Of a DNA stretch of 64,000 nucleotides, positions 1-64,000 are shown piece by piece. The stretch lies in NCBI GenBank assembly GCA_003024785.1, contig PUQB01000554.1, positions 104,278-168,277 on the forward strand, in the 5' to 3' direction. The translations under genes were made by a program, and so were the position numbers. This DNA is from Selaginella tamariscina. Lineage: Eukaryota; Streptophyta; Lycopodiopsida; Selaginellales; Selaginellaceae. How positions within the stretch are numbered: the first letter of the stretch is position 1; every line of letters begins with the position of its first letter. The notes under the pieces were generated by a model. The model was given only the letters and a program-made list of their open reading frames with translations. It was not told the origin of the DNA and did no database searches.

Positions 1-950
1 ATCCCGCCGCTCTAGGACAAACTGAAGAGCGGCGAGATTAATCCCGACGCCCATGGCCTGCGTGAAGGGCCTCGGCGGCGGGATTAATCCCGCCGCCCAC
101 CCATGCCCTGCGCGGAATGCGGCGGGATTTATCTCGCCGGCAATGGCCTGTGTGAAGGCCCTAATGGGCGGGATTAATCCCGCCGATTTCGCGCAGGGCA
201 TTTATAGGGGATGGGCGGCGGGATTAATCCCGCCGCTCATGAGGCTAACCGAAGAGCCTGCATGAAAGATCCTGCACGGAAGGCTAACCGAAGAGCCTGC
301 ATGACATGTCCTGCGCGTAAGGCGGCGGGATTAATCCCGTCGCCCAGGGAATTCACGCAGGACATGAACGGCGGGATTAATCCGCCCCACGCTCATGCCC
401 TTCGCGGAGGGCGGCATGATTAATCCCGCCGCTCAGGCACTTCCGCAGGATATAAGCGGCGGGATTAATCCCGCCCCCACTCATCCCTGTTCAAAATGCC
501 ACGGGATTAATCCCGCAGCCAATATATATGTGTGAGCGCATGATTTACGAGAGGGCGGCGGGATTAATCTCTCCGAACCTTCTATGCCCGGTGGCGGGAT
601 TAATCCCGCCACCCTTCTTTTTTCCTCCATTGGTATGTTGAATCAATCCCGACTAACTCTGTCTGAGACGGAGAAGGTTTAAAATACCAATGGAGGGAAC
701 TGAGAAGGGTGGTGGGATTAATTTCACCATCCCTTACATGGTGGGCGGGATTAATCCGCCGCCTTTCTGGAGCCCCTGAAGGGGTGTGAAAATAAATCCT
801 GCCCAATTCTCTCTGAGAACGAGAAGGTGGCGGATTAATCCGCACACCCATTCAGGCCTCCAGAAAGGTGGCGAGATTAATCCCGCCCACTCTTTCAGGA
901 GGCATTGAAGTGGCGAGATTAATCCCGCCGCACCTTCCATGTGAATATAT
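1..950. repeat. Array of the 18-bp palindrome GGCGGGATTAATCCCGCC
   Basis: At least fourteen intact or decayed copies of the perfect palindrome GGCGGGATTAATCCCGCC lie here. The best copy, at 74-97, extends the symmetry to 24 bp. Spacing is irregular (about 40-90 bp), and spacers often carry CATGCCCTGCG or AGGCCT-like stretches in the first half and CTCCATTGG or CTGAGA stretches in the second. The array starts before the window. One further copy (GGCGGGATTTATCTCGCC) sits inside an intron of the next gene at about 2,669-2,686. No coding sense is seen. I infer a binding-site array of the adjacent ParB-like gene by analogy with 22,893-23,756. Confidence 0.85.
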
Positions 951-1259
951 ATGTTTATGTATATATAAGTTGCATATCTCATTTTATTTACTTTTATCAT
1001 CTTATCATAATATTTCGAGTAAAAGCAGTAAATCTATGTAAACTGTCCAAGCTCACATTTGTGGTGGTTCTAAAACAAATGTTATCTTTTTTTGCACTAC
1101 ACAAATTGAGCTTCGGACAGTTAATCCGTCACTTCTCTCTGTGTATGTATTTTTTGTATATTCGGGTTTATACAAGTGTTGTGCGTTTTTATATAATTGT
1201 ATTCATAGTGTATTATTTTGCAGAAGGACGATTTAATCAAACAAGGAGATCAGATTAGT
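951..1259 (+). promoter_or_regulatory. AT-rich leader of ParB-MTase 1
   Basis: AT-rich stretch between the palindrome array and the first ATG. A polypyrimidine-rich ATTTTGCAG at about 1,211-1,219 looks like a splice acceptor for a leader exon, which then runs directly to the ATG at 1,260. No clear TATA box is singled out. Confidence 0.35.
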
Positions 1260-4200
1260 ATGGAGTCGTCGTCAAATTCTGGGTAAGAATTAAAATAAAA
1301 TCTGTTATACTCGGATATGTGCTTGAAGAATTAAATTTTTGTACAGATGTGGAATTGAGGTGACATTAAAGACGAGAGCAGGAGAAGAGATGGGCAGGGG
1401 GATTCTGGAATCAACTTGGCCATATTTTAAGATAAATGGGAAGCGCATTGGAGCAACCATGGTTGCTGTCAAATTAACCTCTGTCACATCTCATGGACAA
1501 GCAAAACAATGGAAAGTAGATTCGCTAGTCAAGCACCCGAAAGCAGGCTGCGAACCCAGATTGGACGATTCTCGACAGATATGCCTTGTTCCATCCAATG
1601 TCACGTTCTCGGATCCAGAGGTCGCCAGTTACAACATTAATCTTCGGGTGGTTTGTCGACTTGTGGATAATGACGTTCACGTGTTCACTAATGATGTTGA
1701 CCGTGGAGTTCTTCTTCAACTCAACGAAAGCCCATCTATGGAGGGGATCCATTGGATGTCTACTTCGAAGATCTTCAGACTCATCGAGTAGGTGTATTTC
1801 AGAGAGATTGCTTCACAATACAGAAAATCACAAGTGGAGCAATCGTCCCTCTTCACATTGAAGAAGAACACAGCGACATCATAAGGGAGATTGAGAGGGT
1901 GGCTCGGTCTCAGGTTCTTTACAGATCACGTTCAATTTGCTTAGGAAGCTTCGGGAGCTGGAAGAGTGTGCCGAGAACACTAGAACAGCTGCAGTCGGGG
2001 ATCACACATGTTGATTCGGATCGCAAAAGAAAATCATCAATCGTTTTGTCAGCTGCACCTGTGGCATCTCATGCTGCAATAAGTCACAAGGAAATGATGT
2101 TGGATGAAAGATTTATCCTTGTAGGGTTAAATATTGCAGCGTCAACCCAAACTTCAATTACAGGCCACTCAACCAGGAACGTGTAGCTGAGCTCATGGAG
2201 AAGATGAAGGACGACAATTCTTATACCGTTCCACATAATGCTGTTTTGTGTCCATACTATGAAAGAAGGAAGGGCGCTGACAAAGTCTGGATCACAACAC
2301 CAGAACAACTCATGAAGATTCAGACGGAGAATAGAAAATCTATCAAGTACTACATCATTAGTGGCCAGCACACAATAACGGCAGCCCAACGACTTCTCGA
2401 TGAACACAACAAAGGAACGATGGCAACAAAACTTTCCGAGCATACCCGTGAGAAGCTGACAAAAAGATCGGCGTTTTTAAGCCGAATCTCACAATCGAGC
2501 AGTACCATAAGTTATCGGCGGAATGGGACGCTGCCGACACCAACCACTACAACAGCAAAATATGGGAGAAGTTTAAACACACGCGAGCCGTGTGGGAATC
2601 TCTTCAGCGACCACAAAGAGCTACGCAGGAATACACAATCTGCGAATACCGGGTAAGCAAATTGTTTGGGCGGGATTTATCTCGCCGGTATATTAATCTG
2701 TCTTTTTTCTCAGAGAGTTGAAGAAATTGCAGCAGTTGATTTTGCCCAGGTGGGCGGGAAGGAAACATCCTTTCTGATGATGTTGATTTCTTGCCCCGAA
2801 GATAGGATCTTTGCCAAATGGTTGGGGATTATGGAATCCTTTTCAAAAGGAACACTGAAGAAGAAGCAGACAAGTGAAGGGGAGCCCTCAGAAAGTCTGC
2901 AAAGAAACCCAGTAAGACGCCGAAGGCTAAGTCTGTTCAATCTACAAAGGATGTAGACAACGATTTCAAGCTCACATGGTTGAAGCCTTTAAATGGAACA
3001 ACGATGGAGGAGATGGAAGTCTTGGCTGATTTGGTGATCGATGGCAAACTACAAATTAATAACAGCAGCCCAACCTCTCCTTTTCATCTCAAGGCAATGG
3101 AGTTGAAGACGGTCAGGCATTTCAAGGAGTGGTTGGGAATACACTGCCACAAACTGGGTTGGACCTCGACTTCAACATATGAAGAGGTCAGCAAATATTT
3201 GCATGTGACGAACGATGATATGCTTGTCGAATGGGTGAACCAATCGGAAGATCTAGGCAAGAATCTATTGCACGCCAACGCCAAAAAGGAGAACATTGGG
3301 ATGACGCCTTCTCTTATGGCAGTCCTTCAGCAGCGGAGAACCGAATTGAACCTTATAAAGGAGGATGCTACGAATCACGACAAGCCCTACAGATGTTTGT
3401 TGTTAGATTCGGAGACTTTATGGGGTAACATCACTGCTTGTAGGAAACCGTTTCAATTGTTCGTGATGGATCGGCGGGTGTCAAAAAATCTTTCGACAGA
3501 TAGGGCACTAGAGGATCTGGTGGAGAAACTTAGCCGTGCAAGCATATACATAGAAGGTATTTATTATTGAATTCATGCTTGCGCTCTTCACTGATACCTA
3601 CTTTTTCAGGTATTTATTTCTTGATTCTTGCTCATGTCACCGATACTTTTGCCTTGCCTTCGCCAAGAAGAATAGACATCGTTGGACAGGATTTTATATG
3701 AACGATGCTAATCCCAAGTGCATTGATACCGTTGTTCACTTGGTTGTTAGGAATGCGCCAAACAATTTCAAGCTTCCAAATGACTGGCCAGGCATCTGTT
3801 TGCACTCCAACGGCCCTGAACCTCCATCCGATACACCGATAGGTGAGAGTGACGTATTCGGCAATGTACGTTATCCAAACATTACAAGTCAAGCGGCACG
3901 GAGCATCGTCAACTTGATCAGGGGTCCTCACAGTGATGCGTGGGTTTTTGACTACTGCACTAGGGGGTCCGTCTTGAAGGAGTGTTACCTTCGGCATACA
4001 TGTGTGTTTGCCGTTGAAAAGGATAAGACCATGGTTGAGGACCTGAACAAGTGGATAGATAGGTCTCAACTGAGTACCCCAACGAATCCATAAAGGAGTA
4101 TTTGAGAAAGTTCCCTCCAGAAGTGCGATAGCTCTGAAGACGAATCTGGTTCAATGTCGGAGTCTGGACGAACTTCAATCAGATATTAGACCGGAAGTTA

Positions 4201-4311
4201 TCTCGAGGAGTACAGAACATTCACATACCCATGGAAACATCAATAGAAGATACAGAAGATCTTGAACCATCTCACAAGCGGCTTAGACCTTCTTCCTCAC
4301 TCAGAAGGTAA
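1260..4311 (+). CDS. ParB-like / DNA-methyltransferase-like fusion protein (copy 1)
   Basis: Four exons can be read: 1,260-1,282, 1,347-2,652, 2,714-3,556 and 3,610-4,311, all with GT-AG introns of 53-64 bp. The first part (to about 2,110) resembles nothing I know. At 2,120-2,420 comes a ParB/Srx-like domain: RPLNQERVAELMEKMK, then YYIISGQHTITAAQRL, the ISGQHR-type box of the family. The C-terminal third resembles a circularly permuted (beta-class) N4/N6 DNA methylase: the motif IV strand QLFVMDRRV comes first, the SAM-loop AWVFDYCTRGSVLKE and CVFAVEKDK follow. The catalytic D-P-P-Y is replaced by D-R-R-V, so activity is doubtful. The tail is acidic, then KR-rich. Frame changes occur near 1,750, 2,115, 2,450, 2,900, 3,690 and 4,070; the stop could be at 4,129 instead. 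It shares domain order with the gene at 23,834-27,058. Confidence 0.7.
2653..2713 (+). other. Intron carrying a palindrome-family copy
   Basis: This 61-bp GT-AG intron of ParB-MTase 1 contains GGCGGGATTTATCTCGCC, the same motif variant found at about 121-139 in the upstream array. Intron placement of a putative site of the encoded protein is notable. Confidence 0.7.
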
Positions 4312-4853
4312 TAGCGAAGAAGAATTATTGAATGCTTAGAGTGATGAATAGTTGTAAATGAGTGTAACATAAGGCATTTTTGTATATTTCGTTTATATTT
4401 GTACAGAAAATAAATTCTCAAGGATTAATGAAGCTTTTAGTTCAAACATGGGTCACACATTAACAAGGTAAATAATATACCTTGATAATTTTAAGGTCAG
4501 CTAATTATCATTTTGCAGATGTAATGAAAATTGAGAACATGGATTTTCAGCATTGCCATGAGGTAAGAGAGGGGTTTGGCGAAATTTCTTGTGCCACATG
4601 TCAGAATGACAGAGTTCATGCAGGAAATGGATAATAATGCAGCTCAAAACATCGTTACCATGGGGCCACTTCGTTTTTTCATCATCATTTTTATTGGCTT
4701 CAGTTCCGAAATCAATTTCTTCAGCATGCAATATCTGAATCTTGTAAGGATGATGTACAATTAAATGATGAAGGGATAGGCAACGAATAGTGCAACATAT
4801 AAATGTGAAAGGGAGCAAACAAGTGATTTGCAAAGTATTCAAGAGGCAACGCT

Positions 4854-5572
4854 ATCCATGTTACTCATGGCCATATTGTGTTGTTGGATGTCAATGGTGT
4901 TCTGCTTCATCGACAAAGGCCCGAGGATAGGAAAAAAGAAATCAAACAAGGAGATTTCATTCCTTGTCATGGTAAATTTCGATATGATATTATTTTTCGT
5001 CCAGGGTTGGATCGTCTCTTTCAAAAGCTTAAGGAGATGGGTGCGCTTGTGGGGATTTGGTCATGCATGCAGATTCATAACTTAACACCGCTGTTGAATT
5101 TGCTTAAGAAACATTGTAGTGTTGCAGAAGAGGTGATTCGTAAAGATTGGATTTTTGACCAGCGAATATGTTATAAACCTCTCGAATTTCACAATATAGA
5201 AAGGAAAGCAAGCCATACTTCTTCAAGAATGAAAGAATAATTGGGACTCATGGGGAGATCAGTCGCTTAAGGATAATGAAGAACGCACATATCTTAGTAG
5301 TAGACGACTCTCCTCAGAAGGCTATGCTCAACCAAAACATTGCTTGTATTCATCCAATCACTTTCGATCCATATTCTGATACCGATATCATGGATGAGCT
5401 AGTGAACTACTTGGATACGTGCCTCAGAAAGAAGAATCTCGAAAATTTTTGTGAGCAGTATCCACCGTATCAACATTTCCTGAAGCTTTTCTTTCTCGTG
5501 ATTTTGTTTTATAAAATGAAGGATAGCAACCGGGCGCTTTATAATATTATTCTTAAGGAACGTCATTTTTAG
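4854..5572 (+). CDS. FCP1/NIF-type HAD phosphatase-like protein
   Basis: The reading starts in an open frame at about 4,854 and shows the FCP1-homology (NLI-interacting factor) fold. Motif I is LLDVNGVLLHR, with the second Asp replaced by Asn as in several plant members. FRPGLDRLFQKLKEMG and GIWSCMQIHN follow (motif II region), and the end has LVVDDSPQKAMLNQ and FDPYSDTDIMDELVNYL (motif III and after). Family members dephosphorylate phospho-Ser/Thr, for example of the RNA polymerase II tail; the target here is unknown. A frame change lies near 5,205 and no convincing start codon or upstream exon was found, although a short exon with ATG near 4,538 is possible. It lies 540 bp after ParB-MTase 1 in the same direction and may be a gene captured by that element. 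Confidence 0.6.
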
Positions 5573-6042
5573 ATGAGCCTTTATGCAGACCTCTCTTATA
5601 CATCTTATGTATTAACAAGGATGGCAACTCCCAATTGCATTCGTGAGAGTGTTAGTGGTGGCAACAACATCAAGATATTGACCAAAATGATTTGATTAAT
5701 CCGGAGAGTGATGATTTAGACAAAATGAGATTTCTCTGTATGTTAGAAGAAAGTATTTAAAAAATTAACATGTTGATAAGAAAATGATTTCATTTGTAAT
5801 TATGTTTGATAGTATTTTTCATTATTGTAAACTATTTTTAGAATAATATGAATATTCTAAGATATTTTAGGAATATTCCTTACTAAGTAAGGTTATTGAA
5901 GGATTAATTTTAATTAATTAATATTTAAGGCTTAATTACATATTAATTAAATAATTAATTAATAATTAAAACTTAAGTATTAATTAGTAATTTATTTTAT
6001 ATTCCCATTTTCACGTATCATGCCCACTTTAGTTACAACGTG
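5573..6042. other. AT-rich stretch with possible right edge of element 1
   Basis: No gene seen. At 5,850-5,878 GAATATTC occurs twice around TAAGATATTTTAG, resembling the clustered GAATATTC motifs just inside both ends of the 18,989-27,235 element. A GATTAATCC half-copy of the left-array palindrome sits at about 5,691. Together these hint that the element carrying ParB-MTase 1 ends near 5,850-5,900. Confidence 0.3.
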
Positions 6043-7312
6043 CATGGTTTAGTTAGAGACAGCTTGGCTATACTCGGACCCAGAGAGGGGTTTAGTTAGA
6101 GATAGCTTGGCTATACTCGGACCCAGAGACACTTGTCTACTTACTCTACGCTTGGCTGTGCACATGTGATCGAGGGGACCCAGAGACATTTGTCTACTTA
6201 CGTTACGCTTGGATGTGCACATGTGATCGAGGGGTTTAGTTAGAGACAGCTTGGCTATACTCGGACCCAGAGACACTTGTCTACTTACGCTACGCTTGGC
6301 TGTGCACATGTGATTGAGGGGTTTAGTTAGAGACAGCTTGGCTATACTCAGACCTAGAGACACTTGTCTACTTACGCTACACTTGGCTGTGCACATGTGA
6401 TCGAGGGGTTTAGTTAGAGACATCTTGGCTATACTCGCATACTCGCATCACATGTCAATCAGGCCAAAGGCGGACCCAGAGACACTTGTCTACGCTTCGC
6501 TGTGCACATGTGATCGAGGGGTTTAGTTAGGCCAGAGACACTTGTTTACTTACGCTAGGCGGACCCAGAGACACGGGTTTAGTTAGGCCAGAGACACTTG
6601 TCTACTTACGCTAGGCGGACCCAGAGACACTTGTCTACTTACGCTAGGCGGACCCAGAGACACTTGTCTACTTACGCTAGGCGGACCCAGAGACACTTGT
6701 CTACTTACGCTAGGCGGACCCAGAGACACTTGTCTACACTTCGTTGTGCACATGTGATCGAGGGGTTTAGTTAGGCCAGAGACACTTGTCTACTTACGCT
6801 AGGCGGACCCAGAGACACTTGTCTACACTTCGTTGTGCACATGTGATCGAGGGGTTTAGTTAGGCCAGAGACACTTGTCTACTTACGCTGTGCACATGTG
6901 ATCGAGGGGTTTAGTTAGGCCAGAGACACTTGTCTACTTACGCTACACTTGGCTGTGCACATGTGATCGAGGGGTTTAGTTAGAGACAGCTTGGCTATAC
7001 TCGCATCACATGTCAATCAGGGGGTTTAGTTAGAGACAGCTTGGCTATACTCGGACCCAGAGACACTTGTCTACTTACGCTACGCTTGGCTGTGCACATG
7101 TGATCGAGGGGTTTAGTTAGAGACAGCTTGGCTATACTCACATCACATGTCAATCAGGCCAGAGGCGGACCCAGAGATCGAGGGGTTTAGTTAGAGACAG
7201 CTTGGCTATACTCACATCACATGTCAATCAGGCCAGAGGCGGACCCAGAGACACTTCGCTGTGCACATGTGATCGAGGGGTTTAATTAGGCAAGGGGTTT
7301 AGTTAGGCAAGG
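6043..7312. repeat. Satellite-like tandem repeat, about 90-bp unit with 33-bp sub-unit
   Basis: The full unit contains GTTTAGTTAGAGACAGC, TTGGCTATACTCGGACCC, AGAGACACTTGTCTACTTAC and GTGCACATGTGATCGAGGGG. A shortened sub-unit (GGACCCAGAGACACTTGTCT plus CTTACGCTAG) repeats head to tail at about 6,600-6,720. Deletion variants alternate with full units. An apparent open frame on the minus strand (6,049-6,423) is only the repeat read through and is not called as a gene. Confidence 0.9.
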
Positions 7313-7321
7313 ACAAGTGCG

Positions 7322-7440
7322 CCAACCTTAATGGCGTGAGCTTTACTTAAAATTTATTCTCTGATGAGAATCGAACCCAAGATCGCTCTGCTACGAAATG
7401 TTACAACCTTTCCCTCTCCCCTTATGCCAACTAGGCAAAG
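7322..7440 (-). repeat. Possible tRNA-derived SINE or tRNA-like remnant
   Basis: On the minus strand an A-box-like TTGCCTAGTTGGCATAAGG (7,419-7,438) is followed about 40 bp later by a B-box-like GGGTTCGATTCTC (7,366-7,378), the order and spacing of an internal RNA polymerase III promoter. No cloverleaf could be folded by eye, so it is not called as a functional tRNA. Confidence 0.35.
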
Positions 7441-7689
7441 GGCCAATTGGTGTTTATGAGAGGGCCCCTGGTCATGATGACTCAGTTACGCTTGAGTCAT
7501 TTTTGCCTACATATCCCACAATCTTTACTTAGGTAGTCAACCCACCAAATTAGAACTATGACACTTGGATATGTTTACACCTCCATGATGAACACCCCTT
7601 AGCCAAGTGTGCTAGTTAACACACCCGATTATAAGGCCTAACCTTCCTTTAATGGATGCCCAAGACTTAACACCTTAATGCGAGCACAA

Positions 7690-8700
7690 GCATGCTTGCT
7701 CACTAGAATATCCAATTAGGATCTTAGAGGTACCCTCCACGCTAGCACAACGTGTCTTTATTGCCAATAAGAGATGCGATAGTGTGGTCTTAACAGAAGT
7801 GGCAGAAGAACTACAATAAGTAAATTAGTACACACCGTGGACACAACCTTAATTAATTACTTGTTGATCTACTTAAACATAGTGACAAATTGGAGATCAT
7901 TCGCATTGGATTTTTTAATAAAACTAGCTCGAACTTGAATAGCCCATTGTTTTCTCTCCTCCTTCTCCGTTGCCTCCCTATACAACCTCTACAGAGCCTA
8001 TAGCCTATGGTTTCCATTCCATGTTGTAAAGAACTTTATAGAGAGCAGAGGAACTTGGAATTTGCCAAGTTGCTTTCAAAAGACTTATGTAAAGTGAGCA
8101 TGTTTGGATCCTTGGCTATCTCATGCAAATCTTCCTCAATGAATGGTTTACCAACCAAAAGGATAACTTGACTAGTGTTGCAAAAGGTATCTGCTTGCCC
8201 ACTTGAAATTGGCCATGAGCTAGTCCAAGTCCTCTGGATTTATGCAATGTACCACTTTGTTAGAATGGAGTTGGTACAATGGCACATCGGAGGATCTTCC
8301 AAGTCATTGATAGAGATATGTTGAAGGTCGCTAGTTGAACTCTCTACCTATATACTAGCCAGAATGCTATACACCTCTTTTCTTTCTTTGGTACTCCCTT
8401 CGCCTTCTTCTTCTTTGAGGACTTACCGTCATGTGTCATACCATGGCCCTCTTTTGACTAGTCAACCTAGTGACCTATGATGCCGTGATGTCCCTTGCTT
8501 TAGCATCACTCTCTTCTACATCCACATCAGCTATTACCACTATGGACTCTGGCAATACAACAAGTATGAAGATACCATTGCACATGTTAGCAAGGTGTTG
8601 TTGATCATCTACTACTGTTGATGAAACATGTACCTCAATTGATTGTAGCATTACAACTAAGGTTGGGCACTCCAAGGCTATGTCCATAGTAAAACTAGAA
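7690..8700 (-). pseudogene. Dead third copy of the ParB-MTase gene
   Basis: Reading the minus strand gives, in order, a lysine-rich linker ending VYSILASIY (8,345-8,400; compare LYSIPASLH in copy 2), LHSNKVVHCINPEDLD (about 8,225-8,290; copy 2 LHSNEVVRRVNPGDLD-like), TTWNGNHRL and RLYREATEK (7,950-8,030; copy 2 CWDGNHRL, KLYRED), then QWAIQVRASF. A splice donor follows at 7,860 and an acceptor near 7,811, exactly where copy 2 has its first coding intron, and exon 2 gives SATSVKTTLSHLLLAIKT. Several Gln codons read TAG where copy 2 has CAG. The match stops near 7,700; the methylase half is gone. Because the intron is kept, this is a DNA-level copy, not a retrocopy. Confidence 0.8.
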
Positions 8701-9914
8701 GACTAGTTTTTTGACACTATATTGGACTTTGTGGTTGTACTCACATGTACTACTTAATACATGTGATAGAGCCCCCCCGGTTTCATGTTTACATAAGTGG
8801 GCTGGCACATCCTAGAGGGAATATACTTGGTGAGTTAATTAATGACCCATTAACCCTTAAACCTTAACCTGGGAAAGGGCAACCCTAGGGTTAGGTCAAC
8901 CCTAGGGGTGTTTCTTCCCATATCCAACATGTCAAACTCATCGGAACCAACCATTAATCCAATTGGGACATGGAAAACTAGAGTAAGAGCTTTCTAAAAG
9001 GTAAGTTTTAGCTTCAATTAGAGTTTTCTGCAAATACCTAATGACACCCGACCGGACCATCACCAAATACCCAAGTGCACTAAACAGGCATGTTTCTTAC
9101 TACATCTAGAGCTTGTCAACATAGTTCAGTAGGTAACAACAATCAATGTCCAAAGTAAAAAGAAGTCATAATAAAAACTATGACACACTCCTACCTTTGA
9201 AAATGTCAACGTCTTCGTTGATGTCCAACTCCAAGACTATATAATATTAGAGAAAATTAACCAAAACTAACATATCACTCTATGCGAAGTTAGCCAAAAG
9301 TTCACATAATTTCATTACCCCCCTTGCATTATGTAAAGCCAAGTACTTTAGAATCATCATTCACTAAGTTGTAAACCCAGCTGCCAGAGGCACCACCTAC
9401 GACATGAAGTCAATTGGAAACCTTTTGCATGTCTGCAAAGTCTGTCACCCGACACACACAACACAATGGTTAATTCCTTTACTTAACTCGAATTTTATAT
9501 TGGAAACTTCTAGTTAGTGTTGTTGCTGGCCCCTTGGTTAACAAGAAATAAAGACTTGCTTTATTCTTTAATATTAAATGTTGTTGATGACCTCTATTGT
9601 TTAGTGCACAACAAGCAGTTTGAGTTAATTTCAAATGCTTGACCAAACGCCTTTGCGTTTCTTTGACTTTTCAATTATTCCATATTTTCACATGTTACGG
9701 TATTATAACCTCACATTTCTGCATCTCTCAATGTTTATCATTACCCTTTTACAAAAGGGTTTGGTACTATACCTATCCCTGTTAATGTATAGCTTCGCTA
9801 GACTAAGTATGAGACTTTATCGGAATCGAGCTCTTTTCCAATATTAAAGTACTATTTTCGAAATCCTCTTCTTTGTAGACATGTCAATCTAACCAAAAGC
9901 GATCACAGAGGCAC
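8701..9914. other. No gene recognised
   Basis: Moderately AT-rich sequence with many short stops in all frames. Some stretches (7.5-9.6 kb) have the look of old transposon DNA, but no domain could be read from this part. A C7 run (CCCCCCC) lies at about 8,773. Confidence 0.5.
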
Positions 9915-10040
9915 ATGGATATACACATGTATACAATAAGGTGCCACTTGCCATCCACTTGGTGTGTTATTAATATAAATTTATTCTCGATAATAATCAA
10001 ATTTAGTCAAATCCGCGATCGAGTGTGTATAAGTAACAGA

Positions 10041-10211
10041 TTGCAAGAGAGTATGCCATTTGTAGCCAACGGTGTAACTTGGACGAGCTTGTTAGTATGT
10101 AACTTTGAAGTCGGCAGAGTTGCATTTGATGCATTAGTGACTTGCAACAAAGGAAACGTTGCTGGTGCCTATGTGATGATGGGTGATATTTACAAGCAGC
10201 AAGAAACATGG
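10041..10211 (+). pseudogene. PPR protein E-motif fragment
   Basis: The frame gives LQESMPFVANGVTWTSLL, NFEVGRVAFDALVTCNK and GAYVMMGDIYKQQETW. This is the E1/E2 motif that follows the last PPR repeat, and it closely parallels the end of the PPR gene at 46.9-47.06 kb (MPFEGDVYTWTCLLGACR; VEVGKVAFDALVSENEEN; AAYVMMRDIWE). No PPR repeats precede it and the flanking frame is non-coding, so it is a decayed fragment of a related gene. Confidence 0.7.
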
Positions 10212-10561
10212 TGTATACTTTGGGATATGTGCAGAAACTTCATCTTCATCCGTACCTACGTTAGCCAAGAAGTTTCTGCTTACGAATCTCCCGTGAAGCT
10301 GGACTACTGTGCACCCTACTCTTCCACGGTGTCAAATATTTGTGCATACTCATGTTAAACCTTTTAAATTGTCAAATGTACGGTAATCACGGTTAACTTT
10401 AAAACAAGTACAGTACGTTTAGTGAATCTTCTACCAAGTTGCCAAATTGACTTGTTAACAGTCACTAGTTACAAAAAGTTCGGACATAGTACAGTAAAAC
10501 AGAGCTCGCTCTTTGCCTATTCTCCCACTGTAAGAATCTCTAAGTACAGGAAAAGCTATGA

Positions 10562-10900
10562 CTAATCACTGAACGTGTATGTGAAGTCGTTGTGTGTGAT
10601 GATGTATTCCGGCTCCTTTTTCTCTGATTTCTTTTCATTTTTCTTACCTTCCTTATCTGCATTGTCTTCCTTTCTTATTGTCCTTCTTCTCCTTTGGCTC
10701 CAGTAATTCCCCATATTTACCCGTTTTCTGCACTCTCTTGAGGACTTTGTTCGGCTCCACGAACCCCACGACCCGCCTTCTCGTCTACATTGAGGGAGTG
10801 TAGACCTGGACATATATATATATCCAAGACGACGAGAGATCGGTTTGAGATGCTTACCATTCGTTGATGCCATAGCTTTCTTCACCTTCCAAAAATCTCA
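10562..10900 (-). pseudogene. Heavy-metal-associated (HMA/HIPP-type) protein remnant
   Basis: On the minus strand KVKKAMASTNG is followed by a GT-AG intron and LHSLNVDEKAGR, then after a frame change GFVEPNKVLKRVQKTGKYGE, and after another the tail EPEYIITHNDFTYTFSD. This is the second half of an HMA fold plus the typical tail of plant isoprenylated HMA proteins, which bind metals at the plasma membrane or nucleus. The N-terminal CxxC metal site cannot be found (the region before KVKKA is degenerate) and the tail stops before any CaaX prenylation box. Two frame changes and the missing site argue for a pseudogene or an incomplete gene model. Confidence 0.6.
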
Positions 10901-11237
10901 TTGCTGGCTTCTTCTTGTTTGTTTCATTATGTTATATGTATAAAGATTACACTTTGTCACACCTATACAATTATGTATCGTATATATGCGTACTAATGTA
11001 TTATCAGTCTGAGATATTTTAAATTTTATATATTGTATTGTCATTAACTTAACTAGGACATATTAAACGAAGGTAAGAGTTTTTTAAAATGTAAGTGCTA
11101 CCTTTATTTAAAATTTTAAATAATAAATATTATAAACCGATATCTAAATTTTTTATAATGATTATATTTATTTACAATATATAATAAACATGAATGTTCT
11201 TTTACATTTTATTTTGACTTCAAAGTTTACATAAAAG
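10901..11237. other. AT-rich spacer, nothing seen
   Basis: About 75-80% A+T by eye, with stops in all frames and no repeat of note. Confidence 0.6.
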
Positions 11238-11843
11238 TTAGTATTTTACTCTAAACCGGGGTGCTCTATACGTTCCTTGTGAAGCTGAATAAGACCAATT
11301 ATAAGACCTTCTTAAGAAACTGTTGGGTGGGAAGTTGGGCTTGAAAGCTGCAATTACTTTGCATCTTGAAAGGAGCTCAGTCCATTCCAACTTGGCTAAA
11401 TTGAAAACTTTGGGGGCAAAAGCTGGTTGAGGCTGCCGAGACGACCAAACGACGAGAAGTCCCTCGGCAAATCTAAATTTACATAGCTCAACGTCAGTTT
11501 CTTCCACATCAGTCTCGCTCAGTTGCTCCCACGTCCACGTCATGTCAAGAGCTACATGGAGCTCATATACAAAAATATTAATGTGCTTTGCACTATTATT
11601 ATTGTATCGGGCACAAACACCTATGTTCCGTCCTTCACACTCAAAGTTTTGAAGTAAGCCCCTGCCTTCAACTTCTGGAAAATCTTTGCCCACGGACCAC
11701 TTACATTCCTTCTCCTGTATGTTTGTTTGATACTGTTTCAAGTAAGATCCTAACATGTACCCTCCGTTCTCAGCAGCAGCCACCAAACAGCCCTTAAAAC
11801 CTTGTACGCGAAATGGTGGTTTGACTAGACTTATATGTGGTAA
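11238..11843 (-). CDS. Unrecognised protein, possibly an F-box-associated or kelch-type propeller fragment
   Basis: An unbroken frame of about 200 codons. It contains PPFRVQGFKGCLVAAAENGG near its start, then GRGLLQNFECEGRNIGVCAR, INIFVYELHVALDMTWTWEQ and FRFAEGLLVVWSSRQPQP. The alternation of short hydrophobic strands with W-x-W and GLL/GCL turns resembles the C-terminal propeller of plant F-box proteins, but no F-box and no clear kelch repeat are visible. The frame opens without a certain ATG (first internal ATG at about 11,756), so it may be a 3' exon. It is one of the few unbroken frames in the gene-poor 8.7-14.9 kb stretch. Confidence 0.35.
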   Translation of the reverse strand, partial: LPHISLVKPPFRVQGFKGCLVAAAENGGYMLGSYLKQYQTNIQEKECKWSVGKDFPEVEGRGLLQNFECEGRNIGVCARYNNNSAKHINIFVYELHVALDMTWTWEQLSETDVEETDVELCKFRFAEGLLVVWSSRQPQPAFAPKVFNLAKLEWTELLSRCKVIAAFKPNFPPNSFLRRSYNWSYSASQGTYRAPRFRVKY

Positions 11844-14800
11844 TACGATATTTTATGACAAAATCAAGTCTGAAACCATATTACTGTGTGTGTGTGGAAA
11901 TGTATGTTAATAAGATCATTAAACACAAATGTATGTATACATTATCAAATGTGAACACCTTTGCCGTAAAACTTATTCTTTTGATCCACCCATACATTAT
12001 ATACACGTGCAAACACATTTACATACATACACACGGATATGTGCGTGAACACATACACATACATGGCCTGATGCTCAACATGTTTCTTTATATGCACATC
12101 CACATATACAGGCAAACATTGAAATAAGTTCCCTCAAATTCCCATATATACACAACGTACATACATATATAAATGCATCACAAAACAGATGCGTGTATAT
12201 CATCAGCTACATTCTCCGAACCGAAGGCATGAATATGTTGAAAACTTCAGATTTCGCCGGTTTCTGCACGATCGGCCCGCGCTGCTCTATCCGTATTGTT
12301 TTGACCCTGATTGGGCCCTGGAATGAGCCCTAGTTTGTCCTTAAGCATATTCTTTTGAAACATTTCAAATTTAAAATGGTCTGAATCAGAATATGTTTAA
12401 AACATGACGATTATCGGTGTTGTGTCCTCGCATTCCATGGGTGCTTAAGCAGTTGATGTTGGTTGTTTGGATTGTAACACATACCATTTCATGATAGTGG
12501 TCTTCGTTCTAATGATTGATCGTTCTCCTCGTCCTCCTCTAGAAAGTTATATTCAAGTTCATGTGTATTTGCTTTCTCCGGTCTCTTCCCGTGTGACATG
12601 GACCTCTTTGTGGGCTTCACTAATAACACATCGTCCAAATTACAAATATCCAAAATGTTATGGGATATTATAATGAAAACCCTAACTAAAAAGCTTTCTT
12701 TGGCATTACAGTGTTTCAATTGGTATTAAATCTTCATAGGTGTGTAGTACTACCAAAATCTTGTAAAATATGGGAAATATGGTGGTCTCTTATTCTTGCT
12801 TTTGGGGTTGTGTAGAATTTGAAACTTACGTTGCAACTTTATTATGGCCAATTCCTCCCAATCTACCTTCTTACCTTGCTCACTTAAATGATAAGTATAC
12901 ATGATTTCTTTATTGAATATAACTGATGTTCTATAAAATCTAAAAGAATCTATTGTACTTATTGGTGTTGGCTTGTATGTAGGTGTAAACATGTGGTACT
13001 ACATTAAAACATTTCTCAAGCTGTGTTAACTCAAATACATTTTTAATGAGTTTACTTGTGAATGCTAATGCGACTCCATGTAATTGCAATGTTTTGGGCT
13101 ATGGTATATATGTCTTGGTTGCCTAATTAGCCAAGTGTTTATCTTGTTCGTCCATATGAAAGTATTAAAATACCTCTCAAGCTATTGCTATTGTATCTAT
13201 TCTTGTATGTTTGTGATAAGAGTATGAAATGGTAGAGTGACCCAATATAGAACTAGTGAGACTTGTGGAGTGGTTTGGATTGTGATTCCTACTGTGGGCT
13301 TGTAGATAAAGCGCTTGTTATGTCAGTGTGATAATCCATGCTATTGGCTATTTAATGTTCTATGGAAGACGGCGATTAAGAATAGATGGCTCAATTAGAA
13401 AATGTAGGAACTAATTGTCTCTTCTATATCACTATATCACCACTATATTTATGGCCTATCAAATATTTCTAAACAATTTACATGTTATTTTTTAATTTGT
13501 TTGTCATGCATATTCCATTGTTAGATATTATGATTTTCAATTTTCTTTATTTATTGAAAATCGTGTCACATTTGTGTGAATTATTTTATTTATATCTTGA
13601 AAAGATTTTACTTCATGTATCTTTTAAATAAGAATGTTTTTTTTCTCCTTGTACATCTTCATTACGAATGTGTTCTTTCCATATTACAATTTCATTTTGA
13701 TTATTTTCTTGTAGTTTTTTTGGTTTTATTATGTGATTTGTCTTCATTTTGATAATGTTGTTGGATCAGATATCGATAATAATATATAGTCCATACCACT
13801 TGAATTTGAATTTATGTTCATGAGTCTTAGATTTTCCTCAATAATGTCATACCAATTCACTCATTTGAAATATGAGTTATGGTTGTACCTTTATGAGATA
13901 ATCATGTCATACTTTAATTCACTATTAAATAGGTTGAATATTTAACAGAGATTGTTACCTTTTTTCATGGAGCTTTTGTATAGGAGCAAAGATGCCATAA
14001 ACATATATATATATATATATATAGCAACTGGACTCTTATGGCCTTAAACATCTCTGATTCTTAAATTTCACTTGAATTAAAGTAATTATATATACATATA
14101 TGTATATATGTGCATGGACGTAGGTTTGTGTGTGTAAAATCAACATATTTCACATATAATATATTTTATTTAATATAAACTTACTTTTTAGGAATAGAAT
14201 ATTTCAAAATAATTTGGCCATGGTCTTTACAACTTCACGGTGATGTAATATGTTTTCACAAAAAAGTATTTTTAAGGACCATTTATCATCATATATAAAA
14301 ATATGTGCCTTTGTATTATACATATTGCATATATGTATCTACTTTCATTCATGTGATTTTTATAAATTAATTATATGTATTTCATGCAATGTATTATGTT
14401 TAAAACATGCGGTAATTAAATTTTTAATTTAATTAACCAGTGAGTGCAAAAAACAAAAGCGATCGATATTACTAATGATATAATGATATGACATTTTTTT
14501 TTCTTCATTGACGTGGAATGTGTATACAGGCTGTCTGCCCTAATGCTAAGGATACTTTCCCCAACTTTTGAATGGCAGACTCCTCACTAATCATATATGA
14601 TATATTTGGTGCATGTGTGTGTGTTCGAGGAAAGTCATAGATGAGGTTTTGCAAATGATACCTCATGATTACATCTCTATATCAAATTCATATATAATAT
14701 GGTATCGTTTGTGTGCGTGTACGAGCATTATGCATATAGAATCGAACTAAACTGTAAGTTGCATTGTCGTACACTTTATTCTGCAATTCGGGCTCCACAA

Positions 14801-14911
14801 AGGAGAGATGACTAAGAATGTACTGGAGTATAAGAAACCCTCGAAACAAAATATCACTCTTCTTACCTGTTGGAAGCAAGCAAGTTGCATAGTTTACACC
14901 TCGCAACAAAG
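11844..14911. other. Gene-free, AT-rich intergenic DNA with microsatellites
   Basis: No supported gene. Features seen: alternating CACATACATAC-type purine/pyrimidine stretches at about 12,000-12,170, an (AT)n tract at about 14,001-14,022, a GC-richer island at 12,240-12,330 with no readable product, and poly-T runs near 13,640 and 14,492. Short open frames here have no family resemblance. Confidence 0.6.
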
Positions 14912-17552
14912 ATGTGCAGTAAGAAATTGCCTGTAATTCCTCTGGAGAGGAGTAGCATTTTAATCAGGGGACCATTCCCGGAGGTGAATGGCGCAAGTAC
15001 GACTCTCAACCTCGGCCAAACCAGCGTATCGAGTTTCACTGTGACAAATCTCTCAATTACACCTGTGCATCTGACTGCAGTAAGATTAGCGGGGTATGGT
15101 AAGCTGACAGGTTTCCACGGGTTAGTCTGCTACCAGAGCGGTTTGCAGTCGTCTGTAAACTCCAAGAACTGCAACTTGGTTAAGAACTGGACTCTTCAGC
15201 CGAATGCAAAGCTTTCTTTCTTTCATCAGCTGCTCCCCAAGACGAGCTGGTCTTCATACTGCAAGGATCTTATGTGATTTTTCACATGGGAGGGTCGTTA
15301 AGAATGTCTCTGTCCTTGTTGAAGATCCTTCTAATCCAGTAAGTTTGGTGTGCGCGTGTGTGTACGAGAGAGAGAGTTATATATATTTAGCTATTTACAG
15401 GTTCAGGAACGGCCTAAGTTATATCGCAGTAACCAGGCTGGTTATAAACCAAGGCAAGAGAGGGTAATTTTGAAAATTATTTTAGCTACGTACTAATATC
15501 TAACAGTGATATATGCCGTAGTAAAAAAATGTTACAGATTAATAATTAAATTAAATTAATAATTAATAAATTAATAATTAATAAATTAATAATTAAACAT
15601 TTATGTAGCATTTTTCAACTACGGATTTAATCAAAGATATCTAACAAATCTAAATCAATGCAGTCTAGGTGATTATACAAAATGTTATCTGATTATTACA
15701 CTTTATTGTTGCAATGTTAATATCTTGTATGTTTTCAACGGCAGCCTAAACCTCAACAATGTGAAAAGGAGGCTAGTACCAGCTCCAAAGCATCAGATCC
15801 TCATAAACAGGTAACAATACACGCACGCACGCACACGCTATATATGGTGTATTTTCCAGGTTCAAAAGAATCGTAGAAGAAGAAAGGGCTTTCCACCAGT
15901 TAAAACAATCATTCCCGGAGTTCCTCCACCAGCTCCTTCGTTTGTTAATCGTCTGAAGAAGTATAACATGCCGAAGGACATGAGGAACCTGTTCGAGAAG
16001 AGGAAAACACCAGACATTCTCCAGGAGGACCTCTCGCCAGCAAGCTACATCAAGCGTTCTGCAGCTCTTCTCTGGGCTGAGGAGTTCCAAATGGAGGTAA
16101 AAATTAATTCATATTATTATCATATAATTAACATTACTAAATGTTCTTTTCAGATTGATATACAGAGATACAATATGAAGGGTGTTCGCATGAAACGTTC
16201 TGATGACAATCTTCTTGCACTACATGTTCCAGACCTCGCTGAAAACGACCCTCTGTTATCTATGGAGATGCAATATATGTGGGTACCTGTGACAAAGAAT
16301 ACCAGGTACTATATGCGTATACGTGTGTGTGTGTGACCTGAGGTATACATTGCAGGGGTATGTGTACCGTGTGACAAGAGAAGAAGTCCATCTGAGGTTT
16401 CACAGGGAGTTTCATGCAACCTTTGATGTGCGGACAAGATTTGACGTACGCTTCTCATTCGGCAGGACAGGATTGCGAAGAGCCCACCAAGCACTAGAGG
16501 CTGCAGAGAGCCTCATAAATACCTTCATTTTCCCAAGGGAGACTAACCTAAGTGGACGATCAGGACCGAGCCTGCACGCTATAAACAAGAGCCTGAACAA
16601 GGAGCAGCTGGGCGCAGTGAATCAGATTCTCCACAAGAAAGGAGCGCCTCCATATATCGTCTTCGGACCACCCGGCACCGGCAAGACAGTAACATTGATA
16701 GAAGCAATCTTACAAGTCTGCAAGAAGAACCCTAATGCAGTCGTACTAGCGTGTGCTCCATCAAACTCTGCAGCAGACTTATCTCCTCCGGCTGTCCGAG
16801 TTTATAAACGACCGACGACAGATTCTGCGGCTCAACTCGTTCAGCCGCTTCAAGGAAGACATTCCCAGCGGCGTTCTTCCTTACTGTAACGAACCTCAGA
16901 CGGCCGTGGAGGGCGCAGAGCTTATGAGTTACAAGGTCATTGTGTGCACATACTCATCCTCCTCTTTACTGCATGCCCAGGGCGTGCCCAGAGGACACTT
17001 TTCACACATTTTCCTTGACGAAGCACAGAGCACCGAACCGGACACACTCATTCCCATTGCAAATTGCCAAGTCGGACACGGTTGTGGTTCTTGCCGGTGA
17101 TCATCAGCAGCTGGGCGCGGTGATCCACTCGAAGACAGCTCGCAAGTTCGGACATGGTACTTCCTTGTTCGAGCGTCTGATATCTTTTCCACCTTATGTT
17201 CCCGCTGTACTTCCCTCAAGTCATTACAGGAAGGAACTTGCTACCAAGCTTGTGAGGAACTACCGGTCCCATCCCAGCATTCTCGAGGTACCATCGAAAC
17301 TCTTCTACGCTGGCGAGCTTGTTGCATGCGCAGGAAAAGCTGCAAAGTCACTCCTCGAGTGGGGATACTGGCCTAGCAAGTTCTTCCCTGTTGTGTTTGT
17401 TGGCGTGGATGGGAAGGACGACAAGGAAGAAGACAGTCCCTCGTGGTGGAATGCAGCTGAAGTTGAGCAAGTGTTACAAGTTACAGAGCGTCTTAAGCTC
17501 TTCCATGTAAAGTCTGAGGAGATCGGTGTGATCGCACCATATAAGTAAGCTG

Positions 17553-17611
<59 letters not shown>

Positions 17612-18009
17612 GTGAACGTATGTACATATAGGAAACAAGTGAAGAAGATAAGGGCTGCATTGGCACGAGTGAATATACAAGGTGTAAAGGTTGGGAGTGT
17701 GGAAGAGTTTCAAGGTCAAGAGAGGCGTGTAACAATTGTTTCAACTGTGCGTGCAACCAAGGATAATATTGGATTTGTGGGGAATCCAAAGAGGTTTAAT
17801 GTTGCAATCACTCGTGCCATTGCTGGGCTGGTCGTTATTGGTAATCCAGCTTTTCTTTGCCAGGTTAGTGTACACACATATACACATACGTACACCAGTT
17901 GCTTACACGTTCTTATACATAGGAACCTTGCTGGAACGAGTTCATCCAGTACTGTCTGAAGAACAAGTCCTACAAAGGTTGTCCAATTCCACCGAAAGAA
18001 GAACCCTAA
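14912..18009 (+). CDS. SDE3: SDE3/MOV10-type superfamily 1 RNA helicase
   Basis: Helicase of the plant RNA-silencing pathway (post-transcriptional silencing, small-RNA amplification), acting in cytoplasmic RNA granules. Eight exons: 14,912-15,338, 15,401-15,463, 15,745-15,810, 15,860-16,096, 16,154-16,305, 16,356-17,544, 17,632-17,863 and 17,923-18,009. The N-terminal beta-rich region shows [15 protein letters not shown]3-type [14 protein letters not shown] follows. The helicase core has Walker [10 protein letters not shown], motif Ia CAPSNSAAD, motif II LDEAQST (DEAQ), motif [12 protein letters not shown], motif IV NYRSHP, motif [13 protein letters not shown] and motif VI NVAITRA. The last exon ends CPIPPKEEP. 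About 817 codons are recovered; family members are nearer 1,000, so a 5' exon may be missed. Frame changes lie near 15,230, 16,250, 16,786 and 17,075. All motifs survive, which favours assembly errors over a dead gene. Confidence 0.9.
17549..17609 (+). repeat. (TG)n(AG)n microsatellite at a splice donor
   Basis: Nine TG and about fourteen AG units start within a few bases of the SDE3 exon 6 donor GTAAGC. Confidence 0.95.
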
Positions 18010-18503
18010 AATTCAAATTTGTACTTATGCCCCATATTTAAGACGTACTATCAGTTTGCGTGTGTACAAATATACACATACAACAGAACCATGTGTGTAA
18101 CATAGGACTGTGATAATGTGGTCTTTACATATCCTTTATTCATCGATAATTTAATATTAATTACCTTTTCTATTGTGTATATACTTAATATGATGTATAA
18201 AATAAAGATGATAGTACAAAAGAAGTAGCTGTGTGTGTGTGTGTGTGTGATTAACATTGAATACATATCAAATATAATACAAGTGCAAAGACACCAAAGT
18301 GAAAGAACACATTCTGACAAGACCATAAAACTAAAGTACCTATTATATCTCTATGTATATGTCGACGCGTACCACACACATATATACATATGTGTGCATC
18401 AATATATAAAGTTGTGCATCTCCACTTACTCCAAATATTAGAAAGTAAGATTCTTGTATACAACATTCGTATGGACCATCCCATCAATGAGCTCATGAGC
18501 GTG

Positions 18504-18534
<31 letters not shown>

Positions 18535-18562
18535 CTTTAACATTCAAGTGTGTGTAACCGAT
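18010..18562. other. Intergenic, 3' flank of SDE3
   Basis: AT-rich, with (TG)n at about 18,229-18,250 and (CA)n at about 18,503-18,531. No gene seen. Confidence 0.6.
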
Positions 18563-18988
18563 TCAGATAGTTTTTGACCATTTCAAACAGTAACTTGTAT
18601 TTCCTCTAGCACAGTGAGAGTACACAGACAATCGCCACCATTTAACCCTCAACCAGTCGTGATCTAGAGCAGCCTGTGCCGTTAGTTTTGAACCCGGACG
18701 CAATGTCCTTGAACGCAACAAAGCTCGGTGTATGATAAACAAACGACTTACAAAGCTTACCCACAAGCCACAAGTCGCATTCCTTGGTGTACCGTCCATC
18801 CGGCATCATCGGAATTTCGCTGCTCCACGCACTTAGTGGAACATAACTGGGTACCTCACCTGCCTGCCACACTGTTTCAAAATCCATAAGAAACCATCCA
18901 TCCTAGCAGCAGAGAATGTTCCCTCCCTATGCACAAAATCCATCTCATGGAGCTGCTGCAAACCTTGCAGGACGGGTCTCGGCGAAAA
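18563..18988 (-). pseudogene. Protein-kinase-like gene, 3' piece (catalytic loop to end)
   Basis: On the minus strand the reading gives VLQGLQQLHEMDFVHREG (kinase catalytic loop, HRD here HRE), then GFLMDFETVWQAGEV (the position of DFG), DGRYTKECDLWLVGKLC (activation-segment end and subdomain IX D-x-W) and LTAQAALDHDWLR (kinase C-terminal RP-x-A-x-x-x-L-x-H-x-W-like). Three frame changes are needed. The sequence breaks off at 18,988 where the DNA element begins; the matching upstream pieces lie at 27,236-27,807, 38,007-38,543 and 43,408-43,450. The style recalls atypical Crinkler-like kinases known from plants and fungi, but that subfamily assignment is only a suggestion. Confidence 0.55.
18969..18988 (+). 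repeat. Left copy of a 20-bp imperfect direct repeat flanking the DNA element
   Basis: AGGACGGGTCTCGGCGAAAA abuts the left terminal repeat. It matches AGGACGTGTCTCATCGAAAT at 27,253-27,272 in 16 of 20 positions. The right copy is 17 bp away from the right terminus, so this is not a clean target-site duplication. Confidence 0.5.
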
Positions 18989-19009
18989 GGAGGCTCCGGC
19001 TCAGGAGGC
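18989..19009 (+). repeat. Left terminal inverted repeat of element 2
   Basis: Starts GGAGGCT, ends CAGGAGGC; pairs with 27,214-27,235 on the opposite strand. Confidence 0.6.
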
Positions 19010-19011
19010 TA

Positions 19012-19118
19012 TTATTCTAGTATATTCGCGGATATTCTAGGGTTATTCTAGCATATTCTAGAATATTCTCAAGAATATTCTAGAATATATAAGTTTTTTT
19101 AATATGCCGACTGGCTTA
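19012..19118. repeat. Left subterminal palindrome cluster of element 2
   Basis: Repeated TATTCTAG and GAATATTCT blocks including AGCATATTCTAGAATATTCT and AAGAATATTCTAGAATAT, followed at about 19,108-19,117 by TGCCGACTGG, the stem motif of the internal hairpin array. Subterminal repeats of this kind are usual transposase-binding sites. Confidence 0.65.
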
Positions 19119-19146
19119 ATAAACATTATCCTAAACCCTAAACCAT

Positions 19147-22100
19147 TTATCCTTGTAGCACCGGTGGGTCATGAACTCTGTTGCAATTCACCAGCAAACG
19201 GTGGACCTCCATGTCACTGAGCGATCGCCTTTGTAGAAAATATGTGACTTCCGGGTTCAAGCCAAGCACACGGCTATAGACGAAGTACATGTGTACACAT
19301 GGGCTCCAACTTTTGCTCTTCTGAAATGTAGAACAACTGCATGAAGGATAAGTATTAATAGTCACCTTTGCAGAGTCATTTCCTGCCGACACAACGAAAG
19401 CCTCCTTCCGTCCTCTAGCTGTCACTTCAACATTTCGCACACAACCTAAAAACGTCTTGGCCTTGCGGAAATTCTTCTCTTGTTCCTTAGACATTTTTGT
19501 TGGAGTCCGAACCATACGTCCTTCGAAAGGTGGAATTGTTGTAGATCCAGCTCCACGTGGTGGCGATGGTGTTTTGTCCTTCTGACCCTCATCTACTCTT
19601 CCTGCCATCCCCTGTAAACCTTCCAGAACAAAGCCTGCATCCTGTAGTTCTCTGACCTCCTCACTTGTCAGCTTCGTTTCCTTGAGCACAGGCCAAACCG
19701 TTGGTGGTGTTGGAATTCGTGACCGAAGAATTTTGCCGTTTGGCCGCGTGAAACACCCTGAATCTTTTGGGCAGAACCACATCATCTGTTGTACATACTC
19801 CTCATTCCCCAAGGCATCAATGTACATTCGTTTTCCATAGAATCCTGGTGCTGGCACTCTGCTTGGATAACCGATTGGTTTTCCACACAGAGCAGTTCCT
19901 TCCTGATTCATCCCCAAACACTTAACCTTACTGGATGCTCCGATTCGTCTGATGGCCCACTCTGTTTGAGCAATCTCTCTCTCCGAAACCTCTTCGAACC
20001 TTAACCTCTTTCTCCTGTTGTTTTGGACCACCCGCTCTGTGTACTCTACATCATGTCTGTGTGAACGTCGAGCATCAGACTGTTCTGTTCCTGTGACTGT
20101 TCTCCTAACAGTTTGCACTCGAACGTTAGTGGTACTCGTGAACTCCGGGCTGGTCAAGTGTTCCTCGCCTTCCACCAGATTAATAATTGTTGATGGAGAT
20201 ACACTTTTCCCCTCAGAGAGTTTGCGTTGCACTCGTTTCAACAGAGTTTCCTTCGAAGGCCCTGACCCTGTATACCTCCCTTCTATTGCCGCTTTCACCT
20301 TCGCACTCTGCATAACTGCATCGGTGAGGTCTAACATTGTCGCCTCCAGCAGTGGTACTCTTTTGGCCAATCTTGCTCTTCTTGCTCTCGCGTGAATCAC
20401 TTCAGCATTGTTTGTAGTTGGAACGCTCGCGAGTCCTTCTTCTGTCATGTCTCCCAGTTCCGCCATGGAGATGTGGTCCTCATGCCTGATCCACCAAGAC
20501 AGCCATGTCTTCAAAGCTCGAATGTTTGACGCTCGTCCTTCCCAAAAGACTCGAGAATTGCCAGTTGTTCTTTCTTAGATTGTTCATTCAGTGCTGCAGG
20601 CCAGGCACGAGCAAGCTTCATGTGTTCTTCGCGATGTTCTTCTGCGATCCATTTCTTTGTCACCTGACGCACGGATTGCATAAAGTGAAACAGACAGCTT
20701 CTTTCCCTCCCTTTCATCTTTGCTCCGTTGTTGAATACTTGGCGCAAGGCTATCCATATCGCTCCAGCCTCATCCGACATGAAACCAGCAAAGTTGACAT
20801 TCTCCAAACCCTGCTTCTTACAAACCTCTAGCATTGTGTTCAAGAACTTCAGCACTGCAACATTATCTTCGCGGCACATATCTGCGTAAGCTATAGTCAC
20901 CATGGATCTGACACTGCAAGAGAGCGTTAGATAACGAAGATTAGAAAGTGTTATGAAGAGTTTTACAACTTACAATGGGTCATAAAGGTGTATTCCAATT
21001 GTCGCCCAGTCTGGTATGCGGTGCGTGTGGTCCAGAACAACCCATTGATCATGAAGGTCTCCTCCACTTTGACACCTTCTGATGTACTCAACTCCTGAAC
21101 CCGGTCCCTCAACTGTCATTTTGAAGATCAGAGGCTGCTCCTCAGCACCATGCAGTTCCATCCCTGGAACATGTATGACGTGAATGAAAGGTATTGGCAG
21201 CTTTGTCTTCAGCTCCAGAAGACCCTCGTAACCCTCTCTAAAGTGTGTCTCCTTCTGTCTTGATTGTGTAATCCAGTCCCGAGTCCTAAAGAAAAGGTCA
21301 CGTCAGTGTGTAGAGATCTAAAAAAAATACCTTCGATGGTTTGTTAGAGGTTCAAGTTTTGAGAGTAAACCAGTGTACGAGACTTCTCCTTCTTCCTTGA
21401 AAAGTTCTTCAAAGATGAGCTCACGCGCGGCTTGAAACTCAATCACTCGTTGATTGGTTCGCGGACTGCTCTTTACCACGTTGCTGACACTAGATCTGGC
21501 TCGCTGAACGTTTGAAGCTGACACTGAGGGGCTGACTGGATGCTGATGAACACCTCTGTGAATGAACAACCTTGTAAAAGAAATGTCGTCTGGCAGAATG
21601 TAGTACACATAAGCCGGACAAGTGTGCACCAGCAATGGCTCCTCTCCACAATGCTTACATTTTATGCCTATTACTTTGCCTGTCTCAGTTGTCTTTGCCT
21701 TCTCCACAGCACCCTTGAAGTGACATTCATTTGCTTTCTTCTCAAAAGCCAAGTAGGGGCAGGTAGGATTGATGCATTGGAGATGTCCGACACATGAACT
21801 TCGACTGACTCGCGCCGGAACATGCCAGTGTGTTGTGCTCGGGTGTGTCCAATGGTAGCAGCCATCCTTGCGATTCATCCCCGAGTACTTCTCTGTGCTT
21901 TCTGTCTTAGGGGGAAGTTCGAAAATGACATTTCCATTGTATATCTGCGGTAGTTCAGAGACTCGTTTAACTTCAGACGAACCAATGAGATCCTTCCCTA
22001 TCCTACATTTGTCTGCTCTTAGAAGACACACCAGCATGGATTCCTCACGCTCCTCTGTCCGCAACCTGAACAACGGGCCCTTTGCCGGGCACAATGTGTA

Positions 22101-22310
22101 AAAGACAAACTGGTTTGATGCATTGCCTTCTGGTAACAACTCCACATCTTCTCCAGAACTCGCAGAAACTGACATCAATTGAACCACATGTATACTGAAC
22201 CAACAAGGAATGTTGAAAGCAATGTGAAGATCATGTTCAAACACAAAAGCATTTCCATCTTCATCGACTGGGAAATCTTTGTCAATGCCTTCATAGGTAA
22301 CTCTGGCCAT
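19147..22310 (-). CDS. Mutator-like DDE transposase with zinc-binding N terminus and SWIM finger
   Basis: Three exons on the minus strand: 22,310-21,331, 21,285-20,974 and 20,913-19,147, with one frame change near 20,515. The start ATG (MARVTYEGID) opens the first long frame. Residues about 165-270 are Cys/His rich (CVGHLQCINPTCPY, IKCKHCGEEPLLVHTC, RGVHQHPV), a likely DNA-binding zinc domain. The DDE core reads QWVVLDHTHRIPDW (first Asp), NFAGFMSDEAGAIW (second Asp), SCLFHFMQSVRQ (the C/H box after it) and PTTNNAEVIHARA (the final Glu). Near the end TYPSCSCSTFQK plus SPCVHMYFVYSR gives a CxC...CxH SWIM finger. All three acidic residues are present, so the protein could be active. It is transcribed away from the ParB-MTase gene at 23,834, 1.5 kb off. 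Confidence 0.8.
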
Positions 22311-22892
22311 GACAACGCAAGGAGAAAGCTCGGTGGTTTAGGAAAGCAAAGCAAAAGATTAAACACACTTTCCTTACCAAAAAAAAATTACAATCGTTAA
22401 CAATAAACGTGAATACACGTTTGTATATAATTAATTCTATGCTGCCCAGTTCACAGTGTTCTTAATGATGTCCTCTCTAGTATCACCGATTTAATTTAAT
22501 TTCTACCTTTTATGATTTGAAATATCTTCACATTTACCAATTATTCACATATTTTAAAATAAACCCTAAATATTAATGTCACATTTATTCCGTAGGGTTC
22601 ACTGTTTTCATTGCGGCTAGGGTTTTTTGGTAGATAGGGTTTACTGTTTCCATTGCGGCTAGGGTTCTTTCAATCTCAGATCTGTTTCCACTGCGGCAGA
22701 TCCAGAGGGTTTTTTCAATCTCAGATCTCAGAGTTACGGTTTCCACTGCGGCGCCATCCATTTCGACTCGATTCGTGCAGCGCCCACAAGTGGAATTTAA
22801 TGCACGATTCTCCTTGATTCCTGCAGCCGGCCACAAGGTATGTGTAATTTCTGTATTTTATGATTTGCTGCTCAAAGTATTTCTTTTTCCAG
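22311..22892. promoter_or_regulatory. Divergent promoter region with four TGTTTCCAYTGCGGC repeats
   Basis: Lies between the transposase start and the hairpin-exon array. Four copies of TGTTTYCAYTGCGGC occur at about 22,603, 22,645, 22,683 and 22,738 (the last starts CGG), two followed by TAGGGTT. The stretch ends in CCGGCCACAAG before a donor GTATGTG (about 22,838), the same exon end as every unit of the array, so it probably holds the first leader exon. Confidence 0.55.
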
Positions 22893-23756
22893 AGATATAG
22901 GGTCTTCTTATTTGTGCCGACTGAGAGCAACGGCACCATCCTGGTTCAGTCGGCAAACACAAGGTATCGTCGATTTATTTATTTTTTTCCTTGCGGCTCA
23001 AGTATACGTGTCACAATGTTTTTTTTTCAGAGTTAATGGGTCTTTCCATTTGTGCCGACTGAGAGTGACGGCACCATCCTGGTTCAGTCGGCAAAAACAA
23101 GGTATTTTCGATTTGTTTTTTTTTTTTGCTTTCTGGCTCAAGTATTCGTATCACAAGGTTTTTTTTTCAGAGTTAATGGGTCTTCCCATTTGTGCCGACT
23201 GAGAGTGACGGCACCATCCTAGTTCAGTCGGCAGCCACAAGGTATGTTCGATATATTTATTTTTTGCTTTCTGGATCATGTATTCGTATCACATTGTTTT
23301 TTTTCAGAGTTAATGTGTCTTCTCATTTGTGCCGACTGAGAGTGACGGCACCATCCTTCTTCAGTCGGCAGCCACAAGGTATTTTGAATTTGTTTATATT
23401 TTGCTTGCGGCTCAAGTATCCGTATAACAATGTTTTTTTTCAGAGTTATAGTGTCTTCCCATTTGTGCCGACTGAGAGTGACGGCACCATCCTTCTTCAG
23501 TCGGCAGCCACAAGGTATTTTGAATTAGTTTTTTTTTTCTTTGCGTCTCAAGTATTTCTTTTAAAACAGTTAATGGGTCTTCCCATTTGTGCCGTCTGAG
23601 AGGGACGGCACCATCCTATCTCAGTCGGCACCATTATCTCTTCAGTGCCGTCTGACAGAGTCGGCACAAACTATCTCAGTCGGCAGGTTTTTTCTTCTAC
23701 ATCTCTCTGCCGACTGAGAGGGTCGGCAGCATCTAGCTTGAGTCGGCAGCCACAAG
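22893..23756 (+). repeat. Tandem array of 71-bp leader exons encoding a stem-loop
   Basis: Five exons of exactly 71 bp (22,893-22,963, 23,031-23,101, 23,171-23,241, 23,308-23,378, 23,444-23,514) and a longer sixth (23,570-23,756). Each follows a T-run plus CAG or CCAG and ends in ACAAG before GTAT or GTTA, so every unit is a complete exon with acceptor and donor; introns are 55-69 bp. Each exon carries TGCCGACTGA and, 21 bp on, TCAGTCGGCA, a perfect 10-bp inverted repeat (first units), and also the overlapping pair GTGCCG/CGGCAC, which would form a competing hairpin. The 71-bp length is not a multiple of three, so these are read as 5' leader exons of the gene starting at 23,834. Confidence 0.8.
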
Positions 23757-23833
23757 GTTAGTCATCTTTGTTTGTTTTTTTATTTTGACTCCTCATCAAT
23801 TGACTTGTGTGTTTACTTTCCAGAGTTCCCAAA

Positions 23834-26800
23834 ATGGTGAGAGCTTCAAAACGTCTACTAGAGACTGCGCCTGATGAAGAGCCACGGGAAGAGAAGAGGA
23901 TATCGAAGCAGAAGCGAGGCAAGAGAGGAGAACCATCTAATGTAGCAAAGGAGGATCCTCCAGTGACTCAGTCTGGAGTAGTAGCAGTTGAGCAAGAACA
24001 GCCTCCACCAACAATCACAGATTTCCCGGAGAGCTCGTCGCAGTTGCCTCCTTCATCCGCTGAGGTTGCAGTCCTGAACGAGCAAGTGCAGATGACAGAG
24101 GCAGCTGAAGCTAGCGAGGACGACTTGGAGGAGGCAGTCAGCAAAAAGAGAGGCCGCGGGAAAGCTGATTCAAAAGGCAAGAAGGCGAAGAGCGATAAGG
24201 AGCCGAAGGAGTTATACAGCATACCGGCGAGCCTGCATTTGGAGAGCTCAGCAAACCTGCTCGACAAAAATTACTTATCAGGGACTTGGTGATCCTCCTG
24301 ATGTGCCCATCTGCAGAATACATTCCAACGAGGTGGTTCGACGAGTGAACCCAGGGGACTTGGACAGGCTGGTGTCATCGTTGAAGAAGGCTGGTTATCT
24401 ACGCAACACGGCCTTGTTCATTCTGTCCATCGGAGATCGACTCACTGCTGAGGAGCTATCGGAGCTGTCGAAGGACACGATTCAGTACGAGCAGCACCGG
24501 TCTTTCGAGCAAGCTCTTACTCAGCCGGAGTACAAACAGTGGGCTTCAAGGCTCTCAAACAGGAAGTTTAGCTGCTGGGACGGGAACCATAGGCTACAGG
24601 CTTTGCAGAAGCTGTACCGAGAGGATGCAGAGGACAACCAGCGATGGGCTATTCGCGTTCGATCGAGTTTCATCTCCACGGAGAACCTCGACATTCTTCA
24701 ACTGGTTTCGATGTTCCAATCGATTAACATGTGAGTATTTTCTTTTCTTTTTGTTAAGAGTTTAGACTTACAGTTTCGTTGAACAGATCTTCAGCAACAT
24801 CTGTGGAAACAACGCTACCACATATTCTCCTCGCTGTAAAGGCGGTCTGCACTAGTACAGAAGGAACTCAGAAAATCCTCGAGTCACTCACGGAGGTTGA
24901 TCGTCTTGAGGTGCGGAAGTGGAAGGAGAGTTCATCAAGGAAAGACGGCTTGGCATCCTCTTCCGAACCTGATCTGCGCAAAGATACTTTTCAAGGTAAC
25001 CTCCGATTTAATTTATAGGAAAGAAATTTTTAACTTGTTCTATGTGCAGAACGAGATCGACGATGATCTCGACAGAGCAGTCACCAGTGCTAAGGGCAAT
25101 CACAGGTTGAGGTGAACCTAAGCAGCTAGTGTACAAGAAGCATGACAAGCGTATGCACAAGTTCCTCTCCATCATAGACCCAGACTTGGGGGAGGAGTGG
25201 TTCCAGAAGGTGACAAACATCTCTCATAAGCAGTGTCGCTGGATGGGCATTGAGAAGCTGTATGCGATGTCAAGGGCGAAGATTCCAAACATGCTGCGAC
25301 TCCGATACCTGAACAAGCTCACCCGTCTCGAATCCAAGGCAGAACAACAGACACTTGGGCTACCGGGCATGCAGGACAAAGAGTGGATCAAGTGGTTCAC
25401 CTTGGACTTATATTGGAAGGCTGTGCGCGAGGAAGCCATTCAGATCCTTAAGGGGTTGCGAGAGGATGGTGAAGAAGTTGGAACGGATGTCGACTTCATG
25501 AGCTGGTTTGACGAGATGAGAATTCGGAGCAAGTGCCTGGTCTTTCAGCCCTTCCATGACTGCATACGGTTCACTTATTCGATGGAGCCGAATGAGTTTC
25601 TGGAGCGTGAGGAATCTGCGCGTCGGATGATATGGAGGTAAGCTTTCAATCCAGCATTGCTACTGTCTGACTTTGTGTTGCAGGTTCATACTGGCGAAGC
25701 AAATGACACCGTCCCATACGATGAAGCTGTGGACAGATCATACAAGCGAGCCTCACATGTGGTCGAAGAGCAGAGGAGCTCTAACACCGTTCGAACGGGA
25801 GCATGTTCCATTCTGGCTCGACTGTCCGTCGCAACAGCCACCAGCTTGGGAGAGCACACTATTCGACATGCACGCAATGATCTACCAGCGATTGTTTGGG
25901 AGCCAGAAGAAGTAGAGGCTATCAAGAAGAGCAAGATGAAGAAGACGGTGCGGAAGACAACTACACCTGCAAAGGGATCGGGAGCGGGACCAAGCTCTTC
26001 TACAGCACCTCCGCCGGCATTCGACTTTACAATCAATGAGGTACAGCCACTTGTAGCTAGTTTGGACATCAAGGACGACCTGATGACCTTCATCCCGACC
26101 CTGGCTGCATCCCGTGGATCCTACGACCTAGCTGTGTGCGACATGGAGGAGATGAGCAGGTCTTTCTTCGAGCCAGGTGCTTCCCAGACAGAGGTGTACA
26201 CCAAGCTCCGAGAACAGGTTGACAGACTACATACGGTTGAGTCACAAACGTTGTTCCAGGAAGTGGTAGGTGAATACGGCTTCAACCTCATCATCCTCGA
26301 CTTGCCCAATGAGCTTGTATATGGAGGTGCTAGCATCAACAAGGACATTGTGCAGCTAGATCCGGTGAAGTTTGAGGAGGCCTTGCAGTTCAGTGGAATG
26401 CACTTGGCAGCGAGTGGTTTCATGGTCGTCTTCGCGAGTTCTCCTTCTGTTTCGGCGGTGATTCAGGCGGCTGCAGTAATCAACTTGGAGGTTGCAGGGA
26501 CTTACAGCGTCTACCGTGCACGAGGCTGGGGATACCGTGACAAAATTAAGGTAAGCTAGCTATTCAAGTTCAAGTTTAACTTGGTCTATGTGGCAGGATA
26601 ACTTGTTAGTTCTCTTGGTGCTGCAAAGCTCTGAGAAGAAGTCGAAGAGGCCAAACCCTCTGGCGTTGACGAACACGATCCTCGTCGACACTGCCGACCG
26701 TTATCAGGAGGCTTGGTAAGGAAGTGCTTTGCTATGTTTATCCTAATGGAAGTTGTGCAGGATTATGATTCAACCGAAGAGTGTTCGACTCATGCAGCTT

Positions 26801-27058
26801 TTGATCGAGCGTCTCAGTAGACCTGGCGACCTAGTCTGGGATATTGGTTCCGGAACCGGGTCATCATTGTTAGCTGCCGTCGAGCTCGGAAGGAATATTA
26901 TAGGAACCGAGAAGAGTTTCGAACTCTCTAGGTTGGCAACAAACAAGCTTGCAGAGAACATTAGACCAGAAGAGTTACCTACTCAAACACCTCCACGTCC
27001 AAGCGTAACTGGTGGTTCGAGAACTGCAGCTTTACTTAAGATGAAGAAGAAACTTTAG
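23834..27058 (+). CDS. ParB-like / DNA-methyltransferase-like fusion protein (copy 2, best preserved)
   Basis: Six exons: 23,834-24,730, 24,787-24,995, 25,050-25,637, 25,684-26,550, 26,597-26,715 and 26,761-27,058. The N-terminal 130 residues are charged and KR-rich (GKKAKSDKEPKEL), a likely nuclear signal. A ParB-like domain follows: VPICRIHSNEVVRRVNPGDL, LDRLVSSLKKAGYL, and CWDGNHRLQALQKLYRED (the G-x-R/H-R box). The middle is a helical region of unknown type with WIKWFTLDLYWKAVREEA. The C-terminal half is a permuted beta-class DNA methylase: GFNLIILDLPNELV at motif IV (D-L-P-N, not D-P-P-Y), FSGMHLAASGFMVVFAS, then PGDLVWDIGSGTGSSLL (SAM loop, motif I) and NIIGTEKSFELSRLA. The family normally methylates adenine N6 or cytosine N4; the altered motif IV leaves activity open. 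Frame changes near 24,275, 25,000, 25,112 and 25,910. Confidence 0.8.
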
Positions 27059-27110
27059 CTAATGTATATTGAGTAATAAATTAAGCTAATATAAAAAAAA
27101 AAAAAAAATA
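27059..27110 (+). terminator. Poly(A) signal of ParB-MTase 2
   Basis: AATAAA at 27,075-27,080, 17 bp after the stop, followed at 27,093-27,108 by a run of sixteen A. The A run may be a relic of a reverse-transcribed end or a simple repeat. Confidence 0.5.
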
Positions 27111-27134
27111 CAACAGTTTTAATAGAATTCTTTT

Positions 27135-27213
27135 TTGCCGACTGAGGCCAATACTGCCGACCAGAAAGAATATTCCAAAATATTCTAGAATATTCTTGAA
27201 TATTCGAGCCCAG
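27135..27213. repeat. Right subterminal motif cluster of element 2
   Basis: TGCCGACTGAGGCC and TGCCGACCAG at about 27,136-27,162, then AATATTCTAGAATATTCTTG and TATTCGAGCC. Mirrors the left subterminal cluster. Confidence 0.65.
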
Positions 27214-27235
27214 GCCTCCTGGGCCCCAAGCCTCC
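27214..27235 (-). repeat. Right terminal inverted repeat of element 2
   Basis: On the minus strand begins GGAGGCTTGGGGCCCAGGAG; pairs with 18,989-19,009. Confidence 0.6.
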
Positions 27236-27807
27236 AAATGGCGGCACTCTTGAGGACGTGTCTCATCGAAATTCAGTTGATCTTCATTAACAGGAAACTT
27301 AAGTTTCCCAATCGGCTCAACATCCACCCTATAAAACACCTGCTCTGCTACACTTCGGTCTCTGGATGCCCAAGCCTTCCCCCAACTCGTGTTAGATGGC
27401 CTATATGCCTTTTGAACAAACTCCAGACGGGTTGTATCTCACTGAAGCAGTCCGTCCCAAGACTGGACAGCTATCCAACTTCCGTCACCTCTCTCGTTAC
27501 CACTGTGATCACGAATCTCAAAGTGTTGAAAGAGCATTGCAGGACCTTATTATCCTTTCTGGTGAGCTCATTGTTAAAGGTCCAAGCAGTAGACTCGGTG
27601 GATCAACACGCTACCGGTAGAGTGCATAATAGCCAATGGTATCCCGGGAAGTTGCAGATCCAACAATGCAACGCCTTAGCAGTTTCACTATACATAAGAA
27701 GACTCAACGGGCTAAGCTTTCTGAAAAGCTTCATATCCAGGCACGTCCAAGCTTGCCTTCTTTTCTTCGTGCAGGTAAGTTAGCTCACCGTCTGAAATAG
27801 ACATGTT
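27236..27807 (-). pseudogene. Protein-kinase-like gene, middle piece
   Basis: Minus-strand reading in several frames: ELTYLHEEKKASLDVPGYEA, FNNELTRKDNKVLQ and, next to the DNA element, RVDVEPIGKLKFPVNEDQLN ending FDETRP. The latter meets, across the element, the piece whose reading begins with the VLQGLQQLHEM catalytic loop, which is why I place both in one gene. The piece is bounded by element 2 on one side and the copia element on the other. Confidence 0.45.
27253..27272 (+). repeat. Right copy of the 20-bp direct repeat flanking element 2
   Basis: AGGACGTGTCTCATCGAAAT, partner of 18,969-18,988. Confidence 0.5.
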
Positions 27808-27812
27808 TGGCA

Positions 27813-27882
27813 TGACACAAAACGGGATAAGCACACCGCACTAGTGGCCACACAAAACAGTAGTCCTAACCAAAAACGGAAG
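27813..27882 (-). repeat. 3' terminal repeat of the degraded copia element
   Basis: Shares TGACACAAAACG, AAGCAC, GCCACA and CCTAACCA in order with 37,936-38,006. Confidence 0.6.
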
Positions 27883-29092
27883 CCACTCACCAAATCAAAC
27901 TGTCACAGAGGAGGTAAACTGGTGTGGCCCTTGGTGAGAAGATCGGCTGGCAGTGGCATGTCCCAAGGTGTTGAACTGCTAGCATTCCTTCTCACACATA
28001 GTGAAATTGAACTTGGTTGTGTTTGGAGTGAAGCATGTTGGACGGGTTTCTTAGAATAGCAATGCTGTTCAAGTTGTCACACCGAGAAGGAGTGCGGCCA
28101 TCTGTGTGCATCCTATCTCAGCAAGGAGTCCTTGAGCCCATATCACTGCGATGCACTAAACTTCAGCACTATGAGAGTGCCACCACAGTTTGCTGCTTAG
28201 AGGCCAAGCAATAACTTCCCCAGAGGCAAAGACAGATACCAAAAGTGGATCAATGATTGTTGTTGTTGGTCAAATTAGCATCTGTATCAATAATGTATCT
28301 CTGCTTAAATAACAAATGCCATAATCTGGTGCTCAATGTCAGGGCAAAGTCAAGAGAGCCAAATATGTGATGCAACCATAGGGAGTCCCTAATGGTAAAG
28401 GAGTGCATGACTGATCAACCATGAGATTGATGGCATTGACAACTATTGGGGAGTTAAGGCAAAACTTTTACTTTTTGTCACTGACTAAGTATGAATTGCT
28501 AGACTTGGGATCGTGTGTGACCTCAAAGCCAAGAAATAGAATACTTGACTAAGGTCTTTCACCTGGAACTAATGGCCAAGAGCAATTTTTCAAAACTACA
28601 ATGGCATCTAGATCATCACCATGATGAGTAAGTTATTAATATAAAGCAATGATGATCATGCTTCCTTCATGACCTTGGTGGTCTGCTTGGCATTGACGAA
28701 AACCTTGAGCATGTAAGGCAACATCAAAACTTTGATACTAAAATAAGAACTTTGTTTCAAGCCATTCAAAGCTTTCCATAGTTGCCATATAGCTCCATTA
28801 GGTGCAGATCTCTTCAAACCCAAGAAGTATCAGTAGGTATTCCTCATGCAAGTCTCCTTCAAAATGTAGTTTTGATATCTATATGGTGGACTTGCTATTT
28901 GCAAGTAGCCACAAGAGCAAAAAGGGTATAGAGGTTGGCCATTTTGACAACAAGGAGAACATTTTGTCATAATCAAGACCATGGACTTGATGAAGGCCAC
29001 GAATAACCAGCCATGCCTTATAGTGTACCACTTGGCCATCTTTTCCAATACTGCTTTGGAAAAGATCCATTGGGATTAATATGCGACGTCCC
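27883..29092 (-). pseudogene. Copia reverse transcriptase remnant
   Basis: The clearest part, 28,880-29,092 (minus), reads HYKAWLVIRGLHQVHGLDYD and KMFSLLSK, matching the copia RT start (YKARLVAKGFTQ...GVDYDETFSPV). The rest toward 27,883 is too broken to read with confidence. The frame is cut at 29,097 by the gypsy element; the upstream part resumes at 35,309. Confidence 0.6.
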
Positions 29093-29097
29093 TTCGG

Positions 29098-29685
29098 TGT
29101 CAAGCCATGATCCAGGAACCAGGAAGAGACAGGATTTCAAGAACAGAAAGGCTTGACTCAGGAGCAGGACCGAGAGCAGGATAGGAATAGGAACATGACG
29201 GATCCAGGAGCAACAGGATCAAGAAGGATCCGGGAGCAAAGACAGGAAGGCGCAGGACAGGATCCAGGAACAAACAGAAACAAGACAGGATCCGGGAACA
29301 AGCAAGAGCAGGACAGGATCCAGGAGTAGGACAGGAAACAGGAGCGAGACAGGAGCAGGACAGAAACAAGACAAGAACAAGACAAGACGAGATTGATCGT
29401 AGTAAGACTAGTGTTGATAGTAACTGATTGTACAAACAATTAGTCGGAGCTTTTTATGCTCACAACTCTAAGAGATAATCTAGGCATGAGTGCTAAAAGT
29501 GGTTGCATTGCATGCAAAGTGACTGCATGCATGCAGAGGCTAAGATGAGTCCACATGTCCCTTATCCTCTAGGCATATCCTGTAGGAATATCCTGCAACC
29601 GTATCCTGTATCTGGAATCCTGTAGGAAAGTCCTGCAACCCATATCCTGTATCCGGAATCCTGTATCCTGTATCGGGTCGTGACA
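29098..29685 (-). repeat. 3' LTR of the chromovirus
   Basis: Pairs with 34,734-35,303. Rich in repeated CAGGA/GGATCC/AGCAGGACA blocks and TATCCTGTATCC blocks, so low-complexity frames within it (for example 29,100-29,439) are not genes. Followed inward by a purine-rich tract (minus strand AGGGAGGAGGTGC). Confidence 0.92.
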
Positions 29686-29910
29686 GCACCTCCTCCCTAA
29701 AGACGAGTTCCACGAGTCTTGGACCTGGTTTAGCAGGATAATGCCGATGGAAGGCAGCAACCTTGGAAGAAGCATGGAGTAAGTTGGATGCAGGTTCCCA
29801 AGTGCGATCAGTAGGCAAATAACCTTTCCAATCCACCAAGTATTGGAGTTGGCGGCGATGAAGACGAGAATCAAGGATGGCTGCAACTTCGTACTCAGGT
29901 TCAGTTCAAT
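29686..29910 (-). pseudogene. Chromovirus chromodomain
   Basis: Minus strand: LDSRLHRRQLQYLVDWKGY, then TDRTWEPASNLLHASSKVAA and FHRHYPAKPG. This is the chromodomain that targets integration to marked chromatin; aromatic-cage positions Y/W and W-E-P are visible. The frame changes near 29,840. Confidence 0.75.
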
Positions 29911-30963
29911 GACCACAGGAGGAGAGAAACACGACCGGGAAGAGAAGAAGGATGATACGGCTCCAACAAGGAGGTGTGAAACACAGGATGAAGTTTCACC
30001 GTAGATGGTAACTCGAGTCGGAAAGCTACAGGATTTACCTCCGCCACGATCCTGTAAGGGCCCAATCGTTGAAAATCCAACTTAGAAGAAGGCCTGTTGG
30101 TGCGAATGTGTCGACGAAGAAGCCACACGAGATCACCAATCTTGTATGCAGGTGCCGGCTGACGGTGAGCATCAGCATGATGCTTGTATCGTTCCTGTGC
30201 CTGCTGAAGATGAACCTGGAGATCATCCTGTACCTGACGAAGATGCTGAAGACGATCCTGTACTGCAGGAGCGGAAGAAGGAGAAGCGGGAGGAGCAAAG
30301 TCAAAACGTGGATGGTGGCCTGTAAGAGCAAAGAAAGGTGTCTGTCCTGTAGATGCGTGAACGGAGTTGTTGTAGGCAAACTCCGCCATTGGAAGAAGGT
30401 CCAACCAGTTGTCCTGCTGGTAACTGATGAAGCAACGAAGATACTGTTCCAAGGTCTGAATTGTGCGTTCGGACTGCCCATCAGTTTGCGGTGATATCCT
30501 GAAGAAAGATCCGCTTTAACCTGTAGACTCCGAAGAAGCTCTCGACTGTGGACCTCGATCGGAAACAATGCTCTCAGGAAGACCATGATGTCGGAAACCT
30601 CACGGATCACCAACTCAGCAGTTGTCTGACCTGTAGCTGTCTTGTTGCAGGGTAGGAAATGAGCCTGCTTGGTGAAACGGTCAACCACCACAAGAACTGC
30701 ATCGAATCCACGAGAAGGAGGAAGATCTGTGAGGAAATCCATAGAAATGGATCTCCAAGGAGCAGAAGGAACAGGAAGAGGACGAAGAAGACCAGAGGGT
30801 GCATGATGAGGCATCTTCGACCTGTTACAAGTGTCACAACTCCGTACAAACCTCTCACAAAACCTCGCAACCCAGGCCACCAATAGTTGCGAGTCACCAA
30901 CTCCACTGTCTTGGCCACACCAAAATGTCCTGTAGCCGGGGTATCATGACAATCCTGTACCAC
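29911..30963 (-). pseudogene. Chromovirus integrase
   Basis: Minus strand: [18 protein letters not shown] (zinc HHCC start, the CC pair at CDTCNRSK), WRSISMDFLTDLPPSRGFDA (first Asp), VVVDRFTKQAHFLPC, and, after a frame change, FAYNNSVHASTGQTPFFAL and VHPVFHTSLL-type end (KLHPVFHTSLLEPYHPS). Several frame changes lie between about 30,450 and 30,650. Confidence 0.8.
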
Positions 30964-31236
30964 ACGAGTCCTGGAAATACCAACAGGAACGTACAGGAGA
31001 CCTTCCCGGTACAGGAGTCCATCCTGTATGGTGAACAGGTTGTAGTCTGACGGGAACTGGAGGAAGAGGAACTTGCAACGTCAGGATGAATGTGTGAGAA
31101 CACATTCTTTGCCAAGTCGTCTGTAGCCAACTGCGAACGGATGTCCTGTAGGAGTGTTGAATTTGCTGGAGCCTGATGAACCTGCAGTGCCGCAAGCCGG
31201 AATCGATCAGGACCCAACAACACTTGCCTTTGACAG

Positions 31237-32495
31237 TCAAATGCAGGATCGCCGGGCTTGGTGCAAGGTAAGAGCGCCTAGACAATGCGTCCGCCTTGCC
31301 ATTCCGAAAACCGGGCCTGTAGACGATGACGAAGTCAAAACGTGATAGGAACTCCGCCCACCTAGCCTGTCGCCGACTGAGAACTCGAGCCGTTTGAAAG
31401 TACTCCAGGTTCTTGTGATCCGTAAGAACTTGTACAGGATGTGCAGCACCTTCCAGGAAATGCCGCCACTCCTCGAACGAATCCACAATGGCCTTGAGTT
31501 CCTTGTCATGAATCTCGTAATTGATCTCCGCCGACAGGAACTTACGAGAGTGAAAAGCTACAGGATGAAGCAACTTGTCTTCTCCAACTTTGATAGGACG
31601 GATCCTACTGCAAAATCCGAGGCATCTGCTTCAATGAAGAAAGGATGAGAAGGGTCAGGATGTGCTAAAATCGGAGCTGTCGTGAAGGTGTCCTTGAGTG
31701 TTGTGAATGCATTTCCGCCTTGTCGGACCAAGAGAAAACCCTGTGCGCTTGGTGAGTTCCGTGAGTGGAAGTACACGCTTGGAGAAGTCCTGTATGAACC
31801 GCCTGTAGAAGTTTGCAAAGCCAAGGAAACATTGTACATCTCGTACGACTTGGGCCTCTCCCACTCCACGATGGTCTTCACCTTGTGCATGTCCATGGAA
31901 ACGCCAGCAGGAGAGACGATGTAGCCCAAGAACTCCACGAATCCCTATCGAAAAAACACTTCTCCAACTTCGCGTACAGGCCATGCTCGCGAAGCCGCTA
32001 GAACTAATCGTACATGCTTGTCATGTGCCGCCTGGTCCTTGGAGAAAATCAAAATGTCGTCGAGGTAGATCACCACAAACTGGTCCAAGAAGTCACGAAA
32101 GATGTCGTTCACCATGTGTTGGAACACGGCTGGGGCATTGGTAAGGCCGAAAGGCATTACCGTGTACTCGAATGTCCATACCTTGTACGAAAGGCAGTCT
32201 TCCACTCATCGGGACGAATCCGTACAAGGTTGTAGGCCCCTCGTAAGTCGATCTTCGTGAACACCTTTGCTCCTCGCAGCCGATCGAGAAGTTCCGGGAT
32301 CAATGGCAACGGGTACCGATTCCGAATGGTGACTTGATTCAAACCCCTGTAGTCCACAACCAAACGTAAACTCCCATCCTTCTTCTTGACAAAGAAGATA
32401 GGCGCTCCTGCAGGGGACTTTGAGTGACGAATGAAGCCGGATGCCAAGTTGTCCTCGATGTACTGACGAAGAACCTCCAACTCTGTGGGTGACAA
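31237..32495 (-). pseudogene. Chromovirus reverse transcriptase and RNase H
   Basis: Minus strand: [51 protein letters not shown] and the active-site box [14 protein letters not shown] are all present. RNase H follows with [28 protein letters not shown] and a [16 protein letters not shown]-type end (the last at about 31,260). Frame changes near 32,180, 31,960 and 31,570. Confidence 0.85.
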
Positions 32496-33264
32496 TGCAT
32501 AAATCGGTCCGAACGGTGGAGTCTTTCCTTCTGCAAGATCAATAGGACAGTCGTAGGACCTGTGAACAGGAAGAACTGCAGCCTTGTGCTTGTCAAAAAC
32601 GTCCTTAAAGGAGTGATACTTGGATGGTAGGAAGAAGAAGGGAGGAGAAGGAGAGGAGTAGGAGAAGGAGATTGAAAAACAGGAGAGTCGGATACAGGAA
32701 AGGTAGAAGAGGACGTAGGAGTTACTTGAAAGGCAAAAAGGTGGAAAGGAGCAGGATCAGTGGCAAGTTCATGCATGGTAGTGGTAAGAACTCGGAGAGG
32801 AGAAGGAGGGAGCTGTGACTGAAAAAGAGGAAGGATCTTGGGGGTGGAACAGAAGCAGGTAACAGAAAGAGGCAGGATTGGAAAAAACCTGTGTGGATGT
32901 TGATGAGTGTACAGGATTGGAAGAATCCTGTACAGGAGTCCGTGGTTGCGAGGAGTGGGAAAAGCCTGCAATGTGCTGACGAATCAACAGGAGGTGGATC
33001 CTGTTGAGGAGGAACCTTCGACACTGATACAGGATTGGAAGAACCCTGTACAGGAACCGCAAACTTACAGGAGTGGAGAGAGCCTGCGGATGTGCTGAGG
33101 AACTGACATGAGGTGAATCCTGTCGAGGAGGAGTCTTCAACACTGGTACAGGAACAGGCACGGTCAATCCTGTAGCTTGTACTGCCTCAGATACTAAGGA
33201 TGTATCCTGCACACAGGAAGGTACAGGATTGATCCTAGCTGTCGGAGAGGAAAACGTGAGCGTC

Positions 33265-33648
33265 CTAGACCTCCAGTCGATCTGCGGATTTGCAACAACG
33301 AACCATGGCATGCCCAAAATGATGGGAGTCGACCGAGTCTTGATCAAGTTGAAGGAAATTGAACAGTTGAATGTGCCATGACTGCAAGAGAGAGGTTCGG
33401 TAGCATGGGTAAACTGCGCCAGAAGCAATCAGACGCCCATCGGCCACCTCTACAGGAACTGCACGCTTCAACTTCACCACCGAAATGCCATGTTGAGTTG
33501 CAAAAGTGTCATCCATGAAGCATGCATTTGCACCAGTGTCTAACAAGGCAAACTCCTTGAGCTCTCGATTATTAAGATGAATGTGTACAGGAAACTTAAG
33601 TGATGGAATGGTATGAGCAGCACCAATGGAGCCTGCACCTACGTCCAA
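33265..33648 (-). pseudogene. Chromovirus aspartic protease
   Basis: Minus strand: IHLNNRELKEFALLDTGANA, with the active-site D-T-G-A, then CFMDDTFATQHGI and VEVADGRLIASG. Confidence 0.75.
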
Positions 33649-33659
33649 CTTCGCGGCTC

Positions 33660-34637
33660 CTAGACGAAGTGGACATTGGAGTTTTCCGACTGAACTTCAG
33701 CTTCAACTTCACGCGTCTTGAAGTTCCTGGCTTTAATAGGACAATCTGCCACCTTGTGTCCTGCTCCACCACAATACAAGCACAGGTTCTCACTGCGACG
33801 ACGTTGCTTCTCAGCAGCGGAAAGAGAGCCACGCTTGGATTTCTCAACCTCCATAGGAACTACTCCAGAAGGTGGTGCAGGAACATGTACCACAGCTGCA
33901 GGATTGGTTTGCAGGAACTGCTGACGGGATCTTTCCTGACGACGCTCGAACAAACGGTTGTCGCAACGAACAGCTTGTTGCATGATCTCCGCTAATGTTT
34001 GGGCATCCGGTAACGTAAGGAGAAGGTCCTTCACGTCATCCCTCAACCCAAAACAAAAGTGTTCATCAATGCAGTCTCGCCCCATGGAATGTTCGTGCAA
34101 AGTTGCTGAAATTCGGATGCATAGACGGAAGCTGATCGGGATCCTTGAGTGAGCTTCCGTAACTTCGTGCATGCAGAACGGTACTTATCAAGATCTCCAA
34201 AACAAGCTTCAAAGGTAGCCATGAAACCTTCAAAGTCTTCCATCAATGGGTCGTCACGCTTTAGCAAGGGAGCAACCCAGGCCCGTGGAGATCCACTTAG
34301 TAAGGATGTGAAAAGACCCACCTTTTGAGCATCAGTCGAGTAGTGGCGTGGTTGCATGCGGATCAAGAAGCCGGATCTGATTCAGGAAACCTTGGAAATC
34401 GGCACGATTGCTACTGAACTTCTCTGGCATGCTAACCTTCGGCTTCGAAGAAAAGTTCAATGAAGAGGGAACCACCGATGCCTGAGAGAGAGCCTGCGCA
34501 GCAGCCTTGGAGGATGCATCAGCAGTTGCATGTGCCGCATTGGTGGAACCTTGCAGATCAGTGACCACTTGGTGCAAAGTGGCCAGCTCATGAAGCAACA
34601 TTTGGTGCTCGTGTTGAAAGTGCTCAAAATCAGCCAT
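33660..34637 (-). pseudogene. Chromovirus gag with CCHC zinc knuckle
   Basis: Starts MADFEHFQHEHQMLLHELA on the minus strand, then the retro-gag core GLFTSLLSGSPRAWVAPLL and FEGFMATFEACFGD, and the zinc knuckle CLYCGGAGHKVADC. Two frame changes (near 34,350 and 34,060). Confidence 0.85.
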
Positions 34638-34733
34638 AATCTATGAAAGAAAAAAGGAGGAAACGAAGGAAAAGAATCAAGGAAAAAAAAGTAGCTGAAA
34701 AATAGAGAGCTATGAAAGCAATTACTATCAAAC

Positions 34734-35303
34734 TGTCAAGCCACGATCCAGGAACCAGGAAGAGAACAGGATTCCAAGAACAGGAAGGCTTGACTTAGGA
34801 GCAGGACCGAGAGCAGGACAGGAATAGGAACAGGACGGATCCAGGAGCAAGACAAGATCAAGATAAGATCCGGGAGCAAGATAGGAAGGCGCAGGACAGG
34901 ATCCAGGAACAAGACAGAAACAAGACAGGATCCGGAACAAGACAAGAGCAGGACAGGATCCAGGAGTATGACAGAAAACAGAAGCGAGACAGGAGTAGGA
35001 CAGAAAACAAGACAAGAACAAGACAAAATGAGATTGATCGTAGTAAGACTGGTGTTGATAGTAACTGATTGTACAACAATTAGGTCGGAGCTTTTATGCT
35101 CACAACTCTAAGAGCTAATCTAAGCATGAGTGCTAAAAGTGGTTGCATGCATGCAGAGGTTAAGATGAGTCCACATGTCCCTTATCCTCTAGGCATATCC
35201 TGTGGCATATCCTGTAGAAATATCCTGCAACCGTATCCTGTATCCGGAATTCTGTAGGAAAGTCCTACAACCCATATCCTGTATCCTGTATCGGGTCGTG
35301 ACA
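34734..35303 (-). repeat. 5' LTR of the chromovirus
   Basis: Near-identical to 29,098-29,685 apart from small indels. Confidence 0.92.
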
Positions 35304-35308
35304 TTCGG

Positions 35309-37923
35309 TATGGAATTTACTTGTGCATAAGTGCCATTAACCCAAATGGAAGCAACTTCTTTTGCAATGGCTTCCATCTTGAATTGAGCTTTGGGCCTAG
35401 AGACTATCTCATCATAAGTTAGGGAAATGTCGGCATCGACGAGCTCATAAAAGTCATCAAGCTCTCTAGCATCTATTTCTGCATTTTCTTGAATTTTCAG
35501 TGAGGGCTAACACTCCCGAGGATGATTAAGAAAAGGATGGGATCAGGCATGACACGGCATTGATAAGGTGGTATAGGCATTTGAGGCTTAGCATCAACTT
35601 AAGGGGCATCCTGATCATGTAGGTCTAGAGGCTTCAAATTCTCTAGAAGGGTTCTATATGCATATCTTGAATGAGATCCATTGGTAAAGGCAAGGGTGAA
35701 TTGCATTCTAGGAATGGTACCAAGGAAACAAGACGAGCCTCATTAATGAAAGAGGGGTCAAGTGCATGGGAAAAGTCATCCTCATTGAACATTACATCAA
35801 TGTTTATAAGTGCCTTGCGAGATGTAAGATCCCATAATTTATAAGCTTTCTCCCAATAACATCATCTTGTGCATATTTCATAAAAATGAATTTCTTGCTT
35901 TTAGGATCAAGCTTTTTCTAAAACTAATAAGGGGTATGTGCATATGTAACACAACCAAATACCCAAAAATGAAAGACATCGAGAGGGGAGCTAGTCCAAA
36001 ACTCCTTCAGGGTCTTATCATCCAAGGCAACCCATGATGAGGTGATTTTGGACATGCATCATTGTTGCCACAACCTCTTGCCAAAAGGTCTTGTCCAAAT
36101 GTGCATCAGCTAGTAAAACACAAGCAACATTGATAACAGTGTGATTTTTCCTCTCCGCAACACCATGTTGTTGTGGGGTGTATTGAGTTATAACTTGAAG
36201 CCTTATGCATGCATCACAACAAATGCTTCGAAGCTCATTGTTGAGGTATTCACACCTTCATCAACCCAAAGGGCTTTAATCTTGCGTCCTAAAAGATTTT
36301 CAATGCAGGCTATGTACATTTAAAAAGTAGCAACAACATTGCTCTTGTTTAACAAGAAATGGATGCATGTTCGGTGGCTATAATCACCAATGAATATAAT
36401 GAAACACTTTGCACCATCATAGTTGGGCACATCAATGGGACTGCAAAGATTCAAATGGACTAAGCCCAAGAGGCTACTTGCCCAAAGCTTGTGAGGAGAG
36501 AAATTCTTGTGGTGATGCTTGCCTAAAATGTAAGCCTCACAAAATGTGAATGAAACACGTTCAAAAGTCAACCTAGTCATGATGTTGTGAAATTTCATAT
36601 GTTGGAGAGACTAATAATTCATGTGACCAAACCTTTTGTGCCATAGCTTGGCACGATTATCAGCCTTAGTGGTCTGAAAGGCATAAATTGGATCGGCAAT
36701 ACTAGTCCCCTATGAGTTGCCCACGAAACAATTGTGTACCAGTGATAGAAAAGTCACTAGAGTCAACCAAGGTTGCATCAAAGATGACCACCACACTTTG
36801 ATCGCATATCTTGGCAACATACATTAAGTTATATTGTAAAGTGGAGACATGCATGACACACCATTGAATACCATCGTCCTCCATGATCAAGTGAGAGTTG
36901 GAATTGACCAACACCCCCACAGGTATAGTGGTGTCATTGTCGATATGGACACCACATTTATTATTGCTCAACTGGTAACAGGTAAAGAGATTATTATCAT
37001 TGCCCATAAGATTAGTATAACCAGAGTTTAGAAGCCACCTACTTAGTGCCACATTTGACATTGTTGAGCTCCTTGTTAGTGCCATCCACCATGCCAACTC
37101 CATTGCTCTAAAAAAAGTTGGCTTTTACAACAATACCTAGGTGCTTAACATGCTTCAGAGCAGTGCAATCTCGAGCCTAGTGTTCCATCTCGAGGCAATG
37201 AGCACATTGATTCTTGGCAAGCTTGGGTTTGGCATGTCCATATGCCTCAAAGCCTTGGCATTTGCTGTTTTCTCACCTTGGCATCACCAATGGCCTTTAA
37301 AGCATACATTGCCTATGGCATTCCCACTCACTCACTTTGCATAGCCTCAATGTTCTCATAGCATCTGCTCAAGACATCCATGGCTAGAGGAGTAGATTCT
37401 CAACTACATTCTTCTAGCTACTTGGCAAGGATCTATAGAGCTGTAGCATTTGTTGTTCATCTGTGAGGGTGTGTGTAGCTTCAACATCTGCAATTTGGGT
37501 GAAGAAATCCTGGAGCTTGGATATGTGGGTCATATTCCTCTAGCTTCAAAGAGTCCATTTAGAAATGGATGTTAAAAGCATTCATCTCACTTTTGGCACC
37601 ATACATGTCTGCAAGCCACTTTAGCTACAGACTTAGGAATGGGTGGGGTAGTAAAGACGATGTTGGAGGTTAAGCACATAGCAATGTTCTCTCTTGTATT
37701 GGAATCTTTGAAGGTCCAATCATGAACTTCAACAACACTAAGAGTTGGAGAGGCAATAGCTCTGTCCCATTTACAACACTCAGTAAGTTGTGGAACAAGA
37801 GGTAGGATTTAAGATGCATCATGAATCTTTTAAAACCTTCTCTGAAGGTAAAAGTTAAGATGCATCTTGAATTCCCAATCAAACTCCCCAATGCATAAAT
37901 TTCTTTCCATGGTGCTACTCAAG
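35309..37923 (-). pseudogene. Copia gag/protease/integrase remnant
   Basis: Minus strand: 37,670-37,891 gag-like; 36,702-37,103 GAG-pre-integrase style (IQWCVMHVSTLQYNLMYVAK); 36,320-36,598 integrase start FCEAYILGKHHHKNF, LLGLVHLNLCSPIDVPNYDG, KCFIIFIGDYSHRTCIHFL. Many stops. It joins the RT remnant at 27,883-29,092 across the nested gypsy element. Confidence 0.65.
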
Positions 37924-37935
37924 CTTTGATATCAT
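37924..37935 (-). other. Copia primer-binding site
   Basis: Minus strand TGATATCAAAGC, two mismatches from the initiator-Met tRNA site TGGTATCAGAGC used by copia elements. Confidence 0.55.
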
Positions 37936-38006
37936 GACACAAAACGAGATTAAGCACGCTGTGTTAGCAGCCACATAAAATAGGAGTCCACAACCTAACC
38001 AGTAAG
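37936..38006 (-). repeat. 5' terminal repeat of the degraded copia element
   Basis: Partner of 27,813-27,882; followed by the target duplication TGGCA. Confidence 0.6.
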
Positions 38007-38543
38007 TGGCAAGGTATGCCCCACAACATGGCCTTCTGTAGTGAAGAGTCATTGAACCCACTGAATCGCTAGTGTTTCTATCGAGGAAGACATAGAGATC
38101 GTCCCATCGTAATTGGAGACAAGAGTCACTAGCATCTATTGGAATGGCAATGCCCCATCTTAGTACATAACCAAAGAGGTAGCTGATCTTGTTGACTGGA
38201 AACTCCCGTTCTAGAACCAACTTATCTTCAAATCAGCCGACTCCACACAATCGTACACTCTATCAGGAACTAGTAGCCGTTTGTGCATTCAACACCCGTC
38301 CGATGAGTCGTCCACCTCAGCAAATACTGCACAAAAATGCATCCGCCCACTCGATGCATTGATCGAGATAGCCAACTAGAAAACAAGTTATGCCATATAG
38401 ATGAAACAAACAAGGTGTTCTTAGCGGCAAGATTTGAAGGTGCAGCAGCTGGATTCTTCAAGTAGCCCTCGTCTTGGAGTTTCCTGGCCAAAACGTTCCA
38501 TAGATCCTGGAAGCTCACGACCTTCAAATCGAGAAGAGAGGTG
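38007..38543 (-). pseudogene. Protein-kinase-like gene, 5' piece
   Basis: Minus strand: VVSFQDLWNVLARKLQDEGY, LKNPAAAPSNLAAKNTLFVS, SIWHNLFSSWLSRSMHRVGG, then after a frame change RVYDCVESADLKISWF and VLEREFPVNKISYLFGYVLR, IDASDSCLQLRWDDLYVFLD, TLHYRRPCCGAYLA. Removing the copia element and one TGGCA copy joins AYLA to KHVYFRR at 27,807, giving an open reading across the join. The piece is cut at 38,548 by the second copia element. Confidence 0.5.
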
Positions 38544-38548
38544 ATACC

Positions 38549-38684
38549 AAATAGTTTTTCTAACTAATTTTTATTGTTTTTTCTCAATATTTATATATAG
38601 GGTTTTTTTAACAAACACAACGCTTGGAACATCCAGCGTAAAGGTTCTAGCCACCTGGCATAGACTCCAGGCTGGCTCCCAACA
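38549..38684 (-). repeat. 3' LTR of the short-LTR copia element
   Basis: Ends (element sense start) TGTTGGGAGCCAGCC; purine tract GAGTGGGAG lies immediately inside. Confidence 0.9.
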
Positions 38685-38890
38685 CTCCCACTCAGCCGTG
38701 AGAGTCCAGAACTCCCATAGCTTCACGATGACCTGCAAACTTGTCTTGCACTAACGACTTGGTCATCACATCCGCTATCATCTATTGCGTTGAAATATAC
38801 TGCAAGCTAACTCGGTTAGCCAGCACTTGCTCTCGAACAAAATGTACCTTAATTTTAAAATGTTTTGTACGTCCATGAAACCTTGGATTC

Positions 38891-40724
38891 TTAGACAGTT
38901 CGATAGCTATTATCGCAGTAGATTCTCACGGGTTGTTGAGCAGGGACTCCGACTTCTCTGAGAAAATCTGCAATCCACTTGGACTCCTTTGCAGCACCTG
39001 TAGCTGCTATATATTCAGCTTCTGTTGATGAAAGAGCCACAGTAGCTTGACGTTTACTCCCCCAACTTACGAATGCTCCTTCAAGGAAAAACAGGAAACC
39101 CCCGCAACGCGCCCCAGCTTGAAGCACTAGCCCACAATCTACGCAAACGCCCCTGAAGTGGACTTCCGAGAATCCTTGTCTCATGCCCAATCTGAATCAG
39201 TATAGCCATCCAACTTTAGCTAATTTGAGCTCTCACTTAACGCTGCTTTGGAGCTCCCACTAAGCTCCAACTCTCCTGAGGAACATCCCCAATACTTGAG
39301 ATAGTACAAAGCCGTACCTTTTAAATAACGAAGAATTCTTTTTACAGTGTTCCAGTGAATCACGCCTGGGTTTTCCAAGAACCTGGAGACGGCCCCCACA
39401 ACAAAGCTGATATTAGGTCTCGTACTAATGGCCAGATATAGCAAACAACCAACAGCTTGTCGATATGGAACTCTGCTCATTAGTGCTCTCTCCTCCTCTG
39501 ATGTTGGGCTTTGCTCATTAGACAAAGTCTATCCTAGCTCCATAGGTGTTGCAGTTGGTCGAGCTTCATCCATGCTGAACCTCTGGAGAATCTCGTCCAC
39601 GTAATGAGCTTGAGAGAGCTCAAGTATTCCTGCGCTCCTATCTCGAGTTATCTAAATACCGAGGCAAAAAGAAAGTGGTCCCGTGGTAGAAATCTCAAAT
39701 TGGTCACAAAACTTCTTCTCCAAGAATTTGACCAAAGCAGCAGGACGAGCAGCCATCAGGTTGTCGTCCACATAAAGTGCTAAATGAGCAAAACCACTAT
39801 TTGCTTGAAGGACGTAAACATTACCATCCGGTGAGATTTTTTGAAAGCCTAGTGAGACCAGGAACTTGTCCAAATGATGATACCAGGCTCGTGGAGCTTG
39901 CTTAAGCCCATACAGGGCACGCTGCAACTTGCAGACTTTGTCTTCCTGTCCTTGGATGATAAAACCCTTTGGCTGAGAGTAATAGACTTCTTCGTTTAGC
40001 TCTCCATACAGGAACACGGCCTTAATATCAAGCTGATGTAGTTCCAAATTGTAGAAGGTTGCAAGTCGGAGAAGCAGCCTGATAGAGGTTAACTTTGCCA
40101 CTGGCGAAAATGTTTCTAGGAAATCTACTCTGGCCACTTGGCTAAATCCTCGAGCGACAAATCTGGCTCGGTGCTGGAGTAATGCTCCTGAGGCGTCCAG
40201 CTTTCTTTTGAATATCCATTTGGTACTGACAACTTGTCTACCCAGAGGTAAAGTTGTTAACGTCCAAACGTTGTTGCGCTGCAGTGAGTTGTACTCCTCC
40301 TACATTGCTGCACGCCACTAGTCGGCGATTGAAGTGCTGCACGCATTGTAGTAGGTTCACGTGGAAGTGTAGCGGCTGTGAACAAGGCACGATCAGGTTG
40401 AGGAGCATGAGTTCTACTAGAACTTCTGCTCTGAGGTCTGGAGCTTTGAATATGTTGAGCCTGAGACTCTATAGCTGCAGGAGTCATATAGCTAGTTCTC
40501 CCACTACGCGTCACAGTATTAGCTAACCTTCCTGGAATTGGTGGAGCACCGACAATAGAAACATTCGAGGGTGGTGGAGCTTGAACGTCAAACTCTCCAC
40601 CATCATCGGCATCCTGCTCTAGTTCGTCAAAGACGGCATGGACCGGGTCTGGTCTTACAAAAGTTGACTCTGCGACTTGTTCTAGAGTTGGTGGTGGAGA
40701 ATCCGGAGGGTTAGCTGGTGGCAC
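38891..40724 (-). pseudogene. Copia reverse transcriptase and RNase H
   Basis: Minus strand: RVDFLETFSPVAKLTSIRLL, HQLDIKAVFLYGELNEEVYY, LYGLKQAPRAWYHHLDKFL and the active site LALYVDDNLMAAR. RNase H: AVGCLLYLAISTRPNISFVV, VSWGSKRQATVALSSTEAEY and WIADFLREVGV. Breaks near 39,650, 39,530 and 39,200; a proline-rich linker (40,257-40,724) precedes RT. Confidence 0.85.
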
Positions 40725-40778
40725 TGCATGTGGATTTGGTACAGCAGTTGGACCACCACGTGCTGGTCCGGCTGGAAT

Positions 40779-42218
40779 CTACACTGCAGCTGGTACTGGA
40801 ACCACTCTCTTGAGCTCCTCCTCCAATAAACATGGAGTAGTTTGGGTTACTGTACGTGATCCATACCTGTGCTTATAGAGCTCACATTCGTTGAAATGTA
40901 CGTTTCGACTGATGATGTATCGGCGAGACTCAACGTGATACAGGTTGTAGGCTTTTGACTCCAGTGAGTAGCCAACTATGATGCACGTAATGCTTTTTGG
41001 TTCCAGCTTCCTCCTGTTTCTGCTTGTTATTTTTGCGTAGGCAGTACAACCAAACACGCGCAAGTGTCGAAGACTTGGATGTTTCCTGCTCCATTTTATG
41101 AAGGGAACATCCCCTTGGATGGATTTGGAAGGTACTCTGTTCCGAATGTACACAGCTGTTGCTAGAGCATCCGCCCAGAAGGAGTAAGGCATCCCAGCGT
41201 GGATCAACATGCTCCGAGCACTCTCAACTAGAGTGCGATTCATCCTCTTAGCAACTCCATTTTGAGCAAGACTGTCTAGAGTGGTAAACTGCTGGTGGAT
41301 TCCTTGTTCTCGGGTATAAGCTGTGAACTCTCGAGATTTATATTCTCCTCCTCGATCGCTTCAAAGAGTTTGAAGTTTGGACCCGTGTTTGTTCTTAGTT
41401 GCTTGCTTGTAGATTTTGAAGTAGTCAAGAACTTCTGACTTCTTGCTCATGGGCCATGCAGCTGTATACTTTGAAAAATGATCGATAAATGTTACAAAGT
41501 ATTTTTTAAAATCAAGAGTTTGGATGTGAAAAGGTCCACACACGTCCGAGTGCACTAGCTCCATTGGTTTACTGCTCACAAATTCGGATTGGCTTGGAAA
41601 GGTCTGCCTAGCATGCTTGTCGAGCACACAAGCTTCACAGAATTTGAGCACCCCTGAAAGCTCCAACTCATTGACTTGAGCTTGGTCTCTTGATACTGCC
41701 TTCATCCCGTCCTCATGAAGATGTCCCAGGCGCTCATGCCAAAGCTGCATGTTTCCTAGAATGACTCTTAAGGACAGAGCTTTGGCCGGTGAGTTTTCTA
41801 GAGAAACCATAAGCTTTGCATCAAGCTTATAAAGCATTTGATATCTCAAACCTTGAGCAACCATTTTTCTGGTACGTTTCTCACTCACAATGCACTCTGC
41901 ATCGTCAAAGTAAAAAGCGAGGCCTTTGTCAGTTGACGCTCCAACTGACAATAGATTGTAACCCAACTTGGGTACGTAGAACATATCCTTGATCTGACTC
42001 TGGCTCCCATCCAAAAACTGAACAGTTACTGAGCCCACACCTGCCACTGGCAAGTCTCTGTCATCTCTGACACGTATAGTGATCTTTGACTCAGTCTTCC
42101 GAAGGAGAGAGAAACATTCTCGCTTTCCTGTCATGTGCATGGTTGCTGCTGAGTTGATCCAGATGATATCTTCATCTTCTTGAGCTGGCACATGGCTGAG
42201 ACCACTGGGTCGCACCAT
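40779..42218 (-). pseudogene. Copia protease and integrase
   Basis: Minus strand: IIWINSAATMHMTGKRE at the protease site (copia usually W-x-x-D-S-G-A; here N-S-A-A, so the catalytic Asp is missing as read), MFYVPKLGYNLLSVG, GNMQLWHERLGHLHEDGMKA and CEACVLDKHARQTFP (integrase zinc HHCC), ELVHSDVCGPFHIQTLDFKK, VTFIDHFSKYTAAWP, then MNRTLVESARSMLIHAGMPY and FWADALATAVYIRNRVPSK. One break near 41,300. Confidence 0.85.
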
Positions 42219-42317
42219 TAGTGCCCTGCTCTTAGTGTTGTTTTTCTTTTTGAGTCCGGCTCCGCGTGGAAGGCCAGTAGCTTTGTCCCGACAATCTCTA
42301 GCAAAATGACCCTCCCG

Positions 42318-43118
42318 CTAGTTGCATAGTCCGATAGGTTTCTTCATTTCCAAACTTGTACCAGTCTTATTGCCAGTGACACTGTCACTTGAGGCCTTAC
42401 GACTGGTCTGAGTGCCTCCACTTTTTCCTATTGAAGATTTTTCTGTAGGCTGCTTGTTAGAGACAACATAGAAGGCACTCACTATTTGTGACTGCTCTGC
42501 AGGATCGTCTACTTCATCTTCTTCAGCTTCATCGAGGAACGCTGCTTGTATTTCAGCAAAGTTTTTTGTTGAGTTCTTCATCATCGTCCGGAAGTACTTG
42601 TAGTCTGGAACTTTGATGGCTTTCAGTAGAATTGACTTATGGTCATCATCTGTGAACTTTACTCCCATAGCAAAGAGTTGTGAGAGGATTGACTTCATCC
42701 GTCCGAGAAACATTGCTGGAGACTCACGAGGAAGTATTTTCAACTCAAACAATTTACCTCTCAGGGTAGTCTTTGCAATGTCATCGCTTGCTTGATTCCC
42801 AAACACGTTCTTCAGCGTTGTCCAGTTCTCCCATGCTGACTTTGTCAAGTCCAGGTGATGGTGATGAAGCCTGCCAAGCCCAATCCCCATGGTTAATAGA
42901 GCTTTGTCATTGCGGATCACCCAGTCCTCCAGCTTTGGATCTCCCGATGCTGGTTTTGGCTCCTGTCCATTCACTAATCTCAGGCAGTTATCTCGTAAGA
43001 ACACGAAACTGATCTCTCTTGACCAATTTTCGAAGTCACTGCTCAAAAACAGAGGAATTGGAATCGCTTTGGTACTGGAGGCACTGCTTATCATGTCTGC
43101 AAGAACTTCTGTCACCAA
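42318..43118 (-). CDS. Copia gag
   Basis: Unbroken 266-codon frame on the minus strand: LFLSSDFENWSREISFVFLR, DKALLTMGIGLGRLHHHHLD, LKNVFGNQASDDIAKTTLRG, then an acidic stretch and a KR-rich end. The CCHC knuckle (CN-x-EGHFARDC) lies just past a stop at about 42,316. Confidence 0.85.
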   Translation of the reverse strand: MVTEVLADMISSASSTKAIPIPLFLSSDFENWSREISFVFLRDNCLRLVNGQEPKPASGDPKLEDWVIRNDKALLTMGIGLGRLHHHHLDLTKSAWENWTTLKNVFGNQASDDIAKTTLRGKLFELKILPRESPAMFLGRMKSILSQLFAMGVKFTDDDHKSILLKAIKVPDYKYFRTMMKNSTKNFAEIQAAFLDEAEEDEVDDPAEQSQIVSAFYVVSNKQPTEKSSIGKSGGTQTSRKASSDSVTGNKTGTSLEMKKPIGLCN

Positions 43119-43267
43119 CCACCCCTGTTCACATATGAACTTTTCTACTTCAAGGATCCTAGAACGCTTCTTTCATTTTTGCACCTGGTCCTCGACACGT
43201 CTCAGCAAGTTGTAATTTCTCTCGCTTCGCTCCACAGCGAATCCCCTCTCTTCCATGATCGTTTCAC

Positions 43268-43279
43268 GCTCTGATACCA
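43268..43279 (-). other. Copia primer-binding site
   Basis: Minus strand TGGTATCAGAGC, the exact initiator-Met tRNA complement. Confidence 0.9.
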
Positions 43280-43402
43280 AGACAGTTTTTCTAACTAACT
43301 TTTTATTGTTATATATCGGATTTTTTTAATCAACACAACGCTTGGAACATCCAGCGTAAAGGTTCTAGCCACCTGGCATAGACTCCAGGCTGGCTCCCAA
43401 CA
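43280..43402 (-). repeat. 5' LTR of the short-LTR copia element
   Basis: Partner of 38,549-38,684; followed by ATACC. Confidence 0.9.
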
Positions 43403-43407
43403 ATACC

Positions 43408-43450
43408 TTCCTTAGATAGCATCCCCAAGCAGCTCTGGATTAAAAATTAC
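43408..43450 (-). pseudogene. Protein-kinase-like gene, most upstream readable piece
   Basis: Minus strand reads NPELLGDAI, then a stop, up to the ATACC duplication, followed across the copia element by the 38,543 piece. A CCAG at about 43,434 could be its splice acceptor. Very short, so weak evidence. Confidence 0.3.
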
Positions 43451-44207
43451 CTACATTAGTAAAAACCTTAAAATATTACAAAGTATATACATAGCAAAAA
43501 ATAAGAAATCTCAAACCAAGATAATAAGTTAATAAATATGAAGATTAATTTTTAATCTTTGGTTGTAATATTTTTTAAAAATATTAAAATTATTTATGGT
43601 GTAACTAATCCTATAATCAAATAATATTTATATAATTTATAAGATAATTTAAATGTAATGAAGTATATATATTTTCTTTATATATATAAATTATAACTTA
43701 ACTCCAATTCTTATATGAACTTTTAAGATATATTACATTATCATGGATTCCTTAATTTTAATATAACTACTGTATATGTTAATCGGTTATTACACAGTTT
43801 AAATTTTTTCATGAATATAAACAAAGCATGTGAATAAATAGGAAAATTGTTAAATTAACCCTCTAGTTTTATATATTATCAAACTAACCCTTCAGTTTTA
43901 TATAATTTTGAAGTGATTAATCAATACATGCAATGGTGTATATTTTGGCATTAAACAATATATTTGTCATTTGTGTTATAGATTATAAATTTAAACAAGA
44001 TATTGCATGTGAGTGTGGGTGTATGTGTGTGTTCTGATTAGCAATCAAATTAACTTAAGGCCAATTTGAAAATTATATAAAATTATTAATAATTTTCCAT
44101 TCTTATTTGTATTGAACTGATGGCATTGCTAACATTTTGCATATCTTTGGTTTTTTGTATATGCTTCTCTCCGTTCCACATATAACCACACACACACACA
44201 CACACGC
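43451..44207. other. AT-rich 5' flank of the PPR gene
   Basis: No gene seen; ends in a (CA)n tract at about 44,188-44,206 that abuts the first readable PPR exon. Confidence 0.6.
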
Positions 44208-47070
44208 ATGCACGCACACGGCAAATGCAGGCAAGAGATTGTGGGATCAGACAGAGTGATCTTGTCAGAGAACAACAAGGGACTTTACAAAAGAAGAACA
44301 CAGGAAAATCGTAACGCTGCATGGGAATTTGCTGCTGCACTGAAAGAATGTAGCAAGACAAGGGACTTTCAAGGCGGGAAAAAACTCCACTCGGACGCAG
44401 TTACATCAGGTTGTCACACAGACAAGTTTGTAGCCTCCGCCTTGATAAACATGTACATCAAGTGCGGGAGCATCCAGCAGGCCAAGGAGGTCTTCGATAA
44501 CACTATCCACCGGGACGCTGTTACATGGAACTCCCTGATGATGGGATACGTGGAGAATGGGGAAAGCTCACTGGCTTTGGACTTATACACACGCATGAGC
44601 TTTGAGCCAACGCGTGTGACGTATATTGCTGCACTCAAGGCGTGTGCGTGCTTGGCTACTGAGAGAGCATCAATGAAGGATATATACTTGGAGAAGGGAA
44701 GTGCCATTCATAGAGAGCTTAAGGACCGCGGGTTTCTCTCATGTATATTTGTGAGAAACACCTTGATAGACATGTATGGAAAGTGCGGGAGCATGCAGAG
44801 TGCTCGAGAAGTCTTTGACACTGCAACTCATCAAGATGTTGTTACCTGGAACTGCCTTTTAATGGGATACGTGGAGAATGGGGAAAGCTCATCGGCTCTG
44901 GAGCTTTTTGAAAGCATGGATTGCGAACCCAACCATGTTACATATATTGCTGCACTCAAAGCTTGTACATGTCTGAAGGAGGGAATTGCCATTCATGAGC
45001 AGCTCAAGGCTCGTGGATATGGTACTAATAGATCTGTCGCGAACTCCTTGGTGGTAATGTATGGGAAGTGTGGAAGTATGCAGTACGCATGGGAGGTCTT
45101 CGAGAGCATGACTTACCGAGATGTCGTTGCATGGAACTGTCTCATCGGTGGATACGTGGAGAATGGGGAATACTCAGTTGCTATTGAGTTCTTCAACACA
45201 ATGGACTGTAAACCGGACCATGTTACATATGTTGCTGCCCTCAAGGCGTGTGCAGGATTGGCAACTGAGAGAGACGCTGAGAAGCATGTTTTTACTTGAG
45301 AAAGGCATTGCCATGCACAGACGGCTTAAGGAACAGGGATTCGCTGCCAACGTATTTGTAGCAAACACCTTGTTGGATATGTATGGAAAATGCGGTTGTA
45401 TGCAGCTAGCCAGGAAGGTCTTCGACAATATAACTCACCGAGATGTTGTTTCATGGAACACTCTGATTCTGGGATACGTGGAGAATGGGGAGAGCTCAGT
45501 GGGACTGGATTTGTTCTTTTGTATGGACTCTCAACCAGACTCGTTTACATATGTAGCTGCACTCAAAGCTTGTGCAAACATGTCTTGTCTGGCAAAGGGG
45601 ATTGTTATTCACAAGCATCTCAGGGACCATGGATTCAGTTATCACATACATGTGAGAAACGCCTTGCTGGAAATGTATATGAAATGCGGTAGCTTACTTC
45701 ATGCCCAGGAGGTTTTCGATGACACAAAGAATCGGGATGTTGCTACATGGAACACACTTATATTGGGATACGTGGAGAATGGGGAGAGCTTGGTGGCTCT
45801 GGAGATTTCACAAGAATGAACTGTAAACGTACACGTTTTACATACATAGCTGCACTCAAGGCCTGTGCAAGCTTGGGTGCTCTTAAGAAAGCAGTCTCTA
45901 TACACCAAGAGCTTAAGGAGTGCGGATATCAATCCGACATAATGGTAGAAAACACACTGGTGTACACGTATGGGAAAATGGGGAATATGCAGCATGCTAA
46001 AGGATGTCTTTGATAACATGCTTTCTCGAATGTTGTTACATGGAACTCTCTCAATTGGGATACGTGGAGAATGGGGAGAGCTCAGTCGCTCTGGATTTAT
46101 TCGCAAGAATGGATTGTAAGCCCAGTTATGTTACATATCTCGCTGCACTGAAGGCAGTGTAGGGAAGCACTGTCTGGAGAAGGGTATAGCGATCCATAAA
46201 CAGCTCAAGGATTACGGTGTTCATCCCGACTTAGCGTTAACAAACACTTTGTTAGCATGTATTGCAAGTGCGGCAGCATGCACCATGCACAGGAGACTTT
46301 TGATCTCGTACTATATAAGGACGTTGTTACATGGAACTCTCTGATATTGGGATACGTGGAGAATGGGGAAAGCCCAGTAGCTATAGAGTACTTCACTATA
46401 ATGGACTGCGAACCAGACTGTGTTACATATCTTGCGGTTCTCAAGGCGTGTGGGAACATACTTACAGTACCATATGGAGAATACATTCACAGGAGAGTGT
46501 GTAAGCAGGGGGTTGAACACGAGCAAGGCGTTGCAAATGCTTTGGTGAGCTTCTATGGGAAGTGTGGGAGAATGGATTATGGCCGAGGAGCTCGTTTCTT
46601 GCATGTCTTCTCCTGATATAGTTTTCTTGGACGGCCTTGATAGCGGGTTACTCTTCGTGTGGGGATTCATATAAGGTGTTCAGTGTGGTTGAGAAGATAC
46701 AGGAAGCCGGGTTAAGGATGAACAGTGTTACGTTCACTTGTGTACTGGCTGCTTGTAACCATGCAGGGCTCGTATACAAAGGGAAGATGTGTTTCAAAGC
46801 TATGGTGGAGGACGGTATTCAGCCGGATTTGGAGCATTATAATTGTATACTCGATATGTTGGGCGAGTAAACAAGCTGGAAGAGGCGTTGTATATGGTGA
46901 AAGTATGCCTTTCGAAGGTGATGTGTATACATGGACGTGTTTGTTAGGGGCGTGTAGGAAATGGAATGTGGAAGTGGGGAAAGTTGCATTTGATGCATTG
47001 GTGTCTGAAAACGAGGAAAATGCAGCTGCGTATGTGATGATGCGTGATATATGGGAGTTCGAGTACGTAC
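44208..47070 (+). CDS. PLS/E-class pentatricopeptide repeat protein
   Basis: PPR proteins of this class bind organelle RNA and usually specify C-to-U editing or processing in plastids or mitochondria. About eight P-L-S cycles can be read, each with MYGKCGSMQ, a REVFD-type helix, RDVVTWN, GYVENGES and VTYIAALKAC. The cycle ends with VTFTCVLAACNHAGLVYKGK, the second-last motif, and an E motif MPFEGDVYTWTCLLGACRKW plus VEVGKVAFDALVS and AAYVMMRDIWE. No DYW domain follows in the window. Frame changes occur near 45,285, 45,815, 46,005, 46,040, 46,160, 46,250, 46,605, 46,635 and 46,870: more than elsewhere, so it may be a pseudogene. The first exon start is uncertain; ATG at 44,208 lies in a CA repeat and a GCAG acceptor at about 44,230 is an alternative. 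No transit peptide is visible. Confidence 0.75.
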
Positions 47071-47427
47071 ATACACACACACGCACGCACGCACGCACAC
47101 ACACGTAAACACTAACATTTGATAATATATAAATTGACAGTTACATCTTCAGGATTATTTAGTACTTATCCGTTCATACATTAAGCAAAGTTGTATATAT
47201 AATTAACAAATAATTGATATAGATATTTATTTATGTTCGTATATCCTGGTTTGTTTATGTACTACATCTTTGTAGTCTTAATTAAATAATAATTAAACGG
47301 TTTATGACTAAACTATACTATCGTAGAAACGCACACATACACACCTTACATGAGTAAATATGGTAATTAAATGATTATCTTGTGCGTGGTAAGTGTTTAA
47401 AACATTGTTGAAATATACCTTTTAAAC
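47071..47427. other. 3' flank of the PPR gene
   Basis: Begins with GTACGTACATACACACAC, a possible donor plus CA repeat, then AT-rich DNA without features up to the gypsy LTR. Confidence 0.5.
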
Positions 47428-47630
47428 TGTAAGATACTGTATTATGTAACGTAATGTATATACGCATGTGTATATACACACATGCGTAGTGACACATGGG
47501 TGGTGATCTGGCTGCCATATGTCAGTGCCATGTGTCACATGTGTGTCACGTGGCAGGAGGTCTCCTGTATATAAGCAGGGTTTTGTAGTTGAATATATCT
47601 GACATTTTTGAATATATATTTGCTCTTTCA
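47428..47630 (+). repeat. 5' LTR of the second gypsy element
   Basis: Contains TATATAAGCAGGG (a likely TATA box) about 60 bp before its end. Confidence 0.88.
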
Positions 47631-47683
47631 TTGGTGGAGAAGTTGGGTATTCCTTTCTTCTGCCTTTTTCTTTTCTTGTTTCC

Positions 47684-48650
47684 ATGACAATGAACATGGA
47701 AACGGCTTTTAGCATTATTGCTACTGCTATTGATGCACAAACTAAGTTGTTGAAGTGCTTTGTTGAGGGTCGGTTCTCCTCTTCCCCGCCTGAGCCTCAT
47801 GCCAGGGGATCTGCTTTTAGTACTCCTTCATCTTCTTTACAGGTCACAAATCCGAGGTTCAACCCGATCTTTTTGTGGTGATTCGGGAGATGATGTATAC
47901 CACTGGTTTGATCATTTCCAAGTTATTGTTTATTACCATGGTTGGGATGAGGCTCGTGCTCTCAGAGAATTCCCTACATGTTTGGAAGGCCCTGCGCTCA
48001 AGTGGTATAATGGATCGGCTGCGGAGATTCAAGCCAATAGTAATTGGTTGACGGAATGCCTCAAACGTACATTTGGCAAAGTTGAGGATTCAGATGATGC
48101 TTTTCAACCCATGCGATATACAACATCCTGGTGAGTCTGTTATGCGGTTCAGCATTAAGTTCTGGGATTTAGTTCGGCATGCATATCCTAACATGCTTGA
48201 GCCTATTAAGCTCGGTATGTTATGGCCAACTATGCGACCCGAACTTGTTCGATTCATTTGGGCTCTTCGTCCTACAACATTGGAGGAAGCTTTTGCACTA
48301 GCTCAACATTTTGAGTTGGTGCCTAGTGAGGGCCGTGGTCCCCTTGGGTTACCTGCTCCTCTTATTCAGCGTGCTGATCCAATGGAGGTTGACGCTGCTA
48401 CATATGTGCCTGCACGGCAAGCCTTTCGTGTCGACCTCGGGGCCCACCCGTGGACCACCTCCACGAAATCGTCCTGCACCTGCTCCAGTTCCTGTCCGTG
48501 GGAGTCAAAATCCACGAATTCGTGACAAGAGGAATTGGAACAATGCAGGTCGACCCCAAGTTCAATTGTTGGGCTTGTTGGGCACCTGGACATACTTGGC
48601 GGGCATGTGATGTGTATCCTGATTGGCGTCCACCACATCCAGGCTGGTGA
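47684..48650 (+). pseudogene. Gypsy gag
   Basis: NMETAFSIIATAIDAQTKLL, then DVYHWFDHFQVIVYYHGWD, LEGPALKWYNGSAAEIQ, RFSIKFWDLVRHAYPNML and a knuckle CWACWAPGHTWRAC. Frame changes near 47,880, 48,110, 48,440 and 48,560. Confidence 0.8.
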
Positions 48651-48856
48651 CCATATGTTCTGGATGGTGTGCTTGTGATGGCCATTATGTCTGATGATGA
48701 GCTTTTAGATGATGAAGCCTCTCTTGCAGATGGATCTGTTGCGGAAAACCAGTAATTGTACGAGTGATGGAGGTTTCACCTCCATGCTTTTTTTCGTTAT
48801 GCATATCAAGTTTGTAAGTTCCACCAGATCATCTAATTTTCACATTTTTTGCATGA

Positions 48857-51424
48857 GTGAATGATCTTTCAGTCACAGTGCTTGTGGATACAGGATCCAG
48901 TATGTCTTCCATAACTACTTCTCTAGCGCATCGGTGCTCATTACTCTTAAGACGTGCAGATAAGGTCTTGCACATTTTATATGGTAATGGACAGTCTCGT
49001 GCACTATCACAGTACACCACTTCGACTACGCTGGTTTGGGTGACAATCGTAAGTTTCCCTCTAGGTCTCTTAGGGTTGTCCCTTCCCAGGTCTTTGACAT
49101 TATTCTGGGATGTGATTGGTTGAAGCAGTCGAAAGGTATGTGTGATTTTTCACTCTCTCCTCCTGTATTATGCTTGACGTCTGTGTCTCTGCAGTCTGTT
49201 CCTTTACGTCCAGAGAAGCTTGTTGCTGTTTGTATCATGCATACAGTCCTTTGATTCCAGTCTTGGGGTGGTGTTCATCTCAACAGGTTCAAATGTCAGA
49301 TCCGTCCGGAGTATCGAGCACAATGCATCGAACGACTTAAGCAGCAGTATGCAAGTTTGTTCAAATTTGATATGTCCCAAGGTGCACGTGTGAAGACTCG
49401 ACACTGTATACCCACTGGCAATGCAAAGCCTTTCAAAGTCCCGGTTCGATGCAGGTCACCAAAAGAGTTATCAGCCATGCGAACAGCTGTTACAGATATG
49501 ATCGATAAGCGGGTATGTCCATCACAGAGTCCATGGGCATGTGAACCTCATTTGGTTCCCAAGCCTGATGAATCTCTACGATTTTGTGTGGATTACCAAC
49601 CTCTCAACGATGTTATCATCAAAGATGTTTATCCACTTTTGAACTCTGTCGATTTATTAAATCGTTTGGGTCAGAGTCGATGGTTTACTAAGTTGGATTT
49701 AGCATTAGAATATTGGCAAGTTTCTATGACTGAAGAGGATATTCTAAAAACGGCCTTCTAGACACCATTTGGTCTTTACGAGTTTTTGGTTATGCCTTTT
49801 GGATTGACTTCAGCTCTGCCACCTTTTAATGCATGATGGATGAGCTTCTTTTAATATGCCTGATATCACTGCCGATTTTATCGACGATGTGCTCATTCAT
49901 GGGTCTGGTTCTTGGGGGATCACATTCATGATGTACGGCGTGTTCTTGATCGATTTCGAAAAGTTGGCCTGAAGTTGAAACTTAAAAAAGTGTGTGTTTG
50001 GTTCGACCGACACCACTTAATTGGGTTACCGTATATCTCAAGAGGGTTTACAGGTGGATTTAATGAAGTTGCAAGCTGTTCGGAGTTCCCTTATCCCGTA
50101 CAGTACAGGAAGTCCATCGTTTCTTGGGCAAGGTGTAGTACTTGGGTCGATTCATCGATCATATCACTGATCGAACTATTCTCTTCGGGAGTTAGTTTGT
50201 CCACATGTACCTTTCAGGTGGACTCGCAGGTGTCAGCAGGCATTTGACTAGTTAAAAGAGTTCCTGACAACTCCACCATTGCTTCAATACCCAGATTTTA
50301 CTCGTCCATTTATTTTACGAGTAGATGCCTCAGGTGTTGGTATGGTGGTGTGTTGATGCAAATTGATGCTGTGGATCCTTCAATTCGACACCCGGTGGCT
50401 TACATTAGTCGAGTACTCGCGCCGACTGAGCAGAATTATTCCACTACTGAAAAAGAATGCCTTGTTGCTGTTTGGGGTTTTGAACAACTTCATGATTACT
50501 TACATGGGAGTGAAACACTTTTGGAGTGTGATCATGCTGCTGTCACTTCCTTGTTAAAATGGAAGAATTTAGTGGGTCGTGTAGCCAGATGGGCATTATG
50601 TTCCAAGTATATAACTTAATGTGGTGCACAGGCCTGAGCGAACAATGGTGGATGCGGATGCACTTTCTCAAGCACCCCTTTCTGATTCCACTTTGGCTGC
50701 TCATGTAGTCGCTGCAGCGTTCGGTTTGATATAAGCCCCTTAGGTATTCGATGCCGACTTACCATCCTTGGAACAGTGGCAGGATACTCAAAAACGTGAA
50801 CTGTGGACGAGGTAATTACGGGATGCATTTGCAAATCCTTCTTCCGAATTGCAGTTTCGATAATATCATGCTCAGTTTCGACTTCAGGATGGTTTATTGT
50901 ATTTTATTGGGACAAATCCAGAAGACAGATGGCGGTTGGTTGTGCCCTCTACATATGTTTCACACCTTTTTCGAGCATATCATGATTCGTCTATTGTTGG
51001 AGGTCATCTTGGTCACTAACGAGTGTTGAAGAAGCTCCGTAGATCCTTTTATTGGCCCAACATGCGTTGTGATGTGATTAGGTATATTCAAAGCTGTCCC
51101 ATTTGTCAAACTCGGAATTCCTCTACGACTCAGGCCATAGGGGTGTTAGAGTCCATCAACGTCTCTCGCCCTTTTGAGTTAATTGCAGTGGATTTAATGG
51201 GACCTTTTCCACGTTCTTCTCAAGGTAACCAGTACATCATTGTTGTATCCGATTATTTAACTCGTTGGGTGGAGGTTGGTGCTCTTCCGGATGCAACTGC
51301 CATGTCAACAGCTTTGTTTTTGTTCGATAATGTGGTTTTGCAGCATTCTTGTCCAGAGCGGATGTTATCAGATAATGGCCCGCTTTCATTGCCGAGGTAT
51401 TCCGAGTGTTGTGTGAGAGGTTAG
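48857..51424 (+). pseudogene. Gypsy pol: protease, RT, RNase H, integrase
   Basis: Protease SVTVLVDTGSSMSSITTSL (D-T-G-S) at 48,857. RT at 49,357-49,920: LRFCVDYQPLNDVIIKDVYP, KLDLALEYWQVSMTEED, LVMPFGLTSAL, DFIDDVLIH (F-I-D-D). RNase H near 50,350: YISRVLAPTEQNYSTTEKEC and DYLHGSETLLECDH. Integrase at 51,023: LRRSFYWPNMRCDVIRYIQS, CPICQTRNSS, FELIAVDLMGPFPRSSQGNQ. At least eight frame breaks and in-frame stops; not functional as read. No chromodomain recognised. Confidence 0.85.
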
Positions 51425-52090
51425 GGGTAAAACACTCATTTGCCTCTTCACCAAACTGATGGTTTGGTGGAGCGATTGAATCGGACTTCAAGGGTATGAT
51501 CTCGAAGTATGTGAACTTTAATCACACTGACTGGGATTGGTATTTGCGATGCTTGAGATTTGCTTATGTAACAGCATTCAGAGTTCGATTGGTATCTTCC
51601 ATTCAAGGCATTGTATGGATATGATCCTAAGTTGCCTAGTGAATTGGGATTATCATCGAATCTGCCACGTGCCGAGGACGTGAAAATGTGGGCTCGACAT
51701 TTGGATGCTGTCTTGCCTCTTCTGCGTGCAGAGTCTGCTGAACATCTTGGTCAGCTCAAATATGGCAACAATCTTCTTACAATGCAACATCAAATTCCAC
51801 CAGACATGCTGACGGTGACTTAGTACTGATACGTTTTCCCAAGTTGACTGCACCTGGCTTTGTACTTGGCTTGTAACTGGTTTATTACATAAGTGGCTTG
51901 GTCCCTACCGAGTACTCTGAAAGGTTGGTCCTTAGGTCTCATGAGATTGAGATAGTTCACGTAGTTCAAATGAAATGGTTTGTCGTTCGAGACTCGTTGA
52001 CTACATTCGGTCATACCTTAATGGCCCAACTCACACGGATCCAGGACCATCAGATCCATCACCATCTACACAGCGTAGAGGGGAGGATAA

Positions 52091-52282
52091 TAAGATACTG
52101 TATATTATGTAACGTAATGTATATACGCATGTGTATATACACACATGCGTAGTGACACATGGGTGGTGATCTGGCCACCATGTGTCAGCGCGTGTGCCAC
52201 GTCGCAGGAGGTCTCTTGTATATAAGCAGGGTTTTTGTAGCTGAATATATCTGACATTTTTGAATATATATCTGCTCTTTCA
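52091..52282 (+). repeat. 3' LTR of the second gypsy element
   Basis: Partner of 47,428-47,630, with a deletion in the GTGTCA region. Confidence 0.88.
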
Positions 52283-53427
52283 AAACATACATAAAATTTA
52301 TAATTTATAATTATTATGCTATTTAACTCCACCAATTAAAACAATATAATATTGGCATTTACTAACATATTATTTGTTTTGATTTATTTTATTTCATTTG
52401 CTATAATTAAATATATATTAGCTAATGTCAATTTGCTATAAACTAAAGATATTAATTAATTATTTATTTCATTCTATTTCATTCCAATTTTCAACATAAA
52501 TAAATAAACTAATAACAATAATACCTCATTAATAGTTGAAGTAAGTGGCTAATATGTAAATTTGCATAAATAAAACCTTACAGTAAATACCGTGGGAAAT
52601 ATTTTATTAATTTTTAAAAAATCTTATTAAAATAATTAATATTAAAATTTAAATTATTTATGTTTTGACATTTTATATTTGTATTTGTTAAATATATTCT
52701 GTTTTGAGGTATTTATGCGAATACAATCTTGAGGTATTTTTATAAATTTTCCCTACAAAATGTTACATAAAAAGTCGTTGTCTAGGGTACTCAACTTATA
52801 TTTTTTCCATAGGTAATTTATATAATGCTCTCTTCAATTTATAAAACTTAGTATATATAAATTTAAAATAAAATATAAACTCACTAATTGATGAAAACAT
52901 TAATGTTAATGTTTTATATAGAATAATATAAGAAGAAAATAAAAGACGGTAGTTATCATTGAAAAGACAGTAGTTATCGTTGTGTATATATAATAAATAG
53001 TTTTGGATTATTTATATATTTATATATTTCCTTTATTATTAACAAGAAATTATTATGAACTTTAAATATATATTTTGGTTTCAAACTAACCAACTTGCAT
53101 AAATGATTTATAAATTACTTATATTTAAAATATGTAAGTCTACTTGTATAGAAATTTTAGTTACACCAATTTTATGTTTTCCTACTTCTTTTATTTATTT
53201 AATTAATTAATTTATTTTTATAAAACATTGAAAATATCCACACACACACACACACACACAAGAAAGAAAGTGAATATACAAAGAAGATAGTTATTAAAGC
53301 TTTTAATCACGTTATAAATCATTGGGAAGATAATATTTAAACAAGACAAAGTCGAGAAAAAATAAGAAACTATATGTGTGTGTGTGTTTAAATTTGTACT
53401 GTATATCGATGTATATGTATGTATCTC

Positions 53428-53459
<32 letters not shown>

Positions 53460-54974
53460 ATGGAATATCTTTTAAGTTACTATTATGGATTATATAGACT
53501 ATTGTGTGTACACCAGAAATATTTAAGCTTATCTTTTAATAAGATTTATTAAACCGAATATATAAAATAATTGAAGGACATAACGTTAATGTCAGAGTAA
53601 CGTTGTTCTTTTATATAAACATTAGCTGGATTATTTATATAAATGTTTTGATTTTTCCTCTTAGATTTGAAAGATGCCAATGTCGGATGCTTGTAAATAC
53701 AAATTAATTTATAACATCATAAAATTGAGACTAATTAATTAATCAAAACATTTTATGCTAATTATAAGCTTTTAATCATGTTTATTAAATCGTTCTAGCT
53801 TGCATTAGATTTAAGTTTACTTAATAATTAAGAGTTTGTGTACATGCCATAATACGTATGTATAAATACATTTATAATTACTAGAAGATATATAAAACGT
53901 TTATATATAAAATTGAGATATATTAAACACTTAAAGGAGTGATATTATAAAGGAGATTATATTATCAAACACTTAAAAAGGAGATATATAAAACGCATAT
54001 AAAATTGAGACTTATTAAAGGAGTGAACGTAGTGATGTCTTTCGAATTTAAGAGGATAAAAAGATATTTTCCATTTTTAAGATTTATATAAAAGAAATGA
54101 TTTGACTAGTTTGTATACAGTTTAGTCATAGATTTTTACCTTATATAAATGATTTAGCACAGATATAAAAAAGCTTTTAAAAAATCTAGATGTATGAAAT
54201 CAATATATATTTTTAAGCGTTTAAACTGAGTTACCAACACCTGTATGTCTTCCAAGTTATAAAATAATGTTATCTATTACATATTCTTATAAATATCATA
54301 AAATGTTTAATACATATTCAAAAAATTATGGTCAATATATAACTTAAAGTATGATTATAAATACATAAATAATCTAAATTTTCAAACTCAAAATCTGGCA
54401 CTAATGGCACACCATGTATGTGTGTGTGTGTGTATATAATATACCTATATTATATAAATAATCTTCATTATGAAATAGTATAACTAATTTCAGATATATT
54501 TAACTTGTATTATGAATTTATAATAATATATTCTATTTAAATATATATTTAATGATTTAAAATATAAGATGACTTTGATAACTTACATCTGTTAATTTTT
54601 AAAAAGGATTAAAATTTTAATATACCTTTTTAATTTTATTTTTTTTTGAATATTTGAATACGTTTTTATTAAATAAAATTTATTTTAATTAACTTTAGTA
54701 TATTCTCTGAACCATTTAATCAATGATTAATCAGTAGGCCATTGAATTGATTTCACTTTAATAAATTAAAAAAATCTTATGTACTGCGTTTATATACATG
54801 TCTCCATGTGTATACATAGTTTATTTCATTCACCATATACACCATGTAATTCTCATATTGTATATACAACATATAAGTCCATAAGCAAATGTATATTATA
54901 CAACAGACAAGGTGTATATGTATATGTATTGTATATAAGTATAAAAGGGTAAAGAAAATGTATATACATCCCTT

Positions 54975-55015
<41 letters not shown>

Positions 55016-56341
55016 AACAAACAAACGAAACAATCATGTGTTATATACGAATAATATATCTTTATTCGTATATATATAGAGAGAGAGATATAAGAACTTG
55101 TATATACATGTTTATTGTGCGTGTATATATGTGTTTAGTTGAACACTAAACACTATGTATATATGTGTACAAACAACTATATATATTACTAAACATATAG
55201 TGCCTCCACCAGTCAACCACAAGGTTAATTAGCACTAACTATTTGACTTGAAATAATTAAATATATATTCAAAGTCAAATATATGTAAATATAGATTCAA
55301 AGTCGAATATAGATACGTGTCCAAGTTCATTAGATGTTGTACTACATTTGTTATAGTACAAAGTATATAAATTAAGTTATTTATAGGTTATCATATAATA
55401 ATTTTACATAATAACTTTTTTATATTTTATATATGTGTACGATGATATATATATATATATATGCCTCTCTTTCCCTCCACTTACTACACCTAAATATGCC
55501 ATATATTCAAGGTATATTCCGTATTTTCTTAAATATATACTATCTAGGGGGGGTGAATATACGCAACTTGCTAGCATACAACATGGATGTACAGATCAGT
55601 ATTATTATATACAGCTGGTCATATCTTTATATGTATCCTCCAGTCATGTTGTGCATCTCTCTCTTACGTGGCATTGGTGATTAAAATACTAAGAGAAAAA
55701 TTAAGTATTAAACCAGTATATATATTTAATGTTTAATATTGATTTAATTAATGCAAATTTAGTACAGTTTTAATCCTTATTATAAAATTAATATTCTTTT
55801 TCTTAAACATAATGCCACGTAAGAGAGAGACGTACATACAGCTTGCAATATAAATATCTCTGAAATAAAGATTACAGTATATCAAACGTAAGAGAATATG
55901 TACGTTCATGCATGTACACGTCGGTGTGTATATGTCAGGCTCATACGTCACCATAGTGATGTCATGGAACCACGTTGAAGACATCTCATGTGCACATAAC
56001 AATGTCAGAATTTAATTAACTAAATAGTTTATTTTTAATACTAATTAATTAATTAATTAATTAATGAGTTTAAATGGTATATACGACAGAAGTTTCACCC
56101 CGCCGCGTACGTATATTAATACTATACACATACAATACACAATACTGCAATATATCAAATATTTCTTCAAGCGACTTCACATGTATATACATCATTGAAA
56201 CTGCCGATCTATAAAACTCTCACTAAACCATATACTAATCTCACTAAACCATATACTAATTATAATTATAATATCTCAAGAACTCGATAAACTTATCCTT
56301 AAGCTCAGGAGACATCTCCATATCACCCTCTAACACCTTCA
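52283..56341. other. Long AT-rich stretch without genes
   Basis: Very AT-rich, stops in all frames. Microsatellites: (CA)n about 53,239-53,262, (AT)n about 53,428-53,458, (TC)n(AC)n about 54,970-55,017, TTAA repeats about 56,040-56,064. A GGGGGG run lies at about 55,547. Two facing copies of a CTCTCTCTTACGTGGCATT-like stretch occur at about 55,656-55,674 (plus) and 55,813-55,832 (minus), a possible small inverted-repeat element. Confidence 0.6.
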
Positions 56342-57158
56342 TCACTTCCGGATACCCTTTACTATTACAGTTCTCTTCCTCCTCGAACCCTTATAAACCG
56401 CATTACACCTTTTCGCCCTTTTCTTGCTCCTTAATGCAGCTGGGGAGTGATATTGCCTCACAAACGCAAGAGACTCCTCGTCCTTGAAGTTGAGCTTAGC
56501 CTTTTTGCCCTTAATCCTCCTCGCTGCCGTGTCGTACGCCAGAGCAGCCGCCTCTGCAGTACTGTACGATCCGAGCCAGAGTCGGACCCGTTGCTGCGGG
56601 TCACGGATTTCCGCACCCCATTTGCCAGACGGTCGCTGCCGGACACCCCTGTAGTGCTTCCTCGGCGCAGGCGGTACCGGAACCTCTTCATCCGAGCTTG
56701 TCTCCATCTTGTGGGAGAAATTCCCGGTCGGGAATGCCTGTGAATCCCCGGTCGGGAATGCCTGTGAATTCCCGGCCGGGAATGCCCGGGAACCTGTCTC
56801 TTCGGCGCATTCCAATTTGGGGACTTTCAGATACTCCGGCTGTTGTACATCGGACAGAAATGATGAATCCTCTGTAGTAGCGAGGATTCGGGAGTAGCCG
56901 CACCGGATGCGGTGGGAATTCCCGCTGAATTCCCGGAGAATTCCATGGGAAAGGACCAGATACCGTCCTGGATGAGAACCTCGTCCTGGAAGAGCTCCTC
57001 GAGCTGGATGGGGCCGCTTGGGTCACGCCCAATGCGAGTTCATCGGCCTCTGTGCAGTCCCATTCGTCGCATTTCCAGTCGGGAATCCACCCATCGACAT
57101 CTGGGCAGTTCCCACACAAGATTGGCAGCTCTACTGACTCGATGAGACCCCGACACAT
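56342..57158 (-). CDS. AP2/ERF transcription factor
   Basis: Nuclear DNA-binding protein of the ERF family (GCC-box or related sites). The AP2 domain is complete: [55 protein letters not shown], with the YRG and RAYD elements and ERF-type W-G-A-E-I-R-D. It is followed by a KR-rich tail ([17 protein letters not shown]), a likely nuclear signal. The N terminus (ATG at 57,158) reads [20 protein letters not shown] and an acidic stretch [11 protein letters not shown]. Two frame changes (near 57,030 and 56,900) move between three frames: [20 protein letters not shown] is read in one, [20 protein letters not shown] in another. Three in-frame repeats of a [14 protein letters not shown] type lie at about 56,722-56,790. 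About 272 residues, normal for the family; no intron needed. Confidence 0.85.
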
Positions 57159-57622
57159 CGCTAATTGGAAAAGAATTGGGGATTCTCTGGGATTCGAGAG
57201 AGAAATGCGGGATTCGAGAGAGAAATGTGGGGAAAAACAAAGAAGTACCAAAGTGTAGTATATGCACCCAAGAAAAGAAGCTTTACGGGATAAGAGTGCC
57301 AGGAAAGCCCTCTTTTTGTATAAGCGGCTAGGGTTTGGAACATGGCCGGCACACGCCCACGAAGTTACCGCTCCACCTGCCGCCGTTTTACCACGTCCGT
57401 ACAGGGTGAAAGCGCGTCCGTACAAGGGTAACAATGTGGCGGCCGTTGTTGGCGTCCAGCCGCCATTTGGCACCCAACATTATGTTTTTATTTTTTTATT
57501 TTTCTTGGCATTTTGTGGCAATTTGCGTTTATAGTAATTTCTGTTTAGGGTTTAGGGTTTAGGGTTATTTTGAACATTTTGAAAATAGCATATATATCTA
57601 AATTTTAGATATTTATAAATAT
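57159..57622. promoter_or_regulatory. ERF upstream region and 3' flank of the aldolase gene
   Basis: GC-rich to about 57,470, then AT-rich. Both flanking genes are on the minus strand, so this holds the ERF promoter and the 3' end of the aldolase gene. It contains two CGTCCGTACA(G/A)GGTGA-type direct repeats (about 57,394 and 57,414) and three TTTAGGG units at 57,544-57,564. Confidence 0.45.
57544..57564 (+). repeat. Three TTTAGGG (plant telomere-type) units
   Basis: Short interstitial run; as AAACCCTAA on the minus strand it is a telo-box, a promoter element of many plant genes. Confidence 0.8.
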
Positions 57623-63937
<6,315 letters not shown>

Positions 63938-64000
63938 CTGTATACACAATAAAAACACAATTACACATATACATATGTATAAACTCCTATAAAAGCATTA
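63938..64000 (-). other. Intron of the aldolase fusion gene, continuing past the window
   Basis: A splice acceptor (minus strand GTATACAG) precedes the exon at 63,937. The dehydrogenase N-terminal NAD-binding part must lie further right. Confidence 0.7.

Follow-up and report, generated by a model that had tools for sequence, protein, structure and literature searches.

What might a protein with ParB-like and methylase-like parts do for a plant transposon that encodes it opposite its transposase? The question is raised by an element in the 64,000-nucleotide stretch of Selaginella tamariscina DNA analyzed here (the window). The family to which this element belongs is best explained as a recently amplified DNA transposon with two divergent genes, and the observations that follow constrain, to differing degrees, what the second of these genes contributes.

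The element and its copies

The whole element occupies 18974..27249 (8276 bp, no strand assigned), as delimited by the ends common to its copies and by target duplications. The bounded unit of the original prediction is thereby borne out, with its exact ends (18989-27235) corrected by about 15 bases per side. The common ends are GGGTCTCGGCGAAAAGGAGGCT on the left and ..CTCCAAAATGGCGACACTC on the right, outside which the copies diverge. Comparison of copies and genome matches place the left terminal inverted repeat at 18974..18995 (+ strand), and the right one, an imperfect match to it, at 27229..27249 (- strand); by eye, across the compared copies, these repeats are about 22 bp long and imperfect, as had been foreseen. 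The left target duplication, TTGCAGGAC (18965..18973, +), has a partner one base short, TTGAGGAC (27250..27257, +).

Both ends were found in 18 of the 21 copies scanned (20 fetched copies and the window copy), a recognizable end being missing in L023, L026 and L027. Among these 18, nine show exact 9-bp target duplications, two show near matches (L018 and the window copy), and seven are without one (L009, L010, L011, L021, L022, L024 and L028). A 25-bp target duplication was considered and rejected, as the copies show the element end followed by a 9-bp duplication. Copies elsewhere in the genome thus share the end points of the window copy, a check that had been proposed along with the prediction.

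The left terminus has 411 matches in the genome (up to 2 mismatches), against 0 for the control. The fetched copies, 18 of the 20 being full length, were selected by their similarity to the left 1.2 kb of the window: they are the 20 best of 39 matches scored (the window itself excluded), and because they were chosen in this way their left halves look more alike than those of a random sample. Scanning the window for Rfam families and tRNA genes gave no matches, nor did Pfam scans of a suspected kinase flank and of suspected phosphatase open reading frames.

The transposase gene

From open reading frames and GT-AG sites, the transposase gene on the - strand would comprise exon 1 at 21331..22310, exon 2 at 20974..21285 (holding VLDHTH, with a possible first acidic residue), a first part of exon 3 at 20530..20913 (with FAGFMSDEAG and CLFH, and open in other copies), and the remainder of the last exon at 19147..20529, which holds a SWIM-like finger. 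The transposase had been described as complete-looking, which does not apply to the window copy: its frame is broken near 20530, at the end of the first part of exon 3. Since the second gene is frame-broken as well, the idea that the window holds a complete, active copy is rejected. For none of the 20 fetched copies could all exons of both genes be shown to be open. Among the 72 transposase places listed, the long exon is open throughout in 12, as 607 residues in 11 and 606 in 1.

The Mutator-like assignment draws on the 9-bp duplications, which fall within the 8-11 bp of MULEs, on the terminal inverted repeats, on the FAGFMSDEAG and CLFH motifs, and on the SWIM-like end, for which the SWIM profile gives E-values of 0.0087 and 0.04, both sub-threshold by the curated cut-off. 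Against it, profile scans of the transposase gave no match to PF10551, which we take to be the MULE transposase profile, and the element is therefore called Mutator-like rather than filed as a MULE member. One relative was found (P0001, 26% identical over 98%), and it retains FAGFMSDEAG and SCLFH.

The second gene

On the + strand, the second gene is laid out as a first listed coding exon at 23834..24730 with a lysine-rich N-terminus and a putative ParB-like domain (WDGNHRLQALQ), a middle region at 24787..25637, the first half of the methylase domain at 25684..26550 (motif IV, NLIILDLPNEL), a small exon at 26597..26715, and a last exon at 26761..27058 (motif I, DIGSGTG). In the window copy its frame is broken near 24284, 25110 (in the middle region) and 25912. 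The ParB-bearing exon is open in other copies, and in L020 the spliced gene is open over 974 residues, with about the first 36 missing. The protein has about 990 residues and its gene contains introns.

Of the predicted ParB-methylase fusion, the methylase part is supported by N6_N4_Mtase matches in two profile scans (E 9.7e-10 and 1.1e-08), by a PHROG_67 match of the last exon (E 4.3e-12), and by a best solved-chain match to the adenine methylase MboIIA (1g60_A, E 0.00076). Motif I is unaltered in 16 of the 19 copies holding it. The consensus of motif IV in amino-methylases is [DNS]PP[YFW], and the element departs from it with DLPN in all 19 copies that retain this region, which makes catalysis by the protein doubtful, although this motif could still be functional.

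The ParB-like call comes from the WDGNHRLQALQ box together with the layout: this part has no Pfam, PHROG or NCBIfam profile match, a PDB search gave no credible one, and a fold model of its core was unsuccessful (pLDDT 38.6). Searches of 5.8 billion proteins with the second gene scored 7991 and 2037 candidates, none of which reached E 0.01, and two queries of viral contigs gave no relatives.

The two genes travel together, as a further proposed check anticipated: they are paired at 38 of the 72 transposase places among the matches listed, and the recurring pairs are divergent and 2.1-3.4 kb apart, with one pair arranged otherwise. Of the 100 perfect termini listed, at least 33 are accompanied, 4-7.5 kb inside, by one of the 129 ParB matches listed, and among the matches listed on contigs C1-C633 none of 69 is on the wrong strand relative to its terminus. 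For 20 further termini (zero-mismatch, taken one per contig in listing order, with C258 left out), the ParB region lies at the expected distance in 15 and is missing there in 5.

Motif arrays and palindromes

The motif TGCCGACTG occurs at 15 sites in the element, all noncoding, and is absent from the remaining 55.7 kb of the window. One site lies near the left end (19105..19113, +), 13 lie within 22915-23716, and one lies near the right end (27136..27144, +), so the predicted sharing of motifs by both subtermini and the middle is confirmed. A first-order Markov model expects 0.055 sites (maximum 1 in 200), and chance assembly is rejected. The central sites belong to an array (22840..23791, +) whose units, each about 140 bp long, contain inverted TGCCGACTGA pairs. 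To judge from CAAG/GTA and TTTCAG/AG sites, the units resemble small exons, each with an intron, in the 5' untranslated part of the second gene. Nearer the ends are palindromes of a heat-shock-element-like form, TTCnnGAAnnTTC, at 19040..19090 on the left and 27167..27206 on the right.

Central sites number 13 in 18 of the 21 copies, 10 in L013, 7 in L019 and 0 in the truncated L027, with L023 carrying extra repeat units; repeat number thus varies among copies, as in VANDAL21. Of the 21 copies, 20 carry one or two sites close to the left end and 17 carry a single site close to the right end.

A second family in the same window

The same layout recurs, with a different transposase-like gene, in a second family that is only partly inside the window and consists of a DUF7869 gene, CGGGATTAATCCCG arrays and a ParB-like gene. 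There are 16 perfect copies of CGGGATTAATCCCG in 82 kb, in two arrays of 8, one partly at 79..850 (no strand assigned) and the other left of the window. The ParB-like gene (1270..4310, +) has a SGQHTITAAQRLL box and, by eye, a methylase-like C-terminal part. All 150 scored proteins of this family match, among 5431 first-look candidates, which suggests that the layout prospers in the S. tamariscina genome.

What the second protein may do

By analogy, the second protein may be seen as a VANC-like self-targeting anti-silencing factor of a Mutator-like transposon, a tentative reading to which we give a probability of about 0.4. Its ParB-like domain would attach to the TGCCGACTGA pairs, both those of the central promoter/5'-untranslated array and those close to either end, and binding would keep the element's own regulatory DNA open, countering host silencing as VANC does in Arabidopsis. 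Because motif IV is DLPN, the methylase-like domain would be mainly a DNA- or cofactor-binding part, or a weak writer. The motifs might instead serve the transposase or transcription.

A rather unlikely alternative, proposed also for algal elements in PMC12477816, is that the protein is an active writer, which would bind the array and mark the DNA of its own element with 6mA or 4mC, a modification escaping recognition by host 5mC silencing. The N6_N4_Mtase and PHROG_67 matches, the similarity to MboIIA, and the motif I conserved in most copies would fit such an enzyme; a motif IV that is DLPN in every copy holding the region would not.

Slightly less probable still is a transposition cofactor that binds the subterminal and central motifs and assembles the ends, in the manner of MURB-type helpers. 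The recurrence of motif sites near the ends of most copies and of the two genes together would accord with this, but of the window copy's 15 sites 13 are central and distant from the ends, and the palindromes TTCTAGAATATTC close to the ends seem, by position, likelier transposase sites.

The element might have captured the gene as an idle passenger, as the broken frames of the window copy and of several others could suggest, but this is improbable in light of the purifying selection on the gene in two of three diverged copies. Compared with L020, pN/pS is 0.32 for L010 and 0.23 for L019, with synonymous changes in excess of random placement (50 versus 33 and 27 versus 12.6, respectively); for L015 it is 0.55, with 20 synonymous changes versus 17.3 and thus no excess and no clear selection. 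Furthermore, of the 129 exon-1 matches listed, the first 75 contain no stop, and the position and orientation relative to the transposase are the same among the recurring pairs. Least probable is a role like that of ParB on plasmids, with parS-like arrays as the sites at which element DNA is clustered or segregated; the ParB-like boxes beside inverted or palindromic motif arrays in two families might evoke such a role, but integrated DNA has no need for partition and general profile scans, not aimed at ParA, gave no ParA-like match.

Returning to the self-targeting anti-silencing factor, the two families might be brought together, with somewhat less confidence than that reading itself, as products of a portable module, namely a ParB-like/methylase-like protein and an array of its own motif, that came to be combined, within one land plant, with two or more unrelated kinds of transposase (SWIM/Mutator-like with TGCCGACTGA, DUF7869 with CGGGATTAATCCCG) and made the resulting elements successful by marking their control regions or shielding them. 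If the protein does bind its own array, plant transposons would carry bacterial-type sequence-specific epigenetic tools, convergent with Arabidopsis VANC. With its 411 left termini, and with arrays present in most of the copies examined, the family offers a natural test of silencing escape through such a protein, and of whether any plant 6mA or 4mC stems from transposons.

Comparison with known systems

MuDR, a Mutator element, likewise has 9-bp duplications and a second gene, mudrB. In MuDR the genes lie between long terminal repeats and are convergent, whereas those of the Selaginella element diverge, and the second gene of the latter is ParB/methylase-like, which to our knowledge mudrB is not. 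With the bacterial and phage amino-methylases (PHROG_67, MboIIA) the second protein shares the beta-class order, motif IV preceding motif I, but it differs from them in its degenerate motif IV, its length and its introns.

VANC proteins, as far as we know, are not ParB-like and have no ParB or methylase domain, so the likeness to them is one of layout. According to PMC5735166 and PMC10398659, VANC21 binds a 9-base motif in noncoding tandem repeats. A parallel might be struck with VANDAL21, as there described, in the Mutator-type element, the second protein, and the short motif that recurs densely in noncoding tandem repeats of varying number; the Selaginella element differs in that its two genes diverge from a central array and in that motif binding is only proposed.

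The closest counterpart is Sola1-1_Ec32 of Ectocarpus, a large transposon with a ParB-like and DNA methyltransferase (4mC/6mA) gene opposite its transposase; comparable elements are cited for red and green algae (PMC12477816). The Selaginella element similarly places its second gene opposite the transposase in one mobile unit; the protein has a putative ParB-like part, called by its box, ahead of an N4/N6 methyltransferase part, recognized by profile. The accessory protein has 1104 residues in Sola1-1_Ec32 and about 990 in the plant element, and the brown algal element belongs to the Sola superfamily, whereas that of the plant has a SWIM transposase, 9-bp duplications and, unlike Sola1-1_Ec32, a DLPN motif IV; motif arrays go unmentioned for Sola1-1_Ec32 in the accessible text (PMC12477816). 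The claim that such a passenger is without precedent thus gives way to the algal case and holds at most for land plants, for which a literature search, with most subscription journals outside its reach, found no ParB-methyltransferase transposon. As the gene arrangement is known in algae, what is new here is its occurrence in a land plant and in a Mutator-like element.

Recent mobility and limits of the element

The unit at window positions 18974–27249 (8276 bp) is a genuine Mutator-like element that has moved recently; besides its motif array it carries a second gene, ParB-like/methylase-like, that has been maintained. When the first 1.2 kb of the unit as originally predicted (18989–27235) was searched against the genome (300,702,823 bases in 1391 contigs), 40 near-identical places (96–100%, window included) were scored among 799 candidates, and the best 20 of the 39 non-window places, ranked on that left 1.2 kb, were fetched with flanks. 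The prediction of a bounded unit held, with 18 of the 20 copies whole (L023 is without the right part and L027 has 1.9 kb only), while its exact limits had to be moved outward: similarity between copies extends about 15 bases further on both sides and then ceases, placing the true ends at GGGTCTCGGCG...GGCGACACTC. Comparison of ends, proposed along with the prediction, recovered both of these end points in 18 of the 21 copies scanned (20 fetched plus the window copy); nine of these 18 have exact 9-bp duplications, two (L018 and the window copy) near-exact ones, and seven none. The flank GAGAGCTTG lies to the right of the copy L010 and to the left of L024, so some copies seem half-swapped, by recombination or misassembly. 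Some copies also resemble mosaics of old and young halves, and L010 and L024 are without target duplication.

Genome-wide, the left end with ≤2 mismatches occurs 206 + 205 times (control 0). All 12 sampled termini without mismatch (a single one from each contig, following the listing order; two pairs have common flanks and perhaps each represent the same site in two haplotypes) run into ≥1.5 kb of transposase DNA, and the central/ParB region lies at the expected distance in 15 of 20 sampled termini and is absent there in five.

In an alignment of 18 units (17 and that of the window, about 8.3 kb), 15 differ from the majority sequence by 2–31 substitutions and the most diverged, L015, L019 and L010, by 70, 104 and 142, respectively: there has been a recent burst of copies. 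The differences in these three fall mainly in the right half, partly because copies were picked by their left ends.

A kinase-like gene was possibly broken by the insertion (18563–18973 and 27258–27440, minus strand): once the flanks are joined into an empty site, ISMRHVLQGLQQLHEMDFVH is read across the junction, and this flank has no Pfam match. Elsewhere in the window there are two diverged tandem-repeat blocks (6046–7294 and 44430–46460, the latter overlapping PPR-like ORFs), and retroelements and PPR- and AP2-like ORFs recognized by eye, consistent with a plant host.

The two genes and their pairing

The transposase gene (minus strand) has three exons with short introns and a SWIM-like finger scoring under the curated cut-off. 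The one relative found among public proteins, P0001, is 26% identical over 98%, and both have FAGFMSDEAGA.W and GRERSCLFH. The transposase was thought complete-looking, which does not hold for the window copy, where the last exon is split. The same 475-aa remainder at 21 of the 72 listed transposase places points to the spread of a frame-split subfamily, which copies with a whole exon may have mobilized in trans; the split site (20510–20575) may otherwise reflect a systematic assembly error. The whole last exon (606–607 aa open, no stop) occurs at 12 of the 72 listed places; L014 has it whole, yet its exon 2 is frame-broken.

The second gene (plus strand) is broken in the window copy; in the copy L020, 974 residues are open over five exons, without about the first 36. 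It holds a WDGNHRLQALQ box, typical of ParB/sulfiredoxin-like domains, and no matches were found for its middle region. The methylase domain has the beta-class order, with motif IV preceding motif I. Of the 19 copies that hold motif I, 16 have it unchanged (it is altered in L010, L015 and L016), and motif IV is DLPN in all 19 copies that hold that motif. Active enzymes usually carry [DNS]PP[YFW] at this position, and because DLPN differs from it the predicted methylase activity is doubtful. The pN/pS values of the gene against L020 are 0.32 (L010), 0.23 (L019) and 0.55 (L015), with random placement reaching the observed synonymous count or more in 1/300, 0/300 and 69/300 trials, respectively. 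Thus, the low ratios and the synonymous excess indicate that the protein has been maintained in at least two lineages.

That the two genes recur together elsewhere was borne out: a divergent ParB match lies 2.1–3.4 kb away at at least 38 of the 72 listed transposase places (129 ParB matches listed), with one listed pair in a different arrangement. Likewise, at least 33 of 100 listed perfect termini have a ParB match 4–7.5 kb inside on the right strand; across contigs C1–C633, 33 of the 69 ParB matches listed have such a terminus and none has one on the wrong strand.

Motif arrays

All 15 TGCCGACTG sites in the window lie within the noncoding DNA of the element. The central TGCCGACTGA sites are arranged as five inverted pairs whose arms are separated by 21 bases. 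The pairs lie in units about 140 bp long, and every unit resembles a small exon plus intron 5' of the second gene. Of 21 copies, 18 have 13 central sites, L013 has 10, L019 has 7 and the truncated L027 has 0. Near both ends (19040–19090 and 27167–27206) are heat-shock-element-like TTCnnGAAnnTTC palindromes, with 5 matches in the unit versus 0.21 expected (maximum 2 in 200) and one in the other 55.7 kb of the window. These suggest a candidate heat response or transposase sites.

A second family with a ParB-like gene

A DUF7869 gene (E 1.3e-19), 16 perfect CGGGATTAATCCCG palindromes in two arrays and a ParB-like gene with a SGQHTITAAQRLL box span the window's left edge (79–4310) and the DNA beyond it (L029:1192–3516). 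A second copy (L043:1298–5995), 95% identical over 5.8 kb, carries 15 palindromes together with an open exon of 478 aa. First-look candidates number 5431 for the ParB-like exon and 5747 for the DUF7869 exon, and the 150 scored of each all match. Among the matches listed, at least nine pairs, one of them in the window, lie within 15 kb of each other; every one is divergent with a spacing of 9.2–10.0 kb and no other arrangement occurs, against a chance expectation of about 2.2 in any arrangement. Neither its ends nor a target duplication could be located, so this family is a putative transposon. Its ParB-like protein aligns best with that of the main element at the box (weakly, E 0.011 in one comparison); its C-terminal part appears methylase-like by eye, and a profile search of that part gave no methylase match. 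Downstream of this ParB-like gene lie phosphatase-like ORFs (LLDVNGVLLHRQRP; window 4850–5700 and L043:6559–7693), conserved in L043 and without a Pfam match.

Relationship to known systems

The second protein of Arabidopsis VANDAL21, VANC, is treated in PMC5735166 and PMC10398659, and the main text of a Mutator element survey (PMC6446971) has no words beginning "ParB", "methyl" or "Selaginella". A literature search, with subscription journals mostly outside its coverage, returned no land-plant ParB-methylase gene of this kind. In Ectocarpus, a 1104-aa protein with ParB-like and N4C/N6A methyltransferase parts lies opposite a Sola1 transposase, as described in section 5 of PMC12477816. That paper also refers to cases in green and red algae and suggests that proteins of this type bind the transposon encoding them and modify it. 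For the Selaginella protein, an anti-silencing role directed at its own element is favoured, though unproved. The element is a variation on the kind known from algae.
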